Shown: in pieces, positions 1-64,000 of the stretch
Layout: every line of letters starts with the position of its first letter
Numbering within the stretch: the first letter of the stretch is position 1
Source: Cellulomonas sp. RIT-PI-Y
GTDB lineage: Bacteria; Actinomycetota; Actinomycetes; Actinomycetales; Cellulomonadaceae
Assembly: GCF_025642745.1 (NCBI RefSeq)
Contig: NZ_JANZKP010000001.1
Location: forward strand, 1 to 64,000
Direction: 5' to 3'
DNA: 64,000 nt
The notes under the pieces: generated by a model
Database searches by the model: none
Told to the model about the DNA's origin: nothing
What the model saw: the letters and a program-made list of their open reading frames with translations, nothing else
Translations under genes and position numbers: made by a program

Positions 1-1
1 C

Positions 2-118
2 GTCGGTACCAGGGCGACCGACCTCGACGCCGATGTACCGAAGTCACCGCAGCATCGCCGCCCGCACCGCCGCCGCACCGACCGCACCCGCCGCACCCGA
101 GGAAGGACCCGCCGATGA
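2..118 (+). CDS. 3' end of an upstream open frame (partial, uncertain)
   Basis: An open frame enters from the left edge and stops with a TGA that overlaps the ATG of the next gene as ATGA. That junction type is used by almost every other pair in this operon, which is the main reason to suspect a real gene. The visible 38 residues end in a very arginine-rich tail and carry no recognisable domain. GC-rich DNA keeps frames open by chance, so this may be non-coding leader instead. It should be read together with the sequence upstream of the window. Confidence 0.3.
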   Translation, partial: VGTRATDLDADVPKSPQHRRPHRRRTDRTRRTRGRTRR

Positions 119-1008
119 GCCCCCGTGCCACCGTGGGCATCCCCGTCTACAACGGGGAGAAGTACCTGCCCGCCGCTCTGGCCTCCGTGCGTGAGCAGGA
201 CGAGCCGGACATCGAGATCGTCATCTCGGACAACGCCTCCACCGACGGGACCGAGGCGATCTGCCGGGCGGCCGCCGCCGAGGACCCCCGGATCCGCTAC
301 CACCGCCAGGGGGTCAACCGGGGCGGGGCGTGGAACTTCAACCACCTGGTCGAGCTGGCGAGCACCCCGTACTTCACCTGGGCCGCCGCCGACGACATCC
401 GACGACCGGAGTTCGTCCGGCGCTGCCTGGAGGTGTTCGCCGCCTCCGACCCGTCGACCGTGCTGGTCTACCCCCGGACCCGGATCATCGACGCCGAGGG
501 CCGGATCACCGAGGACCTGAACGACGCCGACCTGGCTTGCGACGAGCCCACCCCGCACCAGCGGATGCGGCACTTCCTCACCGCACAGGCGGCGCACATC
601 TTCTACGGACTGCACCGGACCGAGGTGCTGCGCAGCACCCGGGGCATCCGGCCGGTGGTCGGCAACGACATGGTGCTGCTGGCCGAGCTCGCCTGCCGTG
701 GGCCCTTCGCCCTGGTGCCGGAGCAGCTGTTCTGGCAGCGGCGGCACGCGGAGCAGTTCTCCGCGCAGGGCCAGGCGCAGGTGGCCTGGCACGCACCCCG
801 GGCATCGGTACGATTCGCCTTCCCGCACACCAAGGTGAGCGTGGAACTGCTGCGCGGCGTCGCGAGCTCCGACCTGCCGCCGGGTGAGCGGCTGCGGTCG
901 CTGGCCACCGTGCCGACGGCCTGGACCGTCCCGCGCTGGCGGGGCCCCGCGGCGGACGTCTGGGCCGCGCTGGGCCTCCGGCCCCGGCACCAGCGGGCGG
1001 CCACGTGA
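115..1008 (+). CDS. Glycosyltransferase family 2
   Basis: Predicted cytoplasmic GT-A fold glycosyltransferase (297 aa) that would add a sugar from a nucleotide donor to the growing lipid-linked repeat unit of the polysaccharide. The N-terminus has the GT2 pattern: TVGIPVYNGEKYL at about residues 6-18, SDNASTDGT at 38-46, and an acidic AADD metal/nucleotide site near 91-94. The ATG at 115 is preceded by GAGGAAGGA at a good distance. Its stop overlaps the GTG of the next GT by 4 bases, so the two are co-translated. Donor and acceptor cannot be read from sequence. The family call is firm. Confidence 0.88.
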   Translation: MSPRATVGIPVYNGEKYLPAALASVREQDEPDIEIVISDNASTDGTEAICRAAAAEDPRIRYHRQGVNRGGAWNFNHLVELASTPYFTWAAADDIRRPEFVRRCLEVFAASDPSTVLVYPRTRIIDAEGRITEDLNDADLACDEPTPHQRMRHFLTAQAAHIFYGLHRTEVLRSTRGIRPVVGNDMVLLAELACRGPFALVPEQLFWQRRHAEQFSAQGQAQVAWHAPRASVRFAFPHTKVSVELLRGVASSDLPPGERLRSLATVPTAWTVPRWRGPAADVWAALGLRPRHQRAAT

Positions 1009-2162
1009 CGACGCCCCGCCGGCCCGAGCTGCACCTGCTCACCCCCGGCGACCACTTCTCCCCGCGCACCGGCTCCGCGATCCCGACCGTGGTCGACGGA
1101 CTGTGCGCCGCGCTCGACCTGCCCGCCGCCGAGCGCCCCCGGGTGGCCGTCGCCCGGGGCACCTACCCGGACCGCTATCCGAGCGCCGTCCCGCTGGAGT
1201 ACGACCTGCCGGCCGCCGGGCGCACGGACCGGTACCTGGACGCCGCCGCGGGACGGCTCGGACTCCCCCGGCCGGGGGTCCGGCGGGGGCTGCGAGCCGC
1301 CCTGAGCACCCAGGACCGCCTGGACGACGCGGTGGTGCTGCTGCACAACGCCCCGCAGGCCGTGCCGCTGGTCGACCCGCGGCACACCCCGGTGCTCTAC
1401 GCGCACAACCTGCTGCTGCGCAGCTACACCCGGTCCGAGGCCGGCCGGGTGCTGGACCGGGCCGCGGCGATCGTCTGCGTCAGCGCCGCCCTGGCCGAGC
1501 AGACCGCCGAGCACCTGCCCACCGGACTGCACGACCGGCTGCGCGTGGTGCCGAACGGGGTGGACACCCGGCGGTTCCGTCCCCGCGCGGACCCGGCTCG
1601 CGGTGCACGGCTGCGGGTGCTGTTCGTCGGCCGGATGATCCCGGACAAGGGGGCCGACGTGCTGGTCGACGCGGTCACCCGGCTCGGCCGCGAGGACGTG
1701 GAGCTGACGGTCGTCGGCAGTGCGAACTTCGACGCGGGGGCCGAACCCGGCGCCTACGAGCGGGAGGTCTCCCGCCGGGCCGCGGTGCTGGGCGGCCGGG
1801 TCCGGCTGCTGCCGTTCACCCCCCGGGCCGAGGTGGCCGAGGTGTTCCGCGCGGCCGACGTGCTGGTCGTGCCGTCCCGGTGGGCGGAGCCGTTCGCGCT
1901 CACCGTGCTGGAGGGGATGGCCAGCGGGGTGCCCGTGGTGGCCTCGGCGGTCGGCGGCATCCCCGAGGCGATGGGCGGTGCCGGGGTGCCGGTCCCTCCC
2001 GGCGATGCGGGCGCACTGGCCGACGCGCTGGCCGCGCTGGCCGACGACGAGGGCTATCGGCAGCGGGTCGGCGCCGAGGGCCGGACCCGCGCGGAGGCCG
2101 GCGACTGGCGCAGGGCCAGAGAACGACTCGATCGGGCGGTTTCACCCGCGCCGGTCGGGTGA
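1005..2162 (+). CDS. Glycosyltransferase family 4
   Basis: GT-B type glycosyltransferase (385 aa), second gene of the plus-strand polysaccharide operon. The C-terminal nucleotide-sugar domain is clear: VVPNGVDTRRF, VLFVGRMIPDKGADVL, then the E-x7-E region around EPFALTVLEGMASG and the following VGGIPEAMG loop. It starts with GTG overlapping the preceding stop (GTGA). It likely transfers a hexose or hexosamine to the lipid-linked intermediate at the inner membrane face; substrate unknown. A gap of about 40 bases, rare in this operon, separates it from the next gene. Confidence 0.9.
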   Translation: MTTPRRPELHLLTPGDHFSPRTGSAIPTVVDGLCAALDLPAAERPRVAVARGTYPDRYPSAVPLEYDLPAAGRTDRYLDAAAGRLGLPRPGVRRGLRAALSTQDRLDDAVVLLHNAPQAVPLVDPRHTPVLYAHNLLLRSYTRSEAGRVLDRAAAIVCVSAALAEQTAEHLPTGLHDRLRVVPNGVDTRRFRPRADPARGARLRVLFVGRMIPDKGADVLVDAVTRLGREDVELTVVGSANFDAGAEPGAYEREVSRRAAVLGGRVRLLPFTPRAEVAEVFRAADVLVVPSRWAEPFALTVLEGMASGVPVVASAVGGIPEAMGGAGVPVPPGDAGALADALAALADDEGYRQRVGAEGRTRAEAGDWRRARERLDRAVSPAPVG

Positions 2163-2205
2163 ACGGCTGTCCGTTTTGTCCTGGATGAGGGGTTTGCCCG
2201 GCACG

Positions 2206-4476
2206 ATGTCCTCCATGCGCGTCCTGCGGATCTCCCACAGCGCGGTCGTCACGGCGTGGCGACGGCGGGAGCACGCCCTGCGCGCGGACGGCAGCACCGT
2301 GCAACTGCTCAGCGCCCGGCGCTGGCCCGAGGGCGGCCGCCCGGTCGACCTGGAGCCGGAGCCCGGCGAGGACGTGATCGGCGTGCGCACGCTGGGCACC
2401 CACCCGCAGCTGTTCCTCTACGACCCCCGGCCGATCTGGCGCGCCCTCGGGCGATCGTGGGACGTGATCGACCTGCACGAGGAGCCCTCCGCCCTGGCCA
2501 CCGCCGAGGTGCTGCTGCTGCGCGCGCTGCGCCGGGTCCGCACCCCCTACGTGCTCTACTCCGCGCAGAACCTGGCCAAGCGGTACCCGGTGCCGTTCCG
2601 CTGGTGGGAGCGCCGGGCCCTGCGAGGCGCCGGGGCGGTCAGCGTGTGCAACGCCGAGGCGGCCCGGATCCTGCGCGGCAAGGGCCTGACGGCTCCGGCG
2701 CGGGTGATCGGCCTGGGGGTCGAGCTGCCCGGGACCGAGGAGTCCGGCACCGGGACGCCCGGAACTGTCACGCCCGAAGCCGGAACGCCGGGAGCCGGGA
2801 CGCCGGCAGCTCCGACCACGTCCGGCAGATTCCGGGTCGGCTACGCGGGCCGGTTCCTGGCCCCGCACAAGGGCATCGCCACCCTGATGGACGCGGTGGC
2901 CGCCGACCCGGGGCTCGACCTCGTCCTCGCCGGTGACGGCCCGCAGGCCGCCGAGCTCCGCATGCGCGCCGACCGGCCGGACCTCGCGGGCCGGGTCGCG
3001 TTCCGGGGCTCGCTGTCCGGCGACGACCTGAACGCGTTCTACCGCTCGCTGGACGTCTTGGCCGTGCCGTCGGTCGCCGCACCGGGTTGGCTGGAGCAGT
3101 TCGGCCGGGTCGCGGTGGAGGCGATGGCGCTCGGCGTGCCGGTGGTGGTCTCCGACAGCGGCGCACTGCCCGAGGTGGTCGGCGACGCCGGGCTGGTCGT
3201 GCCCCCGGGCGACATGCCGGCACTGACCCGTGCGCTGCGCCGGGTCCGGGACGAGGACGGGCTGGCGGCTCGGCTGACGGCCGACGGCCGGGAACGCGCG
3301 CGGCGGTACACCTGGGCGGCGATCGCCGAGGAGTACCGGGAGCTGTACGCGCTGGCGCGGGGGAACGTTCCGGCCCTCGCCGCGTCGACGCCCGCACCCG
3401 ACCGGGTCCTCGACCCCGAGGTGGTCGTGGTGGCCTACGGCTCCCCCGGCCCGCTCGCCGACGCGCTGGCCCCGCTGGCCGGGCACCTCCCGATCACGGT
3501 GGTGGACAACTCCGGCGACCCGGCCGTCCGCGCCGTCGCCCGGGACGCCGGGGTCCGCTACCTCGACCCCGGCGCGAACCTCGGCTTCGGCACCGCGATC
3601 AACCGCGCCCTGGCCGACCGGCTGCGCCTGGGCGCCGACATCCTGCTGCTCAACCCGGACGCCCGGATCGATCTGGCCGGCGTCCGCGCGCTGACCGCCC
3701 GCCTGCACGCCGGGCCCCGGATCGGCGCGGTGGGACCGGAGCAGGTGGACGACCACGGCGATCCGTCCCGGGTGCGCTGGCCGTTCCCGACCCCGGGCGG
3801 CGTGTGGCGGCAGGCGGTGGGCCTGGGCCTGCCGGACACCGACGACGGGTTCGTGATCGGGTCGGTGCTGCTGCTGCGCGCGGCGGCCCTGGCCGAGGTC
3901 GGCGGGTTCGACGAGTCCTTCTTCCTCTACTCGGAGGAGACCGACTGGCAGCGCCGCGCGCACGACGCGGGCTGGTCGGTGGCGGTGTCCGACGGCGCAC
4001 CCGCCCAGCACACCGGCGCCGGCACCAGCACCGACCCGCTGCGCCGGGAGACCTTCTTCCACGGCGCCCAGGAGCGCTACCTGCGCGCCCATCACGGCGC
4101 GGTCGGCTGGCAGCTCGCCCGGATCGGCGTGCTGGCGGGCGCGCTGGCCCGGGCGCCCTTCCCCGGCGAGACCGGTCGGTCGGCGCGGGTGCGGCTGCGG
4201 CTGTACCTGCGCGGGCCGTTGCGGGCCGAGGCGGCACTGGGCGACCCGCGAGCACCCCGGTCGTCGACGTTGCCCCCGCTGCCGCCCGGCCCGCTCCGGA
4301 GTCCCGGGGACCGGCACGGCCGCGGTCCCGACCACACGGATTCCACGCCCGAGCACGAGGGAGCAGGACCCCAGCGCGAGGGAGCACGACCCGACCGCGA
4401 AGGCGCGCGACCCGACCGTGAGGGAGCACGGCCCGACCGTGACGACACCGGCCCGGACCGGGAGGACGCCGCGTGA
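2206..4476 (+). CDS. Two-domain GT4-GT2 fusion glycosyltransferase with repeat tail
   Basis: Bifunctional enzyme of about 756 aa. Residues ~4-390 form a GT4 domain (LRISHSAVV at the start, FRVGYAGRFLAPHKG, EQFGRVAVEAMALGVPVVVSD). Residues ~400-680 form a rhamnosyltransferase-like GT2 domain (VVVVAYGS, TVVDNSGD, YLDPGANLGFG, ILLLNPDARID, GGFDESFFLYSEETDW). A Thr/Pro/Gly-rich linker interrupts the GT4 part, and the last ~40 residues are a charged heptad repeat built on GARPDRE. In-frame ATGs exist at 2185, 2206 and 2215; 2206 follows GAGGGG at 13 bases, while 2215 fits the usual family N-terminus. The frame is open much further upstream, but that part is a shadow of the previous gene. It would add two successive sugars. 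Confidence 0.85.
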   Translation: MSSMRVLRISHSAVVTAWRRREHALRADGSTVQLLSARRWPEGGRPVDLEPEPGEDVIGVRTLGTHPQLFLYDPRPIWRALGRSWDVIDLHEEPSALATAEVLLLRALRRVRTPYVLYSAQNLAKRYPVPFRWWERRALRGAGAVSVCNAEAARILRGKGLTAPARVIGLGVELPGTEESGTGTPGTVTPEAGTPGAGTPAAPTTSGRFRVGYAGRFLAPHKGIATLMDAVAADPGLDLVLAGDGPQAAELRMRADRPDLAGRVAFRGSLSGDDLNAFYRSLDVLAVPSVAAPGWLEQFGRVAVEAMALGVPVVVSDSGALPEVVGDAGLVVPPGDMPALTRALRRVRDEDGLAARLTADGRERARRYTWAAIAEEYRELYALARGNVPALAASTPAPDRVLDPEVVVVAYGSPGPLADALAPLAGHLPITVVDNSGDPAVRAVARDAGVRYLDPGANLGFGTAINRALADRLRLGADILLLNPDARIDLAGVRALTARLHAGPRIGAVGPEQVDDHGDPSRVRWPFPTPGGVWRQAVGLGLPDTDDGFVIGSVLLLRAAALAEVGGFDESFFLYSEETDWQRRAHDAGWSVAVSDGAPAQHTGAGTSTDPLRRETFFHGAQERYLRAHHGAVGWQLARIGVLAGALARAPFPGETGRSARVRLRLYLRGPLRAEAALGDPRAPRSSTLPPLPPGPLRSPGDRHGRGPDHTDSTPEHEGAGPQREGARPDREGARPDREGARPDRDDTGPDREDAA
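4360..4473 (+). repeat. In-frame 21-bp repeat coding for a GARPDRE heptad
   Basis: About five imperfect copies of a 21-bp unit lie in the last 115 bases of the fused glycosyltransferase gene. They encode GARPDRE-like heptads: three near-perfect copies flanked by variants GAGPQRE and DTGPDRE. The copies differ at third positions, so this is an older protein repeat rather than a recent slippage product. The tail is strongly charged and probably disordered. Confidence 0.75.
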
Positions 4477-5897
4477 GCCCCGCCCGCCCCTCCGACGCCA
4501 CGACGACCCCGGTGTCCGACCACGCCGCCACTCCCGTCGAGACCGCCGCGCCCGACGGGACCGCCCCGCGTCCGCGCCGCGACCGCCTCCCCCAGCCCAC
4601 CGTCCCGATGCGGATCGCCCTGGCCGTGGGACTGGCGATGATCGGCGTCATCCTGGTCCTCACCACCTCGATCACGCCCTGGTACACCCTGGGGCTGGGT
4701 GCTGCGCTGCTGGTGGTCGCCCTGACCCTGCGGGAGCCGATCGCTTTGCCGGTGCTGGCCATGCCCGCGCTGCTGCTGGTCAACCGGGTCGGCGGCACGC
4801 TGTCGGTCTCGGACTTCGTGCTGTTCGCGGCGTTCTGGCCCGCCCTGCTGTTCGCCCGTCGCCCGCTCAGCCGGCCGATGCGCAACCTGCTCTGGGTCAA
4901 CGCGTTCTACCAGGCCACCGTGCTGTTCACCGTGATCGCGAACCCGTACGTCGCCAACGCGGTGGAGTGGCTGCACTCCTGGCTGCTGGTCGGCGGCGCG
5001 CTGCTGGTCGGCTGGGCGATCGGCGCCGCGGGCCGGGCCCGGACGGCGGTGGCGCTCTACCTGGCCGGCAGCGCCGTGGTGACGGTGGCCGCGCTGGCCC
5101 AGTTCGCGATGAACCTCGCCGCCGGCAACACCGGCGCGGTCTACCTGAACGAGCCGTTCCTGATGCACAAGAACTTCATCGGCTGCGTGCTCGCCTTCGC
5201 GGCGGTGGTGGTCTACGCCCGGCCGCGCTGGCTGCGGATGAACAACCTGCTCTGCCTGGGCCTGTTCGCGTTCTTCCTGTCCGGGATCCTGGTCTCCCAG
5301 TCCCGGCAGGCGCTGATCGGCCTGGCGGTGGCGGTGACCGTGATCGCGCTGCGGCCGGACCCGAGCCGCCGCCGGTCCAAGGTGGTCCTGCTCGCCGTGG
5401 CCGCCGCCGCCGTCGTGGTGGCCTTCCTGGTGCAGGACCAGCTGGAGTCCGGCGACCAGTACAACTCGGCCTACCAGAGGCTGATCTGGTTCGGGCAGTC
5501 GCTGCGGATCTGGGAGCAGTACCCGGTGTTCGGCGCCGGGCTGCGCTGGTGGTACACCGACCGGTTCTCCGAGCAGTTCCAGCCGCCGAACGCCGAGTTC
5601 GAGATGCTGTCCTCCGGCGGACTGGTGGGCCTGATCGGCTTCCTGCTGATGTTCCTGGTCATGCTGGTGATCCTGTGGCGGGTGGACTCCCGGTTCGGCA
5701 CGCTGGCGTTCGTCCTGGTGCTGATGCGATTCGTCCAGGGGCAGTTCGACCTGTTCTGGGTGGCCGCGCAGGTGTCCATCCCGTTCGTGCTCGCCGGGAT
5801 CTGCCTGGGAGCGCAGGAGCACGTCCGGCTGCGCCGTCTGGACGAGGACGACCACGACCATCGCGGCTTCGCCCTGACCCCGAGGATCGACCCATGA
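4473..5897 (+). CDS. O-antigen ligase / Wzy-like polysaccharide polymerase
   Basis: Integral membrane protein of 474 aa with about ten or more hydrophobic segments after a ~45-residue disordered, Pro/Thr-rich cytoplasmic N-terminus. The central part carries the Wzy_C/O-antigen ligase pattern: SQSRQALIGL before a helix, then RLIWFGQSLRIWEQYPVFG, then NAEFEMLSSGGLVGLIG. Such proteins join lipid-linked repeat units outside the membrane, so this is the likely chain polymerase of the locus. It starts at a GTG overlapping the preceding stop and ends with an ATGA overlap. No Wzx flippase is seen in the window; it may lie upstream. Confidence 0.85.
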   Translation: MSPARPSDATTTPVSDHAATPVETAAPDGTAPRPRRDRLPQPTVPMRIALAVGLAMIGVILVLTTSITPWYTLGLGAALLVVALTLREPIALPVLAMPALLLVNRVGGTLSVSDFVLFAAFWPALLFARRPLSRPMRNLLWVNAFYQATVLFTVIANPYVANAVEWLHSWLLVGGALLVGWAIGAAGRARTAVALYLAGSAVVTVAALAQFAMNLAAGNTGAVYLNEPFLMHKNFIGCVLAFAAVVVYARPRWLRMNNLLCLGLFAFFLSGILVSQSRQALIGLAVAVTVIALRPDPSRRRSKVVLLAVAAAAVVVAFLVQDQLESGDQYNSAYQRLIWFGQSLRIWEQYPVFGAGLRWWYTDRFSEQFQPPNAEFEMLSSGGLVGLIGFLLMFLVMLVILWRVDSRFGTLAFVLVLMRFVQGQFDLFWVAAQVSIPFVLAGICLGAQEHVRLRRLDEDDHDHRGFALTPRIDP

Positions 5898-6907
5898 CCG
5901 CCCCCGATGTGGTGCACGTGGTGTGCACCGAGGAGTTCGCCGGCGTCGAGCGCTATGTCAGCACCCTGGCCCGGGTGCAGGACCAGCGCGGCGCCCGGGT
6001 GCTGGTGTTCGGCGGGGACCCGGCCCGGATGCCGGCCGAGCTGGCCGGGACCGGGGTGGGCTGGCATCCCGCGGCGACCTGGCGGCAGGCCCGGAGCGGT
6101 CTGCGCGGGCTCACGCCCGGGGTGGTGCACGCCCACATGACCGCCGCGGAACTGGCCGCCGTGCTGGCCGGTCGGGCGCCCGTCGTCGCGACCCGGCACT
6201 TCGCGGAGCGTCGCGGCTCCTCGCTGCCCGCCCGCACGGTCGGCCGGTTCCTGACCGCCCGGATCGCCGCGCAGGTGGCGATCAGCTCCTTCGTGGCCGA
6301 GCGGGTCGAGGGGGCGAGCGTGGTCGCGCACCCCGGGGTGCCCGCCGTCCCGGAGTCGGGCGTCGCCCGGGAGCAGGTCGTGCTGATCGCCCAGCGGCTG
6401 GAGGCGGAGAAGCGCACTGACCTCGGGCTGCGGATCTGGGCCGCGTCCGGGCTGGGCTCGCGCGGCTGGACGCTGCAGATCGCCGGGACCGGCGCCCTGC
6501 GCCCCGAGCTGGAGACGATGGCCCGTCGACTGGGCGTCGGGGACAGCGTGCGGTTCCTGGGCGCCCGCTCCGACGTCGGCGCCCTGTTGAGCCGGGCCGG
6601 GATCCTGTTCGCTCCCCGTCCGGACGAGCCCTACGGCCTGTCCGTGGTCGAGGCGATGGCGCACGGCGTGCCGGTGGTGGCGGGGTCCGGCGGCGGTCAC
6701 ACTGAGACGGTCGGCAGCGTGCCCGGCGCCGTCCTGGTGCCCGCGGACGACCTGGCCACGGCCGGCCGGATGCTGGCCGCCCTCGCCGACGATCCGGCCC
6801 GGCGCGCGGCCTACGGAGCCGCCCTGCGGGCCGCGCAGCAGGAGCGCTTCGACCTCTCCGGCCACGCCGACGCGGTGGCCGCGGTGTACGCGGAGGTCCG
6901 TCGATGA
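5894..6907 (+). CDS. Glycosyltransferase family 4
   Basis: GT-B fold glycosyltransferase of 337 aa. It begins VVHVVCTEEFAGVERYV, a GT4 acceptor-domain start, and has VLIAQRLEAEKRTDLGL and the nucleotide-sugar motif DEPYGLSVVEAMAHGVPVVAG with the spaced glutamates. The ATG at 5894 forms an ATGA overlap with the polymerase gene, which fixes the start; a much longer open frame upstream belongs to no gene. It is a little short for GT4 but complete. It acts on the same lipid-linked glycan as its neighbours; sugar specificity unknown. Confidence 0.9.
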   Translation: MTAPDVVHVVCTEEFAGVERYVSTLARVQDQRGARVLVFGGDPARMPAELAGTGVGWHPAATWRQARSGLRGLTPGVVHAHMTAAELAAVLAGRAPVVATRHFAERRGSSLPARTVGRFLTARIAAQVAISSFVAERVEGASVVAHPGVPAVPESGVAREQVVLIAQRLEAEKRTDLGLRIWAASGLGSRGWTLQIAGTGALRPELETMARRLGVGDSVRFLGARSDVGALLSRAGILFAPRPDEPYGLSVVEAMAHGVPVVAGSGGGHTETVGSVPGAVLVPADDLATAGRMLAALADDPARRAAYGAALRAAQQERFDLSGHADAVAAVYAEVRR

Positions 6908-8073
6908 GCCTGCTGACCACGCCGGTGCGCCAGGACCTGGTGGTGATGTCGCTGGAACCGTGGGACGAGGTCTGGCGCCGGAACCAGCACCTGATCGCCG
7001 GTCTGCTGCGGGACGACCCCGGACTGCACGTGCTGTTCGTCGAGCCCCCGGTGGACCACGTGCACGACCTACGGCGCGGCGCACCCCTGACCCTCGCCCG
7101 GCGGCTGCGTGCCCTCACCGAGCACGACGGTGCTCCCGCGGGCCGGGCCTGGGCCTACCGCCCGACCAAGTGGCTGCCCCGCCGGCTCGCGCCCGGCGCC
7201 GACCGTCGCCGGGCCGCACGCGTGGCCCGGGTGGCCCGCCGGCTGGGCATGCCCGACCCGGTGCTCTGGGTGAACGACCCGGACGGCGCCGGGGTGCTGC
7301 GCGCCACCGGTTGGCGGTCGCTCTACGACATCACCGACGACTGGCTGCGCGCCGAGCGGGAACCGGCCGAGCATCGGCGGACCCGGGAGAACGAGGACCT
7401 GCTGCTCGCCGACTGCGACGAGGTGGTGGTCTGCTCTCCCGCGCTGGCCCGCAGCAAGGGCAGCGACATCGGCCGCGCCGTCACCCTGGTGACCAACGCG
7501 GTCGACGTCCCCGCCTACCGCACCCCCGCGGTCCGGCCCGGAGACCTGCCCACCGGGGACTACGCGCTCTACGTCGGCACCCTGCACCCGGACCGCTTGG
7601 ACGTGGACGCCTGCCTGCGACTGGCCACCGCGCTGCGCGGGGCCGGGGCGCACCTGGTGCTGGTCGGTCCGCCGCTGCTCGACCCCCTGGACCTGACCCG
7701 CCTGGAGGCGGCCGGCGCCGTGGTGCTGGGCGCCCGTCCGGCCGCGGTGGTGCCCGCGTATCTGCAGCACGCCGCCGCCCTGGTGGTGCCGCACCGGGTG
7801 GACGACTTCACCGACTCGCTGGACCCGATCAAGCTCTACGAGTACCTGGCGGTGAACCGGCCGATCGTGAGCACACCGGTGGCCGGCTTCCGCGACCAGC
7901 CCGCCGACCGGGTGGTGACGGCGTCCCCGCAGCAGCTGCCGGAGGCGGTGCTCCGGGTGCTCAGCGCTCCGCCGGCCCCGGGGACACCGGCCGAGGTGCC
8001 CACCTGGTCGGACCGGGTGCGGCAGATGCAGCAGGTGCTGACCCGCGTGCGTGCCGCTGCCACACCGCGGTGA
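6904..8073 (+). CDS. Glycosyltransferase, TuaH-like GT-B
   Basis: GT-B type glycosyltransferase of 389 aa resembling teichuronic-acid TuaH-like proteins. It opens with VVMSLEPWDEVWRRNQHLI and has SLYDITDDW, CDEVVVCSPALA and the C-terminal DPIKLYEYLAVNRPIVST motif typical of this group. It is the last gene of the plus-strand operon and starts within an ATGA overlap. Its last 113 bases are shared with the 3' end of the convergent minus-strand glycosyltransferase, so the two operons collide inside coding sequence. The frame and motifs run past the overlap boundary normally, so this gene looks intact. Confidence 0.85.
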   Translation: MSLLTTPVRQDLVVMSLEPWDEVWRRNQHLIAGLLRDDPGLHVLFVEPPVDHVHDLRRGAPLTLARRLRALTEHDGAPAGRAWAYRPTKWLPRRLAPGADRRRAARVARVARRLGMPDPVLWVNDPDGAGVLRATGWRSLYDITDDWLRAEREPAEHRRTRENEDLLLADCDEVVVCSPALARSKGSDIGRAVTLVTNAVDVPAYRTPAVRPGDLPTGDYALYVGTLHPDRLDVDACLRLATALRGAGAHLVLVGPPLLDPLDLTRLEAAGAVVLGARPAAVVPAYLQHAAALVVPHRVDDFTDSLDPIKLYEYLAVNRPIVSTPVAGFRDQPADRVVTASPQQLPEAVLRVLSAPPAPGTPAEVPTWSDRVRQMQQVLTRVRAAATPR

Positions 8074-9190
8074 GGATCGCGGCGGTCCGCTCGACCGGGT
8101 AGTCCCGCCGCACCCCGAACCAGGCCTGCCGGGCACGGGAGGCGGCGGTGTCCGGGTCGGTCAGCGCCCGGGCGATCGCCTCGGTGAGACCGGCGACGTC
8201 CCCGGCCGCCACCAGCTCGCCCCGGGGCTCCTCGCCCACCGGGCGCACGATCTCGTCCACGCCGCCGCCCGCCGTGGCCACCACCGGCACACCACGGGCC
8301 ATCGCCTCCGCCACCACCTGCCCGAACGGCTCCGGGGTCGGTGAGGCGTGCACCATCACGGTCAGCCGGTCCAGCTCGGCACCGGGATCGGCCACCCAGC
8401 CGGTGAACTCCACCCGGCCGGACAGCGCGGGCCGCGCGGCGGCGGACCGGACCCGGTCGGCGTACTCCTGCTCGGCGAACAGCGCGTCCCCGATCACCCG
8501 GAACCGCAGCGCGGGGAACCGGTCCGCCAGCAGCTCGGCCGCCGCGAGGAACTCCAGCTGGCCCTTGGTGGGACTGATCCGTCCGACGATCCCGACCACG
8601 GGCTCCGGCGGCCGGACCCGGTCGATCGGGTCCGGCCCGATCTGCTCCGGCGCCAGACCGGGGTGCGCCAGGGTCCACCGCGGCAGCGGCAGCAGGGTGT
8701 CCGCGGTCGCCCGGGAGTTCACCACCACCTCGGCCGCCGCGTGCCGCGCCAGCAGCCGGATCACCCGCGCCACCGGGCCGGGCAGGTAGTCCGTCGCGAT
8801 CCGGTCGTGCACGTGCCAGACCACCGGTCGGCGTACCAGCCGCCCGGCGAGCAGGCCGATCAGATCCGCCTTGAGCGACGTCGTGTGCACGACGTCCGGC
8901 GCCAGGGCGCGCAGCTCCCGGGCCAGCCGGGCCACGAACGGCACCGTGCGCAGCGCGCTCAGCCGTCCGAGCGAGTGCCGGTCCGTGCCCGCGACCCGCG
9001 GGTCCAGCGTCAGCACCTGCACCCGCGCGCCCACCGACCGCAGCCGGTCGACCAGCGGGCCGTCCGCGAACAGCAGGACCGTCACATCCACCAGAGCCGG
9101 GTCCAACGCCGCGACCGTGCGCAGCAGGGCCAGCTCGGCCCCGCCGGTCTGGGCGGTGTGGTCCAGCACCACCACCCGGACCGGGGTCAC
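7961..9190 (-). CDS. Glycosyltransferase family 4
   Basis: GT-B glycosyltransferase of 409 aa, last gene of the minus-strand polysaccharide operon. Motifs include DHTAQTGGAELALLR at the N-terminus, VVWHVHDRIA, VVNSRATADTL, VVGIVGRISPTKGQLE and PEPFGQVVAEAMARGVPVVAT. Its start overlaps the stop of the Wzz/BY-kinase-like gene (ATGA). The last ~35 residues, rich in Ala/Pro/Arg and ending in SPGPAER, are read from DNA that also codes the C-terminus of the convergent gene. They look like a non-conserved read-through extension caused by the lack of an earlier stop. Confidence 0.88.
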   Translation of the reverse strand: MTPVRVVVLDHTAQTGGAELALLRTVAALDPALVDVTVLLFADGPLVDRLRSVGARVQVLTLDPRVAGTDRHSLGRLSALRTVPFVARLARELRALAPDVVHTTSLKADLIGLLAGRLVRRPVVWHVHDRIATDYLPGPVARVIRLLARHAAAEVVVNSRATADTLLPLPRWTLAHPGLAPEQIGPDPIDRVRPPEPVVGIVGRISPTKGQLEFLAAAELLADRFPALRFRVIGDALFAEQEYADRVRSAAARPALSGRVEFTGWVADPGAELDRLTVMVHASPTPEPFGQVVAEAMARGVPVVATAGGGVDEIVRPVGEEPRGELVAAGDVAGLTEAIARALTDPDTAASRARQAWFGVRRDYPVERTAAILTAVWQRHARGSAPAASAAPGPTRWAPRPVSPGPAER

Positions 9191-11013
9191 GACCGGGCGG
9201 CGAAGTAGCTCGCCGGACGGCCGCGACCGCCACGGGGACCGGCGGGCACGGGCTCGGCGGACTCGGTGGTCTCCTCCGCCTCGGACGACGGCTCCTCGTC
9301 CTCGGAGTCGTCGGACTCGGGCTTGGCGTGCCCGGCGTGCTTGACGTCCTGCGCACGCTGGGACTGGCCCGCGGTGGTCGCGGAGGCGGTGGACTCCGCG
9401 GTGGTGGCGACCCGGTCGGCCGGCGCGGCGGACTCCGCGTCCCCCGCGTCCTCCGAGGTCGAGTCCGGGTCCCGTGCCGGATCGGTGTCCGCGCTCTCCG
9501 CACCGGCGAAGGCGTAGCTGGCCTCGTACCCGATCTCCCGACCGGCGGCGCCGTCCAGGCTCAGACCGAGCAGCCGGGCGTTGGCCGCGCGCAGCCGGTC
9601 CGAGGACTCCTCGACCGAGCCGATCCGGGTGTGGCCGATGGTCGCGGCCAGCAGCACCCCGTCCGCGTGCCCGCCCAGGATGGTGGCGTCCGCGGCGACC
9701 AGCATCGGCGGGGCGTCGATGATCACCACGTCGGCGGCGGCACGGAGCCGGGAGATCAAGCTGCGCACCTGGTCGCTGGCCAGGAAGTCGGCCGGATCGA
9801 GCTCGGTGCGCAGGGCGGGGTGCACGGCCAGGTGCGGGGTGGCGGTGGCCTCGGCGCCGGCCGCGGCGACCGCCTCGGAGACCGTGCCCTCCTCGGAGAC
9901 CGGCAGCAGCGCGTTCAGCCGGGGCTGGCGCAGATCGCCGGAGAGCACCACGACGCTGCGGCCGGACAGCGCCCAGGACGCCGCCAGGTTCGCCGCGACG
10001 AAGGACCTCGGGGTCTCCAGGTCGGCGGAGGTCACCACGATCACAGCACTGCCGGACTCGTTCTCCACCGCCGCCTGCAGCGCGGTCCGCAGCTCACGGA
10101 CCGAACGGGTGTAGGCGGTGGCCTCGCGGGTGGCGACCGGCAGCACCGACTCGGACTCCCAGGTCTTCAGCGCGTCGGTGGTGCCGGACAGGCGGGCCAG
10201 CACCGGCGCGGAGGCGGCCCGCCGGGCGGCACCGGCGGTGCGCACCCGGGTGTCCAGACCGCGGCGCAGCACGGCCAGCGCGATGCCGACCAGCAGACCG
10301 GCCAGCACGGCGATCGCGTAGACCAGGGAGACCGGCAGGCTGACCAGCTGGGCGCTGACCGCGTTCTGCAGCACACCTGCCGGGTTCGCCAGCACGGTGG
10401 CCTGCGCCTGCTGGGCGGCCAGCGTCTGGTACTGCTCCATGCTCGCCGAGTACTGCGCCTCCAGCAGACCGTCCACCGGGTCGTTGCCCGAGGTGCCCGA
10501 GGCGGCGGCGCTCGCGGCCCGGGCGCTGGTGATCGCCTTCTGCTGCTCGTCGATGGTCGCGGCCAGCGCGTCCAGTCGCTGCTTGATCCCGGTCAGGTCG
10601 TCGTCGAACTGTCCCTGCAACGCGGCCACGTAGGCACTCGCCATCGCGTTGGCGGCGGCGACGGTCGCCTCCGGGTCGGTGCCGGTGACGTCGACCACGA
10701 CGTTGTTCGGGTTGTCGGCGACGTACTGCGCGCTCGTCCCCCCGGCCAGCGCATCGGCGGTCACGCCCGCACCGAGCTCCTCGGCGGCCGCGGCCGCGAC
10801 GTCGTCGGAGGTCACCAGGCTGGGGTCGGACTCGATCCGGACCCCGGCGGCGGCCAGCGTCTCGGCGTCGACGATCTGGACGGTGGCCTCGGCCGCGTAC
10901 TGCGGCTCCTGGCCGGAGACGTAGAACCAGGCGCCGGCGACCGCGGCCACCAACGACACCAGGACCAACCACTTGCCGAACCACACGGTCCGGAGCATCT
11001 CCTGCAGGGTCAT
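9187..11013 (-). CDS. Wzz/BY-kinase-like polysaccharide co-polymerase with degenerate ATP site
   Basis: 608 aa. Residues ~14-32 and ~228-249 are membrane segments enclosing an external Wzz-type region, followed by a CpsD/CapB-like cytoplasmic ATPase domain. This architecture controls chain length and export. Here the Walker A position reads TSADLETPRS (328-337) instead of a GxGKS/T loop, with Arg where Lys is expected. Walker A' reads VVLSGDLRQPR and lacks its first Asp, while Walker B (VVIIDAPP, 429-436) is intact. ATP binding and tyrosine kinase activity are therefore doubtful. The C-terminal ~120 residues are acidic, Ser/Thr-rich, with few tyrosines rather than a Tyr cluster. Starts and ends in 4-base overlaps. 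Confidence 0.85.
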   Translation of the reverse strand: MTLQEMLRTVWFGKWLVLVSLVAAVAGAWFYVSGQEPQYAAEATVQIVDAETLAAAGVRIESDPSLVTSDDVAAAAAEELGAGVTADALAGGTSAQYVADNPNNVVVDVTGTDPEATVAAANAMASAYVAALQGQFDDDLTGIKQRLDALAATIDEQQKAITSARAASAAASGTSGNDPVDGLLEAQYSASMEQYQTLAAQQAQATVLANPAGVLQNAVSAQLVSLPVSLVYAIAVLAGLLVGIALAVLRRGLDTRVRTAGAARRAASAPVLARLSGTTDALKTWESESVLPVATREATAYTRSVRELRTALQAAVENESGSAVIVVTSADLETPRSFVAANLAASWALSGRSVVVLSGDLRQPRLNALLPVSEEGTVSEAVAAAGAEATATPHLAVHPALRTELDPADFLASDQVRSLISRLRAAADVVIIDAPPMLVAADATILGGHADGVLLAATIGHTRIGSVEESSDRLRAANARLLGLSLDGAAGREIGYEASYAFAGAESADTDPARDPDSTSEDAGDAESAAPADRVATTAESTASATTAGQSQRAQDVKHAGHAKPESDDSEDEEPSSEAEETTESAEPVPAGPRGGRGRPASYFAARS

Positions 11014-12182
11014 CGGGTCTCCTCGGTGGGAACGGGGGCCGACGACGCGACGACGGCGGGGACGGAGGGGGTACGGCCGAGCTCGGCGTCGGCCACGGCG
11101 CGCAGCCGGGCGACGAACCGGGGCAGGCCGAAGGACTCGGCATGGGCGCGGAGCAGGTCGGCGTCCCAGGCGCGGGCCAGGGCGCGGTCGATCGCGGCGG
11201 CGACGTCCTCGGCGGCCGGCGCGTCGAAGAACTCACCGGTGAGCCCGCCCCGGACCGTGTCCAGGTAGCCACCGTCGTGCAGCACCACCGACGGGCGGCC
11301 GAAGGCGGCGGCCTCCAGCGGTGACAGGCCGTAGTCCTCGTAGGAGGCGGCGACCAGCGCGGTGCAGTGCCGGTACAGCCAGCGCAGCCGGGCGTCGTCG
11401 ACCCGGCCGGCCAGCACCACCCGGGGCAGGTCGCCGACCCGCTGCGCCAACGCGGCGCGCTCCGGTCCGTCACCGACGACCACCAGGCGCAGACCCGGGC
11501 TGCGGCGCACCGCCTCGACGATCACGTCGACGTTCTTGTACGGCAGCAGTCGGGCGACGCAGAGCAGGAACCCCGGCTCGACGCCCTCGACCGGCAGCTC
11601 CGGACCGTCGGGCAGCATGGCCGGCGGCGGCGGCACCACCTCGGCGTCGATGCCGTACACCTCCCGGACCGCGCGGGCGGTCACCGTGGAGTTCGCCAGG
11701 TACCGGTCGGCGGTGTGCGCCGCCCGCTGGTCCCAGGCCCGCAGTCGCGGGGTCAGCGCACCGAGGACGCGAGCCGTCGCCCACCGCGTGAGCCCGCCGT
11801 CCCGCCCGAGGTACCGGTCACCCTGGTACAGCCACCGGGCCGGAGCGTGGCAGTAGACCACCTTGCGACCGGTCACCGGAAAACCGTGCGCCCAGCCGGT
11901 GGAGGAGGCCAGCACCAGCTCGGCGTCGATCGGGGTGCGGGCCACCGCGCCGGCCAGCAGCGGCAGCGCCAGTCGGTGCGAGCGGCGCAGCGGGCCGATC
12001 CGGTTCAGCCGGGAGGTCCGCAGGTCCAGCGCGCCGAACTCCGGGAAGGTGCCCGCCGGGTGGTGCAGCGTGGTGTACATCGGCGCACCGGGGAAGGCCT
12101 CGGCCATCATCAGCGCCACCCGCTCGGCGCCACCCCGCTGGGTGGCGTAGTCATGGGCGAGCGCGATCTCAGCGGCCGCCAT
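11010..12182 (-). CDS. Glycosyltransferase family 4
   Basis: GT-B glycosyltransferase of 390 aa starting MAAAEIALAHDYATQRGGAE, a classic GT4 N-terminus. It also has KVVYCHAPARWLYQ, FLLCVARLLPYKNVDVIV and EDYGLSPLEAAAFGRPSVV. The ATG at 12182 is preferred because it starts at the conserved region; an in-frame ATG at 12200 would add MWWWAD. Either start lies inside the 3' end of the phosphoglycosyltransferase gene, so translation is coupled. Enzymes of this subtype usually transfer mannose or a related sugar early in repeat-unit assembly; that is family knowledge, not seen here. Confidence 0.88.
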   Translation of the reverse strand: MAAAEIALAHDYATQRGGAERVALMMAEAFPGAPMYTTLHHPAGTFPEFGALDLRTSRLNRIGPLRRSHRLALPLLAGAVARTPIDAELVLASSTGWAHGFPVTGRKVVYCHAPARWLYQGDRYLGRDGGLTRWATARVLGALTPRLRAWDQRAAHTADRYLANSTVTARAVREVYGIDAEVVPPPPAMLPDGPELPVEGVEPGFLLCVARLLPYKNVDVIVEAVRRSPGLRLVVVGDGPERAALAQRVGDLPRVVLAGRVDDARLRWLYRHCTALVAASYEDYGLSPLEAAAFGRPSVVLHDGGYLDTVRGGLTGEFFDAPAAEDVAAAIDRALARAWDADLLRAHAESFGLPRFVARLRAVADAELGRTPSVPAVVASSAPVPTEETR

Positions 12183-13761
12183 GTCCGCCCACCACCACAC
12201 CGAGGGTCCGCCACAGGATCATCAGGTCGAAGGCGATCGACCAGTTCTCCACGTAGCGCAGGTCCAGTTTCACCGCCTCCTCCCAGGGGAGGTCGGCACG
12301 GCCGCTGATCTGCCACAGCCCGGTCAGTCCCGGCTTCACCAGCAGCCGACGACGGGCGGACTCGCGGTACTGCACCACCTCGTGCGGGAGCGGCGGACGC
12401 GGGCCGACCAGCGCCATGTCGCCGCGCACCACGTTGAACAGCTGGGGCAGTTCGTCCAGCGAGTGCCGCCGCAGGAAGTGCCCGATCCGGGTGATCCGCG
12501 GGTCGTGGTCCAGCTTGAACAGCGGGCCGTCCGCCTGGTTCGCGTCCTGGAGCTCGGCCAGTCTCTTCTCCGCGTCGACCACCATGCTGCGGAACTTCAG
12601 CATGGAGAACTCCCGGCCCTCCTTGCCGACCCGGGTCTGCTTGAACAGCACCGGTCCGGGGCTGGTGACCTTCACCGCGAGCGCGACCACGGCCAGCACC
12701 GGGGCGAGCACGAGCAGACCCCCCACCGCCGCCGTGGTGTCGAAGACACGCTTGTAGACGATCCGGGACCGGCGGGACTCCGCGGCGTTCACGTGGATCA
12801 GCGACAGCCCGGCGGTCGGCTCCAGGCTGACCCGCGGTCCGAAGACCTCCACGATCCCCGGCGCGACGACGAGCTCGGTCCGGGTCCGCTGCAGCGCCCA
12901 GGACAGTCGGCGCAGCGCCTGCCCGGACAGCTCGGAACCGGTCACGATCACCACGTCGAACCGGCCGTCGACCGCCACCTGCACCACGTCGGACACCGTG
13001 CCCAGGACCGGGACACCGAGTCCCGGCATCGGGCCGTCGAAGGACGGCACGCAGACCCCGGCGATCTGGTACCCGTGCTGCGGCAGGCCCCGCAGGTCCT
13101 GCACCACACCGGTGATCGAGGACGCGTCGCCGACCACGAGGGTCCGCCGCATCGACTCGCCCGCCGCCCGGCGCTTGTGCAGGGATCGGCGTGCCACGTG
13201 CCGCGCCGCGATCAGCACCACCACCACCAGCGGCAGCGCGGCGAACACGATGGTGCGCGGCACCTCGACGTCGGCGCCGACCGCGAGCAGGGCCAGACCG
13301 GCGGCGCTCAGCACACCGCCGCGGATCACGGCCTCGAACTCCAGATGGCCGTCGCCGATCACCTGACGCTCGTACCCGCGCTCGACGGCGGTCATCGCGA
13401 CGAACAGCACGCCGATCATCAGGCCCCAGCTGAGCTGGAGCAGGCTCACCCCGTGCAGGAGGAACAGCAGCAGGGTGGGGATGCCGGTCGCCAGCACCAG
13501 ATCGCGGGCCAGCGTCTCGGCCTGGTAGCTCGCGTGCTGGCTGCGCCAGTCGGAGGCCTCGGTGCCGGGCAACGGCGTGTGGAACGGCTTGTCGGACGCC
13601 CAGGACAGACGCGGTCCGCGGGTGGAGCGGCGACGCTCCGCGGCGTCGTCGGCGTGGACCGTGACGCCCTCCGGCGGGGTCTCCACCGCGGTGAACCGGG
13701 CGGAGGGGTCAGCGGCGCCGCGCTCGGTGCGCGGTACGTCCTGATCGTCGAGCAGACTCAT
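12169..13761 (-). CDS. Polyprenyl glycosylphosphotransferase (initiating enzyme)
   Basis: 530 aa, WbaP/WcaJ-like polyprenyl-phosphate hexose-1-phosphate transferase that would load the first sugar on undecaprenyl phosphate. After an ~85-residue disordered N-terminus come several membrane helices, a Rossmann-like CoA-binding-type region (TLVVGDASSITGVV), then the catalytic domain: KRVFDTTAAVGGLLVLAPVL, SPGPVLFKQTRVG, MLKFRSM, IGHFLRRHSLDELPQLFNV, GDMALVGPRPP and KPGLTGLWQISGR. It is first in the minus-strand operon with a strong AGGGGGA ribosome site before the ATG. Which sugar is loaded cannot be told. Very clear family. Confidence 0.93.
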   Translation of the reverse strand: MSLLDDQDVPRTERGAADPSARFTAVETPPEGVTVHADDAAERRRSTRGPRLSWASDKPFHTPLPGTEASDWRSQHASYQAETLARDLVLATGIPTLLLFLLHGVSLLQLSWGLMIGVLFVAMTAVERGYERQVIGDGHLEFEAVIRGGVLSAAGLALLAVGADVEVPRTIVFAALPLVVVVLIAARHVARRSLHKRRAAGESMRRTLVVGDASSITGVVQDLRGLPQHGYQIAGVCVPSFDGPMPGLGVPVLGTVSDVVQVAVDGRFDVVIVTGSELSGQALRRLSWALQRTRTELVVAPGIVEVFGPRVSLEPTAGLSLIHVNAAESRRSRIVYKRVFDTTAAVGGLLVLAPVLAVVALAVKVTSPGPVLFKQTRVGKEGREFSMLKFRSMVVDAEKRLAELQDANQADGPLFKLDHDPRITRIGHFLRRHSLDELPQLFNVVRGDMALVGPRPPLPHEVVQYRESARRRLLVKPGLTGLWQISGRADLPWEEAVKLDLRYVENWSIAFDLMILWRTLGVVVGGHGGR

Positions 13762-13871
13762 GGGTCCCCCTGTGCCTCGGTGACGCTCGTGAGGCTATAT
13801 CAGTGGGTTTGTCCTAGTCCGCCCTATCTGTCCGTTTTCACCCCGTTCGCACCCGTATGGGTGAGTCGGTG
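13762..13871 (-). promoter_or_regulatory. Leader/promoter region of the minus-strand polysaccharide operon
   Basis: 110 non-coding bases between the polysaccharide operon and pth, both on the minus strand. The segment is less GC-rich than its surroundings and reads TGATATAG on the minus strand about 40 bases before the initiating transferase, a possible -10. It also contains CTGTCCGTTTT and TTTGTCCT, which recur just upstream of the GT4-GT2 fusion gene (2167-2182). No clear -35 was found. Confidence 0.4.
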
Positions 13872-14495
13872 TCAGACGCCCTTGGTGTGGAAACGCAGCT
13901 GGGCCTTCTCCAGCCCTTCGGTGATCAGGAGTTCGACCGCGTCCGCCGCGTCGTCGAGCAGGAACGGCAGCTCCTTGCGCTCGCTCCCGCCGAAGTCCTT
14001 CAGCACGAAGTCAGCCGCGTCCTGACGCCCCGGCGGCCGCCCCACCCCGACCCGCACCCGCAGGTAGTCCTTGGTGCCCAGCGCCTTGGTGGTGTCCCGC
14101 AGACCGTTGTGCCCACCCTCACCGCCACCCCGCTTGAGCCGCACCGCACCGAACGGGATGTCCAGCTCGTCGTGGACCATGACCACCCGCTCCGCGGGGA
14201 TGTCGTAGTACTGCGCCAGCCCGGAGACCGGACCGCCCGAGGTGTTCATGTAGGTGCCCGGCTTCGCCAGCACCGCCCGCGGCCCGGGCGCCCCACCCGG
14301 CAGCGTGCCGATCCGGACCTCCGCGGTGGCCGCCTGCGGTCGACGGGACAGCAGCCCGCCGCCCCGGGTGGAGAACGGGGTCGACGCGCGCCGCGCCAGC
14401 TCGTCCAGCACCATCTGCCCGACGTTGTGCCGGTTCCCGGCGTACTGCGGTCCGGGGTTGCCCAGCCCGACCACCAGCCAACGGCCCTCGCTCAT
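13872..14495 (-). CDS. pth: Peptidyl-tRNA hydrolase
   Basis: Cytoplasmic enzyme (207 aa) that cleaves peptidyl-tRNAs released from stalled ribosomes. The family signature is complete: [21 protein letters not shown] at the N-terminus with the catalytic His in [17 protein letters not shown], and [21 protein letters not shown] followed by GGHNGLRD. Length is normal. It follows rplY on the same strand, the usual actinobacterial order, separated by a hairpin terminator. The ATG is preceded by a purine-rich AGGAGAA stretch. No oddity seen. Confidence 0.97.
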
Positions 14496-14527
14496 CGTTC
14501 TCCTTCTGGGTGGGTCCGGACATGCCG

Positions 14528-14558
14528 GACGCCCGGCACCTGCACGGTACCGGGCGTC
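14528..14558 (-). terminator. Hairpin between rplY and pth
   Basis: Perfect 9-bp inverted repeat GACGCCCGG ... CCGGGCGTC with a 13-base loop, directly downstream of rplY. There is no U-tract, as usual for actinobacterial terminators. It may end or attenuate the prs-rplY transcript before pth. Confidence 0.6.
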
Positions 14559-14596
14559 TCGGCGTGGTCGGCGCGCTCAGCGCACGCCGGTGGAGG

Positions 14597-15196
14597 TCAC
14601 TCCGCGGCGGCCTCGGCAGCCTCGGCAGCAGCGGCGTCGGCCTCCTCGTCGGCGGCGGTCGCACGCGGCACGGCGATGGCGACCATGACGATCTCGCCGT
14701 CGGTCAGCAGCGCGGTGCCCTGGGGCAGGGTCAGCTGGGCGGCGGTGATCGCGGCACCGGCCTCCAGTCCCTCGATGTCGACCTCCACGTGCTGCGGCAG
14801 GTGGGTCGCCTCGGCCTCGAGTTCGACGTTCTGGGTCTCCACGATGTGGATCGTGCCGGGGGCGGACTCACCGACGATGGTGACCGGGACCTCGACCGAG
14901 ACCTTCTCACCCTTGCGGACGATCAGCAGGTCGACGTGCTCGATGACCTGGCGGACCGGGTCGCGCTGCACGTCCTTGGCGATGGCCAGGGTGTCCTTGC
15001 CGTCGAGCTCGATGGTGAACAGGGCGTTGGCCTGCTTCAGCGACATCATGGTGGCGTGGCCCGGCAGGGACACGTGCACCGGGTCGGTCCCGTGGCCGTA
15101 GAGCACCGCGGGGATCTGGTTGGCCCGGCGCAGGCGACGGGCGGCGCCCTTGCCGAACTCGGTACGGGTGGTGGCGACGAGCTTGACCTCAGACAT
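14597..15196 (-). CDS. rplY: 50S ribosomal protein L25 (Ctc family)
   Basis: 199 aa, long-form L25/general stress protein Ctc that binds 5S rRNA. The L25 N-terminal domain is seen in RTEFGKGAARRLRRANQIPAV and LYGHGTDPVHVSLPG, followed by the TL5-type C-terminal beta domain (VEVPVTIVGESAPGTIHIVE, PQHVEVDIEGLEAG). It ends in an Ala/Glu-rich tail (AAAAEAAEAAAE), common in actinobacterial versions. The ATG at 15196 is chosen because MSEVKLVATTRTEFGKG is the family start; the frame is open farther upstream without similarity. It lies between prs and pth. Confidence 0.95.
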   Translation of the reverse strand: MSEVKLVATTRTEFGKGAARRLRRANQIPAVLYGHGTDPVHVSLPGHATMMSLKQANALFTIELDGKDTLAIAKDVQRDPVRQVIEHVDLLIVRKGEKVSVEVPVTIVGESAPGTIHIVETQNVELEAEATHLPQHVEVDIEGLEAGAAITAAQLTLPQGTALLTDGEIVMVAIAVPRATAADEEADAAAAEAAEAAAE

Positions 15197-15390
15197 GGTG
15201 ACTCCTGTGCGTACGGGGGTGGCGAAGGCGACGTGGCCTCGACGCGGCACGACAGACGGGCACGCGGAGGCATCCACCCTGTCGATCACGGAGCGGCAGG
15301 TCGGGCCCGAAGACCGTTCCCGTCCGACGTCCCTCGCCGAGGCAACTTGCCGATCTTACCCGCTCGGACCCCCGGTGCGGAAACCGACGA

Positions 15391-15420
15391 CGCCCCGCCC
15401 TCCGCACGGAGGACGGGGCG
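15391..15420 (-). terminator. Strong GC hairpin downstream of prs
   Basis: Inverted repeat of 14 bp (CGCCCCGCCCTCCG / CGGAGGACGGGGCG, one mismatch) almost closed on itself, beginning 14 bases after the prs stop on the minus strand. It probably ends the glmU-prs transcript, so rplY would have its own promoter in the following ~190 bases. Confidence 0.7.
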
Positions 15421-15433
15421 CCGGGGAGTCCGC

Positions 15434-16417
15434 TCAGGCGCGGCCGTCGAACAGCGAGGTCACCGACCCGTCGTCGAAGACCTCCCGGATCGCCCGCCCG
15501 AGCAGCGGGGCGATCGACAGCACCGTCAGCTTCGGGAACCGGTGCTCCTCCGGGATCGGCAGCGTGTCGGTGACGATGACCTCCCGAGCACCGCACTGCT
15601 GCAGGCGGTCGGCGGCGGGGTCGGAGAGCACACCGTGGGTCGCCGCGACGATGACGTCCTTGGCACCCGCGTCCAGCAGCACCCGGACCGCGCCGGTGAT
15701 GGTGCCCGCGGTGTCGATCAGGTCGTCGACCAGCACGCAGGTGCGGCCCTCGACGTCGCCGACCACACGGTTCGCCACGGTCTTGTTCGGCTGGTTGATG
15801 TCGCGCGACTTGTGCACGAAGGCCAGCGGCCCGCCGCCGAGCTTCTGCGCCCAGAGCTCCGCCACCCGGATCCGGCCGGCGTCCGGGGACACCACGGTGA
15901 CGTTCTGCACGTCGACCCGGCTCCGCACGTAGTCGGTGAGGATCGGCATCGCCCACAGGTGGTCCACCGGGCCGTCGAAGAAGCCCTGGATCTGCGCGGC
16001 GTGCAGGTCGACGCTCATCAGACGGTCGGCACCGGCGGTCTTGAACAGGTCCGCCATCAGCCGGGCCGAGATCGGCTCGCGGCCGCGGTGCTTCTTGTCC
16101 TGCCGGGCGTAGCCGTAGAACGGCGCGATCACCGTGATGGTCTTGGCCGACGCCCGCTTGAGCGCGTCCACCATCAACAGGTGCTCCATCACCCACTGGT
16201 TGATCGACGCGGCGTGGCTCTGCAGCGCGAACACGTCCGCGCCACGCACCGACTCGGCGAACCGCACGTAGATCTCGCCGTTGGCGAAGTCGTAGGCGGT
16301 GGTGGGGAGCAGCTCGGTGTCGAGGCTCTCCGCGACGGCGGTGGCCAGGTCGGGGTGTGCCCGCCCGGAGACCAGGACGAGGCGCTTCTCCTCGGCCTGC
16401 TCGATCGACCCAGTCAT
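15434..16417 (-). CDS. prs: Ribose-phosphate pyrophosphokinase
   Basis: Makes PRPP from ribose-5-phosphate and ATP for nucleotide, His and Trp synthesis. The 327-aa protein has the class I PRPP synthetase motifs: [36 protein letters not shown] (ATP flexible loop), [27 protein letters not shown], and the PRPP-binding loop [14 protein letters not shown]. The ATG overlaps the glmU stop by 4 bases, so the pair is a translationally coupled operon, a common actinobacterial arrangement that joins UDP-GlcNAc and PRPP supply. Confidence 0.97.
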
Positions 16418-18051
16418 CGTGCGTTGTCCTCCGTGGCGGTGTCGTGCTGCTTCGGGCTGTGCTGCGGCAGATCCGGCGGTGGCGTCGGCGCCTGGGTGCC
16501 GGCGGCCTGACCGGCGCGCTCACGTTCGGCGCGCGCCTGCGGGGACAGACCGGCGTCCGGGTCGACCGCTGCCGCGGCGGCGTCGGCGGCCGGGGTGCCC
16601 GCACGGTTGCGCACCACCCAGCCCTCGATGTTGCGCTGCGAGCCCGCGCTGACCGCGAGGGCGCCGGAGGGCACGTCGTGCCGGATGACCGACCCCGCAC
16701 CGGTGTAGGCGCCGTCGCCGACCGTGACCGGAGCGACGAACATGTTGTCCGAGCCGGTCCGGGCGTAGGAGCCGATGGTCGTTCGGTGCTTGCGCACGCC
16801 GTCGTAGTTCACGAACACGCTGGCCGCGCCGATGTTCGTCTCCACACCGATCGTGGCGTCCCCGACGTAGGACAGGTGCGGCACCTTGGACCCGGCACCG
16901 ATCTCGGCGTTCTTGGTCTCGACGAACGTGCCGATCTTGCCGCGCTCACCGAGCACGGTGCCCGGACGCAGATAGGCGAACGGGCCGACCAGGGCGTCCT
17001 CGCCGATCACGGCCAGCGATCCGTGGGTCCGGATGATCGTCGCCCGGTCGTGCACCTCGACGTCGGTCAGCGTGGTGTCCGGCCCGATGGTGGATCCCTC
17101 GCCGACGCTGGTCGCGCCGTGCAGCTGGGTGCCCGGCAGCAGGGTGACGTCCCGCGCCAGCTCCACGTCCACGTCGATCCAGGTGGTCGACGGGTCGACG
17201 ATCGTCACGCCCGCGCGCATCCAGTCGTCCAGGATGCGCCGGTTCAGCTCGGCGCGGAGCACCGCCAGCTGGGCACGGTCGTTCACGCCCTCGACCAGCA
17301 CCGGGTCGTCGGTGCGCAGCGCGCGGACCCGGCCGCCGTCGGTGCGCGCGATCGCGATCACGTCGGTCAGGTAGACCTCGCCCTGCGCGTTGTCCCGGCC
17401 CAGTCGGCCGAAGGCGCCCCGCAGCACGGCCGCGTCGAAGACGTACACCGAGGAGTTGATCTCCTGCACGGCACGCTGTTCGGCCGAGGCGTCCTTCTCC
17501 TCCACGATCGACTCGACGTCACCGTCGGCGCCGCGGATGATCCGGCCGTACCCGGTCGGCTCCGGCACCTCCGTGGTGAGCACCGTGACCGCGTTGCCGT
17601 CCGCGGCGTGCGCGGCCAGCAGCTCGGCCAGGGTCTCGCCGTCCAGCAGCGGGATGTCGCCGGCGAGGACCACGACCGGCCCCTCGACCAGCACCCCGGC
17701 GGCCGACCCGGGCTCGCCCGGACCGTCCTCGCGGGAGGCGGCGTCGGCCTGGGCCGCGGAGTCCAGCACGGAGAGCGCGCACTGCACGGCGCGACCGGTG
17801 CCCGGGATCTCGTCCTGGTCGGCGATCAGGACCGCGGAGTCCAGCGAGCGGGCGTGCTCCGCGACCCGGTCACGCTCGTGCCGGACCACGACCGCGGTGC
17901 GGACCGGCTCCAGCGACCCGGCCGCGACCAGCGCGTGCCCGAGCATGCTCCGGCCCGCGAGGGTGTGCAGGACCTTGGGGGTGGACGACTTCATCCTTGT
18001 GCCCTCGCCTGCGGCGAGGACCACGACCGCAGCGGGGCGGGGGGTGGTCAC
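16414..18051 (-). CDS. glmU: Bifunctional GlmU: GlcN-1-P acetyltransferase / GlcNAc-1-P uridylyltransferase
   Basis: 545 aa, makes UDP-GlcNAc for peptidoglycan. The uridylyltransferase domain starts [21 protein letters not shown] and includes [10 protein letters not shown] and [10 protein letters not shown]. The C-terminal left-handed beta helix has the LbH acetyltransferase pattern with [30 protein letters not shown] and [13 protein letters not shown]. An extra Ala/Gly/Glu-rich insertion of ~27 residues lies near 97-125, just before [12 protein letters not shown], and the last ~60 residues are a disordered Pro/Gln-rich tail. The GTG at 18051 is chosen with GGGAG upstream; an ATG at 18121 would add 23 residues without similarity. 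Confidence 0.95.
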
Positions 18052-18256
18052 CTGTGGGTGCTCCCGTCGGTTCTGCCCGCGCGCCGGTGCGGCGAACGGG
18101 AGGGGATGGCGTGCGTTCATGCACTCTACCGCCGCTGCGGATGCGCTCCGCGCGGAATGGTCCCGGGCTTCGCCGCGCCCGCCGGGTGCATCCGCGCGAC
18201 CATGGGCGTCCAGGCCCCGTCCGCCGCGGACGGGGTCCCGAGCGGAGAGCCTGGTC

Positions 18257-18673
18257 ATGGCCGAATCGACGTATCCCACCGTGGTGCAGACCGTCCTGGA
18301 CACCACCGACCCGCGCGCCCTGGCCGAGTTCTACCGGGAGCTGCTCGGCCTGGACTACCGCCCCGGCGACGAGCCCCCCGCCGCCGGGCAGCCGGATCCG
18401 CACGGCGCGGACTGGCTGGTGCTGACCGGCGCCTTCCCGCTCGCGTTCCAGTACGTGCCGGAGCTCCCGGCCACCACCTGGCCCGGCACCGACGTGCCCC
18501 AGCAGCTGCATCTGGACATCACCGTCACGGATGCCGACGAGCTGGATCGGCACGGGCAGCGCGCGATCGACCTGGGCGCCCGGCTGCTCCTCGACCGCTC
18601 GGACGACCCGCAGGAGGCGCTCCGGGTCTACGCCGATCCGGCCGGCCACCCGTTCTGCCTGTTCGTCGGGTGA
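18257..18673 (+). CDS. VOC (glyoxalase/bleomycin-resistance-like) family protein
   Basis: 138-aa single-module vicinal oxygen chelate protein. The beta-alpha-beta pattern is visible: [26 protein letters not shown] at the N-terminus and [41 protein letters not shown] at the end. The start follows GGAGAG. Members range from metal-dependent dioxygenases to antibiotic-binding proteins; the sequence does not say which, and no conserved metal triad is obvious. It is divergent from glmU and ends before a hairpin. Confidence 0.85.
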
Positions 18674-18699
18674 GAACGGGACCTTCGACCTCTCGTCCG

Positions 18700-18727
18700 G
18701 GGCGGGCACAGGTGCCAGCACCCGCCC
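18700..18727 (+). terminator. Hairpin after the VOC gene
   Basis: GGGCGGG ... CCCGCCC inverted repeat (7 bp) with a 14-base loop, starting 27 bases past the VOC stop codon and ahead of the PAS gene. Likely terminator without a U-tract. Confidence 0.5.
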
Positions 18728-18788
18728 TCCGCCCCCTCGGCCGGATCGAGCGGCGCGGATCGGCTCATCGTCACGGTGACCAGCGCCG

Positions 18789-19373
18789 ATGCTCCCTGGC
18801 ATGTCGTCACCCCAGCGCGGCCCGCGCGGCATCGTCCCCACCGGGGTCGAACGCGACTTCGGGCCGGAGGAGATCATCGTCTCCAAGACCGACCGGCGCG
18901 GAGTCATCACCTACGCGAACGAGGTCTTCGTCCGCGTCGCGGGCTACCCCGAGGACCGGATCCTCGGCAGCCCGCACAACCTGATCCGGCATCCGGACAT
19001 GCCCCGGGCGGTGTTCCAGCTGATGTGGGACGTGATCGGGTCCGGGAGCGAGCTGTTCGCCTACGTGGTCAACCTGGCGGCGGACGGCGGGCACTACTGG
19101 GTGCTCGCCCACGTCACCCCCACCCGGGCCACCGACGGACGGATCGTCGGCTTCCACTCCAACCGGCGCTGGGTGCCGCCCGCCACCCGCCGCACCGTGG
19201 CCGACCTGTACCGCGGGATCAGGGCGGCGGAGGCGGCGGTGGCCGGGACCAAGGACGCGGTGGCCGCCGGGACCGCGGCGCTCGCGGTGGAGTTGGAACG
19301 ACGGGGCACCGGGTACGACGAGCTGGTCTGGTCGCTGGCGGCCGCCGACGAGCGGGCCGGAGCCACCCGATGA
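18789..19373 (+). CDS. Stand-alone Aer-type PAS domain protein
   Basis: 194 aa, mostly one PAS domain. [43 protein letters not shown] and [13 protein letters not shown] follow the Aer redox/aerotaxis receptor PAS closely, including [11 protein letters not shown] and HYWV. In Aer this domain holds FAD; flavin binding here is inference. The last ~60 residues are helical and Ala-rich. No membrane segment is present. Start uncertain: ATG at 18789 or at 18801 (MSSPQRG), neither with a strong ribosome site. The stop overlaps the next ATG as ATGA, pairing it with the chemoreceptor signalling protein. Confidence 0.82.
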
Positions 19374-20269
19374 GACGGTCCGCGCCCTCGGAGACCCTCG
19401 ACCCGGATCGGGAGACACGCGCCGCGCTGACGACGATCGCCGACTTCTGCGCCCGGATCGCCGACGGGGACCTGGAGGGACGGCTGCCCGCCCTGCCGGG
19501 TCCGCCCGAGGTGGCGCGCGCCCGGGCCGGCCTGAACCGGGTGGCCGATCTGGTCGACGCGTATGTCCGCGAGTCCCAGGCGACCCTGGTCGCCGCCGGT
19601 GAGGGCCGGTTCCACCGCCGGTTCCTGCGCCGTGGGATGCCGGGGGCGTTCCGCTCCGGGGCCGCACGCATCGACGCCGCCCGCGCCGCACTGGAGGACG
19701 CCGCCACCCGCGATGCGCGGGAGCAGTCCGAGCGGACCGAGCTCGCCGAGCGCCTGGTGCTGGTGGCGGCGGGGGTCGCCGAGGCCGCTCAGGCGCTGGC
19801 CGTCTCCGCCGCGTCGCTCTCCGCCTCCGCGGGGGCCGCCGCGGACGCCGCCGACGGGTCGCGTTCCACGGTGCGATCGCTGGAGGCGACGTCGGCCCAG
19901 ATCCAGGACGCGGTCGGTCTGGTGAAGACGATTGCGGGCCGCACCCGCCTGCTCGCCCTCAACGCCGCCATCGAGGCGGCACGGGCAGGGGACGCCGGGC
20001 GGGGATTCGCCGTGGTCGCGGACGAGGTGCGGACCCTGGCGGACGAGTCCGCTGCCCGGTCGGACGACATCGCCGCGCAGGTGACCGCCGCCCTGGGCGC
20101 CGCCGCCGACGCGGGACGCACGATCGAGCAGATCGGTGCCCTGGTGGCGGGGATGAACGATCAGGTGAGCGCGGTGACCGCGTCGGCCGGCGGCCGGGAC
20201 GGGGCCGGACTGGCCGAGATGGCCGAGCGTCTGCGTGGCGAGATCGCCCGGTTCGCCGCTCTGCCCTGA
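19370..20269 (+). CDS. Soluble chemoreceptor signalling protein (HAMP-like + MCP hairpin)
   Basis: 299 aa without any hydrophobic membrane helix. Residues ~21-66 ([17 protein letters not shown], then [12 protein letters not shown]) and ~67-110 ([12 protein letters not shown], then [13 protein letters not shown]) look like two consecutive HAMP-like units. Residues ~115-290 form a methyl-accepting signalling helix pair whose tip [20 protein letters not shown] (193-212) continues [16 protein letters not shown], the CheA/CheW-binding hairpin. With the upstream PAS gene it makes a receptor split in two, comparable in parts to soluble Aer2-type receptors. No che genes are nearby. Confidence 0.85.
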
Positions 20270-20305
20270 CCCGGGTCCCGGTCCGGGGCCACCCGCTCCA
20301 CGATA

Positions 20306-20319
20306 TGATGAGTTCATCA
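20306..20319 (+). promoter_or_regulatory. Candidate ArsR operator, TGATGA-GT-TCATCA
   Basis: Perfect 14-bp inverted repeat in an AT-rich patch 20 bases ahead of the arsR-type GTG. A second TCATCA half-site follows directly at 20322. The placement fits autorepression by the ArsR protein of its operon with SulP. Confidence 0.6.
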
Positions 20320-20339
20320 ATTCATCATCTGGAGGTCCG

Positions 20340-20708
20340 GTGGATCAGCGCCCGCTGAACGAGACCAAGGCGAACCTGTTCAAGGGGCTGTCGCATCCGG
20401 TCCGGATCCGGGTGCTGGAACTGCTCGCCGCCGACGACCAGGTGCCGGTGTCCACCCTGATCGAGGAGACCGGTCTGGAGGCGTCCCACCTCTCGCAGCA
20501 TCTGAGCGTCCTGCGCCGCTACCAGCTGGTCGAGTCCGAACGACGGGGCAGCACCGTCCTCTACCGGCTCCGGTACCCCCAGGTGGCCGATCTGCTGAGC
20601 GTCGCCCGCGACCTGCTCACCGCCCTGCTCCAGGACACGCACGACCACCTGACGGCGGCCTCCCGGTCCGACCTGCCCAGCGATCCGTCCAGCGCGGTGC
20701 GGCGGTGA
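20340..20708 (+). CDS. ArsR-family winged-helix repressor
   Basis: 122-aa dimeric winged-helix regulator. FKGLSHPVRIRVLELLAADD opens the ArsR fold, the recognition region is STLIEETGLEASHLSQHLSVLRR, and the wing is VESERRGSTVLYRLRYP. The protein has no cysteine, so a classical thiolate metal site is excluded; the ligand is unknown. GTG at 20340 is chosen because GGAGG lies four bases upstream and the family N-terminus begins there. It overlaps the SulP start by GTGA and has a perfect inverted repeat upstream, pointing to autoregulation of the pair. Confidence 0.88.
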   Translation: MDQRPLNETKANLFKGLSHPVRIRVLELLAADDQVPVSTLIEETGLEASHLSQHLSVLRRYQLVESERRGSTVLYRLRYPQVADLLSVARDLLTALLQDTHDHLTAASRSDLPSDPSSAVRR

Positions 20709-22360
20709 GCGCCGCCGGGCGGCTGCGCTCCCTCCTGCCCTCCGCCGCCGACTACGCCGAGGTGCGCAGGTCGTGGCGGCATGATCTGCTCGCCGGGGTG
20801 ACCGTGGGCGTCGTCGCGCTGCCGCTCGCCCTGGCCTTCGGGGTCAGCTCGGGAGCAGGCGCCGCTGCGGGGCTGGTCACCGCGGTCGTCGCCGGTCTGG
20901 TCGCCGCCGTGTTCGGCGGTTCGCACGTCCAGGTGTCCGGACCGACCGGCGCCATGGTCGTCGTCCTCGCCCCGATCGTCGCGCGCTCCGGCGCCGCGGC
21001 ACTGGGCCTGGTGTGCCTGATCGCGGGCGTGCTGGTCGTCCTCGCGGGCGCACTCCGGCTCGGCCGTGCGGTCGGGATGATCCCGTGGCCGGTGATCGAG
21101 GGCTTCACCCTCGGCATCGCCACCATCATCTTCCTGCAGCAGGTCCCGACCGCGATCGGGTCCGCGGACACCGGCTCCGGCGGCAACGCCGCGGTGGTGG
21201 CGGGCCGGGCGCTGGCCGACCTGCGCCCGGGCGACGCCGCGTGGCCGATCGCCGCCGTGCTCGCCGTCGCGGCGATCATGGTGCTCGCGCCGCGTGTCCA
21301 CCGCGGTCTGCCCGGCTCGATCGTCGCGATCGTGGTCGTCACCGTCGTGTCCGTGCTGGCGGGTCTCCCCCTGGCGACCATCGGCGCCCTGCCGCACGGA
21401 CTGCCCGCCCCCAGCCTTCCGGCCGTGGATCTCGGGGTGCTGGGCGACCTCGCGGTCCCGGCGGCCACGGTGGCCGCTCTCGCGGCGATCGAGTCCCTGC
21501 TCTCCGCGCGTGTGGCGGCCGCCCAGACCGGGAGGGGCTTCGACCCGGACCGGGAGCTGGTGGGCCAGGGGCTCGCCTCGATCGCCTCCGGCCTGTTCGG
21601 CGGGATGCCTGCCACCGGGGCGATCGCCCGCACCGCGGTGAACCTCCGCTCGGGCGCCCGGACCCGGCTGGCGGCGATCGTGCACGCCGTGGTCCTGCTC
21701 GCCGTGATGGGGATCGCCGGGTCGGTCGTCTCCCGCATCCCGCTCGCCGCGCTCGCGGGCGTCCTGATGGTCACGGCGGTCCGGATGGTGTCGGTCCGCA
21801 CCGCGCGGTCGGTGCTGGGGTCGACCCGCTCGGCCGCCCTGCTGTTCGTGCTCACCGCTGTGATCACCGTCGCGGTCGACCTGATCTACGCGGTGGGGAT
21901 CGGCATCGCCGTGGCGGCGGTCCTCAGCCTGCGCGCCCTGGCCCGGGCGGCCGGGGTGCATCGCGAGGAGCTCCCGGCACCGGCCCAGGCGGGTGACGCC
22001 CGGATCGCCCTGTTCCGGATCGAGGGCGCGCTGTTCTTCGGCGCGGCCGAACGCGTCCTGGAGCGGGTGGCCTCGATCCAGGACGTCTCGGTCGTGGTGC
22101 TGCGCCTGTCCCAGGTCCACCACCTCGACGCCACCGGCGCCCAGGCGCTGACCGAGCTGGTCACCGGCCTGGAACGGCGCGGGGTCACCGTGCTGGTCAA
22201 GGGCATCCGGCCCGCGCAGCTGCCGCTCACCCGGCGGGTGGGGGTGATCGCGGCCCTGCAGGAGGAGGGGCACCTGTTCGACGAGCTCGACCCGGCGATC
22301 GGCCGGGCGCGCGAGCTGGTGCACCGGGAAGGTCTGCCCGAGGTGCCCGCGGCGCACTGA
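20705..22360 (+). CDS. SulP-family anion transporter with STAS domain
   Basis: 551-aa SLC26/SulP permease. About a dozen membrane segments carry the family motifs: GVTVGVVALPLALAFGVSSG, FGGSHVQVSGPTGAMVVVLAP, VIEGFTLGIATIIFLQQ, and GLFGGMPATGAIARTAVN. The cytoplasmic C-terminal STAS domain starts near ALFRIEGALFFGAAE and has VVLRLSQVHHLDATGAQALTEL. Substrates in the family include sulfate, bicarbonate and dicarboxylates; which applies is open. It is translationally coupled to the ArsR repressor, so uptake is likely switched by that regulator. Confidence 0.92.
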   Translation: MSAAGRLRSLLPSAADYAEVRRSWRHDLLAGVTVGVVALPLALAFGVSSGAGAAAGLVTAVVAGLVAAVFGGSHVQVSGPTGAMVVVLAPIVARSGAAALGLVCLIAGVLVVLAGALRLGRAVGMIPWPVIEGFTLGIATIIFLQQVPTAIGSADTGSGGNAAVVAGRALADLRPGDAAWPIAAVLAVAAIMVLAPRVHRGLPGSIVAIVVVTVVSVLAGLPLATIGALPHGLPAPSLPAVDLGVLGDLAVPAATVAALAAIESLLSARVAAAQTGRGFDPDRELVGQGLASIASGLFGGMPATGAIARTAVNLRSGARTRLAAIVHAVVLLAVMGIAGSVVSRIPLAALAGVLMVTAVRMVSVRTARSVLGSTRSAALLFVLTAVITVAVDLIYAVGIGIAVAAVLSLRALARAAGVHREELPAPAQAGDARIALFRIEGALFFGAAERVLERVASIQDVSVVVLRLSQVHHLDATGAQALTELVTGLERRGVTVLVKGIRPAQLPLTRRVGVIAALQEEGHLFDELDPAIGRARELVHREGLPEVPAAH

Positions 22361-22410
22361 GCCGCGGACGCCCCGGAGGACGACCGGGTGCTCTCGCACC
22401 CGCACGAGGC

Positions 22411-22560
22411 GATCGTCGAACCGGTGGTGCGGTCCTGGTCGCGGTGGATCACGAGGGGACCGTGCTCGGAGTCGTCGCCCTCCTCGCGGCGGGCACCGGC
22501 GTGTTCGAACTCGCCAAGATGACCGCCTCCGACGCCGCCCGTGGGCGCGGTGTCGGGCAG
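22411..22560 (+). pseudogene. Internal fragment of a GNAT acetyltransferase
   Basis: A 50-codon stretch reads LVAVDHEGTVLGVVALLA, then FELAKMTASDAARGRGVGQ, which is the beta-strand plus acetyl-CoA-binding motif A (RGRGVGQ) of GNAT N-acetyltransferases. Both the N-terminal part and everything after motif A are missing: the frame continues into unrelated residues. It has no plausible start of its own. It sits between sulP and the iron cassette and looks like the broken end of a gene cut by insertion or deletion. Confidence 0.6.
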
Positions 22561-22612
22561 GGTGCCCGCGATGGTGTGCGGGCCGACACACCGCTGCCGC
22601 CACGGGTCACGC

Positions 22613-23554
22613 TCAGCGCAGGGCGGCCTCGACGTCATCGAGCACGGCGAGAGCGGCCGACGGCCCGGCGTTGCCGTGCCAGTGCCCGGCATCGACCTGA
22701 CGTGCGGCTCCGTGGCGCACGGCGTCGAGCGCCCCCCATCCGCACTGCGCGGCAGCAGCCCACGCCTGCTCGGCCGGCTCGACCCGAACCCGGGTGAAGA
22801 ACAGCAGCTCCGCGTCCACGGTGCCACGCAGGTCGGCGTCGGGGGCGGCGAGGTCCAGCACGGTGCCGTTGTCGTGCCGGGACTGCGACGGCGGACGGTG
22901 CGCCCCGATGTCGGTGAGGACCGACCCGCAGAACGACCACGTGCCGTGCGTCTCGAGCCCGGCGGGCCCGAACCGCACGACGGACACGCGAGGTCCGCCG
23001 AGCGCCGCCGACCGCGCTCGTAGCGCCCGGACCTGGCGGTCGTACTCGGCGAGCACGTCGCGCGCGCGCTCGGTTCGACCGACGGCCGCGGCGACGAGGA
23101 GGAAGTCCTGCTTCCAGTTGAAGCCCTTGCCCTCGGGAAGGATCGTCGGGGCGATCGCGGACAGCTCGTCGTACAGACGCAGACCGGCACCCCGGTAGCT
23201 GCCGATGATGAGGTCGGGTTCCAGCCCGGCTAACAGCTCGAGGTCGGGCGCGGTCCGCAGGCCGATGTCGGCCATCCTGCTCAGCTGATCCCGGGCGTCG
23301 TCATCGATCCGCCGGGACGTCGCCAGGTACGCGGGGACGTGCTCGCCACTGTTGTTGTGCGTCGAGGCGGTCGGGACCATGCCGAGGCTGACCAGGCTGT
23401 CGAGGTTGCCAGTGGAGATCACGGCGACGCGCCAGGGCAAGCGATCGAGCCGGGTGGTGCCGCCGAAGTGCGTGACGGTGCGGGGGAAGTCTCCGTCGGG
23501 CGCGTCGGAGCCGAACCCGCCAGGGAGGGCTGCGGGTGCGTGGGTGGTGGTCAC
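22613..23554 (-). CDS. FecB-like siderophore-binding protein paralogue lacking a signal peptide
   Basis: 313 aa with the class III (TroA/BtuF-like) periplasmic binding fold: FPRTVTHFGGTTRLD, VAVISTGNLDSLVSLGMVPT, PDLIIGSYRG, GFNWKQDFLLVAAAVGRTER. It is clearly paralogous to the lipoprotein encoded two genes upstream (shared PRTV-HF, VISTG, WKQDFLL). Unlike that protein it starts directly before the mature domain (MTTTHAPAALPGGFGSDAP) with no hydrophobic signal and no lipobox. The GTG at 23554 overlaps the ATPase stop by GTGA, which fixes the start. Either it works in the cytoplasm, or it is a decaying duplicate. Codon use is rich in CTC and GTC like the rest of the cassette. Confidence 0.85.
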   Translation of the reverse strand: MTTTHAPAALPGGFGSDAPDGDFPRTVTHFGGTTRLDRLPWRVAVISTGNLDSLVSLGMVPTASTHNNSGEHVPAYLATSRRIDDDARDQLSRMADIGLRTAPDLELLAGLEPDLIIGSYRGAGLRLYDELSAIAPTILPEGKGFNWKQDFLLVAAAVGRTERARDVLAEYDRQVRALRARSAALGGPRVSVVRFGPAGLETHGTWSFCGSVLTDIGAHRPPSQSRHDNGTVLDLAAPDADLRGTVDAELLFFTRVRVEPAEQAWAAAAQCGWGALDAVRHGAARQVDAGHWHGNAGPSAALAVLDDVEAALR

Positions 23555-24393
23555 GGCGCGGTCCGTTCGGTAGGTGTGCGTCGGCGGGGTCCGGTGAGGG
23601 GCAGGACGAGCGGGGTGCCGGTGACGGGGTCCTCGATGACGCGGACATCGAGACCGAACGCGTCGTGCACGACATCGGCGGTGATGACCTCGTCGGGGGC
23701 GCCGATCGCCGTGACGGCACCGCCCTTCATGACGATGATCTCGTCGGCGTACCGGCACGCCTGGTTCAGGTCGTGCAACACGGCGACCACCGTCGTCCCC
23801 CCGGCCGTGTTGAGTTCGTGGCAGAGCTCGAGCACGTCGACCTGGTGCGCGAGGTCGAGGAAGGTCGTGGGCTCGTCGAGCAGGAGGATCTCGGTCTGCT
23901 GGGCGAGGGCCATCGCGATCCACACGCGCTGACGCTGACCGCCGGACAGCGCGGCGACCGGTCGGTCGACGAGATCGTCCAGCCGGGTGCGGTCCAGGGC
24001 CGCGTCCACCGCGCGCCGGTCGGCTGCCGACCACTGCCGCAGCATCGTCTGGTGGGGGTACCTGCCGCGTGCCACGAGCTCGCCGACGGTGATGCCGTCG
24101 GGGGCGATCGCGGATTGTGGCAGGTACCCCACGCGGGTCGCGAACGACTTCGGCGGGTGCGCGTGGGCATCGACTCCGTCGAGAAGAACGGTCCCGTCCT
24201 GTGGCACCAGGACGCGGGCGAGCGCCTTGAGCAGGGTGGACTTCCCGCACGCGTTCGCCCCGACGATCACGGTGAACCCACCCGGCCTGATGGTGAGGTC
24301 GAGATCCGCCGTGATCGTCGGTCCGTGCGGGTAGCGCAAGGTGGCCCCTCGCGCCTCGAGGCCCTGCCGAGGACCGGTCGTCGCCGTGCTCAT
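23551..24393 (-). CDS. Iron-siderophore ABC transporter ATPase (FecE-like)
   Basis: 280-aa ATPase that powers siderophore import. Walker A VGANACGKST (Cys in place of the common Gly before Gly-Lys-Ser), Q-loop VGYLPQSAIAPDGITV, signature LSGGQRQRVWIAMALAQ, Walker B ILLLDEPTTFLDLAHQVD and switch His VVAVLHDLNQACRYAD are all present. It follows the lipoprotein gene after a 6-base gap and overlaps the signal-less binding protein gene. Its partner permeases are on the other side of the divergent promoter at 25.45 kb. Confidence 0.93.
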   Translation of the reverse strand: MSTATTGPRQGLEARGATLRYPHGPTITADLDLTIRPGGFTVIVGANACGKSTLLKALARVLVPQDGTVLLDGVDAHAHPPKSFATRVGYLPQSAIAPDGITVGELVARGRYPHQTMLRQWSAADRRAVDAALDRTRLDDLVDRPVAALSGGQRQRVWIAMALAQQTEILLLDEPTTFLDLAHQVDVLELCHELNTAGGTTVVAVLHDLNQACRYADEIIVMKGGAVTAIGAPDEVITADVVHDAFGLDVRVIEDPVTGTPLVLPLTGPRRRTPTERTAP

Positions 24394-24399
24394 GGGGCC

Positions 24400-25440
24400 T
24401 CAGCTCGCCAGCGTGTCCTCGAGGACGTCCAGGACCCCGCGGGCCGCTGTCGGGCCGACGTTGAGGTAGAAGACGTCGTCGTCGACGGCGACGGCGTGCT
24501 CGTCCCCGACGGCCCGGAGGGTCGGCCACAGCGGCAGGTCGGTGAGCTCGGAGAGCTGACCGCCCTGCACCGCGTAGAACAGCCAGTCCGCGTCCGCCTG
24601 GTCGATCTGCTCCGCGGAGATGTCGACGGAGGTGTCGTCGGAGAAGGACTGGCTCTCCGGGCGTGCCAGGCCTGCGTCCTCGGCGACCGAGCCGGTGAAC
24701 GAGGCGATGCCGAACACCCGGGTGCGATCGCCGTTCTTGCGCAGGAACGAGACCGTGGGGTCGCCCTCGACCCGCTCGCCGAACGCGATCGTGTCGGCGT
24801 GGTACTCGTCGAGCCAGACCTGCGCTTGCTCGGCGCGCCCGAGCGCGTCGGCGAGAAGCAGGAAGTCCTGCTTCCAGTACAGGCCGGTCCCCTGCGTCGC
24901 GACCGTCGGCGCGACGGCCGCGAGGGTGGAGTACAGCGCCTCGGCGTCCTTGCCCGCGTTGTTCATGACGATGAGGTCCGGGGCGATGTTCGCGATCGTC
25001 TCGACGTCCGGTGCGAACCGGGAGCCGACGTCGACGACGGCGTCGAGCTCGTCCGCGAGGTCGGGGAACGCGTCGTACAAGTAGGCGGGAATCATCTCCG
25101 CGCCGTCGCCGGACGTCGAGCCGGTGGGCACGACGCCGAGCGTGAGCAGCGCATCCGCCTGGCCGGTGGAGATCACGACGATCTTCTGCGGCTCCGCATC
25201 GAGGGTCGTCTCGCCCTGGAAGTGCACGACGGTGCGCGGGAACACACCGTCGGCCTCGCCGCTGCCCTTGCCCTCGGGCATGGTGCGCGGGGTCGTGTAC
25301 CGGATGTCCTGGGTCGCGCCCGTGGCCGCGTCGGTGGCGGTCGGACTGTCCTCCGCGGTGGCGCCGGAACAGGCGGACAGCGCGAGAGTGGCGAGCACGA
25401 GGCCGAGGCCGCTCACGACCGGTCGGTTGGAGAATCGCAT
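24400..25440 (-). CDS. Iron-siderophore substrate-binding lipoprotein (FecB-like)
   Basis: 346-aa extracytoplasmic lipoprotein. The signal peptide ends in the lipobox LSAC at residue ~24, followed by a short Ser/Ala/Thr linker and a TroA-like binding fold (VFPRTVVHFQGETTLD, IVVISTGQADALLTLGVVPT, APDLIVMNNAGKD, GLYWKQDFLLLADALGRAEQ). It captures a ferric siderophore and delivers it to the FecCD-type permeases. Its ATG lies 7 bases after a TAGGCT -10 box on the minus strand, so the mRNA may be leaderless, and an iron box overlaps that promoter: expression should rise when iron is scarce. Confidence 0.93.
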   Translation of the reverse strand: MRFSNRPVVSGLGLVLATLALSACSGATAEDSPTATDAATGATQDIRYTTPRTMPEGKGSGEADGVFPRTVVHFQGETTLDAEPQKIVVISTGQADALLTLGVVPTGSTSGDGAEMIPAYLYDAFPDLADELDAVVDVGSRFAPDVETIANIAPDLIVMNNAGKDAEALYSTLAAVAPTVATQGTGLYWKQDFLLLADALGRAEQAQVWLDEYHADTIAFGERVEGDPTVSFLRKNGDRTRVFGIASFTGSVAEDAGLARPESQSFSDDTSVDISAEQIDQADADWLFYAVQGGQLSELTDLPLWPTLRAVGDEHAVAVDDDVFYLNVGPTAARGVLDVLEDTLAS

Positions 25441-25445
25441 GTAAC

Positions 25446-25464
25446 TGAGCCTAGGCTAACCTAA
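25446..25464. promoter_or_regulatory. DtxR/IdeR-type iron box in a symmetric divergent promoter
   Basis: TGAGCCTAGGCTAACCTAA matches the known 19-bp iron box TTAGGTTAGGCTAACCTAA at 16 positions. The two divergent start codons are only 24 bases apart. On each strand a TAGGCT -10 hexamer lies exactly 7 bases from the start codon (25452-25457 for plus, 25448-25453 for minus), so both transcripts may begin at their start codons and one bound repressor would cover both -10 boxes. Confidence 0.85.
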
Positions 25465-26502
25465 GTGAGCACTCAGGCAACCGTCTCGCCACCTGGACGA
25501 ATCCGCAGGTCGGCGGCACGAATGGCGCTCGTCGTCACTGTCGGGCTCGCAGTCGTCGCTGGCCTGGCCGTGCTCAGCTTGGCGATCGGGTCGCGCGACC
25601 TCGGCATCGCGGAGACGTGGCGAGGGCTCGTCCACCGCGACGGGACAGCGGCGTCGATCATCGTCCACGAGCTGCGGCTGCCCCGGACGGTCCTGGCCGT
25701 CGTCGTCGGTGCCGCCCTGGCGGTCGCCGGCGTGGTGATGCAGGCGCTCACCCGCAACCCGCTCGCCGAGCCCGGGATCCTCGGAGTCAACGCCGGGGCG
25801 TCGTTCGCGGTCGTCCTCGCGATCGCGCTGTTCGGCGTGACCGGCGTCTCGGGGTATCTCTGGTTCGCGTTCGCCGGTGCGGCGGGTGCCGCCGTGCTCG
25901 TCTACGCGATGGCGCAGCGTCGGGACGTGCACGCCGGCCCGACGCGACTGGTGCTGGCCGGCGTCGCGCTCGGGGCGAGCCTGAGCGCCGTCACCGGCGT
26001 CGTGACCATGTACCGCACGTCGGCGTTCAGCTCGTACCGGTACTGGGTGATCGGCTCGTTCGACGGACGCGACGCCGGGGTGCTGACCTGGGTCGCGCCC
26101 TTCCTGCTCGGCGGGCTGGTCCTGGCACTCGGGTCCGCGCACACCCTCAACGCCCTCAGCCTCGGCGACGAGCAGGCAGCGGCTCTGGGCGCCCGCGTCG
26201 CGCGGGCCCGCACCGCCGCCTTCGTCGCCATCACCCTGCTGTGCGGCGGCGCGACCGCAGCGGCCGGCCCGATCTCGTTCGTCGGTCTCGTCGTCCCGCA
26301 CGCCGTGCGGCTGCTCGTCGGGGTCGACCAGCGTCGGGTCCTCGCGTGCTCGCTGGTCGCCGGACCCGCGCTCGTCCTCGCCGCCGACATCGTCGGACGC
26401 GTCATCGACCGCCCCGGCGAGATCGAGGTCGGGGTGGTCACGGCATTCGTCGGGGCGCCACTGCTCCTCGCGCTCGTCGTCCGGGGCAGGAACGTCCGGT
26501 GA
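25465..26502 (+). CDS. Siderophore ABC transporter permease (FecCD family)
   Basis: 345-aa permease with about nine to ten membrane helices. Family motifs are present: LRLPRTVLAVVVGAALAVAG, VMQALTRNPLAEPGILGVNAG, GVALGASLSAVTG, LGDEQAAALGARV and GPISFVGLVVPHAVR. The GTG at 25465 directly follows the iron box and lies 7 bases from a TAGGCT -10, so a leaderless start is possible; the ATG at 25522 (MALVVTVGLAV) is the alternative and would remove 19 polar residues. It is coupled to the second permease by GTGA. Confidence 0.92.
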   Translation: MSTQATVSPPGRIRRSAARMALVVTVGLAVVAGLAVLSLAIGSRDLGIAETWRGLVHRDGTAASIIVHELRLPRTVLAVVVGAALAVAGVVMQALTRNPLAEPGILGVNAGASFAVVLAIALFGVTGVSGYLWFAFAGAAGAAVLVYAMAQRRDVHAGPTRLVLAGVALGASLSAVTGVVTMYRTSAFSSYRYWVIGSFDGRDAGVLTWVAPFLLGGLVLALGSAHTLNALSLGDEQAAALGARVARARTAAFVAITLLCGGATAAAGPISFVGLVVPHAVRLLVGVDQRRVLACSLVAGPALVLAADIVGRVIDRPGEIEVGVVTAFVGAPLLLALVVRGRNVR

Positions 26503-27560
26503 GCGCCCGCGAGGCGCGGGGGGCCGGACCGTGGCGACGCACGGCCGCCGTCCCCCTTCCCGGCGGCCGCCTCCTGGCCCTGCACCGCAGAACCGTCCTC
26601 GCGACCGCCGTCCTGCTCGCGGTCACGCTCGCCGTCGCCGTCCTCACCGTCACCACCGGGACCTACGATCTCGACCTGGCCGGTGTCCTGCGTACGCTCA
26701 CCGGCGGCGGTTCCGGGACGGACCGGTTCATCGTCCTGCACCAGCGCGTGCCACGGGTCGTCGCCGCGGCGGCGGTCGGCACTGCGCTCGGCCTGTCCGG
26801 CGCGGTGTTCCAGAGCATGTCGCGCAACCCGCTCGGCAGTCCCGACATCGTCGGATTCACCACCGGCGCCTCGACCGGCGGACTGGTCGTGATTCTGCTG
26901 ACGGCGAGTCCGACGACGTTCTCCATCGCCGGCGCGACCGTCGTCGGCGGCCTGGCGACCGCCGCGGCCGTCGTCCTGCTCACGGTCCGGCGTGGAGTCG
27001 GAGGGGAGCGGCTGATCCTCGCCGGCATCGCCGTGGGTGCGATGCTCAGCTCGCTCAACGACTACCTCATCGCGCGCGCGACCATCGAGTCGGCGGAAGC
27101 GGCGAAGGCGTGGCAGTTCGGTTCGCTGAACGCCATCACCTGGTCCCCGGTCGTTCCGCTGGTGGCCGCGGTGGCCGTCCTCGCGCCCGCCACGCTCACG
27201 ATCGGGCGACAGCTCCACACGCTCGAGCTCGGCGACGAGACCGCCGTCGCGCTCGGCACCCCGGTACGGCGGGTCCGTGTCACCGCACTGACCCTCGGCG
27301 TCGCCCTCGCGGCCGTGGCGGTCGCCGCCGCCGGGCCGATCGGGTTCCTCGCCCTCGCCGCTCCACAGCTCGCCCGTCGCGTCGCCGGACGCCCGGGGAT
27401 CGCCCTCGGCCCGTCCGCCGCGATGGGCGCGTTCCTGCTCGTCGCCGCGGACCTCGGCGCGCAGCGGTTGCTCAGCCCGTTCCAGATCCCGGTCGGGCTC
27501 GTCAGCGCGGCGCTGGGCGGGGTGTACCTCCTGTGGTTGCTCGGCTTCTCCCGGGAATGA
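26499..27560 (+). CDS. Siderophore ABC transporter permease (FecCD family), second subunit
   Basis: 353-aa permease partner. Motifs: LHQRVPRVVAAAAVGTALGL, SGAVFQSMSRNPLGSPDIVG, LILAGIAVGAMLSSLNDYLI, LELGDETAVALGTPV and GPIGFLALAAPQLARR. The GTG at 26499 overlaps the previous stop. Together with the first permease and the FecE-like ATPase it forms the import channel for the siderophore bound by the lipoprotein. Codons favour CTC and GTC over CTG and GTG, in contrast to the polysaccharide genes. Nothing recognisable follows before the tRNA. Confidence 0.92.
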   Translation: MSAREARGAGPWRRTAAVPLPGGRLLALHRRTVLATAVLLAVTLAVAVLTVTTGTYDLDLAGVLRTLTGGGSGTDRFIVLHQRVPRVVAAAAVGTALGLSGAVFQSMSRNPLGSPDIVGFTTGASTGGLVVILLTASPTTFSIAGATVVGGLATAAAVVLLTVRRGVGGERLILAGIAVGAMLSSLNDYLIARATIESAEAAKAWQFGSLNAITWSPVVPLVAAVAVLAPATLTIGRQLHTLELGDETAVALGTPVRRVRVTALTLGVALAAVAVAAAGPIGFLALAAPQLARRVAGRPGIALGPSAAMGAFLLVAADLGAQRLLSPFQIPVGLVSAALGGVYLLWLLGFSRE

Positions 27561-27796
27561 CGCAGGTGAGAACGGCACCGGACGGCACGGCCCCGAGTGG
27601 CTCGGACTGTGTGCCGGCTGCGGTCGACGGGTCCGGCACCCGAGCGGCGGTGAGGTCGGTGTACGCCGCGAGGCCGGCATCGGGACCACGGAGGCGGTCC
27701 ACGCGATCGCGTGGAGCCACGGTGCTGGTCGTGCCGCGACGTACGCCGCCCAGGACGCGGTCACCGCACCCACACCCGAGCGGGCGTGGACCCAGG
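27561..27796. other. Unassigned stretch between iron permease and tRNA-Gln
   Basis: No supportable gene. The plus-strand frame through 27571 is open and reads EWLGLCAGCGRRVRHPSG, then GIGTTEAVHAIAWSHGAG, with a CxxC pair and protein-like composition but no start codon or known family. An ATG at 27557 overlapping the permease stop opens a different frame whose product is low-complexity Arg/Pro-rich and is not believed. The stretch may hold a gene remnant at the edge of the iron cassette. Confidence 0.3.
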
Positions 27797-27868
27797 CTCC
27801 GCCCCCAGGATTCGAACCCGGACCTCAAGGCACCAAAGGCCTGTGTGCTGCCATTACACCAGGGCGGA
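27797..27868 (-). tRNA. tRNA-Gln (anticodon TTG)
   Basis: 72-nt cloverleaf on the minus strand. Acceptor stem TCCGCCC / GGGCGGA, D arm GTGT-AATGGCA-GCAC, anticodon arm CAGGC-CTTTGGT-GCCTT with TTG at positions 34-36, variable loop GAGGT, T arm CCGGG-TTCGAAT-CCTGG, discriminator G. The anticodon stem has a C-T mismatch at its outer pair 27-43. CCA is not encoded. The 3' end faces the iron uptake cassette. Confidence 0.9.
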
Positions 27869-27946
27869 CCGCACAGCCGACCCGTGTCGATGTGCGCCCC
27901 CAGTCTGCCAGGCCCGCGGCCTTGCCACGCCTGACAAGATGTCGTG

Positions 27947-28612
27947 ATGGCCACAGAGACCCGCCGGGGCACCCGAGCGACCAAGGCGCGGATGACCGCC
28001 GCCGAGCGTCGCCAGCAGCTGCTCGACGTCAGTCGCAAGCTGTTCGCCGAGAAGGGCTTCGAGGGGACCTCGGTGGAGGAGATCGCTGCACGGGCGGAGG
28101 TGTCCAAGCCGGTCGTCTACGAGCACTTCGGCGGCAAGGAGGGCATCTACGCGGTGGTGGTCGACCGCGAGATCCAGGCGTTGACCGACGCGCTGAACGG
28201 CGCACTGGAGAAGGGCCACCACCCCAAGGTGCTGGTCGAACGGTCCGCCCTGGCGCTGCTGGGCTACATCGAGGACAACGAGGACGGCTTCCGGATCCTG
28301 GTGCGCGACTCGCCGGTCGCGCAGGCCACCGGGACGTTCTCCAGCCTGATCGGCGACGTGGCGACCCAGGTCGAGCACCTGCTGGCGGACCAGTTCACCA
28401 AGCAGCACCTGGACCCGCGGACCGCGCCGATCTACGCGCAGATGCTGGTCGGCATGGTGGCGTTGACCGGCCAGCACTGGCTGGACTCGCGGTCGCTGAA
28501 GAAGGCGGACGTGGCGGCGAACCTGGTCAACCTGGCCTGGAACGGACTGGCGGGCCTGGAGCGCCGGCCGCGACTGTCGGAGCAGCACTCCGCCCCCCAG
28601 GACCAGGGCTGA
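27947..28612 (+). CDS. TetR/AcrR-family transcriptional regulator
   Basis: 221-aa repressor. The N-terminal helix-turn-helix domain is RRQQLLDVSRKLFAEKGFEG, TSVEEIAARAEVSKPVVYEHFGGKEGIYAVV; the C-terminal ligand domain is helical (VLVERSALALLGYIEDNEDG, LVGMVALTGQHWLDSR). The ATG at 27947 is preferred over the adjacent GTG at 27944. It is divergent from tRNA-Gln and followed closely by a MarR gene. Similar regulators next to housekeeping loci in actinobacteria are often of unknown target; nothing here identifies the ligand. Confidence 0.9.
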   Translation: MATETRRGTRATKARMTAAERRQQLLDVSRKLFAEKGFEGTSVEEIAARAEVSKPVVYEHFGGKEGIYAVVVDREIQALTDALNGALEKGHHPKVLVERSALALLGYIEDNEDGFRILVRDSPVAQATGTFSSLIGDVATQVEHLLADQFTKQHLDPRTAPIYAQMLVGMVALTGQHWLDSRSLKKADVAANLVNLAWNGLAGLERRPRLSEQHSAPQDQG

Positions 28613-28626
28613 AGTAGCCTCCCCAC

Positions 28627-29130
28627 ATGCCCGAGGAGCTGCCGGTGGACGAGGTCGACCGGATCGTCGACGCCTGGGCACGGGAGCGCCCGGACCTGGA
28701 CGTCACCCCGCTGACCGTGCTGTCGCGGGTGACCCGGCTGTCCCGGCACCTGGATCTGGCACGGCGGCGCGCGTTCGCCCTGCACCGGTTGGAGCCGTGG
28801 GAGTTCGACGTGCTGTCCGCGCTGCGTCGCGCCGGGGCGCCCTACCGGCTGTCGCCCGGTGCGCTGCTGACCCAGACCCTGGTGACCAGCGGGACGATGA
28901 CCAACCGGATCGACCGGCTGGCCGCACGCTCGCTGGTCGAGCGCCAGCCGTCCCCGGAGGACCGCCGCGGGGTGCTGGTCAGCCTCACCGAGGACGGACT
29001 GTCCCGGGTCGACGCGGCGATGACGAGCCTGCTGGACATCGAGCGGGACCTGCTGGCCGACCTGCCGGAGGACGAGCGCGAGCGGCTGGCCGATCTGCTC
29101 CGCACCCTCGTGCTCCCCTTCGACTCCTGA
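28627..29130 (+). CDS. MarR-family transcriptional regulator
   Basis: 167-aa winged-helix regulator. The DNA-binding core is LEPWEFDVLSALRRAGAPYRLSP, LLTQTLVTSGTMTNRIDRLAARSLVERQPSPEDRRGVLVSLTEDG, the MarR signature with the DRR wing. The ATG follows TAGCCT by 6 bases (28615-28620), a leaderless pattern, so it may have its own promoter despite lying 14 bases after the TetR gene. A bidirectional hairpin separates it from the convergent ABC exporter. Ligand unknown. Confidence 0.9.
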   Translation: MPEELPVDEVDRIVDAWARERPDLDVTPLTVLSRVTRLSRHLDLARRRAFALHRLEPWEFDVLSALRRAGAPYRLSPGALLTQTLVTSGTMTNRIDRLAARSLVERQPSPEDRRGVLVSLTEDGLSRVDAAMTSLLDIERDLLADLPEDERERLADLLRTLVLPFDS

Positions 29131-29143
29131 CCGTACCCATGCC

Positions 29144-29183
29144 GACGGCCGGCCGCCCCACCCTCCTGGGACGACCGGCCGTC
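29144..29183. terminator. Bidirectional terminator hairpin
   Basis: Perfect 9-bp inverted repeat GACGGCCGG ... CCGGCCGTC with a 22-base loop, between the convergent MarR and ABC permease genes. It can serve both transcripts. Confidence 0.7.
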
Positions 29184-29191
29184 TTCCGCGT

Positions 29192-30313
29192 TCAGCCCCT
29201 CAGCGCCTCACGCAGCTTCACCCGGCGACCGGTGCGCAGCACCGACCGCTCGTAGATCCGGGCGCCGATCGCGGTGACGCCCCAGGCCGACAGGGCCAGG
29301 ATCACCAGCGAGAGCAGCGGCTCCCACCAGGCGGCGGTGCCGAGGAACAGCCGGACCGGCATGCCGACCGGGGCGCTGAACGGCACGTAGCTCATCACCG
29401 CGAGCACCGTCTCGTTGGAGTTGAAGAAGATCACCAGGAAGTACGGGATCATCACCAGGTACATCACCGGGGTGAGGACCGCACCGGTGTCCTCGGTGCG
29501 GGAGACCAGCGACGCCGCGGCGGCGAACATCGCGGCCAGCAGCACGAATCCGACCACGAAGAACAGCACGAACCAGGCCACCGGTGCGCCGATCAGACCG
29601 AGGGTGTCGTCCTGGCCGGTCACCACCAGGCCGATCACGGCGACGGCGGCGATCGCGGCGGTCTGCCCGAAGGCCAGGATGCTGTTGCCGATCACCTTCC
29701 CGGCCAGCAGCGCCCGCGGCGGCACCGCGGACAGCAGGATCTCCACGATCCGGGACTGCTTCTCCTGCACGGTGTTCTGCGCGATGGTGCTGCCGAAGGT
29801 CAGCGAGGCGAACATGAACACCAGACCGAAGCCGAGCGCCACCACGTAGCGCAGCCCCTCACTGGTGGTGGGCTCGTCGAGCAGTTCGACCGGCGGGGCG
29901 ACCGCGAGCGCCGACACGACCGTGTCCGGGGCGGACTCCTTGGCGACCACCACGACGCCGAGCGGGTTGTCGTCGCCGTCCGGGTCGGGCAGCAGCGCCG
30001 CGGACACCTCCTCGTCCTCGACCAGCTGCCGGGCGGCGGCGTCGTCGGCCGCGTCGACCGGATCGATGCCGTCCAACCCGGCGACCAGCTCGGCGGTCGC
30101 CGGGACGACGGCCACCTTCGGATCCGAGCCGAACCGGTCACCGAAGACGCTGGACACCACGATCGCCGCCAGGATCAGGACCAGCATGACCACGGTCGAG
30201 ATGATGAACGCCTTGCTGCGGACCTGGGTGGTGACCTCGCGCTCGGCCACCAGCAGGGTGTGCTGCAGCATCGACGGGTTCGCCGGGCGCTGCTTCGGGG
30301 TGGGGGTGCTCAT
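29192..30313 (-). CDS. ABC-2 type transporter permease (NatB-like)
   Basis: 373 aa. One N-terminal helix (FIISTVVMLVLILAAIVVSS) is followed by a ~110-residue extracytoplasmic domain and then five to six helices, the layout of NatB/CcmB-type ABC-2 exporters. FGSTIAQNTVQEKQSRIVEI and LLAGKVIGNSILAFGQ are characteristic. The ATG overlaps the ATPase stop. Family members export Na+ or drugs and antimicrobial compounds; the substrate is not evident. It lies downstream of its ATPase and converges on a MarR gene. Confidence 0.9.
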   Translation of the reverse strand: MSTPTPKQRPANPSMLQHTLLVAEREVTTQVRSKAFIISTVVMLVLILAAIVVSSVFGDRFGSDPKVAVVPATAELVAGLDGIDPVDAADDAAARQLVEDEEVSAALLPDPDGDDNPLGVVVVAKESAPDTVVSALAVAPPVELLDEPTTSEGLRYVVALGFGLVFMFASLTFGSTIAQNTVQEKQSRIVEILLSAVPPRALLAGKVIGNSILAFGQTAAIAAVAVIGLVVTGQDDTLGLIGAPVAWFVLFFVVGFVLLAAMFAAAASLVSRTEDTGAVLTPVMYLVMIPYFLVIFFNSNETVLAVMSYVPFSAPVGMPVRLFLGTAAWWEPLLSLVILALSAWGVTAIGARIYERSVLRTGRRVKLREALRG

Positions 30314-31224
30314 CGGGCGGCCTCCTCGTCGTGACGCACCTCGTCGGTGACGATGTCGCGGAAGATCTCGGCCAGGCGCGGACGCACCGGGCTGAAGGAC
30401 TGGACCGGCGCGGCGTCCAACGCGGTCCGCAGGACCTGCTGGGCGGTGGCCTCGTCGGCGTCGAACATCGCGTACCCGCCGTCGAACTCCTGGACCCGCA
30501 CCCCGGAGTGGGTGCGCAGCCAGCCCATGTCACCGCCGGAGGTGATCTCGTACCGGGGCTCGGCGTACCGCTCGCGCAGCTCCTCGCGGCCGCCGGCCGC
30601 CCGGATCTGACCGCCGGCGATCACCACGACGTCGTCGCACAGCCGCTCGACCACGTCGAGCTGGTGCGAGCTGAACAGCACCGGGACGCCCTGGGCGGCG
30701 TACTCGCTGAGCACGCCGAGCACCACGTCGACCGCCATCGGGTCCAGCCCGGAGAACGGCTCGTCCAGGATCAGCACCTCGGGGTCGTGCACCAGCGCGG
30801 CGGCGATCTGCGCGCGCTGCTGGTTGCCGAGCGAGAGATCGTCGACCGGGTCGTTCAGCCGCTCCCCGAGCCCGAGCCGGGTCAGCAGGTCGGTGGCCTT
30901 GCCGACCGCGGTGCGCTTGTCGTAGCCGTGCAACCGGGCCAGGTAGCTGATCTGCTCGACGATCTTCATCTTCGGGTACAGCCCGCGCTCCTCCGGCATG
31001 TAGCCGAAGCCGCGGCGCTGCTCGTCGCCCAGGGGCCGCCCGTCCAGGGTGATCGTCCCCGAGTCCGCGGCGAGCACTCCGAGGACGATCCGCATGGTGG
31101 TGGTCTTGCCGGCGCCGTTGCCGCCGACGAATCCGGTGAGCTTGCCGCGCTGCACGGTGAAGCCCACGTCGTCGAGGACCAGACGGTCACCGAAGGACCG
31201 GTGGATGCCGCTCAGCTGGAGCAC
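30310..31224 (-). CDS. ABC transporter ATPase (NatA-like)
   Basis: 304-aa ATPase of an ABC-2 exporter. Walker A GGNGAGKTTTMR, Q-loop region YMPEERGLYPKMKI, signature LSLGNQQRAQIAAALVHDPE, Walker B VLILDEPFSGLDPMAVD and switch VLFSSHQLDVVERLCD are present; the DUF4162-type C-terminal region follows. The signature reads LSLGNQQ instead of LSGGQ, which is normal for the NatA branch. It is first in a two-gene operon with the permease; the upstream 240 bases hold the divergent HigA-like gene. Confidence 0.93.
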   Translation of the reverse strand: MLQLSGIHRSFGDRLVLDDVGFTVQRGKLTGFVGGNGAGKTTTMRIVLGVLAADSGTITLDGRPLGDEQRRGFGYMPEERGLYPKMKIVEQISYLARLHGYDKRTAVGKATDLLTRLGLGERLNDPVDDLSLGNQQRAQIAAALVHDPEVLILDEPFSGLDPMAVDVVLGVLSEYAAQGVPVLFSSHQLDVVERLCDDVVVIAGGQIRAAGGREELRERYAEPRYEITSGGDMGWLRTHSGVRVQEFDGGYAMFDADEATAQQVLRTALDAAPVQSFSPVRPRLAEIFRDIVTDEVRHDEEAAR

Positions 31225-31465
31225 GCTGAACTCCTGTCGTCGTGGATGAGTGGTGATGAGACGACGGTAGGGGGCCGGGGAGGGGCTGCGCCTCAGGCTG
31301 AGGAGTGAACCCGGTGGTCACCCTCGCGGTGGAGCTCCGTCCCGAGGGGGAGGTGGTCCGAGCACTCAACTCCGACCCGGACCGCACTCCATCGCGGCCA
31401 CGAGCACCACCCCGCTGCGACGACGAGCCCACAGTGGAGGCCGGACGACGACGGAAAGGACAGAG

Positions 31466-31768
31466 ATGAACGCCGCCCCGCACCCCGGCGCGGTCCTGCG
31501 CGCGCAGTTCCTGGATCCCCTGGGCATCAGCGCCTACCGTCTGGCGCGTGCGACCGGGCTCTCCCCCACCCACGTCGGACAGATCCTGCGCGGCCGACGC
31601 GGGGTGAGCACCCGCGCGGCCCTGCGGCTGTCGAAGGCGCTCGGGCTCCCGGACCGGTTCTGGCTGGACGTCCAGGTCGGCTACGACATCGACCGCGAGC
31701 GCGGGTCGCCGTCCTCCGGTCTGGAACAGGTGGAGGTGCTGGTCGGCCGACCGGCCCCGGCGTCCTAG
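31466..31768 (+). CDS. Orphan HigA-like XRE-family antitoxin
   Basis: 100-aa helix-turn-helix protein of the HigA/VapI addiction-module family: PHPGAVLRAQFLDPLGISAY, LARATGLSPTHVGQILRGRRGVSTRAALRLSKALG, LPDRFWLDVQVGYD. The ATG follows GGAAAGGACAG. HigA is normally preceded by a HigB RNase toxin gene, but the 240 bases upstream contain no HigB-like frame, so it is an orphan that may act only as a regulator. The stop codon TAG sits in CTAG, which also supplies the stop of the convergent response regulator. Confidence 0.85.
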   Translation: MNAAPHPGAVLRAQFLDPLGISAYRLARATGLSPTHVGQILRGRRGVSTRAALRLSKALGLPDRFWLDVQVGYDIDRERGSPSSGLEQVEVLVGRPAPAS

Positions 31769-32433
31769 CTGCCCAGCCCGTTCCGGTACGCGAACACCAC
31801 CGCCTGCACCCGGTCCCGCAGGCCGAGTTTGGTCAGCAGGTTCGACACGTGGGTCTTGACGGTCGCCCGTCCGAGGACCAGCTCGGCGGCGATCTCGTCG
31901 TTGCTCAGGCCACGGGCGACCAGGCGCAGCACCTCGGTCTCGCGGTCGGTCAGCTGATCGACCACCACCGGGCACGGCTCCGGACCGGGCTCGTCGGCGG
32001 ACGGGCCGCCCATCGCGCGGGCGATCACCGAGCGGGTGACCTCCGGGGAGAGCAGCGCGTCCCCGGCGGCGACCGCCCGGACGGCGTCGGCGAGCTGTTC
32101 CGGGCGCGAGTTCTTCAACAGGAACCCGGCGGCCCCGGCGGTCAGCGCCTCGACCAGGTAGTCCTCGCGGTTGAAGGTGGTCAGCACCAGGATCGCGCTG
32201 TGCAGCGCCGGATCGGACCGGATCTGCCGGGTCGCCTCGATGCCGTCCAGCTCGGGCATCTGCACGTCCATGCAGATCACGTCCGGCCGGAGCTCCCGGG
32301 CCAGGTCGACCGCCTCGCGACCGGTGGAGGCCTGACCGACCACGGTCAGGTCCGGCGACGCGTCCAGGATGGTGGCCAGCGCCGCACGCAGCAGCGCCTG
32401 GTCGTCCGCCAGCAGGACTCGGATCTCGCTCAT
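31765..32433 (-). CDS. NarL/LuxR-family response regulator
   Basis: 222 aa. The receiver domain starts IRVLLADDQALLRAAL, phosphoacceptor Asp lies in DVICMDVQMPELDG (near residue 54), Thr/Lys switch residues in VLTTFNREDY and FLLKNSRPE. The output domain is a LuxR HTH, LTDRETEVLRLVARGLSNDE, VKTHVSNLLTKLGLRDR. It is coupled by a 4-base overlap to the histidine kinase upstream. The neighbouring MacB-like exporter is the likely, but unproven, target. Confidence 0.93.
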   Translation of the reverse strand: MSEIRVLLADDQALLRAALATILDASPDLTVVGQASTGREAVDLARELRPDVICMDVQMPELDGIEATRQIRSDPALHSAILVLTTFNREDYLVEALTAGAAGFLLKNSRPEQLADAVRAVAAGDALLSPEVTRSVIARAMGGPSADEPGPEPCPVVVDQLTDRETEVLRLVARGLSNDEIAAELVLGRATVKTHVSNLLTKLGLRDRVQAVVFAYRNGLGS

Positions 32434-33740
32434 CGGTCGTCCCGCTCCCGCATCGTGGCGAGCGGCACCCGCGCCCGCACCAGGTACCCGCCGCGGCCGC
32501 GCGGCCCGGCCTCCAGCGATCCGCCGTCGGCGGCCGCACGTTCTCGCATCCCGACCTGGCCGAGTCCGCCACCGCCGACCCTCGCCCGCCGGCTCAGTCC
32601 GCCGCCGTCGTCGGTGACCTCCAGCTCCACCGCGTCCTCGGCGTAGCGCAGTCGGACATCGGCCCGGGCGCCCTCCCCGGCGTGCTTGCGGGTGTTGGTC
32701 AGCGCCTCCTGCGCGATCCGGTACAGGTTGAGCGACACCAGCGGCGGCAGCGGCCGGACCGCGCCGATCACCTGGAAGGTCGCCCGCACCCCCGCCTCGG
32801 TGGACTGCTCGGTCAGGGCGGGCAGCTGTTCCACCGACATGGACGCGACCGCCTGCGCGGAGGCCGCCGGAGCGCCGGCCTCGCGCAGCGTGCCGAGCAC
32901 GCCCTGCAGCTCCCGGATCGCCTCCCGTGCGGACTCCTCCACCTGCTCCAGCGACGCGGCGGCCCCGGCCGGATCGGCGGCGAGCAGCACCCGCGCGGCC
33001 CCGGCCTGCACACCCATCAGCGAGACGTGGTGGGCCACCGCGTCGTGCAGCTCCCGGGCCAGCCGCAACCGTTCCAGCGCGACCGCCTGCTCCTCGACCA
33101 CGCGCCGCTCGGCGACCAGCTGCTCCCCGCGCCACTCGGTCCGCGCCCGGTCCCGGGCCGCGTTCCACGCGTGGTCGCCGAAGTACCAGGCCCCGGCGAA
33201 GTAGAGCAGGTTGGTCAGCACCTGGCTCATCAGGTAGGCGGCCATCGGGGAGAAGGCCCCGGCCCGGGACAGCCCGGGGATCGCCTCCGGGTCGGTCACG
33301 GACTGGAAGATCGTCACCAGCAACCACGCGAACATGCCGACGACCACCACGGCCCGGACCCAGAACGCGCGGGCCCGCCGGGGTTCCCAGGCACCGACCG
33401 TGTACAGCGCCATGAACAGCGCGATGTTGATGAACAGCGTCTCCGAGACCTGGAGAGTCGCGGTGACCACGAACATCGCGGCGCAGGCCAGCACCACCCA
33501 GGACGGCCAGCGGCGGCGGACGGCCAGCGGCAGCACGGTCGCCGCCAGGCAGGCCACCGCCACCGGTCCGGAGGCCGGGTCGTCGTACAGGCCGACCACC
33601 TGCCAGAGCGCCAGATCGAGCACCGCACCGATGAACAGCACGATCGCGATCAGGACGTCGGCCCGGAGCTGGTCCGGGGTCGGGGCGGCCCGGCGCCAGC
33701 GCGGGTCGTCGGGCGTCGCGTCGGGCAGCGGGTCCGTCAT
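32430..33740 (-). CDS. NarL-type sensor histidine kinase
   Basis: 436-aa membrane kinase of the HPK7 (DesK/LiaS/NarX) group. About five helices occupy residues ~25-175, then a coiled linker and the HisKA_3 dimerisation box RLARELHDAVAHHVSLMGVQ with the phospho-His in ELHD. The ATPase domain has RIAQEALTNTRKHA and EVTDDGGGL, GLGQVGMRER. The ATG at 33740 starts MTDPLPD. With only short external loops it resembles intramembrane sensors of cell-envelope or peptide stress. It is paired with the downstream regulator. Confidence 0.9.
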   Translation of the reverse strand: MTDPLPDATPDDPRWRRAAPTPDQLRADVLIAIVLFIGAVLDLALWQVVGLYDDPASGPVAVACLAATVLPLAVRRRWPSWVVLACAAMFVVTATLQVSETLFINIALFMALYTVGAWEPRRARAFWVRAVVVVGMFAWLLVTIFQSVTDPEAIPGLSRAGAFSPMAAYLMSQVLTNLLYFAGAWYFGDHAWNAARDRARTEWRGEQLVAERRVVEEQAVALERLRLARELHDAVAHHVSLMGVQAGAARVLLAADPAGAAASLEQVEESAREAIRELQGVLGTLREAGAPAASAQAVASMSVEQLPALTEQSTEAGVRATFQVIGAVRPLPPLVSLNLYRIAQEALTNTRKHAGEGARADVRLRYAEDAVELEVTDDGGGLSRRARVGGGGLGQVGMRERAAADGGSLEAGPRGRGGYLVRARVPLATMRERDDR

Positions 33741-33790
33741 GGTGGGGGCACGCACGCCAGACACCGTAGCGACACCTGAGCGGGGCCTGT

Positions 33791-33820
33791 GCCGCGGTCC
33801 CGCCGGACGAGGACCGCGGC
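33791..33820 (-). terminator. Terminator hairpin after the MacB-like exporter
   Basis: Perfect 10-bp inverted repeat GCCGCGGTCC ... GGACCGCGGC with a 10-base loop, 16 bases past the stop of the FtsX-like permease on the minus strand. It separates the exporter operon from the downstream kinase gene. Confidence 0.7.
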
Positions 33821-33835
33821 GACCGCGCCCCCGGG

Positions 33836-35701
33836 TCAGCCGCGCGGGTGCACGCCGATCACCCGGGAGGCCGCCCACACCGGCAGCGGCAGCCCGATCA
33901 GCACCACCACCGCGGTCAGCCCGGCCAGCGCGCCACCGTCGATCGTCGGCACCGGGACCCCGGTCAACCCCTGTCCGACGCCCAGCAGCGCGGGCAGGAC
34001 GCACGCCATCCCTGCCAGCAGCGCCACCACGGTGAGCAGGGCCGACTCGGCGGTGACCATCCCGAGCAGCTGACGCCGGGTCGCGCCGGTCCGGCTCAGC
34101 AGGGCGAACTCGGCCCGCCGCGAGCCGACCAGCATCATCAGCGTGTTGGCCGCGGCCACCGCGATGAAGGCCAGCAACGCGAACAGGAGCGCCGCCGACA
34201 GCTGCTGCTGCCCCGCCGACTCCGCGCGCACCTGCGCGGCGTACCCCGCCACGTCGGTCACGGTGAGCCCCGACGCCCGTGCCTCGGCCGCCCCGGAGTC
34301 CGAGCGCAGCAGCAGCACCCGATCGGTGGGCGACGCGCCGAGCTGCTCCCCCGTGGCGTCGCCGATCAGGTAGTCGCCGAGGCCGAGGCTCCGCTCGTAG
34401 GTCGCCACCACGGTCAACGTGCTCTCGACGCCGTCCAGCCGGACACCGATCGCGTCGCCGACCGAGGCCATCCCGCCCAGCGCCGCCTCCCGGCTGACCG
34501 CGACGGTGCCCGGCGAGGCCAGGTCGGACAGCGAGCCCGAGCGGACGTCCGGGTCGATCAGGCCGGTGTCCGTCGGCACCGTGCGCAGCGCGGTGGTCTC
34601 CCAGTTCAGTCCGTCCAGGAACGGCAGGTCCTCGTCGTCCTGATCCGTCCACACCTGGGCGGTCACCAGCGCCGTGCTGCCGGCGGTGCCCGCCGTCCCG
34701 GCCGCCAACCGGTCCAGCACGTCGTCGTCCCCGCGCACCACGAGGTCGGCGTCGATCGCCTCCCGCACCTGGCGCTCCGCCCCGTCCAGCACCGCGACGT
34801 TCACCCCGGACTGCACCACGCCCAGCGCGAGCAGCAGCATCAGCGGGACGACCGCCCCGGTCAGCCGCCGGGAGAACCCCCGGGCGTTGGTCAGCGCCAG
34901 GGTGCCGACCGCGCCGGACCGGCCGCCGAGCAGGCGCAGACCGCGCCGGGCCACCCAGCCGAGCAGCAGCGGGCCGATCAGTGCGGCCGCGATGATCAGC
35001 AGGAACGCGGACACCGTGGCCGCGGCGCTGCCGAGCAACCCCGGCAGGACGAACGGCACCGCCGCCACCACCAGGCCGGACGACGCGAGCACCGCCGCCG
35101 TGACGGTCCGGCCCCGGGACAGCCCCGCCGGCTCGGTCGCGGCGGACCGGACCGCTCCGGCAGGACTCAGGCGGGCGCTCTCCCGCCCGGCCAGTCGCGC
35201 GGCACCGACCGCGGTCGGGACCAGCAGCGCGAGCGTCGCCAGCACCGGCCAGCCGGAGAACCCCAGGCGGAAGCCCTCCGGCAGCACGCCGCCCCCGGCG
35301 AGCGGCCCGCCGAGCAGGGGCGCCAGGACCAGTCCGGACAGCGCACCGAGCGGCGCCGCGACCGCGAACACCAGCAGCACCTCGGCCGACACCATCTGGC
35401 GGACCTGCGCGGTGGTGGCGCCGACCGCGCGCAGCAGCGCGAACTCCCGGGCCCGGGGCCGCAGCGCCGCCGCGATGGTGGAGGCGACCACGAACAGCGC
35501 GATCAGCACGGCCGTCCCGGCGAAGGACGAGGCCACGGTGACCAGCATCGATCCCGCCTCACCCGCGCGGATGCCACCGGTCAGCCAGGCACCGGTCGCG
35601 GTGAGCAGCGCGGCGGCCAGCGCGACCACCACGGCGCTGCCCGCGAACGACGACCGGTGCACGCGCACCGCCGACCGGGCCGAGGTCCACACCGCGCTCA
35701 T
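33836..35701 (-). CDS. FtsX/MacB-like ABC permease
   Basis: 621-aa permease with two FtsX domains: helices near residues 20-40 and 60-125, a central set around 200-310, a large extracytoplasmic domain (~320-470), and a final four-helix FtsX unit ([45 protein letters not shown]). The motif RPRAREFALLRAVGATTAQVRQMV in the first half is the matching FtsX loop. Such transporters pump or sense antimicrobial peptides and lipids. Start is coupled by ATGA to the ATPase upstream. Confidence 0.9.
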   Translation of the reverse strand: MSAVWTSARSAVRVHRSSFAGSAVVVALAAALLTATGAWLTGGIRAGEAGSMLVTVASSFAGTAVLIALFVVASTIAAALRPRAREFALLRAVGATTAQVRQMVSAEVLLVFAVAAPLGALSGLVLAPLLGGPLAGGGVLPEGFRLGFSGWPVLATLALLVPTAVGAARLAGRESARLSPAGAVRSAATEPAGLSRGRTVTAAVLASSGLVVAAVPFVLPGLLGSAAATVSAFLLIIAAALIGPLLLGWVARRGLRLLGGRSGAVGTLALTNARGFSRRLTGAVVPLMLLLALGVVQSGVNVAVLDGAERQVREAIDADLVVRGDDDVLDRLAAGTAGTAGSTALVTAQVWTDQDDEDLPFLDGLNWETTALRTVPTDTGLIDPDVRSGSLSDLASPGTVAVSREAALGGMASVGDAIGVRLDGVESTLTVVATYERSLGLGDYLIGDATGEQLGASPTDRVLLLRSDSGAAEARASGLTVTDVAGYAAQVRAESAGQQQLSAALLFALLAFIAVAAANTLMMLVGSRRAEFALLSRTGATRRQLLGMVTAESALLTVVALLAGMACVLPALLGVGQGLTGVPVPTIDGGALAGLTAVVVLIGLPLPVWAASRVIGVHPRG

Positions 35702-36441
35702 CGGGCCAGCTCCATCATCCGGGCGGTCACCTGGGCCGCGGTGGGGGCGTCCAGGTGCCCGGCCAGCCGGCCGTCCGCCAGGAACACCACGCGGTCGGCC
35801 GCGGAGGCGACCTGCGGATCGTGGGTGACCAGCACCAGGGTCTGCCGGAGCGCGGACGCGGTGTCGCGCAGCACGCCGAGCACCTGCGCCCCGGTGTGCG
35901 AGTCCAGCGCGCCGGTCGGCTCGTCCGCGAACACCACCGCGGGCCGGGTGATCAGCGCCCGGGCGATCGCCACCCGCTGCGCCTGGCCGCCGGACAGCTC
36001 GCCGGGCAGCCGGTCCGCCATCCCGGTCAGCCCGACCGCGGCCATCAGCCAGTCGCGCAGCTCCCGGTCGGGCTCCCGGCCGCCGAGCAGCAGCGGCAGG
36101 GCGATGTTCTCGGCCACGGTCAGGTGACCGACCAGGTTGTAGGCCTGGAACACGAAGCCGACCCGCTCCCGGCGCAACCGGGTCACGGCGTCCGGGGACA
36201 GCGCGCCCAGATCGGCGTCGCCGATCAGCACCTGACCGCTGGACGGAGTGTCCAGCCCGGCGGCGCAGTTCAGCAGGGTGGACTTGCCGGAGCCCGAGGG
36301 GCCCATCACGGCGGTGAACGAGCCCGGGGCCAGGCTCAGGGTGACCCCGGCCAGCGCCTCGATGCTTCCGGTGCCGTTCGGGTAGCTGCGGCGCACCTGC
36401 ACCAGGCGGACGGCGGGTTCGACGAGGGTGGTGGTCGTCAT
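35698..36441 (-). CDS. LolD/MacB-like ABC ATPase
   Basis: 247-aa ATPase partner of the FtsX-like permease. Walker A MGPSGSGKSTLLNCAAGLD, Q-loop VGFVFQAYNLVGHLTVAEN, signature LSGGQAQRVAIARALI, Walker B VVFADEPTGALDSHTG and switch LVLVTHDPQVASAADR are complete. A strong GGAGGAG ribosome site precedes the ATG. It lies between two kinase/regulator operons, both on the same strand. Confidence 0.95.
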   Translation of the reverse strand: MTTTTLVEPAVRLVQVRRSYPNGTGSIEALAGVTLSLAPGSFTAVMGPSGSGKSTLLNCAAGLDTPSSGQVLIGDADLGALSPDAVTRLRRERVGFVFQAYNLVGHLTVAENIALPLLLGGREPDRELRDWLMAAVGLTGMADRLPGELSGGQAQRVAIARALITRPAVVFADEPTGALDSHTGAQVLGVLRDTASALRQTLVLVTHDPQVASAADRVVFLADGRLAGHLDAPTAAQVTARMMELAR

Positions 36442-36499
36442 GGCGGACTCCTCCGGTCGGCGGGAAACGTGTCCCTCGACGCTAGGAATCCGCGGTGCT

Positions 36500-36555
36500 C
36501 CCCCTCCAGCCGCCCCCGGCGGAACTACCGGACCTGCATCCTTCGATGGAGGGGG
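36500..36555 (-). terminator. Candidate terminator between second regulator and exporter operon
   Basis: CCCCCTCCA ... TGGAGGGGG is a perfect 9-bp inverted repeat that begins directly after the stop codon of the second response regulator. The 38-base loop contains its own smaller CCGCC/GGCGG hairpin. It may end the kinase-regulator transcript ahead of the exporter promoter. Confidence 0.5.
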
Positions 36556-37218
36556 TCAGTCCTCGGGCACCGTCACGACCCGGTTCTGGTAGGCCCAGAC
36601 CACCGCCTGCAACCGCGAGCGCACCCCCAGCTTCGGCATCATCCGGGCCAGGTGCGACTTCACGGTGGACACCTCGACCACCAGCTGGGCGGCGATCTCC
36701 TCGTTGGACATGCCCTGGGCGAGCAGCAGCAGGATGTCCCGCTCCCGCCCGGTCAGCAGGTCCGCCCCCCGTTGGAGCGAGACCGGCTGGAGCCGACGGC
36801 GCTCGGCGAACTCCCGCAGCACCCGGTGGGTGAGCGTCTGGTCCAGCGTGCCCCGGCCGGCGGCCACCTGGCGGACCGCGTGCACGATCGTCTCCGGCTC
36901 GGCGTCCTTGAGCAGGAACCCGGCCGCACCCGCCTCCAAGGCGCCGAACACGTAGTCGTCGAGGTCGAAGGTGGTCAGCACCAGCACCGGCACGGCGGGG
37001 TCGGCGCCGGCCAGCTCGCGGGCGACGCTGATCCCGTCCCGGCCCGGCATCCGGACGTCGAGGCAGACCACGTCCGGCACCCGCTCCCGGGCGAGGCGCA
37101 CCGCCTCGTCGCCGTCGGCGGCGGCACCGACCACCTCCAGGTCGGGTTCGGCGCCCAGCAGGGTGGTCAGTCCGGCACGGACCAGCGGTTGGTCGTCGGC
37201 GATCAGCACCCGGGTCAC
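36556..37218 (-). CDS. NarL/LuxR-family response regulator (second pair)
   Basis: 220 aa. Receiver domain TRVLIADDQPLVRAGL, phosphoacceptor in DVVCLDVRMPGRDG, switch residues VLTTFDLDDY and FLLKDAEPE; LuxR HTH LTGRERDILLLLAQGMSNEE, VKSHLARMMPKLGVRSR. The GTG at 37218 is chosen because GGAGG lies six bases upstream; an in-frame ATG at 37236 would overlap that site. It follows its kinase gene after 73 bases. It is paralogous to the regulator at 31.8-32.4 kb. Confidence 0.92.
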   Translation of the reverse strand: MTRVLIADDQPLVRAGLTTLLGAEPDLEVVGAAADGDEAVRLARERVPDVVCLDVRMPGRDGISVARELAGADPAVPVLVLTTFDLDDYVFGALEAGAAGFLLKDAEPETIVHAVRQVAAGRGTLDQTLTHRVLREFAERRRLQPVSLQRGADLLTGRERDILLLLAQGMSNEEIAAQLVVEVSTVKSHLARMMPKLGVRSRLQAVVWAYQNRVVTVPED

Positions 37219-37291
37219 GGGGCACCTCCAGGGCATCGGTGGTCGTGGACGGTCGTCGCCCGCGCGTGCGCCCGGACCGGTGCCGGCCCGG

Positions 37292-38524
37292 TCACGGGTC
37301 GCCGGCCGGATCGGTCCGGTCCCGCGGGACGGCGAGCCGCACCTGCCAGCCGCCCTCCACCGTGGCCCCGTGCCGCAGCGTCGCACCGACCAGGGCGGCC
37401 CGCTCGGCCATCCCCCGCAGCCCGTGTCCGCCCTCGGAGGCCGGTGCGGGCACACCGGTCGGCGGTCCGTTCCGCACGGTGATCACCAGCACCTCCGGGT
37501 CCTGGTCGTCGACCGTCACCTCGCGCTCCGACCCCGGGGCGTGCGCGCGTGCGTTCGACAGCGACTCCTGCACCATCCGGTAGGCGGCCAGCTGGCCGAG
37601 CGGGCCGATCCCGGACCCCAGCGGCTCGCCGGTCGGTGACGACAGCACCTGCAGCGTCACGTCCGTGCCGACCAGCTCCGGCACCGAGGCCAGGCTCCAG
37701 GCGCTCAGCTCCGCCGGATCGTCCTCCCGGAGCAGCCCGACCAGACGACGCAGATCGGTGAGCACCACCCGGCTCTGCTCCCGCACCTGCCGCAGGCCGT
37801 CCCGCGCCGCCACCGGATCGGTGTCGAGCTGCCGGTCGATCGCCGAGGCCATCAGCGCGATCCCGGACAGATGGTGCGCGGCGATGTCGTGCAGCTCCCG
37901 GGCCATCGCGGTGCGCTCGGTCGCCACCGCGGTCCGGACCAGGGCGTCCCGCTCCCGGGCGAGGGCCCGCAGCTCACCCGCCTGGGCCGCCCGCACCGCC
38001 CGCCGCGATCCGACGATCTGGGCCGGGACGAGCCCGATCGCCACCAGCAGCAACGCCTGGCCGACGGCGGCGAGCAGCAGGAGCGGCGTCGTCCCGGCGT
38101 CCAGCGCCGTGGCCGCCGTCAGCAGCGCGACCACGGCGGCCAGCACACCCCACATCCGTCGCCCGCCGACCGTCGCCCGGTAGACCACCACCACCGGTGC
38201 CAGGGTGACCAGCCCGGCGGCGCCCGCAGGCCCCGCCAGGGCCAGCAGCACCGGCACGGCGGCGACCACCAGCAGGGCGGGCACCGGCCGGGTGCGCGCC
38301 CACAGCACCGGTGCCGCCTGCACGGTCAGCGCCAGCAGCACCGCCCACCAGCTCCCGGACCCGAGGGCGGGGAGCTCCACCGGCTCGGCCGGGTCCATCG
38401 CGCTCACCGCGGGCAGGACCAGCAGCCCGGCCACCGCGGCGAGCCAGGTGATCGCGGCGGCCAGCGCGTCGCGGCGGTCCGGGACCGCGCGGTCGGGGCC
38501 GGCGTGGAGACTCACGGTCGGCAT
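37292..38524 (-). CDS. NarL-type sensor histidine kinase (second pair)
   Basis: 410-aa HPK7 kinase with about five N-terminal helices (residues ~20-170), a short coiled segment, the His box MARELHDIAAHHLSGIALMA and an ATPase domain (YRMVQESLSNARAHAPG, VRNGPPTGVPAPASEGGHGL, GMAERAALVGATL). The ATPase N-box keeps Asn in LSNARAHA, so the enzyme should be active. Signal unknown; loops outside the membrane are short. It precedes its response regulator. Confidence 0.9.
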   Translation of the reverse strand: MPTVSLHAGPDRAVPDRRDALAAAITWLAAVAGLLVLPAVSAMDPAEPVELPALGSGSWWAVLLALTVQAAPVLWARTRPVPALLVVAAVPVLLALAGPAGAAGLVTLAPVVVVYRATVGGRRMWGVLAAVVALLTAATALDAGTTPLLLLAAVGQALLLVAIGLVPAQIVGSRRAVRAAQAGELRALARERDALVRTAVATERTAMARELHDIAAHHLSGIALMASAIDRQLDTDPVAARDGLRQVREQSRVVLTDLRRLVGLLREDDPAELSAWSLASVPELVGTDVTLQVLSSPTGEPLGSGIGPLGQLAAYRMVQESLSNARAHAPGSEREVTVDDQDPEVLVITVRNGPPTGVPAPASEGGHGLRGMAERAALVGATLRHGATVEGGWQVRLAVPRDRTDPAGDP

Positions 38525-38560
38525 CGTGCCACGCCGCGGAGGCCCGGGGACCGCGGGGCG

Positions 38561-39547
38561 TCAGCCCCGCACCGAGGCGCCCCACGAGCGGGCGGGGTCG
38601 TGCACCGCCACCGCCAGCGTGGTGTCGGACTGCCCGTAGTAGGCGAACCACCGGCCCCGGAACTGCACCAGCCCCTCGACGAAGGTCACGTTCGACACCA
38701 GACCGTTCCGGTCCTCGAAGGTCTGCGGCCGCAGCCAGGGCTCCTGCAGGCGCGCGAGCACCCGGGTGGGCTCGTCCGGGTCGATCGCGATCTGCCCGCA
38801 GCGGTAGTCCACGTCGACCCGGCCGTCGTCGTGGACGGTGCGGGTGGCGCCGTTGGTCAGCATCACCAGCAGGCCGTTGTCGGTCAGGACGGGCGAGGTC
38901 CCGATCTCGACCAGGTCGGCGTCGAAGGACCCCGGTGTCGGCGCGTACATCGGCTCGGTGTCGGGGGTGCCGGGCGTCCAGTGGATCAGGTCCTCGCTGG
39001 TCGCCCAGTACAGCGCTCCCTCGCCGAAGTACATCCACCAGCGTCCCTGCATCGGGAACGGCACGATCACCCCGGCCTTGGACCAGTCGTGCCCGCGGGG
39101 GTCGACGGTCGCGAAGGTGTCGAAGCCGTCGAACAGCGGGCCGTGCCGGGTCCAGTGCCGCAGGTCGGTCGAGGTCGCCAGGCAGAGCCGGGCCGCGTGC
39201 CGGTCCCAGCCGGTGTAGGTCAGGTAGTACGTGCCGTCGATGCAGACGACGCGCGGGTCCTCGCAGCCGTACCGCTCGTAGTCCTCGACCGGCGACAGGA
39301 TCGGCTCGGCCTCGCGCTCGAAGGTGAGGCCGTCGTCGCTCCGGGCCAGCCCGATGTGCGACACGATGTCCTCGGCGTGCGCGCGGTAGAGCAGGACCAC
39401 CTGGTCGTCGACGACCAGCGCGGCCGGGTTGTAGAGGTTGGCGGACTCCCAGCTCCCGCCACGCGGCCGCAGCACGGGGTTGTGCTCGTAGGGGACGAAC
39501 GGGCCGAGCGGGAAGGCCGCTCCGGTGAAGATGCTGGTGGCGGACAT
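38561..39547 (-). CDS. GH130-family glycoside phosphorylase (beta-mannoside type)
   Basis: 328 aa, five-bladed beta-propeller family acting on beta-mannosides by phosphorolysis. Family features seen: HNPVLRP, NLYNPAALVVDDQVVLLYRA, and the GCEDPRV segment (94-100) that carries the conserved catalytic Asp, then YYLTYTGWD and KAGVIVPFP. There is no signal peptide, so it acts on imported disaccharide or oligosaccharide in the cytoplasm. It is the last gene of the lacI-binding protein-permease operon, which supports uptake and internal phosphorolysis of a mannose-containing sugar. Exact linkage cannot be told. Confidence 0.85.
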   Translation of the reverse strand: MSATSIFTGAAFPLGPFVPYEHNPVLRPRGGSWESANLYNPAALVVDDQVVLLYRAHAEDIVSHIGLARSDDGLTFEREAEPILSPVEDYERYGCEDPRVVCIDGTYYLTYTGWDRHAARLCLATSTDLRHWTRHGPLFDGFDTFATVDPRGHDWSKAGVIVPFPMQGRWWMYFGEGALYWATSEDLIHWTPGTPDTEPMYAPTPGSFDADLVEIGTSPVLTDNGLLVMLTNGATRTVHDDGRVDVDYRCGQIAIDPDEPTRVLARLQEPWLRPQTFEDRNGLVSNVTFVEGLVQFRGRWFAYYGQSDTTLAVAVHDPARSWGASVRG

Positions 39548-39550
39548 CGA

Positions 39551-40381
39551 TCAACCTTTCACGGCGGAGCCGAGGTCGGACGCGGTGAAGTACCGCTGGA
39601 ACAGGCAGAACAGGACGACCACCGGGAAGGCCAGCGCGGCCGCCCCGGCGAGGATCGCCCCGTTGGGGTTGGCCGTGGACTGGGCCACGTTGGAGATGTA
39701 GTTGGCCAGGGACACCGCGAGCGGCTGCATCGTGGCGTCCTTGGTGATCAGGAACGGCCAGAGGAACTCGTTCCACGGCCCGATGAACGTCACCAGCACC
39801 ACGGTGGCGAGGGCGGGCCGGACCAGGGGCAGCGCGATCGACCGGAGGATCCGCAGCTCACCGGCCCCGTCGATCCGCGCGGCCTCGAACATCTCCCGGG
39901 GCAGCGCCCGGAAGAACTGGGTGAAGATGAACACCGCGGTGGTGTTGATCGCGAACGGCAGGATCATCCCGAGGTAGGTGTCCCCCAGCCCGTAACCCCG
40001 GGTGATCTGGACGTACAGCGGGATCATCAGCAGCTGGAACGGCACCATCTGGACCAGCAGCATCAACACCCAGGTGAGCCGGCGGCCGAGGAAGTCCAGC
40101 CGGGCGACCGCGTACCCCGCGAGCGTGCCGCACACCACCGTGCCGAGCAGCACGCCCCCGGTGAAGACCAGCGAGTTCAGCAGCGAACCGGCCAGGTCGA
40201 TCCGGGAGTCGATCCGGGTGAAGTTCTCCGTGGTCCACCCGGAGGTGGGCAGCAGCCGGTCCGGGGTGTTCGTCGGGTTCTCCTGGAAGGCCCCGACCAG
40301 CATGAAGAAGAACGGGAAGGCGAACACCAGGGCCATCAGCCCGAGCAGCACGTGGCGCAGCGCGCCCGACCAGCGTCGCAT
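39551..40381 (-). CDS. Sugar ABC transporter permease (MalG type, CUT1)
   Basis: 276-aa permease with six predicted helices. The EAA loop is EAARIDGAGELRILRSIALP with the conserved Gly, followed by PLVRPALATV. The N-terminal helix LLGLMALVFAFPFFFMLVGA and the periplasmic DRLLPTSGWTTENF segment match CUT1 MalG-like proteins. It lies one base after the partner permease and 3 bases before the GH130 gene. It works with the MalF-type permease and a shared MsiK-like ATPase encoded elsewhere. Confidence 0.93.
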   Translation of the reverse strand: MRRWSGALRHVLLGLMALVFAFPFFFMLVGAFQENPTNTPDRLLPTSGWTTENFTRIDSRIDLAGSLLNSLVFTGGVLLGTVVCGTLAGYAVARLDFLGRRLTWVLMLLVQMVPFQLLMIPLYVQITRGYGLGDTYLGMILPFAINTTAVFIFTQFFRALPREMFEAARIDGAGELRILRSIALPLVRPALATVVLVTFIGPWNEFLWPFLITKDATMQPLAVSLANYISNVAQSTANPNGAILAGAAALAFPVVVLFCLFQRYFTASDLGSAVKG

Positions 40382-40382
40382 C

Positions 40383-41324
40383 TCACTTCTCCCGGTTCAG
40401 TCGGTTGGCGGCCAGCGACAGCAGGCCGACCACGATGACGAGCAGCATCCCGATCGCCGCCGCGGTGTCCGGGTTCTGCTGCTGGATGCCGCGCTGGTAG
40501 ATCAGCAGCACCGGCGTCGTGGACGCCCCGTCGGGCCCGCCGCCGTTGGTGAGCAGATAGGGCTCGGTGAACAGGTTGGTGCCGGTGATGATCGCGAGAA
40601 TCAGCGCCAGCGTGGTGGCGGACCGGACCCCGGGCACCGTCACGTTGAGGAACCGCTGGAACCCGTTCGCCCCGTCGGTCTCGGCCGATTCGTACAGCTC
40701 CCGGGGCACGTTCTGCAGCGCCGCGAGGTAGAGCAGCACGTAGAAGCCGAGCTGCTTCCAGGTCACGTACAGCGCGATCGTCGGCATGGCGAGGCCCTTG
40801 TTGATCAGCCAGGACGGGTCGGGGGCCAGGGGCCCCAGCACCGCGTTGACCAGACCGCCGGAGGAGAACAGCAGCATCCACACCCCGACCAGGGAGACGC
40901 TCGCGGTCAGGTAGGGCACGTAGTACGCCACCCGGTAGACCGAGGCCCAGCGGACACCGGCGTTCAACGCCGACGCCAGCACCAGTGCGAGCACCACCGT
41001 CAACGGCACGTTGATCACCAGGAACACGGCGGTGTTGCGGAACGACGCCAGCACCTGCGGATCGGTGAGCACCGTGACGAAGTTGTCCAGCCCCACGAAC
41101 GGCTTGTCGACCTCGACCCCGGGCGCGGTGAAGAAGTAGTCGTGCACCGAGATGTAGGCCGCGAAGCCGAGCGGATAGGCGAAGATCGCGAGCACGAACA
41201 CCAGGTAGGGCGCGGCGAACAGCGTGCCGATCGGCTGCCCGCCCCACCACCGGCGCCGGGTCCGGCCCGCCGGGGCGGACGGGTGGGTGCGACCCGTCCG
41301 CGCCCCGGTGGTGACGGCGGTCAT
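40383..41324 (-). CDS. Sugar ABC transporter permease (MalF type, CUT1)
   Basis: 313-aa permease with six helices after a ~30-residue polar N-terminus. EAA loop ESAETDGANGFQRFLNVTVP; other CUT1 motifs are FVGLDNFVTVLTDP and YVPYLTASVSLVGVWMLLF. ATG at 41324 starts one base after the binding-protein stop; a GTG at 41333 would overlap it by 8 bases and add three residues. No ATPase is encoded in the operon, usual for actinobacterial CUT1 systems that share one ATPase. Confidence 0.92.
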   Translation of the reverse strand: MTAVTTGARTGRTHPSAPAGRTRRRWWGGQPIGTLFAAPYLVFVLAIFAYPLGFAAYISVHDYFFTAPGVEVDKPFVGLDNFVTVLTDPQVLASFRNTAVFLVINVPLTVVLALVLASALNAGVRWASVYRVAYYVPYLTASVSLVGVWMLLFSSGGLVNAVLGPLAPDPSWLINKGLAMPTIALYVTWKQLGFYVLLYLAALQNVPRELYESAETDGANGFQRFLNVTVPGVRSATTLALILAIITGTNLFTEPYLLTNGGGPDGASTTPVLLIYQRGIQQQNPDTAAAIGMLLVIVVGLLSLAANRLNREK

Positions 41325-41325
41325 C

Positions 41326-42609
41326 TCAGCCACCGACCAGCGCGTCGACCTTGTCGGCCGCAGTCGAGAGGAAGTCGTCGACCGAGGTGCCGCCGAAGAT
41401 CACCGCGGAGGAGTACGCCTCCCGGAACGCCTGCCAGGCCTCGATCGAGTTCGGGATGCTCGGCACGTCCCCGGTCCGGCCGGCCTGGTCCGCGAAGACC
41501 TCGTAGGCCGGGTTCGCGGCGAAGTAGTCCGGGTAGGTCCCGGCCAGGTCCTGGCGCAGCGGCATCTGACCGGTGGCCTCCAGCAGACCACCGTCGTTCT
41601 CCTCATTGGTGGAGAACTTCAGGAACTCCCAGGCCGTGCCCTGGTTCTCGCAGGCGGTGAACATCGACACGTTCTTCGAGTCCGCGAAGGTGGTCACGTC
41701 CGCCCGCCCGTCGGAGGTCGGGACCGGCATGAAGCCGACGTCGATGGTGTCGCCGTAGGAGGCGATCGCCCACGGACCGGCCAGCTGCATCGCGGTCTGA
41801 CCGGTGGCCATCGCGTCGTCCGTCGACTCCTCCTTCGGTGCCAGCCCCTCGGAGTAGACGGTCGCCCAGAAGTCCGCCACCGCGTGACCCGCCTCGTCGT
41901 CGAAGGTGGCCTTCCCGTCCTCGACCAGCAGGGTGCCGTCGGTCTCGGCCAGGTAGAGCGGGTAGAAGTCGAACCAGGGCTGGTAGAAGTCGTTGGTCGG
42001 CGACGGCCAGATCGCGCTGGGGGCGGCGCCGGAGTCGACGATCGCCCGGGCGCCGTCCAGGAACGCGTCGTAGGTCTCCATCCCCGGGTCGTCCGGGTCC
42101 AGTCCGGCCTGGGCGAACAGCGCCTTGTTGTACATCACCATCACCGGATTGGACTTCCACGGCAGCTGGTAGGAGCCGCCGTCCGTCTGGTAGACGTCGA
42201 CGCCGTCCCCGCCACGGTCGGCCAGGTAGTCCGCGCCGTCCGGGAACGAGGCGAGGTCGACCAGGCCGCCCTGGCGCACCCAGCCCGGCACCGCCGCGCT
42301 GGAGATGTTGTAGACCAGGCAGGGCGCGGTCCCGGCGGTGATCGCCGCGGTGATCGCCTCCTCGGAGGAAGCACCGGCCGGGATCTCCTGCGCGGTGACC
42401 TGCTCGTCCGGGTGGTCGGCGTTCCAGGCGTCGACCACGTCCTGACCCCAGCCGACCTCCTGCTCGTTGTTGGACAGCCAGACCGTGATCGGGCCGGTGG
42501 CGTCGTGTGCAGCGGCATCGCCGCCACCAGCGCCGTCGGAGCCGCCGGAACAGGCCACGGTTCCCAGGGCGACGGCCGCGACCAGGGCGGCACTGCGGAT
42601 GAACCTCAT
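41326..42609 (-). CDS. Sugar ABC transporter substrate-binding lipoprotein (CUT1)
   Basis: 427-aa extracytoplasmic solute-binding protein. The signal peptide ends in the lipobox GTVAC near residue 20, followed by a Gly/Ser/Asp linker. The mature part has the family 1 fold: ITVWLSNNEQEVGWGQDVVD, LPWKSNPVMVMYNKALFAQAG, MQLAGPWAIASYG and AWEFLKFSTNEEN. The ATG overlaps the lacI stop by 4 bases, so the sensor and the receptor are co-translated. The sugar is likely a mannose-containing oligosaccharide judging by the GH130 enzyme in the operon. Confidence 0.93.
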   Translation of the reverse strand: MRFIRSAALVAAVALGTVACSGGSDGAGGGDAAAHDATGPITVWLSNNEQEVGWGQDVVDAWNADHPDEQVTAQEIPAGASSEEAITAAITAGTAPCLVYNISSAAVPGWVRQGGLVDLASFPDGADYLADRGGDGVDVYQTDGGSYQLPWKSNPVMVMYNKALFAQAGLDPDDPGMETYDAFLDGARAIVDSGAAPSAIWPSPTNDFYQPWFDFYPLYLAETDGTLLVEDGKATFDDEAGHAVADFWATVYSEGLAPKEESTDDAMATGQTAMQLAGPWAIASYGDTIDVGFMPVPTSDGRADVTTFADSKNVSMFTACENQGTAWEFLKFSTNEENDGGLLEATGQMPLRQDLAGTYPDYFAANPAYEVFADQAGRTGDVPSIPNSIEAWQAFREAYSSAVIFGGTSVDDFLSTAADKVDALVGG

Positions 42610-43643
42610 CGGAACTCCTCCTCGAGCTCAGAACGGGGATGGTCGGACGCGGGGGCGTCGGTGCTCCCGCGCAGTCGCAGGACCGTGCAGTCGACGGTCA
42701 CGGAGGTGGGTGGCTCGCCCGCGATGTCCGCGAGCAGCCGTGAGGTGGCGACCCGGCCACGACGGGCCGGATCGGTGGAGACGGTGGTGAGCGGCGGGCT
42801 GAGGTGGGCCGACAGGTGGTCGTCGTCGAAGCCGGCCACCGCGAGCTCGCCGGGGATGCGCACCCCGCGGCTCTGCGCGTAGGACGATCCCGCGATCGCC
42901 ATCGTGTCGTTCGCGTACAGGATCGCGGTCGGCGGCTCCGGCAGGCTCAGCAGCTCCGCGGTCACCGCGCGTCCGCTGCCCGCGGTGAAGTCGCCCTCCC
43001 GCAGCAGCTCCCGGGACCCGACGGCCTGGACGTACGCCCGCGCCCGGGCGTAGGAGTGCACGTAGTCCAGCGGACCGGCGATGTGCGCGATCCGGCGGTG
43101 CCCCCGGCCGCGCAGGTACTCGACCAGGTCGCGCACCGGCTCGGCGTCGTCGGTGCGGACGCAGGACAGCGTGGACGGCCCGTCGTAGGCGCCGAGCAGC
43201 ACCGCGGGCAGCCGGAGCTGGCTCAGGAACGGCACCCGCCAGTCCTCACGGTGCAGGTCGAGCACGATCACGCCGTCCGCGCGGCCGGCGACCATCGCCC
43301 GGTAGGCCCGCTCCTCCGCGGCCCTGCTGCCGACCACCTGGAGCACCAGCGCGACCTCGCGTTCGGCGAGCGTCTGCTCGACCCCGGCGATGAACGCGGG
43401 GAAGAACGTGTCGGACGCCAGGATCGCCGGATCGCGGCGCAGCACGATGCCGATCGCGTTGGCCCGGCGGATCGCCAGCGCCCGGGCGCTGGAGCTCGGC
43501 ACCCAGTGCAGCTCCTTCGCCGCCGCGAACACCCGGGTCCGGGTGGCGGCGCTGATCGGCCGGTTCCCGCTGTAGGCGTGCGAGACCGTGGCCTTGGTGA
43601 CGCCGGCCGCGCGGGCCACGTCGGAGATGGTCGGACGGGTCAT
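42606..43643 (-). CDS. LacI-family transcriptional repressor
   Basis: 345 aa. DNA-binding headpiece TISDVARAAGVTKATVSHAYSG, hinge VPSSSARALAI, then a periplasmic-binding-protein-like core (AIGIVLRRDP, DGVIVLDLHRED, IAHIAGPLDYVHSYARARAY, AVAGFDDDHLSAHLSPPLT). The start at 43643 is the family N-terminus MTRPTISDVA; a very long open frame upstream is only GC noise. It is the first gene of the sugar operon and three ACCGGT palindromes lie in its promoter, so it should repress itself and the transporter until the sugar or its product binds. Confidence 0.93.
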   Translation of the reverse strand: MTRPTISDVARAAGVTKATVSHAYSGNRPISAATRTRVFAAAKELHWVPSSSARALAIRRANAIGIVLRRDPAILASDTFFPAFIAGVEQTLAEREVALVLQVVGSRAAEERAYRAMVAGRADGVIVLDLHREDWRVPFLSQLRLPAVLLGAYDGPSTLSCVRTDDAEPVRDLVEYLRGRGHRRIAHIAGPLDYVHSYARARAYVQAVGSRELLREGDFTAGSGRAVTAELLSLPEPPTAILYANDTMAIAGSSYAQSRGVRIPGELAVAGFDDDHLSAHLSPPLTTVSTDPARRGRVATSRLLADIAGEPPTSVTVDCTVLRLRGSTDAPASDHPRSELEEEFR

Positions 43644-43678
43644 CACCACTCCCTCGTGATGGACGAGACGCGAACGTA

Positions 43679-43708
43679 AAACCGGTTTGACGAACCGGTC
43701 AACCGGTT
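43679..43708 (-). promoter_or_regulatory. LacI operator array over the sugar operon promoter
   Basis: Three ACCGGT cores at 43681-43686, 43694-43699 and 43702-43707; the first sits in AAACCGGTTT and the third in AACCGGTT, both perfect palindromes as favoured by LacI proteins. On the minus strand TTGACC (overlapping the cores) and TTACGT at ~17 bases make a plausible promoter, so bound repressor would block it. A divergent ABC-F gene starts at 43758. Confidence 0.7.
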
Positions 43709-43744
43709 TGACGATCTCGATCCCGGGCCACGGGGACCGGCCCG

Positions 43745-43750
43745 TACCCT
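43745..43750 (+). promoter_or_regulatory. -10 box TACCCT of a leaderless ABC-F transcript
   Basis: TACCCT lies 7 bases before the ATG at 43758, with no ribosome site in between. The spacing suits transcription starting at or next to the start codon. Confidence 0.5.
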
Positions 43751-43757
43751 TGTCCGA

Positions 43758-45527
43758 ATGGCCCACCTGCTCGGCGGCGAGAACCTCCGTCTGTCCTTCC
43801 CGACCAAGACCGTCTTCGACGGGATCACCGTCGGCCTGAACGAGGGCGACCGGGTCGGCATCGTCGGCCGCAACGGCGACGGCAAGTCCTCCCTGCTGGC
43901 CCTGCTCTCCGGCCGGCTGGAACCGCACGGCGGCCGGGTCACGGTGCGCGGCGGCACCCGGATCGGCGTGCTCGACCAGCAGGACACGCTGGACCCGGCC
44001 CTGACCGTCGGCCAGGCGATCGTCGGCGACCGGGCCGAGCACGAGTGGGCCGGGGACGCCCGGATCCGGGACGTGGTCGCCGGCATGGCGGGCGACCTGC
44101 CCTGGGACAAGAAGATCGGTGAGCTCTCCGGTGGTCAACGCCGCCGGACCGCCCTGGCCGCGCTGCTCGCCGGGGACGACGACGTGCTGTTCCTGGACGA
44201 GCCCACCAACCACCTGGACGTGCAGGCGGTGACCTGGCTGGCCGGGCACCTGAACCGCCGCTGGTCGTCGAACGCGGGCGGCCTGCTGGTCGTCACCCAC
44301 GACCGCTGGTTCCTGGACGAGGTCTGCACCGCCACCTGGGAGGTGCACGACGGCATCGTCGAGCCGTTCGAGGGCGGGTACGCCGCCTACGTCCTGCAGC
44401 GGGTGGAACGGGACCGGATGGCGGCCGCCTCCGAGGCCAAGCGACAGAACCTGATGCGCAAGGAGCTGGCCTGGCTGCGGCGCGGCGCCCCGGCCCGGAC
44501 CGCCAAGCCGAAGTTCCGGATCGACGCCGCGAACGCCCTGATCGCCAACGAGCCCCCGCCCCGCAACACCGTCGAGCTGTCCCGGATGGCCACCTCGCGC
44601 CTGGGCAAGGACGTGGTCGACATCGAGGGCGTCAGCGTCAGCTACGGCGACCACCGGGTGCTGGACGACGTCACCTGGCTGATCGCCCCCGGCGAGCGCA
44701 CCGGCGTCCTGGGGGTGAACGGCGCGGGCAAGTCCACCCTGCTCGGGCTGGTCACCGGCGCGGTGCGGCCCACGACGGGCCGGGTCAAGCGCGGCAAGAC
44801 GGTCAAGGTCGCCACCCTGACCCAGGAGCTGGCCGAACTGGCCGACGTCGCCGATCAGCGGGTCAACGACGTCATCGCCCGCTACCGCACCACCTACGTC
44901 GCGGGCGGCAAGGAGATGTCCCCCGGCCAGCTGCTGGAGCGGCTCGGCTTCACCACCACCCAGTTGCAGACCCCGGTCAAGGACCTCTCCGGTGGTCAGC
45001 GCCGTCGGCTCCAGCTGCTGCTCATCCTGCTGGACGAGCCGAACGTGCTGGTGCTGGACGAGCCCTCCAACGACCTGGACACCGACATGCTGGCCGCGAT
45101 GGAGGATCTGCTGGACACCTGGCCCGGCACCCTGCTGGTCGTCTCGCACGACCGGTACCTGCTGGAGCGGGTCACCGACCAGCAGTACGCGGTGCTGGAC
45201 GGCCGGTTCCGGCACGTGCCGGGCGGGGTGGACGAGTACCTGCGCCTGCTGTCGGCGGCCCCCGCCCCGGCCGCGCAGGACCGGACCGCCAAGGCGCCCT
45301 CCGACGCCGCCGCCACCCGGGCCGCGAAGAAGGAGCTGTCCGCCGTCGAGCGCCGGATGTCCAAGCTGAACGACCAGATCGCGGATCTCGACACCCGGAT
45401 GCACGCCCACGATCCCGCGGACTACGAGGGGCTGGCCCGGCTCACCCGGGACCGCGCGGCCCGGCAGGACGAGCTGGCCGAGCAGGAGCTGCGCTGGCTT
45501 GAGCTGGCGGAGGCGGCCGAGGGCTGA
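43758..45527 (+). CDS. ABC-F family ATPase (Uup-like)
   Basis: 589-aa soluble protein with two ABC domains and no membrane part. First ATP site: VGRNGDGKSSLLALL, LSGGQRRRTALAALL, VLFLDEPTNHLD. Second: LGVNGAGKSTLLGLV, LSGGQRRRLQLLLILLDEP, VLVLDEPSNDLD. A linker of ~80 residues (EAKRQNLMRKELAWLRRGAP) and a C-terminal coiled coil (EKELSAVERRMSKL-like, ending ELRWLELAEAAEG) fit the Uup/EttA group that acts on ribosomes or DNA intermediates. Antibiotic-resistance type is possible but not indicated by context. Confidence 0.93.
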   Translation: MAHLLGGENLRLSFPTKTVFDGITVGLNEGDRVGIVGRNGDGKSSLLALLSGRLEPHGGRVTVRGGTRIGVLDQQDTLDPALTVGQAIVGDRAEHEWAGDARIRDVVAGMAGDLPWDKKIGELSGGQRRRTALAALLAGDDDVLFLDEPTNHLDVQAVTWLAGHLNRRWSSNAGGLLVVTHDRWFLDEVCTATWEVHDGIVEPFEGGYAAYVLQRVERDRMAAASEAKRQNLMRKELAWLRRGAPARTAKPKFRIDAANALIANEPPPRNTVELSRMATSRLGKDVVDIEGVSVSYGDHRVLDDVTWLIAPGERTGVLGVNGAGKSTLLGLVTGAVRPTTGRVKRGKTVKVATLTQELAELADVADQRVNDVIARYRTTYVAGGKEMSPGQLLERLGFTTTQLQTPVKDLSGGQRRRLQLLLILLDEPNVLVLDEPSNDLDTDMLAAMEDLLDTWPGTLLVVSHDRYLLERVTDQQYAVLDGRFRHVPGGVDEYLRLLSAAPAPAAQDRTAKAPSDAAATRAAKKELSAVERRMSKLNDQIADLDTRMHAHDPADYEGLARLTRDRAARQDELAEQELRWLELAEAAEG

Positions 45528-45537
45528 CCGAGCCCCC

Positions 45538-45576
45538 TTGCGTCCGACGCAAAGCGGAGTACGCTCATTTTTGAGC
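45538..45576 (+). promoter_or_regulatory. Promoter with two palindromes upstream of the TetR-oleate hydratase operon
   Basis: TTGCGTCCGACGCAA (45538-45552) is a perfect 15-bp palindrome and GCTCATTTTTGAGC (45563-45576) a perfect 14-bp one. TTGCGT (45538) and TACGCT (45560-45565) are spaced 16 bases apart and can serve as -35 and -10. The -10 lies between and partly inside the palindromes, so a bound TetR protein would block it. Confidence 0.6.
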
Positions 45577-45605
45577 ACGATCCGCAACGGTCGGAGGCGA
45601 TGGGC

Positions 45606-46223
45606 ATGACGGTGGGACGACGCGAACGCGCACGGCTCGACAAGGAGAGCCGGATCTTCGCCGCCGCCAGCGAGCTCTTCGACGCGCACGGCTTCGACCG
45701 GGTCACCACCCAGCAGATCGCCGAACAGGCGGACATCGGCGCGGGCACTCTGTTCCGCTACGCCGCCAGCAAGGGCGAGCTGTTCCTCATGGTGTTCAAC
45801 CAGCGCCTCGCCGCTGCCGTCCGGGCCGGATCGCAGGCCGCGGACCAGGAGACCGACCTCACCGCCGCGGTGTGCGCCCAGGTGGAACCGGTCCTGGTCT
45901 GGGCGCACGGCACGGACGACGCCGCCGACTACCAGCGCGAGCTGTTGTTCGGCGACGCCACCGAGCGCTACCGGACCGAGGGCCTGGCGATCGTCGCCGA
46001 TCTGGAGGACCGGATCGCCCGGCTGCTGCTGGCCCGGCACCCCGGTGACACCCGAGCGGCCCGGCGGGCGGCGCGAACGGTGTTCGCCGTCCTCAACCTG
46101 CTGCTGGTCCAGCCGTTCAACTCCCTGCACCCCGACGACGACGCGGCCGGTGAGCTCCGGGCCCAGGTCGCCCAGGTCGTCGCCGGATATCGCCACACCA
46201 CCCCGGAACACCCCGCCGGTTGA
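45606..46223 (+). CDS. TetR-family regulator of the oleate hydratase operon
   Basis: 205 aa. HTH domain RIFAAASELFDAHGFDRVTT, QQIAEQADIGAGTLFRYAASKGELFLMVF; helical C-terminus. The ATG at 45606 has GGAGG eight bases upstream; the ATG at 45600 is too close to it. It precedes the oleate hydratase gene by 46 bases, an arrangement also known for TetR regulators that sense fatty acids, so a long-chain fatty acid ligand is a reasonable inference. Confidence 0.88.
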   Translation: MTVGRRERARLDKESRIFAAASELFDAHGFDRVTTQQIAEQADIGAGTLFRYAASKGELFLMVFNQRLAAAVRAGSQAADQETDLTAAVCAQVEPVLVWAHGTDDAADYQRELLFGDATERYRTEGLAIVADLEDRIARLLLARHPGDTRAARRAARTVFAVLNLLLVQPFNSLHPDDDAAGELRAQVAQVVAGYRHTTPEHPAG

Positions 46224-46269
46224 CCCACCGACGAGGACGGACCCCCATCATCACCAGGGAAGGAACGTC

Positions 46270-48030
46270 ATGCGTCACACCAACGGCAACTACGAGGCGT
46301 TCGCCCGGCCACGCAAGCCGGACGGCGTCGAGCACAAGACCGCACTGTTCGTCGGAGCCGGACTCGCGTCCCTGTCCGGCGCGGCGTTCCTGATCCGTGA
46401 CGGCCAGATGCCCGGCGACCGGATCACCGTGCTGGAACGACTGGACCTGCCCGGCGGCGCGCTCGACGGGATCAAGGAGCCGAAGAAGGGCTTCGTCATC
46501 CGTGGCGGGCGGGAGATGGAGGACCACTTCGAGTGCCTGTGGGACCTGTTCCGCTCGATCCCCTCCCTGGAGGTCGAGAACGCCAGCGTGCTGGACGAGT
46601 TCTACTGGCTGAACCGCGACGACCCGAACTTCTCCCTGCAACGCGCCACGGTGGACCGCGGTCGGGACGCCCACACCGACGGCCTCTTCACCCTGAGCGA
46701 GAAGGCGCAGAAGGACGTCGTCCGGGTCTTCCTCGCCACCCGGGAGGAGATGGAGGGCAAGCGCATCGACGAGGTGTTCGGCCGCGAGTTCCTGGACAGC
46801 AACTTCTGGCTGTACTGGCGCACGATGTTCGCGTTCGAGGAGTGGCACTCCGCGCTGGAGATGAAGCTCTACCTGCACCGGTTCATCCACCACATCGGCG
46901 GGCTCCCGGACTTCTCCGCGCTGAAGTTCACCCGGTACAACCAGTACGAGTCCCTGGTCCTGCCGCTGTACACCTGGCTGCTCGACCAGGGCGTGCGCTT
47001 CGAGTTCAGCACCGAGGTCACCGACGTGGACTTCGACCTGAGCGCCGACCGCAAGCAGGCGACCGCGGTGCACTGGATCCGGGACGGACAGGACGGCGTG
47101 ACCGATCTCGGCCCGGACAACCTGCTGTTCCTGACCATCGGCTCGTTGACCGAGAACTCGGACAACGGCGACCACCACACCCCGGCCCGACTGGATGACG
47201 GCCCCGCACCCGCCTGGGACCTCTGGCGCCGGATCGCCGCCAAGGACCCGTCCTTCGGCCGCCCGGACGTCTTCGGCTCGCACATCCCGGAGACCGCCTG
47301 GGAGTCCGCGACGGTCACCACCGTGGACCCGCGCATCCCGGCCCATATCCAGAGGATCGCCCGGCGGGACCCGTTCAGCGGGACGGTCGTCACCGGCGGC
47401 ATCGTGACCGCGAAGGACTCGGCCTGGCTGCTGTCCTGGACGGTCAACCGCCAGCCGCACTTCAAGCAGCAGAAGCCCGGCGAGTGCGTGGTGTGGGTCT
47501 ACAGCCTGTTCATCGACCGTCCCGGCGACTACGTGCGCAAGCCGATGCGGGACTGCACCGGCGAGGAGATCACCCGGGAGTGGCTCTACCACCTCGGTGT
47601 CCCGATCGACCAGATCGACGAGCTGGCCGCGACCGGGGCCAAGACCGTTCCGGTGATGATGCCCTACGTCACCTCGTTCTTCATGCCCCGTCACGCCGGC
47701 GACCGACCGGACGTGGTCCCCGAGGGCGCGGTCAACTTCGCCTTCATCGGCCAGTTCGCCGAGACCGGCCGGGACTGCATCTTCACCACCGAGTACTCCG
47801 TGCGCACCCCGATGGAGGCGGTCTACACCCTGCTCGACATCGAGCGCGGCGTCCCGGAGGTCTTCGCCTCCACCTACGACGTCCGTGCCCTGCTCGCGGC
47901 GACCAGCCGCCTGCGGGACGGCGCGGAGGTCGCGGTCCCCGGCGGACGTCTCGGCCGGCGCCTGGTCGACCACCGGATCGACGACAACCAGATCGGCGAG
48001 CTGCTGCACGAGTTCCGGCTCCTGCAGTGA
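46270..48030 (+). CDS. ohyA: Oleate hydratase
   Basis: 586-aa FAD-dependent fatty acid hydratase that adds water to the cis-9 double bond of unsaturated fatty acids, giving 10-hydroxy acids. It has the dinucleotide motif FVGAGLASLSGAAFLIRDG, the family segment GGREMEDHFECLWDLFRSIP, YNQYESLVLPLYTWLLDQGV, and the C-terminal block NFAFIGQFAETGRDCIFTTE. Length is within the usual 550-650. GGAAGGAA precedes the ATG closely. The role is probably detoxification of membrane-active fatty acids, under the TetR regulator upstream. A perfect hairpin follows. Confidence 0.96.
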   Translation: MRHTNGNYEAFARPRKPDGVEHKTALFVGAGLASLSGAAFLIRDGQMPGDRITVLERLDLPGGALDGIKEPKKGFVIRGGREMEDHFECLWDLFRSIPSLEVENASVLDEFYWLNRDDPNFSLQRATVDRGRDAHTDGLFTLSEKAQKDVVRVFLATREEMEGKRIDEVFGREFLDSNFWLYWRTMFAFEEWHSALEMKLYLHRFIHHIGGLPDFSALKFTRYNQYESLVLPLYTWLLDQGVRFEFSTEVTDVDFDLSADRKQATAVHWIRDGQDGVTDLGPDNLLFLTIGSLTENSDNGDHHTPARLDDGPAPAWDLWRRIAAKDPSFGRPDVFGSHIPETAWESATVTTVDPRIPAHIQRIARRDPFSGTVVTGGIVTAKDSAWLLSWTVNRQPHFKQQKPGECVVWVYSLFIDRPGDYVRKPMRDCTGEEITREWLYHLGVPIDQIDELAATGAKTVPVMMPYVTSFFMPRHAGDRPDVVPEGAVNFAFIGQFAETGRDCIFTTEYSVRTPMEAVYTLLDIERGVPEVFASTYDVRALLAATSRLRDGAEVAVPGGRLGRRLVDHRIDDNQIGELLHEFRLLQ

Positions 48031-48035
48031 GCTCC

Positions 48036-48075
48036 GGGCTGCTGCCGAGAGCGGATCCGCCCCCGGCAGCAGCCC
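48036..48075 (+). terminator. Terminator of the oleate hydratase operon
   Basis: Perfect 12-bp inverted repeat GGGCTGCTGCCG ... CGGCAGCAGCCC with a 16-base loop, starting 6 bases after the stop codon. Confidence 0.8.
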
Positions 48076-48111
48076 CTTCTCGCCGCCTCCACCCCGGGCG
48101 ACGGTGGACCC

Positions 48112-48729
48112 ATGACCGACACCCCCGCCCCGCCGCGGTTCACCGCGGACGCCCGCCGCTCCCTCTACGACCAGCGCGTCCTGGTCCTGGACGGACCGCT
48201 CGACGACGACAACGGCACCCTGCTCGCCAGTCAGCTGGTGGCCCTGGCCGCGATCGACCCGGCCGCCGACATCGCCCTGTGGATCCACTCCCCCGGCGGC
48301 TCGGTCCCGGCCATGCTCGCGATCCGGGACCTGATGCACCTGGTGCCCTGCGACGTCTCCACCCTGGCACTCGGGATCGCGTACAGCGCCGGACAGTTCC
48401 TGCTGTCCTCCGGCACACCCGGCAAGCGGCGCGCCCTGCCGCACGCCCGGGTCCTGATGCACCAGGGATCCGCCGGGATCGGGGGCACCGCGGTCGACGT
48501 CGAGCTCCAGGCGGACGACCTGCGCCACACCCGGGACACCGTGCTCGGCCTGATCGCCCAGGACACCGGGCAGCCACGTGACCGGGTGTTCGAGGACAGC
48601 CTGCACGACCGCTGGTACACCGCCGCCGAGGCACGCGACTACGGCTTCATCGACACGATCGTGGACGACTTCGCGGCGATCCGCCCGCAGCGCCCGCGCG
48701 GTCTGGCCGGGTTCGGGGGTGTGGCATGA
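48112..48729 (+). CDS. ClpP-like serine protease with intact triad
   Basis: 205 aa, caseinolytic protease proteolytic-subunit fold. The triad can be traced: Ser92 in GIAYSAGQFLL, His117 in HARVLMHQGSAG, and Asp166 in LHDRWYTAAEARDYG. The oxyanion region WIHSPGGSVPAMLAIRDLM is normal. The sequence departs from the housekeeping ClpP1/P2 (YSAG instead of ASMG), so it is an accessory copy. It overlaps the next clpP-like gene by 4 bases and probably forms mixed rings with that subunit, served by a ClpC/ClpX unfoldase encoded elsewhere. Confidence 0.9.
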   Translation: MTDTPAPPRFTADARRSLYDQRVLVLDGPLDDDNGTLLASQLVALAAIDPAADIALWIHSPGGSVPAMLAIRDLMHLVPCDVSTLALGIAYSAGQFLLSSGTPGKRRALPHARVLMHQGSAGIGGTAVDVELQADDLRHTRDTVLGLIAQDTGQPRDRVFEDSLHDRWYTAAEARDYGFIDTIVDDFAAIRPQRPRGLAGFGGVA

Positions 48730-49313
48730 GCACCTACACCATCCCGAGCGTGGTCGCCCAGCACCCGCGCGGCGACCGGATCATGGACGTCTACTCCCAC
48801 CTGCTGACCGAGCGGATCGTCTACCTGGGCACCGCCCTGGACGCCGGGGTCGCGAACGCGCTGATCGCGCAGCTGCTGCACCTGGAGGCGGACGCGCCGG
48901 ACCGGGACATCCAGCTCTACATCAACTGCGAGGGCGGCGACCCGTCGGCGATGCTCGCGGTCTACGACACGATGCGGTACATCAGGCCGCAGGTGGCGAC
49001 CAGCTGCGTCGGCCAGGCGGTGGCGGTCGGCGCCGTGCTGCTGGCCGCGGGCGCCCCGGGCAAGCGCGCCGCCCTCCCCCACGCCCGGGTGGTGCTGCAC
49101 CAACCTGTCGCGCAGGGCCGAGGTGCGATCCCGGACCTGATCCTGGCCGCCGACGAGGTGGTCCGGATCCGGTCGGAGATGGAGGGCATCCTGGCCGAGC
49201 ACTCCGGTCAGAGCGTGGAGCGGCTGCGGGCCGACACCGACCACGACCGGGTGTTCACCGCCACCGGCGCGCGGGAATACGGGCTGATCGACCAGGTGAT
49301 CGACCGGCGGTGA
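48726..49313 (+). CDS. ClpP-like subunit lacking the catalytic serine
   Basis: 195 aa, full-length ClpP fold. The active-site helix reads CVGQAVAVGAVLLAAG (94-109): Ala100 stands where the nucleophilic Ser of GQAASMG is expected. His125 (VVLHQPVAQG) and Asp174 (DHDRVFTA) remain. The start of the oxyanion segment is also changed to NCEGGDPSAM. Other ring-contact regions (DVYSHLLTERIVYLG, DTMRYIRPQVAT, EMEGILAEHSGQ) are typical, so it should assemble but not cleave, as in ClpR-type subunits of cyanobacteria and plastids. It is coupled to the active paralogue. Confidence 0.9.
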   Translation: MSTYTIPSVVAQHPRGDRIMDVYSHLLTERIVYLGTALDAGVANALIAQLLHLEADAPDRDIQLYINCEGGDPSAMLAVYDTMRYIRPQVATSCVGQAVAVGAVLLAAGAPGKRAALPHARVVLHQPVAQGRGAIPDLILAADEVVRIRSEMEGILAEHSGQSVERLRADTDHDRVFTATGAREYGLIDQVIDRR

Positions 49314-49317
49314 CCGG

Positions 49318-49647
49318 TCAGGCGGCCAGCCCGAACGGCGCGAACAGCACTGCGCCCGAGGGCCGGCCGCCCCCGGTCAGCTCCTGGGACACCCCGACCG
49401 TGAGGTCGAGCAGCGTCACGCCCAGCGCCCCGGCCACCGCCGCGATCATCTCGCTGGACGGGTCCTTGACCCCGCGCTCCATCTCGGACAGGTACTGCGG
49501 CGAGACACCCGCCCGCTCGGCGGTCTCGCCCAGCGTCTCACCCCGCTCGTGCCGCAGCCGGCGCAGCCGCAGGCCGAGCAGCTCGCGCCACAGGGGCTCG
49601 CGCCCGCGACGGATCGGGGACACGGGACGCGGGGTGGCGACGGTCAT
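49318..49647 (-). CDS. ClgR/PopR-like XRE regulator of clp genes
   Basis: 109-aa helix-turn-helix activator of the ClgR/PopR family: LLGLRLRRLRHERGETLGET, AERAGVSPQYLSEMERGVKDPSSEMIAAVAGALG. ClgR in Streptomyces, Corynebacterium and Mycobacterium activates clp genes, and PopR controls a second clpP pair; both are themselves degraded in a ClpP-dependent way through a C-terminal Ala-Ala signal. This protein ends FGLAA, the same kind of degron. It lies convergent to the clpP-like pair, 4 bases from its end. The ATG is 5 bases after TACCGT on the minus strand. Confidence 0.85.
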   Translation of the reverse strand: MTVATPRPVSPIRRGREPLWRELLGLRLRRLRHERGETLGETAERAGVSPQYLSEMERGVKDPSSEMIAAVAGALGVTLLDLTVGVSQELTGGGRPSGAVLFAPFGLAA

Positions 49648-49687
49648 GCCTCACGGTAGGCCGGGGCGACCGGCGGTAGGCCGTCTT

Positions 49688-49700
49688 CTGCTCAGAGCAG
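49688..49700. promoter_or_regulatory. Perfect palindrome CTGCTC-A-GAGCAG upstream of clgR-like gene
   Basis: 13-bp perfect palindrome about 41-53 bases before the clgR-like ATG. A GGCCTACCG 9-mer also occurs twice between it and the gene. Possible autoregulatory site; it does not obviously match the published ClgR box. Confidence 0.4.
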
Positions 49701-49787
49701 AGCGGTCCCCGCCGGCCGACGTCGTCTCGCTCGGCCCCCCTGACCGCGACGGTGGTGGCCCTCGGCGCGGCCACGGGGCCGGGTGCG

Positions 49788-49958
49788 TCACGGTCGGCGC
49801 GGAGCCGCCTTCCGCTGCTCGCGCACCGCGATGGGCACGAAGGCCGCCCCGACCGCCGCGAAGGCAGCGCACAGAACCCATTGCGAGCCGATCGCGGACG
49901 CGATCGCGGCGATGACGAAAGCAACGGCCGCGACGTAGTACAGGGTCACCCGGGACAT
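49788..49958 (-). CDS. Small two-helix membrane protein
   Basis: 56 aa with two hydrophobic helices (VTLYYVAAVAFVIAAIASAI and WVLCAAFAAVGAAFVPIAV) separated by a short GSQ turn and a basic C-terminus (REQRKAAPRRP). A purine-rich GAGGGAG site lies before the ATG. Unknown function and no recognised family; similar small membrane proteins are common in actinobacteria. The frame extends upstream but the region before the ATG has no protein-like features. Confidence 0.6.
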   Translation of the reverse strand: MSRVTLYYVAAVAFVIAAIASAIGSQWVLCAAFAAVGAAFVPIAVREQRKAAPRRP

Positions 49959-50102
49959 GTCGTCTCCCTCTTCTTCGATGGAGAAGGTGCGTCGGCAGCC
50001 CCTGGACATCATGGGCCGGGGTGGGACCACCGACAACCGGAGCGTCCGGCGGTCGGGGTCGGCCCGGGTGTGCTCGGTCACCCGAGGGGCACGATCAGTC
50101 CC

Positions 50103-50666
50103 TCACAGGCCTGACATCCCGGCCCGCAGCGCGGTCAGCTCGGCCGCGACCGTGTCGCCCCAGTCACCACCGGTGGACGTCCAGCGCGGGAACGCCCGCT
50201 GCACCGCGAGGTGGCCGAGCATCGCCGCCAGCGCCGCCGCCCGGTCCGGCACCCCCCGCCCGCGCAGCACGGTCTGGATCGCCTCGGCCAGATGGGTCAG
50301 CTTGAGCAGCTCACGCTCCCGGAGTTCGGGATGGGCGTCGATCACGAGCTGCCGGGCCGCCGCCCAGCCGTGCCGCTCGGGGTTGAACAGCTCGGTCGCG
50401 GCTCGCAGTCCGGCTTCGACCGCGTCCAGCGGTGCCGCGGCAGGCTCCGCCGCCTCGACCGCCGCGGTGACCACCGTGATCAGGGTCTGCTGGGGGTCGA
50501 ACAGCACCTCGCGCTTGTCGGCGAAGTGCCGGAAGAACGTGCTCTTGGCCAGCCCGGCCCGTTCGGCGATCTCCGCGGCGGTGGTCTCCGGGTACCCGTG
50601 CTCGGTGAACAGCTCGAGCGCCGCTCGTTGCAGCCGGTCGCGCGCGCCGGGTTCCCATCTGGCCAT
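50103..50666 (-). CDS. TetR-family regulator
   Basis: 187 aa. HTH region RLQRAALELFTEHGYPETTA, AEIAERAGLAKSTFFRHFADKREVLF; C-terminal helices unremarkable. Divergent from the SDR gene, with two related inverted repeats between them. On the minus strand TAGGAT lies 6 bases before the ATG, so the mRNA is probably leaderless and starts inside the operator region. It most likely represses the SDR gene and itself. Confidence 0.9.
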   Translation of the reverse strand: MARWEPGARDRLQRAALELFTEHGYPETTAAEIAERAGLAKSTFFRHFADKREVLFDPQQTLITVVTAAVEAAEPAAAPLDAVEAGLRAATELFNPERHGWAAARQLVIDAHPELRERELLKLTHLAEAIQTVLRGRGVPDRAAALAAMLGHLAVQRAFPRWTSTGGDWGDTVAAELTALRAGMSGL

Positions 50667-50680
50667 CCCGCCATCCTAGT

Positions 50681-50730
50681 GATGCGACTCGGTCCCGTCA
50701 GGGTCTACAGTGATGGGACCAAGTCTCATC
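50681..50730. promoter_or_regulatory. Two TetR operators between divergent genes
   Basis: GATGCGACTCGGTCCCGTC (50681-50699) and GATGGGACCAAGTCTCATC (50712-50730) are imperfect inverted repeats of the same type, GATGnGAC-N3-GTCnCATC, with centres 31 bases apart (about three helical turns). TACAGT at 50706-50711 may be the -10 of the SDR gene. Confidence 0.65.
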
Positions 50731-50749
50731 ACAGTGGAAGAAGCCCCTC

Positions 50750-51625
50750 ATGCGTCTCCTCGTCACCGGTGCCTCCGGCTGGATCGGCCGGCACGTCGTC
50801 CCCGAGCTCCACGCCGCCGGACACCAGGTCGTCGGCCTGGCCCGCTCCACCGCCTCCGCGCAGGCCCTGACCGCGGCGGGCGTCGAGCCCCTCACCGGCG
50901 ACCTGTCCAACACCGATCTGCTCCGCACCGCCGCGACGGACTCCGACGGCGTCCTCCACCTGGCCTACGGGCACGACTTCAGCCGGTTCGCCGAGGCGAT
51001 GGCCCAGGACGCCGCCGCCGTCACCGCCTTCGGCGAGGCACTGGCCGGCTCCGGCAAGCCGCTGGTGATCGCCTCCGGCACCCCGGCCGTCCCGGGTGCC
51101 CTGGCGACCGAGTCCGACTGGGTCACCGAGGGCATCACCGGCGCTCGCGGCCGGGTCGCCCGCGCGGTGGTCGACCTGGCCGAGCAGGACGTGCGCGGCG
51201 TGGTCGTCCGGTTGCCGCGCTCGGTGCACGGCGCGGGCGACTACGGGTTCATCGCCTGGCTGGCCCAGATCGCCGAACAGGCCGGACTCTCCGGCTACCC
51301 GGGCGACGGCAGCGCACGCTGGCCGGCGGTGCACGTCACCGACGCGGCGCGCCTGTTCCGGCTGGCCGTCGACGTCGCCGCACCCGGCACGGTGCTGCAC
51401 GCGGTGGGCGACCAGGGCATCGAGGTCCGGGAGATCGCGTCGGCGCTCGGCGAGCGACTGGGCCTGCCGTCCGGCACTCGCTCCGCGGAGGAGATCGGCT
51501 TCCTCGGCGGGATGATGGCGGTCGACCAGCCCGCGTCGGGGGCCGGCACCGAGGCCCTGCTGGACTGGCATCCGACCGGTCCGGGGCTGCTCGCCGACAT
51601 CGCCGCGGGGCACTACGACCGCTGA
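50750..51625 (+). CDS. NAD(P)-dependent epimerase/dehydratase-like SDR
   Basis: 291-aa extended/atypical short-chain dehydrogenase. Cofactor motif LLVTGASGWIGRHVVPEL (TGxxGxxG) at the N-terminus, then GDLSNTDLL and DGVLHLAYGHDF, a pattern of atypical SDRs related to NmrA-like and ketoreductase-type proteins. The usual YxxxK catalytic pair is not evident, so activity may be altered or it may bind cofactor as a sensor. Paired with the divergent TetR regulator. Substrate unknown. Confidence 0.88.
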   Translation: MRLLVTGASGWIGRHVVPELHAAGHQVVGLARSTASAQALTAAGVEPLTGDLSNTDLLRTAATDSDGVLHLAYGHDFSRFAEAMAQDAAAVTAFGEALAGSGKPLVIASGTPAVPGALATESDWVTEGITGARGRVARAVVDLAEQDVRGVVVRLPRSVHGAGDYGFIAWLAQIAEQAGLSGYPGDGSARWPAVHVTDAARLFRLAVDVAAPGTVLHAVGDQGIEVREIASALGERLGLPSGTRSAEEIGFLGGMMAVDQPASGAGTEALLDWHPTGPGLLADIAAGHYDR

Positions 51626-51696
51626 CCGGCACCTCCACGGGCGGGCCGCGACGGTCCGTCCGTGGAGCGGCGGGCGAACGCGGTCGCGCACGTCAC

Positions 51697-51702
51697 TAGG
51701 AT
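51697..51702 (+). promoter_or_regulatory. -10 box TAGGAT of a leaderless metG transcript
   Basis: TAGGAT lies 6 bases before the metG ATG with only cytosine-rich bases between and no ribosome site. Confidence 0.55.
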
Positions 51703-51708
51703 CGCCCC

Positions 51709-53502
51709 ATGTCCCACATCCTCAGCGCTGTCGCCTGGCCCTACGCCAACGGCCCGCGTCACATCGGTCATGTCGCCGGATTCGGCGTTCCCTCCGACGT
51801 GTTCAGCCGGTACATGCGGATGTCGGGCCACGACGTGCTGATGGTGTCCGGCACCGACGAGCACGGGACGCCGATCCTGGTGCAGGCGGAGCAGGAGGGG
51901 GTCACCCCGCAGGAGCTCGCCGACCGGTACAACCGGGTGATCGTCGAGGACCTCACCCAGCTCGGCCTGTCCTACGACCTGTTCACCCGGACCACCACCC
52001 GCAACCACTACGCCGTGGTGCAGGAGATGTTCCGGACCGTGCACAAGAACGGATACATGGTCGAGCAGACCACGATGGGCGCGATCAGCCCGTCGACCGG
52101 CCGCACCCTGCCGGACCGCTACATCGAGGGCACCTGCCCGATCTGCGGCTACGACGGGGCGCGCGGCGACCAGTGCGACAACTGCGGCAACCAGCTGGAC
52201 GCCATCGACCTGATCAACCCGAAGAGCCGGATCAACGGCGAGACGCCGAAGTTCATCGAGTCGAACCACTTCTTCCTGGACCTGCCGGCGTTCGTCGACG
52301 CGCTCGGCGACTGGCTGCGCAGCCGGACCAACTGGCGACCGAACGTCCTCAAGTTCTCGCTGAACCTGCTGGACGACGTCCGGCCGCGCGCGATGACCCG
52401 GGACATCGACTGGGGCATCCCGGTGCCGCTGGAGGGCTGGGAGTCGAACCCCTCCAAGCGGCTGTACGTCTGGTTCGACGCGGTGATCGGCTACCTCTCC
52501 GCCTCGATCGAGTGGGCCCGGCGCAGCGGCGACCCGGACGCGTGGCGCCAGTTCTGGACAGACGGTGACGGCGAAGCGGCGCTGTCGTACTACTTCATGG
52601 GCAAGGACAACATCACCTTCCACTCCCAGATCTGGCCGGCCGAGCTGCTCGGCTACACCGGGGGCGGGGCGAAGGGCGGTGCCCCGGGTCCGTACGGACA
52701 GCTGAACCTGCCCACCGAGGTGGTCTCCAGCGAGTTCCTCACCATGGAGGGCAAGCAGTTCAGCTCCAGCCGCGGCGTGGTGATCTACGTCCGCGACATG
52801 CTGTCCCGCTACCAGCCGGACGCGCTGCGCTACTACATCTCCAGCGCCGGGCCGGAGAACCAGGACGCCGACTTCACCTGGGCGGACTTCAAGCGCCGCA
52901 CCAACGACGAGCTGGTCGCGGGCTGGGGCAACCTGGTGAACCGGACCGCGAGCATGGTGCACAAGAACTTCGGCGCCGTGCCCGAGCCCGGCCGCCGGGA
53001 GCCGGTCGACGAGGCGCTGCTGGCCCAGACCACCACCGCGTTCGGCCGGGTCGGGGAGCTGATCGGCAGCCACCGGCACAAGGCCGCGATCGGCGAGGCG
53101 ATGCGGATGGTCCAGGAGGCCAACCGGTACGTCTCCGAGACTGAGCCGTGGAAGCTGAAGACCGACCCGGACCGGCTGGCTACGGTGCTGCACACCACCA
53201 CCCAGGCGGTCAGCGACCTGAACACCCTGCTGTCGCCGTTCCTCCCGCACTCGGCCCAGCAGGTGCACGAGGCGCTGGGCGGCACCGGCACGATCTCCCC
53301 GCTGCCCCGGATCGACGAGGTCACCGACCTGGACGACCCGAGCCGCCGGTACCCGGTGATCACCGGCGACTACCGCGAGGTCCCCGCCTGGGAGCCGCGC
53401 GCGGTCGTCCCCGGCACCCCGGTCGCGAAGCCGAGCCCGGTGTTCACCAAGCTGGACGACGACATGGTCGAGGCCGAGCTCGACCGCCTGCGCCAGGGCT
53501 GA
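51709..53502 (+). CDS. metG: Methionyl-tRNA synthetase
   Basis: 597-aa class I synthetase charging tRNA-Met. HIGH motif in [18 protein letters not shown], zinc knuckle [23 protein letters not shown]-like loop [11 protein letters not shown] (FSSSR form), anticodon-binding alpha bundle in the C-terminal third. There is no C-terminal EMAP-like tRNA-binding extension. The start is fixed by the family N-terminus [18 protein letters not shown] and by the leaderless -10. The stop overlaps tatD by one base (TGATG). Confidence 0.97.
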
Positions 53503-54458
53503 TGGCCCGCAAGCGCCGGGAACCTGGCTGGCCCGCGTCCCCGGAGCCGCTGCCGAGCCCCGTCCCGGACAACCACACCCACCTGGAGTCGGTGCTGGGG
53601 GTCCGGGAGGAGCCCGGTCCGGCGTCCCTGGACGAGCACCTGGACCTGGCCGCGTCGGTCGGTGTCGCCCGGATGGTGCAGGTCGGCTGCGACCTGGACG
53701 CGATCGCCTGGACCGACGCCGTGCTGCGGGCCGACGCCGGTGCGGACGTCGTGCCCCCGGTGCCGATGCGCGCGGGGCGTCGCGCGCTGCTCGGCGCCGT
53801 CGCGATCCATCCGAACGAGGCCGTGCTGCACGCCGGTGTGCACGAGGTCGCCCCGGACGGGCTCGACCCCGACCCCGGTCCGGCGCACGAGCTCTCCCTG
53901 GACGACGCGCTCGCGACGGTCGAGCGCACCGCTCGGGACAACGACCGGGTCCGGGCGATCGGGGAGACCGGTCTGGACTACTTCCGGGCCGGCCCCCGGG
54001 GCCGAGCGGTGCAGCGGGAGGCGTTCCGGGCCCACATCGCGCTCGCCAAGGAGCTGGGACTCGCGATGCAGATCCACGACCGGGACGCGCACGACGACGT
54101 GGTGGACCTGCTGCGCCGGGACGGCGCCCCGGAGCGCACCGTCTTCCACTGCTTCTCCGGCGGTCCGGCACTGGCCGAGGTCTGCGCCGCGGAGGGCTGG
54201 TTCGCGTCCTTCGCCGGGCCGGTGACCTTCGGCGCGAACGACGACCTGCGGGCCGCCCTGCGGGTGCTGCCCCTCGACCGGGTCCTGGTGGAGACCGACG
54301 CGCCGTACCTGACCCCGCACCCGCTGCGCGGCCGACCGAACTCCCCGTACCTGGTCCCGTTGACCGTCCGCCGCATCGCGGACGAGCTGGGTCAGGATCT
54401 GGACACCCTGTGCCGCACCCTCGCCCGCACCACCGAGCGGGTCTACGGCACCTGGTGA
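53502..54458 (+). CDS. tatD: TatD-family metal-dependent deoxyribonuclease
   Basis: 318-aa TIM-barrel hydrolase. Metal ligands are traceable: DNHTHLES near residue 23, GETGLDYF, IHDRDAHDDVV, FHCFSGG and ETDAPYLTPHPLRG at the end. It is longer than E. coli TatD because of a Pro-rich N-terminus and an insertion around residues 95-140 ([25 protein letters not shown]). It likely degrades DNA or RNA 3' ends in the cytoplasm. It follows metG with a TGATG junction, the normal actinobacterial order metG-tatD-rpf-ksgA. Confidence 0.93.
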   Translation: MARKRREPGWPASPEPLPSPVPDNHTHLESVLGVREEPGPASLDEHLDLAASVGVARMVQVGCDLDAIAWTDAVLRADAGADVVPPVPMRAGRRALLGAVAIHPNEAVLHAGVHEVAPDGLDPDPGPAHELSLDDALATVERTARDNDRVRAIGETGLDYFRAGPRGRAVQREAFRAHIALAKELGLAMQIHDRDAHDDVVDLLRRDGAPERTVFHCFSGGPALAEVCAAEGWFASFAGPVTFGANDDLRAALRVLPLDRVLVETDAPYLTPHPLRGRPNSPYLVPLTVRRIADELGQDLDTLCRTLARTTERVYGTW

Positions 54459-54484
54459 CCAGGTGACCGGCACCCTCCACCCGA

Positions 54485-54499
54485 GCGGGGTCACCCCGC
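54485..54499 (+). terminator. Short GC hairpin after tatD
   Basis: GCGGGG-TCA-CCCCGC, 6-bp perfect stem with a three-base loop, 26 bases past the tatD stop. Probable weak terminator of metG-tatD. Confidence 0.45.
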
Positions 54500-54523
54500 C
54501 GCGCCCACCGGGCTTCCCCGTCG

Positions 54524-54539
54524 GTCACGAATCGGTTAC
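54524..54539 (+). promoter_or_regulatory. GTCAC-N6-GTTAC direct repeat upstream of first G5/transglycosylase gene
   Basis: Two GTNAC half sites spaced 11 bases, inside TCACGAATCGGTTACG. Almost the same sequence occurs upstream of the second rpf-type gene (55849-55864). The layout recalls MtrA-type boxes known at cell wall and rpf genes in actinobacteria; that assignment is inference. A perfect 14-bp palindrome GTCGACTAGTCGAC follows at 54544-54557. Confidence 0.5.
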
Positions 54540-54585
54540 GGTCGTCGACTAGTCGACCCTTCCCGACCCCCTTGGAGCCCTGCGC

Positions 54586-55806
54586 GTGGCCACCCCCGCC
54601 GAGTCCGCCGAACACGCCCGGCTCCGTCCCGCGACGTCGCACCGGACCGAACGCCCCTCCCGCCTGGTGCGGCTGGGCGCGCAGGCGGCGGTGCTCCTGC
54701 TGGCGGCGGGCACGACCACCGCGTTCGTCGGCCTGCACAAGACGGTCACGGTCGAGGTCGACGGACAGCCGGTCGAGGTGAACGCCTTCGGCCGCACCGT
54801 GGGCCAGGTGCTCGCGAGCGGGGACATCACGGTCGGCGAGCACGACCTCGTCGCCCCGGCCCTCGGCGAGCAGGTCCGGGACGGTGCGGAGATCGTGGTC
54901 CGGCACGGGCGGCAGATCGACGTCGAGGTGGACGGCGAGCAGCAGACCGTGTGGACCACCGCCCTGACCGTCGGCGAGGCGGTCGACGAGCTCGGGCTGC
55001 GCGACTCCGACACCCTGACCTCGGCCTCGCGGTCCTCCGCAGTGGAGCGGGACGCGGTGCTGCGGGTGTCCACCCAGAAGACCATCCACCTGGCCGTCGA
55101 CGGTCAGGTGATCGACGGCGTGACCAGTGCCGGGACCGTCCGGGACGCCCTGCGCGACATCGGCCTGGTGCTGAACGAGGACGACCGGGTCTCGGTGCCG
55201 CTGGACGCGACCGCCACCGACGGCCTGGTCGTCATGGTCACCCGCGCCGCCACCTCCGGGGAGACGGTCACCGAGGCGATCCCGTTCGAGGAGCAGGAGG
55301 TCGAGGACCCCACGCTCGCGAACGGCACCCGCAAGGTCGACACCGCGGGCAAGGCCGGCGTGCGCACCACCACGTACAGCACCGCCGTGATCGGCGGCGC
55401 GGTGGTGGAGCGTCAGGTCGTCGCCTCCGCGGTGACCACCGAGCCGGTGACCCAGATCGTCAAGGTCGGGACCATGGAGGTCTCGGCGGACGTCACCGTC
55501 ACCCCGGGCAGCGCCCAGGAGCTCGGCAAGACGATGGCCGCCGAGCGTGGCTGGGGCGACGACCAGTTCGCCTGCCTGCTCCAGCTCTGGAACAAGGAGA
55601 GCGGCTGGCGGATCGACGCGGAGAACACCTCCTCCGGCGCCTACGGCATCCCGCAGGCCCTGCCCGGCTCGAAGATGGCCAGCATCGCCGCCGACTGGCG
55701 GACCAACCCGGCGACCCAGATCACCTGGGGCCTGAACTACATCGCCGGGCGGTACTCGACCCCCTGCGGCGCCTGGTCGTCCTTCCAGTCCAAGGGCTGG
55801 TACTGA
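54586..55806 (+). CDS. DUF348/G5-domain cell wall protein with lysozyme-like C-terminal domain
   Basis: 406 aa. One N-terminal membrane/signal helix (~32-48), two to three DUF348 (YabE) units (HKTVTVEVDGQPVEVNAFG; RQIDVEVDGEQQTVWTTA; KTIHLAVDGQVIDGVTSA), a G5 domain (EAIPFEEQEVEDPTLANGTR; TQIVKVGTM), and a C-terminal transglycosylase-like domain (RGWGDDQFACLLQLWNKESG; GAYGIPQALPGSKMAS; WGLNYIAGRYSTPCGAWS). It has the RpfB layout but ends in an SLT-like rather than an Rpf domain. GTG start with GGAG eight bases upstream. It likely cleaves peptidoglycan outside the cell. Confidence 0.88.
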   Translation: MATPAESAEHARLRPATSHRTERPSRLVRLGAQAAVLLLAAGTTTAFVGLHKTVTVEVDGQPVEVNAFGRTVGQVLASGDITVGEHDLVAPALGEQVRDGAEIVVRHGRQIDVEVDGEQQTVWTTALTVGEAVDELGLRDSDTLTSASRSSAVERDAVLRVSTQKTIHLAVDGQVIDGVTSAGTVRDALRDIGLVLNEDDRVSVPLDATATDGLVVMVTRAATSGETVTEAIPFEEQEVEDPTLANGTRKVDTAGKAGVRTTTYSTAVIGGAVVERQVVASAVTTEPVTQIVKVGTMEVSADVTVTPGSAQELGKTMAAERGWGDDQFACLLQLWNKESGWRIDAENTSSGAYGIPQALPGSKMASIAADWRTNPATQITWGLNYIAGRYSTPCGAWSSFQSKGWY

Positions 55807-55848
55807 GGTTCCCTAGCTCACAGAGCTGAGATCCGGGCTTGGCAACAC

Positions 55849-55864
55849 ATCACGAATAGGTTAC
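55849..55864 (+). promoter_or_regulatory. ATCAC-N6-GTTAC direct repeat upstream of rpfB-like gene
   Basis: Second copy of the motif TCACGAATnGGTTACG seen upstream of the neighbouring G5 gene, again with the 11-base half-site spacing. It lies about 210 bases before the start codon, leaving a long 5' leader (to 56072) whose content is not recognised. Confidence 0.5.
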
Positions 55865-56072
55865 GTTTTCACGTCGTTCGTGGCTGCGCCGCGAACATCG
55901 GCTTCCAGAACCGGGAGCCGGACAGCCGGATCGGGGATCCGGGACCCATGGGATCGGCAGCACCCTCCGGCTGCCGGCGCCGTCAGGACCGATCCGGTCC
56001 CGACGCCGTGGGGCGGCGGGCATCCCGTCGCACTCGAACCCCGTGCCCGGGACCGTCGTCGTCTGGACCCCC

Positions 56073-57308
56073 GTGACCTCTGCCCCCAGCATGGGTGCGC
56101 GCCTGAGCGCCGCCACCACCTCCCTCCGCGACAAGATCGTCCAGAACACCTCCGAGGCCGATCCCGAGAATCCCGAGCAGATCCGCCCGCGCCGGCACCG
56201 TGGCCGGGTGATCGCCGCCGCCACCGCCGTGGTCGTCCTGGCCTCCGGCGGAGTCGCCGTCGCCGACGCGCACAAGACCGTCACCCTGGACGTCGACGGG
56301 GTCCTCACCACCGTGTCGACCTTCTCCGGCAGCGTCGACGGCCTGCTCGCCGAGCAGGGTCTCGACCTGGGGGCCCGCGACACCGTGAGCCCGGACGGCG
56401 CCCTGCAGGACGGGGTCGCCGTCGAGGTCCGGCACGCGCACCAGATCGTGATCAACGCCGACGGCGCCGAGCAGCAGGTGTGGACCACCGCGCTCACCGC
56501 CGACGAGGCGCTCACCATGCTGGCCAGCCGTGGCGGCGACGTCCGCCTGGTCGCGAACCGGTCGAACTCCGGCCGCCCCGACCTGTCGCTCGACCTGACC
56601 CTGGACGGTCCGGCCGAGGTGCAGGTCGACGGCAGCACCCAGACCGTCGACGACGGCAGCACCACCGTGGCCGAGGCGCTGGACCACCTGGGCGTCGAGC
56701 TGCAGCCGCTGGACACGGTCTCCGTGGCCCGTGCGGCGGACGGCACCGTCACCGTCGTGGTGAACCGGGTCGTGGTGCAGGACATCACCACCACCAGCGA
56801 GGTCCCGTTCGGCGCGACCGAGCAGGAGGACCCGTCGCTGTACACGGGCACGACCAAGGTGACCACCGCCGGCGTCCCCGGCGTGCGCACCCTGGTCGAG
56901 CGCGTGACCACGGTCGACGGTCAGGAGACCGCCCGGGAGTCGCTCTCGGACGAGGTCACCCAGGCCCCGGTCGACCAGGTCACCAACGTGGGCACCAAGA
57001 CCCGCCCGGTCGTGACCGCCACGCCGAGCACCGCGACCGCCACCCCGGCGGCCGGCGGCGGCGACGCGGCCGGCCTGAACTGGGCCGCGCTGGCCGCCTG
57101 CGAGTCGGGCGGCAACGCCTCCATCGTGTCGGCCAACGGCAAGTACCACGGCCTGTACCAGTTCTCCGTGAGCACCTGGCAATCGGTGGGTGGCGCAGGC
57201 CTGCCGTCCCAGGCCTCCGCCGAGGAGCAGACCGCACGCGCCCAGGCGCTGTACAACCGCTCCGGTGCCGGCCAGTGGCCGGTCTGCGGCTCGCGCCTGT
57301 TCGGCTGA
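56073..57308 (+). CDS. rpfB: Resuscitation-promoting factor RpfB
   Basis: 411-aa cell-wall enzyme. One N-terminal membrane/signal helix after a polar lead (VIAAATAVVVLASGGVAVAD), three DUF348 units (KTVTLDVDGVLTTVSTFS; HQIVINADGAEQQVWTTA; AEVQVDGSTQTVDDGS), a G5 domain (SEVPFGATEQEDPSLYTG; DQVTNVGTK) and a C-terminal Rpf domain (LNWAALAACESGGNASIVSA with the catalytic Glu in ACESGG; YHGLYQFSVSTWQSVGG). It trims peptidoglycan to restart growth. GTG 56073 is chosen; GTG 56043 and ATG 56091 are alternatives. Standard position before ksgA. Confidence 0.93.
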   Translation: MTSAPSMGARLSAATTSLRDKIVQNTSEADPENPEQIRPRRHRGRVIAAATAVVVLASGGVAVADAHKTVTLDVDGVLTTVSTFSGSVDGLLAEQGLDLGARDTVSPDGALQDGVAVEVRHAHQIVINADGAEQQVWTTALTADEALTMLASRGGDVRLVANRSNSGRPDLSLDLTLDGPAEVQVDGSTQTVDDGSTTVAEALDHLGVELQPLDTVSVARAADGTVTVVVNRVVVQDITTTSEVPFGATEQEDPSLYTGTTKVTTAGVPGVRTLVERVTTVDGQETARESLSDEVTQAPVDQVTNVGTKTRPVVTATPSTATATPAAGGGDAAGLNWAALAACESGGNASIVSANGKYHGLYQFSVSTWQSVGGAGLPSQASAEEQTARAQALYNRSGAGQWPVCGSRLFG

Positions 57309-57316
57309 GCAGCCAG

Positions 57317-57322
57317 TAGGCT
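57317..57322 (+). promoter_or_regulatory. -10 box TAGGCT of a leaderless ksgA transcript
   Basis: TAGGCT lies 8 bases before the ksgA ATG, 8 bases after the rpfB stop, with no ribosome site between. Confidence 0.5.
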
Positions 57323-57330
57323 CAGGCCCC

Positions 57331-58293
57331 ATGACTGAGAGCAACGGCCCCGTCGCACCCGCGGCGGGGCCGTTGCTCGGTCCGGCGGAGATCCGCGAGC
57401 TGGCCGGGCGTGCGGGGGTGCGGCCCACCAAGACCCTGGGCCAGAACTTCGTGCTCGACGGCGGCACGGTCCGCAAGATCGTGCGCGGCGCCGACATCGT
57501 CCCCGGCGAGCGGGTGGTCGAGGTCGGACCGGGGCTCGGCTCGCTGACCCTGGGCCTGCTGGAGGCCGGCGCCGACCTGATCGCGGTCGAGATCGACCCG
57601 GTGCTGGCCGGTCTGCTGCCGGAGACCGTCCGGCGCCACGTGCCGGATGCCACGGTCTCCACGGTGGACCTCCCGCACGTCGACGCGGAACCGGCCACCC
57701 TCACCCTGGTCCGCGGCGACGCCCTGGACGTGCGCGCCCTGCCCGGCCGCCCGCCGACCGCCCTGGTCGCCAACCTGCCGTACAACGTCTCGGTGCCGGT
57801 GCTGCTGAGCTTCCTCGAGCACTTCCCCACCCTGGAGCGGGTGCTGGTGATGGTCCAGGCCGAGGTCGCCGACCGGCTGGCCGCGCCGCCCGGCAGCCGC
57901 ACCTACGGCGTGCCGTCCGCCAAGGCCGCCTGGTACGCCGAAGCCCGCCGCACGGTCACGGTCGGCCGCAGCGTGTTCTGGCCGGTGCCGAACGTCGACT
58001 CCGCCCTGGTCCGGATGGACCGCCGCACCCCGCCGCCGACCACCGCCACCCGCGAGCAGGTGTTCGCGGTCGTCGACGCCGCCTTCGCCCAGCGTCGCAA
58101 GATGCTCCGCGCCGCCCTCGCACCCCTGGCCGGAGACACGGCGAGCGCCACCGCCGCGATCGAGGCCGCCGGGGTCGACCCGCAGGCCCGCGGCGAGGCC
58201 CTGGACATCGCCGCCTTCGCCCGGGTCGCCGAGCGGCTCCCCGCGGAGGCCCTGGTGCACCGCGGCCCCGCTCCGGCCCGACGTCGTCGCTGA
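57331..58293 (+). CDS. ksgA: 16S rRNA dimethyladenosine transferase KsgA/RsmA
   Basis: 320-aa SAM-dependent enzyme that dimethylates A1518/A1519 of 16S rRNA. Motifs: KTLGQNFVLDGGTVRKIVRG, VVEVGPGLGSLTLGLLE (SAM loop), VEIDPVLAGLL, and the catalytic ANLPYNVSVPVLL (NLPY). The C-terminal helical domain is normal. The ATG at 57331 is followed within 8 bases by a perfect 14-bp hairpin (57339-57378) inside the coding region. The gene precedes ispE as in most actinobacteria. Confidence 0.96.
   Translation: MTESNGPVAPAAGPLLGPAEIRELAGRAGVRPTKTLGQNFVLDGGTVRKIVRGADIVPGERVVEVGPGLGSLTLGLLEAGADLIAVEIDPVLAGLLPETVRRHVPDATVSTVDLPHVDAEPATLTLVRGDALDVRALPGRPPTALVANLPYNVSVPVLLSFLEHFPTLERVLVMVQAEVADRLAAPPGSRTYGVPSAKAAWYAEARRTVTVGRSVFWPVPNVDSALVRMDRRTPPPTTATREQVFAVVDAAFAQRRKMLRAALAPLAGDTASATAAIEAAGVDPQARGEALDIAAFARVAERLPAEALVHRGPAPARRRR
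57339..57378 (+). repeat. Perfect 14-bp inverted repeat at the start of ksgA
   Basis: GAGCAACGGCCCCG (57339-57352) and CGGGGCCGTTGCTC (57365-57378) with a 12-base loop. It begins five bases after the ATG. It may act as the rpfB terminator placed inside ksgA or as a translational control hairpin. Confidence 0.8.
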
Positions 58294-58297
58294 CGGA

Positions 58298-58312
58298 TCC
58301 GCCCTGGGCGGA
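58298..58312 (+). terminator. Small hairpin between ksgA and ispE
   Basis: TCCGCC-CTG-GGCGGA, 6-bp perfect stem, starting four bases after the ksgA stop. Possibly only an attenuator since ispE follows within 30 bases. Confidence 0.35.
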
Positions 58313-58341
58313 CCCGGCGCAGTGCTGGCACAGTGGGGGCC

Positions 58342-59277
58342 GTGACCGACCTGCGACTCGCCCGCCGTGAGGTGCGGGTCCGTGCCCCGGGGAAGGTCAA
58401 CCTCTCGCTGCGGGTCGGCCCCCGCGACCCCGACGGCTACCACCGGCTCGGCACCGTGTTCCAGGCGGTGTCGGTCTACGAGGACGTCGCCGCCCGGGCC
58501 GCCGACAGCATCCGGGTCACCGTCGTCGGCCCCTCCTCCGAGCGGGTGCCCACCGGCGAGGACAACCTGGCGCTGCGCGCCGCCCGTCTGCTGGCCGAGC
58601 ACACCGGCGTCGGCGACGGCGTGCACCTCCGGGTGTCCAAGGCGATCCCGGTCGCCGGGGGGATGGCGGGCGGCTCCGCGGACGCCGCCGCCGCGCTGCT
58701 CGCCTGCGACGCGTTCTGGGGCACCGGGCTCCCCCGCGAGGAACTGGTCGAGCTCGCCGCGACCCTCGGTTCCGACGTGCCCTTCCTGCTGAGCGGCCAG
58801 ACCGCGGTCGGCACCGGTCGTGGCGACCTGCTCACGCCCGCGCTCAGTCGCGGCGAGTACCACTGGGCCTTCGGCATCCGCGAGGCGGGCCTGTCCACCC
58901 CCGCGGTCTTCGACGAGTTCGACGCCCTGACCCCGGACCCCCGGGTGCCGGACCTGGACTCCGAGGTCGCGCTGCTCCAGGCCCTGCGCGCCGGGGACGC
59001 GGTCGCGGTCGGCGGCCTGCTGCACAACGACCTGCAGGACGCGGCCGTCGAGCTCTGCCCGGAGCTGGTGGAGACCCTGTCGGTCGCCGAGGACGCCGGG
59101 GCGCTGGGCGTCGTGGTCTCCGGGTCCGGCCCCACGGTCGCGGCGCTGGGCCGCAGCCGGCAGCATGCGCTCGCCCTGGCGGCGGCGATGACCGCGGCCG
59201 GGGTGGTCGACTCGGTGCTGACCGCCTCGGGGCCGGTGCACGGCGCCCGGGTGCTGCCGGGGTCGGACGTCCTGTAG
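58342..59277 (+). CDS. ispE: 4-diphosphocytidyl-2-C-methyl-D-erythritol kinase
   Basis: 311-aa GHMP kinase of the MEP isoprenoid pathway. VRAPGKVNLSLRVGPRDPDG at the N-terminus, the ATP loop AIPVAGGMAGGSADAAAALL, GSDVPFLLSGQTAVGTGRG, and the C-terminal VVVSGSGPTVAALG. GTG at 58342 starts the conserved part; a GTG at 58333 would add three residues. It supplies precursors for polyprenyl lipids used in cell wall and polysaccharide synthesis. Its last bases belong to a short tandem duplication shared with the end of rsmI. Confidence 0.96.
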   Translation: MTDLRLARREVRVRAPGKVNLSLRVGPRDPDGYHRLGTVFQAVSVYEDVAARAADSIRVTVVGPSSERVPTGEDNLALRAARLLAEHTGVGDGVHLRVSKAIPVAGGMAGGSADAAAALLACDAFWGTGLPREELVELAATLGSDVPFLLSGQTAVGTGRGDLLTPALSRGEYHWAFGIREAGLSTPAVFDEFDALTPDPRVPDLDSEVALLQALRAGDAVAVGGLLHNDLQDAAVELCPELVETLSVAEDAGALGVVVSGSGPTVAALGRSRQHALALAAAMTAAGVVDSVLTASGPVHGARVLPGSDVL

Positions 59278-59340
59278 GGGTCACTTCCCGCGTGCTGCCG
59301 GGGACGTCCTGGAGGGGCTACCTCCCGCGTGCTGCCAGCG
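59251..59340. repeat. Imperfect tandem duplication joining the ends of ispE and rsmI
   Basis: Two units, 59251-59291 (41 bases) and 59292-59328 (37 bases), share GTGCTGCCGGGG, GACGTCCTG, AGGGG and TCCCGC in order; a third partial GTGCTGCC begins at 59329. The first unit contains the ispE stop, the second the rsmI stop on the other strand. Confidence 0.65.
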
Positions 59341-60169
59341 CCGCCGCGTACAGCTCCCGCTTCGGCACCCCCGCGGCCAGCGCCACGTCCGCCACCGCCT
59401 CCTTGAGCCGCTCCCCGGCGTCCACCCGGGCCAGCACCTCGGCGACCAGCTCCGCCTCGGACACCTCGACCGGGTCCGACGCCCCGCCGACCACCACCGC
59501 GATCTCCCCACGGACCTCGCCGTCACCGGCCCACGCGACCAGCTCGCCGAGCGTGCCGCGCCGGACCTCCTCGTAGGTCTTGGTCAGCTCACGGGCCACG
59601 GCCGCGGGCCGGTCCGCACCGAGCGCGGCGCTCAGGTCGGCCAGCATCGCCGCCAGCCGGTGCGGCGCCTCGAAGAACACCATGGTCCGCGGCTCCCGGG
59701 CCAGCAGGCCGAACGCCCGGGCCCGCTCGCCCGGCCTGCGGGGCGCGAAGCCATCGAAGCAGAACCGGTCGGTGGGCAGCCCGGACAGCGCCAGGGCGGT
59801 CAGCACCGCGCTGGGGCCGGGTGCCGCGGTGACCGGGAGACCGGCCTGCACGGCGGCGGCTACCGCACGGAAGCCGGGGTCGGAGACGGCGGGCATCCCG
59901 GCGTCGCTGACCACGAGGACCGTCGATCCGGCGGCGACGGCCGCGAGCAGCTCACCGACGGTGGCCTGCTCGTTGTGCTCGTGGTGGCTGAGCACCCGGC
60001 CGCGGACCTCGACCCCCAACCGTCCGGCCAGGGCACGCAGCCGACGGGTGTCCTCCGCGGCGATCACGTCCGCCTCGGCCAGCAGCCGTCGCAGCCGGGG
60101 CGAGGCGTCCTCCGCATTGCCGATCGGGGTCGCGGCGAGGATGAGTCGGCCGGGCGTCTGAGGGTCCAC
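59318..60169 (-). CDS. rsmI: 16S rRNA 2'-O-ribose C1402 methyltransferase
   Basis: 283-aa SAM-dependent methyltransferase of the SUN/tetrapyrrole-methylase fold that modifies C1402 in the decoding centre. [84 protein letters not shown] and [14 protein letters not shown] are all family motifs. GTG at 60169 gives the usual length; an ATG at 60220 would extend it by 17 residues and overlap the divergent promoter. Divergent from the PMT gene. Confidence 0.95.
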
Positions 60170-60214
60170 CGGTTCAGCCTGCCACGCCTGCAGGAGGTGC
60201 CCAGACACTGGCCC

Positions 60215-60220
60215 TAGCAT
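60215..60220 (+). promoter_or_regulatory. -10 box TAGCAT before the PMT mannosyltransferase gene
   Basis: TAGCAT lies 7 bases before the GTG at 60228, supporting a leaderless start there rather than the ATG at 60219, which falls within the box itself. Confidence 0.5.
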
Positions 60221-60227
60221 GACCAGC

Positions 60228-61955
60228 GTGTCGCCGACCGAGGACCAGCACCGCCCCGACGAGCCGGGTGCCGCCCCATCGCCGTCCGCCGCGGACCCGG
60301 CGGCCGATCCCGCGTCGGCCGACGCCCCGGCGTGGACCCCGTTGACGACGCCGGCCCGCCCCGAGGACGACCTCCCCACCGTCGACCGCCTGCGCCTCGA
60401 TCTGCTGGGCGCCCGTGCCCTGGCCCTGGACGCCACCCGACGGGCCCGCCTCACCGGGTGGCTCTGGCCGCTCGCCGTCACCCTGCTCGCCGGGGTGCTC
60501 CGGTTCTGGCGGCTCGGCACCCCGCACGAGCTGGTCTTCGACGAGACCTACTACGTCAAGCAGGGCTGGTCCCTGCTCCGGCTCGGCTACGAGGGCAAGT
60601 GGGCCGACGGCGCCGACGAGCTGTTCGCCGCGGGAGACGGGTCCGCGCTGGGCACTGTGGCGGAGTACGTGGTGCACCCGCCGGTCGGCAAGTGGGTGAT
60701 CGCGCTCGGCCTGCAGCTGGGAGGCGGCATCGACTCCTCGGCCGCCTGGCGCCTGTCCTCCGCGGTGCTGGGCACACTGGCTGTGCTGATGGTGGCGCGG
60801 ATCGGCCGACGGCTGTTCGGGTCGACCCTGCTCGGCACCCTGGCCGGGCTGCTGATGGCGGTCGACGGCGAGGCGATCGTGCACGCGCGCACCGGGCTGC
60901 TGGACAACACGGTGATGTTCTTCGCGCTCGCCGCGTTCGGTGCCCTGCTCCTCGACCGCGACCAGGCCCGGCGACGCCTGGCGGACCGCACCGCGACGCT
61001 GATCGACTCCGGCCGCGACCTGGGGTGGGGTCCGGGCCTGGGCCCGCGCTGGTGGCGGGTCGCGGCCGCCGTGCTGCTGGGTCTGTGCATCGGCACCAAG
61101 TGGTCCGGCCTGTACTTCCTCGCCGTCTTCGGGCTGCTCACCGTCGCCTGGGACGCCTCCGCGCGACGCACGGTCGGGGTCCGGTCCTGGGCGCTCGCCG
61201 CCCTGGTCAAGGACGCGGTCCCGGCCGGTTTCATCATGGTGCTCACCGCAGCGGGCACCTACCTGGGGACCTGGGCCTCCTGGTTCGCCCATCCCGACGC
61301 CTATCTGCGGCAGTGGGCCGCCGAGCACCCCGGCGAGGGAGCGACCTGGCTGCCGGACCCGCTGCGCTCGCTGTGGAAGTACCACACCGACATGTGGCAC
61401 TTCCACACCACCCTGACCAGCGAGCACACCTACGCCGCCCACCCGCTGGGCTGGATCGTCCAGTGGCGCCCGACGTCGTTCTACTACCCGAAGGCGATCT
61501 CCGGCCTGAGCGGCGCGGAGGCCGAGGCCGCCTGCGGAGCGGAACGCTGCTCACAGGCGATCACCTCACTGGGCAACCCGGTCATCTGGTGGCTCGGCGC
61601 GGTGGCGATCGTGGTCGCGGTGGTCTGGCTGGTCCGGCGCCGGGACTGGCGAGCGGCCGCGGTGCTGTCCGGGATCGTCGCCGGGTGGCTGCCCTGGTTC
61701 TCCTACGCCCACCGGACGATCTTCACGTTCTACTCGATCGCGTTCACCCCGTGGGTGGTGCTGACCCTGACGTTCGTGCTCGGACTGCTGATCCGGTCGC
61801 CGCATCCGGAGCAGCGACGGCGCGGACTGATCGTGACGGCCGCCGTGGTGACGGTGGTGGTGGCGATCAGCGCCTTCTTCTACCCGATCTGGACCGCGTG
61901 GGTGGTGCCGTACGACTTCTGGCACGTGCACATGTGGTTGCGGTCCTGGATCTGA
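60228..61955 (+). CDS. Polyprenyl-phosphate-mannose protein O-mannosyltransferase (PMT, GT39)
   Basis: 575-aa membrane GT-C enzyme that moves mannose from polyprenyl-phosphate-mannose to Ser/Thr of exported proteins. After a ~75-residue disordered cytoplasmic lead come about ten helices. The catalytic acidic loop is [17 protein letters not shown] (DE motif), with [13 protein letters not shown] and [13 protein letters not shown] following, and [15 protein letters not shown] luminal loop [11 protein letters not shown]. It matches actinobacterial Pmt. GTG at 60228 is preferred (7 bases after TAGCAT); an ATG at 60219 would add three residues. Divergent from rsmI, the usual actinobacterial layout. 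Confidence 0.92.
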
Positions 61956-61956
61956 C

Positions 61957-63405
61957 TCAGCGGGGCCACTCCACCGGCTCCGCCGGGTGGAACACGATCC
62001 CCCGGGCGCGCCAGTCCCCGGCCTGCGCCGCCACCCGCCCGGCGAAGTCGTCCCAGTCGCGCCGGTCGCCGTCCGTCCACGCGACCTCGGCGACCGCGGC
62101 CAGCCGGGGCAGCAGCATCGTGGTCAGGTCGTCCATCGTGCGCAGGGTCTCGGTCCAGACCGCGGCCTCGACGCCGATCACCGCGTCGGCCGGCAGCCCC
62201 TCGATCAGGGTGGTCGGCTCCCAGTCGTAGGAGTCGCGCAGCGCGACGTAGCCCGCCCAGTGCAGGCCGAGCGGGAAGCCCTCGTGGTACTGCATGTCCA
62301 GGTAGGCCTTCGACCCCGGCGACATCAGCAGCTGCGCTCCGGCCCGGGCGGCCTCGACGAAGGGCGTGACGTCCTCGCGCGGGTCCCAGAACTGGACCAC
62401 GGTGCCCGGCTCCAGGGGTGTGGTGGCGATCTCCTGCCAGCCGACCACCTTCTTGCCGGTGTCCCGCACCGCCCGGGCGGCCATGTCGATCAACCGCGCG
62501 TACTCGGCGGGCTCCATGGTCAGCACCTCGTCGCCGCCGATGTGCAGGTACTCCCCCGGCGTCAGCGCGGCCAGGTCCCGGAACACGTCGCGCAGGAACG
62601 GCTCGGTGGCGGGCAGGTCCGCGGCCAGCTTGCTGAAACCGACCTCGATGCCGGTGTAGACGTCCGCGGCCGTGCCGTCCGGGGTGAGCTCCGGGACCGC
62701 GTGCAGAGCCGCGTTCACGTGCCCGGGCACGTCCACCTCGGGCACCACCCGGATGCCGCGCACCGCGGCGAACGCGACCAGCTCCCGGTAGTCGCCCCCG
62801 GTGAGGAAACCGCCCGGGTCGCCGTCCACCGCGCTCGCGCCGGACAGCTCGGCCAGTTCGGGATGCGAGGGCAGGTCGATCCGCCACCCCTGGTCGTCGG
62901 ACAGGTGCAGGTGCAGCACGTTCAGCTTGTGGTCGGCCATCAGCTCGACGACCCGGCGCAGCTCGGCCGGGCCGAAGAAGTGCCGGGCGATGTCGACGCT
63001 GAGCCCGCGCCAGGCGAACCGCGGTGCGTCCTCGATCCGGCCGGCGGGCAGCTCCGTGCCGGTCTGCGCGAGCACCTGCCGCAGCGTGCTCAGCCCGTGC
63101 GCAAGACCGTCGGGGTCCCCGGCCTCGACCAGCACCCCGTCGGCGCCCACCGTCAGGGTGTACGCCTCGGACCTGCCGCCGGGGACCAGCCGGAACCGGA
63201 TCGCCGCGCCCGCCCCGGGATCCTGGACGGCCCGCAGGCGGTGCCCGGTGACCCGGCTCAGGAGCTCGGTGGCGAGCTCGCCCAGGGCGGTCTCGGCCGG
63301 GGTCGGCCCCACGACCACCACGGTGTCCGCGCCGACCACGAACGGGGCGGCGGCGGTCCACTCCGCGGAGCGGGGCAGCGGGACGAGTGCGATCGGTGCG
63401 GGCAC
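61957..63405 (-). CDS. GH20 beta-N-acetylhexosaminidase
   Basis: 482 aa. An N-terminal GH20b-like domain (ALVPLPRSAEWTAAAPFVVG) precedes the catalytic TIM barrel: FAWRGLSVDIARHFF, KLNVLHLHLSDDQGWRIDL, and the Asp-Glu pair in YLHIGGDEVLTM that performs substrate-assisted catalysis; WTETLRT and AEVAWT near the end line the pocket. There is no signal peptide, so it would hydrolyse GlcNAc-containing oligosaccharides inside the cell. AGGAGG lies seven bases before the GTG at 63405. It is convergent with the PMT gene, with one base between the stops. Confidence 0.93.
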   Translation of the reverse strand: MPAPIALVPLPRSAEWTAAAPFVVGADTVVVVGPTPAETALGELATELLSRVTGHRLRAVQDPGAGAAIRFRLVPGGRSEAYTLTVGADGVLVEAGDPDGLAHGLSTLRQVLAQTGTELPAGRIEDAPRFAWRGLSVDIARHFFGPAELRRVVELMADHKLNVLHLHLSDDQGWRIDLPSHPELAELSGASAVDGDPGGFLTGGDYRELVAFAAVRGIRVVPEVDVPGHVNAALHAVPELTPDGTAADVYTGIEVGFSKLAADLPATEPFLRDVFRDLAALTPGEYLHIGGDEVLTMEPAEYARLIDMAARAVRDTGKKVVGWQEIATTPLEPGTVVQFWDPREDVTPFVEAARAGAQLLMSPGSKAYLDMQYHEGFPLGLHWAGYVALRDSYDWEPTTLIEGLPADAVIGVEAAVWTETLRTMDDLTTMLLPRLAAVAEVAWTDGDRRDWDDFAGRVAAQAGDWRARGIVFHPAEPVEWPR

Positions 63406-63529
63406 GACTGGACCTCCTGGGCACGGCGACGTGACGGGACCCTGCGGGCCCAGTCTGCCGGTCCGGCGTGCCGCCACGACGCCGCGACCCGACACGTCCT
63501 GCACCGCGCGACCACCGCAGGCTCGCCGA

Positions 63530-63610
63530 GCCCCTAGCCCTGAGCCCCTAGCCCGCGTTCGCAGCCCGAGCCCGCGCCCGCCCAGCCCGAGCCCGCGCCC
63601 GCCCTGCCGC
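63530..63610. repeat. GC-rich low-complexity repeats
   Basis: Short direct repeats: GAGCCCCTAGCCC appears twice in a row and CCCGAGCCCGCGCCCGCCC twice near 63567-63604. Long chance frames exist on the minus strand, giving Arg/Pro/Ala-rich products that are not believed to be proteins. Confidence 0.6.
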
Positions 63611-63669
63611 CGAGTGCGGAGAACTTGTCGACGTTTCGGGCGTTATGGGCGACAACTTCGTCGCACTCG
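63611..63669. repeat. 20-bp imperfect palindrome with AT-richer core
   Basis: CGAGTGCGGAGAACTTGTCG (63611-63630) and CGACAACTTCGTCGCACTCG (63650-63669) pair at 17 of 20 positions around a 19-base loop. Its composition is clearly less GC-rich than the surrounding repeats. It is not next to a stop codon in terminator position (171 bases from the transporter end), so it could be an interspersed repeat element or a structured RNA. Confidence 0.65.
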
Positions 63670-63697
63670 ACCGGACGCGCGGGCACGGGCTCGGGAC

Positions 63698-63805
63698 GCA
63701 CGGGTTCGGGCCGCGCAGGCCCGGGACGCACGAGCACGGGACGCACGGGCAAGGGCCGCATGCTCGGTCCGCACGGGTTCGGGCCGCGCAGGCCCGGGAC
63801 GCACG
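63698..63805. repeat. 35-bp direct repeats in a GC-rich array
   Basis: An identical 35-base sequence occurs at 63698-63732 and 63771-63805 (period 73), and shorter GGGACGCACG / GCACGGGC units fill the space between and after. It ends just before the BASS transporter stop codon. Likely non-coding. Confidence 0.7.
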
Positions 63806-63840
63806 GGCACGGGCCGTGCGAGCACGGGCCGTACGGCCGG

Positions 63841-64000
63841 TCAGGCGCGGGCGAGCACTGCCGGGTCGGGGTCTGCGCTCGCGGCGAGCCGGCGCGCGAT
63901 CACGGCACAGGTCGCCAGCTGCAACTGGTGGAAGACGATCACCGGGAGCGCCACCCCGGCGGCGGCGACCGGGCCGAACAGCACGCTCGCCATCGGCAGC
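63841..64000 (-). CDS. BASS-family (bile acid:Na+ symporter-like) transporter, 3' end
   Basis: Partial gene running off the right edge; only the last 52 codons are visible. They read LPMASVLFGPVAAAGVALPV and IVFHQLQLATCAVIARRLA, the final helix and conserved PLASV, FHQLQL segments of BASS/YfeH-type secondary transporters, followed by a short polar tail. Substrates range from bile acids and organic acids to arsenite in related families. It stops just beside the GC-rich repeat array. Confidence 0.75.
   Translation of the reverse strand, partial: LPMASVLFGPVAAAGVALPVIVFHQLQLATCAVIARRLAASADPDPAVLARA

Follow-up and report, generated by a model that had tools for sequence, protein, structure and literature searches.

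The Cellulomonas locus analysed here is an accessory ClpP pair of the Streptomyces clpP3-clpP4-popR kind, and not a new kind of circuit, in which the second ClpP subunit carries an alanine at the position of the nucleophilic serine. Judged from sequence, broken second-subunit triads are the rule in several lineages, including Streptomyces, and have arisen more than once, whereas triad loss spares the partner subunit and, with one exception, the housekeeping ClpP pair. We consider it probable that the locus encodes an inducible backup core like the PopR-controlled ClpP3P4 of Streptomyces: one ring would cut, and the other, catalytically dead, would dock the unfoldase.

Organization of the locus

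The window, by which we mean the whole stretch of 64,000 nucleotides that was analysed, carries the following features.

48041-48070, forward strand: predicted PopR-type operator, GCTGCC-3N-AGCGGATCCGCC-3N-GGCAGC, matched to the published site
48101-48105, forward strand: putative ANNNT -10-like element, immediately preceding the start codon of clpP3 and suggested by conserved upstream columns
48112-48729, forward strand: clpP3-like gene, protein P0001 (205 aa; CLP_protease, PF00574) with Ser92/His117/Asp166, proposed catalytic subunit
48726-49313, forward strand: clpP4-like gene, protein P0002 (195 aa; CLP_protease, PF00574) with Ala100 for Ser, proposed docking subunit
49023-49025, forward strand: GCG codon of Ala100, the nucleophile position of P0002, placed by sequence and alignment
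49318-49647, reverse strand: popR-like regulator gene, protein P0003 (109 aa; Pfam HTH_31/HTH_3), convergent to the clpP pair
49321-49329, reverse strand: codons of the C-terminal Leu-Ala-Ala of P0003, a predicted degradation signal by analogy with S. lividans PopR
49687-49701, no strand assigned: half-operator dyad TCTGCTCAGAGCAGA, predicted to serve popR autoregulation and located 40 bases upstream of the gene

The two clpP reading frames have the four bases ATGA (48726-48729) in common, so that the coupling by a 4-base overlap described in a sequence-only reading of this DNA is borne out, and the convergent regulator that it saw ending in GLAA is a helix-turn-helix protein with the C-terminus FGLAA. 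The core of that reading is supported: an active and an inactive ClpP lie next to a regulator of the PopR/ClgR kind that ends in Ala-Ala, and this linkage is conserved at orthologous loci. Only one further clpP pair exists in the genome (3.5 Mb in 94 contigs); it lies on contig C18, and neither of its triads is broken. The Streptomyces-type ClpP3P4/PopR system is characterized by an accessory pair of neighbouring clpP genes in addition to a housekeeping pair elsewhere, and by an adjacent helix-turn-helix regulator that ends in Ala-Ala, all of which are found here; the PopR operator upstream of the pair, likewise characteristic, is present as a sequence match only. Directly upstream of clpP3 (window positions 45600-48030) lie genes of the TetR type and of the MCRA family (Pfam MCRA), the latter presumably oleate-hydratase-like. 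The idea that conservation reaches past the clpP3-clpP4-popR trio was rejected, the MCRA-family gene having no relative in the 80 loci L035-L114.

Active sites of the two subunits

When both proteins are placed in one alignment, Ser92/His117/Asp166 of P0001 and Ala100/His125/Asp174 of P0002 fall in the same columns, in agreement with the sequence-only reading. No other serine replaces Ala100, because the best solved ClpP aligns with P0002 without a gap over residues 5-195 and has its Ser at the Ala100 column; this alignment and that of the triad columns rule out a different active-site Ser in P0002. P0002 has thousands of matches; of the best 120, among which the query is counted, 104 have Ala-His-Asp and 14 have Ser-His-Asp, the remaining two being Ala-His-Ala and Gly-His-Asp. 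A lone sequencing error as the source of Ala100 was therefore rejected, since 104 of the 120 closest proteins are likewise Ala-His-Asp. The best 120 of thousands of matches to P0001, again with the query, are Ser-His-Asp without exception (120/120).

P0002 resembles ClpR in having no complete Ser-His-Asp triad. By sequence it is not closest to the ClpR lineage: among the NCBIfam models the general ClpP model, PRK00277, scores highest (238.7 bits), and PRK12552, which we take to be a ClpR-like model, gave 157.3 bits against a cut-off of 263. P0002 may thus work like a ClpR, yet it is not filed as one by sequence models. An AlphaFold model of P0002 built from a shallow alignment (22 close sequences) had a mean pLDDT of 47.2 and a pTM of 0.41, values too low for structural conclusions.

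Triad loss across lineages

We examined 168 loci from four sources: 30 (L005-L034) from a search of 58 genomes including the own genome, 80 (L035-L114) from a clade-profile scan of named genomes, 28 new ones (L115-L142) found when 396 genomes of the phylum were searched, and 30 (L143-L172) from 61 genomes of the family of genome G079, which we call Streptomycetaceae because the G079 ClpP4 is 89-98% identical to the proteins listed for it, mostly named Streptomyces, one odd record excepted (see below). Twenty of the 168 loci were left out of the counts, as their ClpP was unpaired or, in the case of L172, belonged to a housekeeping-like pair. The accessory second subunit was taken in 148 loci and the first in 147, L104 being cut by a contig end. 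Three genomes (G079, G299 and G387) occur twice among the 148 rows and other rows are identical, which leaves 142 distinct sequences.

In the first subunit, Ser, His and Asp are each present in 147/147 loci. Of the 148 second subunits, 75 have Ala, 50 Ser, 22 Gly and 1 Asp at the nucleophile column; the His column holds His in 119, Gly in 25, Asp in 2, Thr in 1 and Asn in 1, and the Asp column Asp in 140, Glu in 5 and Ala in 3. Among the 142 distinct second subunits, 118 have a broken triad and 24 an intact one, a ratio that is not a prevalence because 80 loci were picked by their likeness to P0002. Broken triads make up 10/29 in the search of relatives, 75/79 in the named near clade, 8/9 in the phylum search, 24/24 in Streptomycetaceae and 1/1 for the own locus. 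ClpP4 of the Streptomyces type reads LLGQP where ClpP has LLHQP, and among the best 120 proteins of this type the catalytic His column holds Gly in 118, Ala in one and His in one; this last is an odd record of 331 aa, 84% identical to the G079 ClpP4. As a control, the housekeeping subunits were examined in 40 genomes in which an accessory locus had been found as well, the ClpP1 of one not being recovered: the triad is intact in 40/40 ClpP2 and 38/39 ClpP1, that is, in 78 of 79 subunits. The exception is the housekeeping ClpP1 of genome G049 (L194), with MLQP for MHQP and thus Leu for the catalytic His; the accessory ClpP4 of the same genome (L022) has Ala-Thr-Glu at its triad.

A quick maximum-likelihood tree was built from 150 rows, the 142 accessory second subunits and 8 outgroup sequences, with the triad columns left out; support is below 80 on 64 of its 147 inner branches, and several rows sit on long branches. 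The accessory rows, Streptomyces ClpP4 and P0002 included, form one group set apart from the outgroup (support 99), which supports common descent. Loss is the likely direction of change, because triads are intact in the outgroup and in the 13 members of a basal group on this tree. The fewest changes between intact and broken that it requires are 9, losses and regains counted together, or 23 for the full triad state. There appear to have been separate losses in the Streptomyces group (His to Gly), in a large clade (Ser to Ala or Gly), in L140 (Asp to Ala, Ser and His being kept) and in L014/L015, which have Ala for Ser beside intact sisters of the same genus (support 91-93).

Four rows inside the Ala/Gly clade carry Ser (L053, L084, L091 and L103). 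These four ClpP4 proteins, of Actinomadura hibisca, Janibacter limosus, Microbacterium halotolerans and an uncultured Microbacterium, are candidates for regained activity or a retained Ser. At the Ser column the codons are TCN for Ser and GCN for Ala in all rows; since they differ by one base, regain of Ser would be easy. Inactivity of the second subunit is not strictly required, given the 24 intact triads and these four near-clade members with Ser again. The sequence-only reading had expected to fail if orthologues were found in which the pair has an intact Ser and the regulator is not linked or does not end in Ala-Ala. Intact orthologues do occur, so that this outcome is partly seen; but the triad was lost several times and the regulator is still in place, which makes the point stronger and does not remove it.

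In the titles, abstracts and passages of the literature that we consulted, no statement was found that ClpP4 lacks a triad residue. Triad loss is nevertheless not claimed here as unpublished, because 21 of the 121 Clp proteins in a survey from 2008 are putatively inactive homologues, which its consulted passages do not name (PMC2605481). What is new here comprises the predicted operator with its -10-like element, the popR half-site, the counts of regulator linkage and the repeated triad loss in the second subunit.

The regulator and the control region

The sequence-only reading had proposed looking for a regulator ending in LAA at orthologous loci, and the regulator is indeed linked: it is present in 143 of the 148 pair loci, in all 143 on the opposite strand and downstream, at a distance of at most 500 bases in 128 and of more than 1000 in 15. 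Of the five loci lacking it, all but L085 break off within 400 bases of the pair. Its C-terminus is Ala-Ala in 136/143, the others being LVA (5), LAS (1) and SSA (1). In most of the Microbacterium loci (L092-L114) a distance of 1.3 to 2.9 kb separates regulator and pair. The own genome has the tmRNA tag ADSKRTDFALAA, ending in FALAA, which the FGLAA end of PopR and the AYALAA and AFALAA ends frequent in the clade resemble.

P0003 scores 57.7 bits with the ClgR model NF041677, below its curated cut-off of 170, and no protein of the own genome exceeds that cut-off. A better, likewise sub-threshold ClgR candidate (122.6 bits) is encoded on contig C10 (L223); it ends in APIG, without Ala-Ala, so that its turnover may differ from that of Streptomyces ClgR. 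With its own ClgR candidate below threshold and lacking the Ala-Ala end, the feedback network at large may also differ from that of Streptomyces.

The published S. lividans PopR site reads TCTGCC-3N-GGCGAATCTGCC-3N-GGCAGA (PMC9775585), and the 30-bp window site, GCTGCC-GAG-AGCGGATCCGCC-CCC-GGCAGC, differs from it in 5 of 24 letters. A site with at most 7 differences is found in 136/147 upstream regions, against 0.45/147 in single-base shuffles. In the own genome, the only mismatch-free match to an operator-derived pattern is the predicted operator itself, and four further operator-like places have 3 mismatches each (reversed-pattern control, 0 and 1). The operator lies 41 bases before clpP3, whereas in the Streptomycetaceae loci L128-L171 of that type the distance to the start codon is about 107-158 bases. 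In 77 of 80 near-clade upstream regions a start codon stands at the aligned start, and among these 77 A is found at -11 in 91% and T at -7 in 91%; an ANNNT element so close to the start codon would fit a leaderless clpP3 mRNA, predicted to begin at 48112, and would put the activator close to the -35 position.

The half-site upstream of popR, for which 0.02 occurrences are expected in the window, recurs with at most one mismatch in 65/140 loci, against 0.2 in shuffles, and is predicted to mediate autoregulation. It is poor (3 or 4 mismatches) in 52/140 loci, most of the listed Streptomycetaceae rows among them.

Proposed mechanism and alternatives

In Streptomyces, PopR is reported to activate clpP3P4 and to be degraded by ClpP1P2 with ClpX or ClpC2, clpP3P4 being a backup that is turned on when the ClpP1P2 core fails (PMC9765437, PMC12607617). 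By analogy, the housekeeping ClpP1P2 of Cellulomonas would destroy PopR via its Ala-Ala end, as shown in Streptomyces. Failure of housekeeping Clp capacity would let PopR accumulate, bind 48041-48070 and activate the clpP3-clpP4 mRNA, and PopR would, to go by the half-site, probably also act at its own promoter. Because PopR would then report ClpP1P2 failure, the self-contained circuit proposed by the sequence-only reading is not supported. Viala and Mazodier reportedly described in 2002 that ClpP3P4 is also able to degrade PopR; if so, the loop would gain a second, self-limiting arm.

P0001 and P0002 are expected to form a two-ring core with split roles. Three positions of the docking pocket of Streptomyces ClpP1/ClpP2 (PMC9765437) were located from their spacing to the catalytic Ser. 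They are Gln63, Tyr65 and Tyr85 in P0002, Tyr65 being kept in 146/148 second subunits and position 85 varying (Tyr 82, Phe 39, His 26, Trp 1), and Ala55, Trp57 and Leu77 in P0001, with Leu77 in 116/147. At its N-terminus P0002 further retains the stretch found in ordinary ClpP (Pro7 in 147/148, Arg18 in 148/148), which is 8 residues shorter in P0001. The ClpP3-type ring with its shortened N-terminus would thus be the cutting ring, and the ClpP4-type ring, with N-terminal loop and docking tyrosine kept, would hold ClpX or ClpC and not cut. In Streptomyces ClpP1P2, the ATPases are reported to dock on ClpP2 only, and a Ser-to-Ala change leaves full activity in ClpP2, the docking-subunit Ser being dispensable, whereas the same change in ClpP1 abolishes activity (PMC9765437); docking on ClpP2 alone is reported for M. 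tuberculosis as well (PMC4416901). P0001 and P0002 would work in the same way, evolution repeating on the docking ring the laboratory mutation of ClpP2. The triad of this ring would have been lost repeatedly, by different mutations, because catalysis is dispensable there, in a subunit that remains under purifying selection.

A different arrangement is the mixed ring proposed by the sequence-only reading; active and inactive subunits would alternate in each heptamer and the dead one would dilute the active sites, for which the ClpR rings of Synechococcus offer a parallel. Plastid ClpR1-4 are likewise described in one ring with ClpP1 (PMC7966870). We regard this as unlikely: ClpP1P2 is described as stacked homoheptamers, inferred for Streptomyces (PMC9765437) and stated for M. 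tuberculosis (PMC4416901), and the differences between P0001 and P0002 in N-terminus and docking patch parallel those between ClpP1 and ClpP2, so that by analogy two homo-rings are the likelier architecture. It is also quite unlikely that P0002 mainly modifies the housekeeping core by joining ClpP1 or ClpP2 and altering its activity, in the manner of ClpP-ADEP of the ADEP producer, which is reported to form hybrid complexes and to inhibit ClpP1 (PMC12607617). P0002-type subunits have a partner of their own in 147/148 loci, the exception being L104 at its contig end, and the operon is described as silent in wild-type Streptomyces (PMC9765437).

Neutral decay, with a redundant second subunit drifting towards a pseudogene, would agree with the fact that the lost residues differ by lineage and that 6/35 same-genus genomes show only the housekeeping pair. 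We hold it to be highly improbable, and it is largely refuted by the dN/dS values and by the restriction of the Ser column to Ala, Gly, Ser and a single Asp. By a simple Nei-Gojobori count over near-clade pairs with dS of 0.1-1, which are not independent, the median dN/dS is 0.193 (2532 pairs; maximum 0.475) for the second subunit and 0.235 (2317 pairs) for the first, which indicates that the altered second subunit is under purifying selection; the 119 nearest proteins to P0002, the best of thousands of matches, are also at least 79% identical to it. Within the backup-core reading, the repeated loss might itself be adaptive: a docking ring immune to acylation and trapping would keep the backup working when natural products poison ClpP1P2, and the parallel losses of Ser, His and Asp would then mark a self-protection that senses drug damage via PopR stability. 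We advance this tentatively and find it rather doubtful; the reports that ClpP3P4 is insensitive to ADEP (PMC12607617) and that beta-lactones are lethal to S. coelicolor lacking clpP3 clpP4 (PMC9775585) are pointers to it and no proof.

Comparison with known systems

The closest counterpart, clpP3-clpP4/PopR of S. lividans and other Streptomyces, shares with the window the gene pair, its company of a housekeeping clpP1-clpP2, the coupled regulator with an Ala-Ala end and the 30-bp operator; the second subunit has lost Ser in the window (Ala100) and His in the Streptomyces type. Housekeeping ClpP1P2 of Streptomyces and mycobacteria likewise consists of a docking-adapted and a cutting-adapted subunit, but the control subunits nearly all keep their triads, unlike the second subunit of the window. 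Cyanobacterial, plastid and apicoplast ClpR is also a triad-defective ClpP homologue paired with an active ClpP. P0002 differs in matching general ClpP models best, in standing under a PopR-type regulator and in belonging to a type of inactive subunit that appears to arise several times inside one actinobacterial family. ClpP-ADEP, an accessory ClpP that also alters core composition, is described as a single gene near an antibiotic cluster and as closest to ClpP1 (PMC12607617).

Most accounts treat ClpP3P4 as a spare ClpP core. Should the second ring be catalytically dead in Streptomyces and numerous other actinobacteria, the count of active sites and the response to inhibitors need re-reading, as does the division of labour between ClpP1 and ClpP2. 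The lineages would, moreover, provide a natural series of conversions from ClpP to a ClpR-like state, through changes at different residues and even within a single genus, with which the purpose of dead ClpP subunits is testable on purified proteins.

Relatives of the window ClpP4

Among the matches listed, the nearest named relatives of P0002 are those of Cellulomonas taurus (96%) and C. denverensis (93%), and relatives at least 79% identical also include Nocardioides, Frankia, Pseudofrankia, Georgenia and Phytoactinopolyspora. The window ClpP4 is 86% identical to that of Phytoactinopolyspora, a member of another family, against 55-63% to those of the same-genus genomes fetched (L006-L034). 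Its being closer to proteins of other families than to those of these same-genus genomes suggests either that the gene was transferred horizontally or that the genus contains ancient paralogues.
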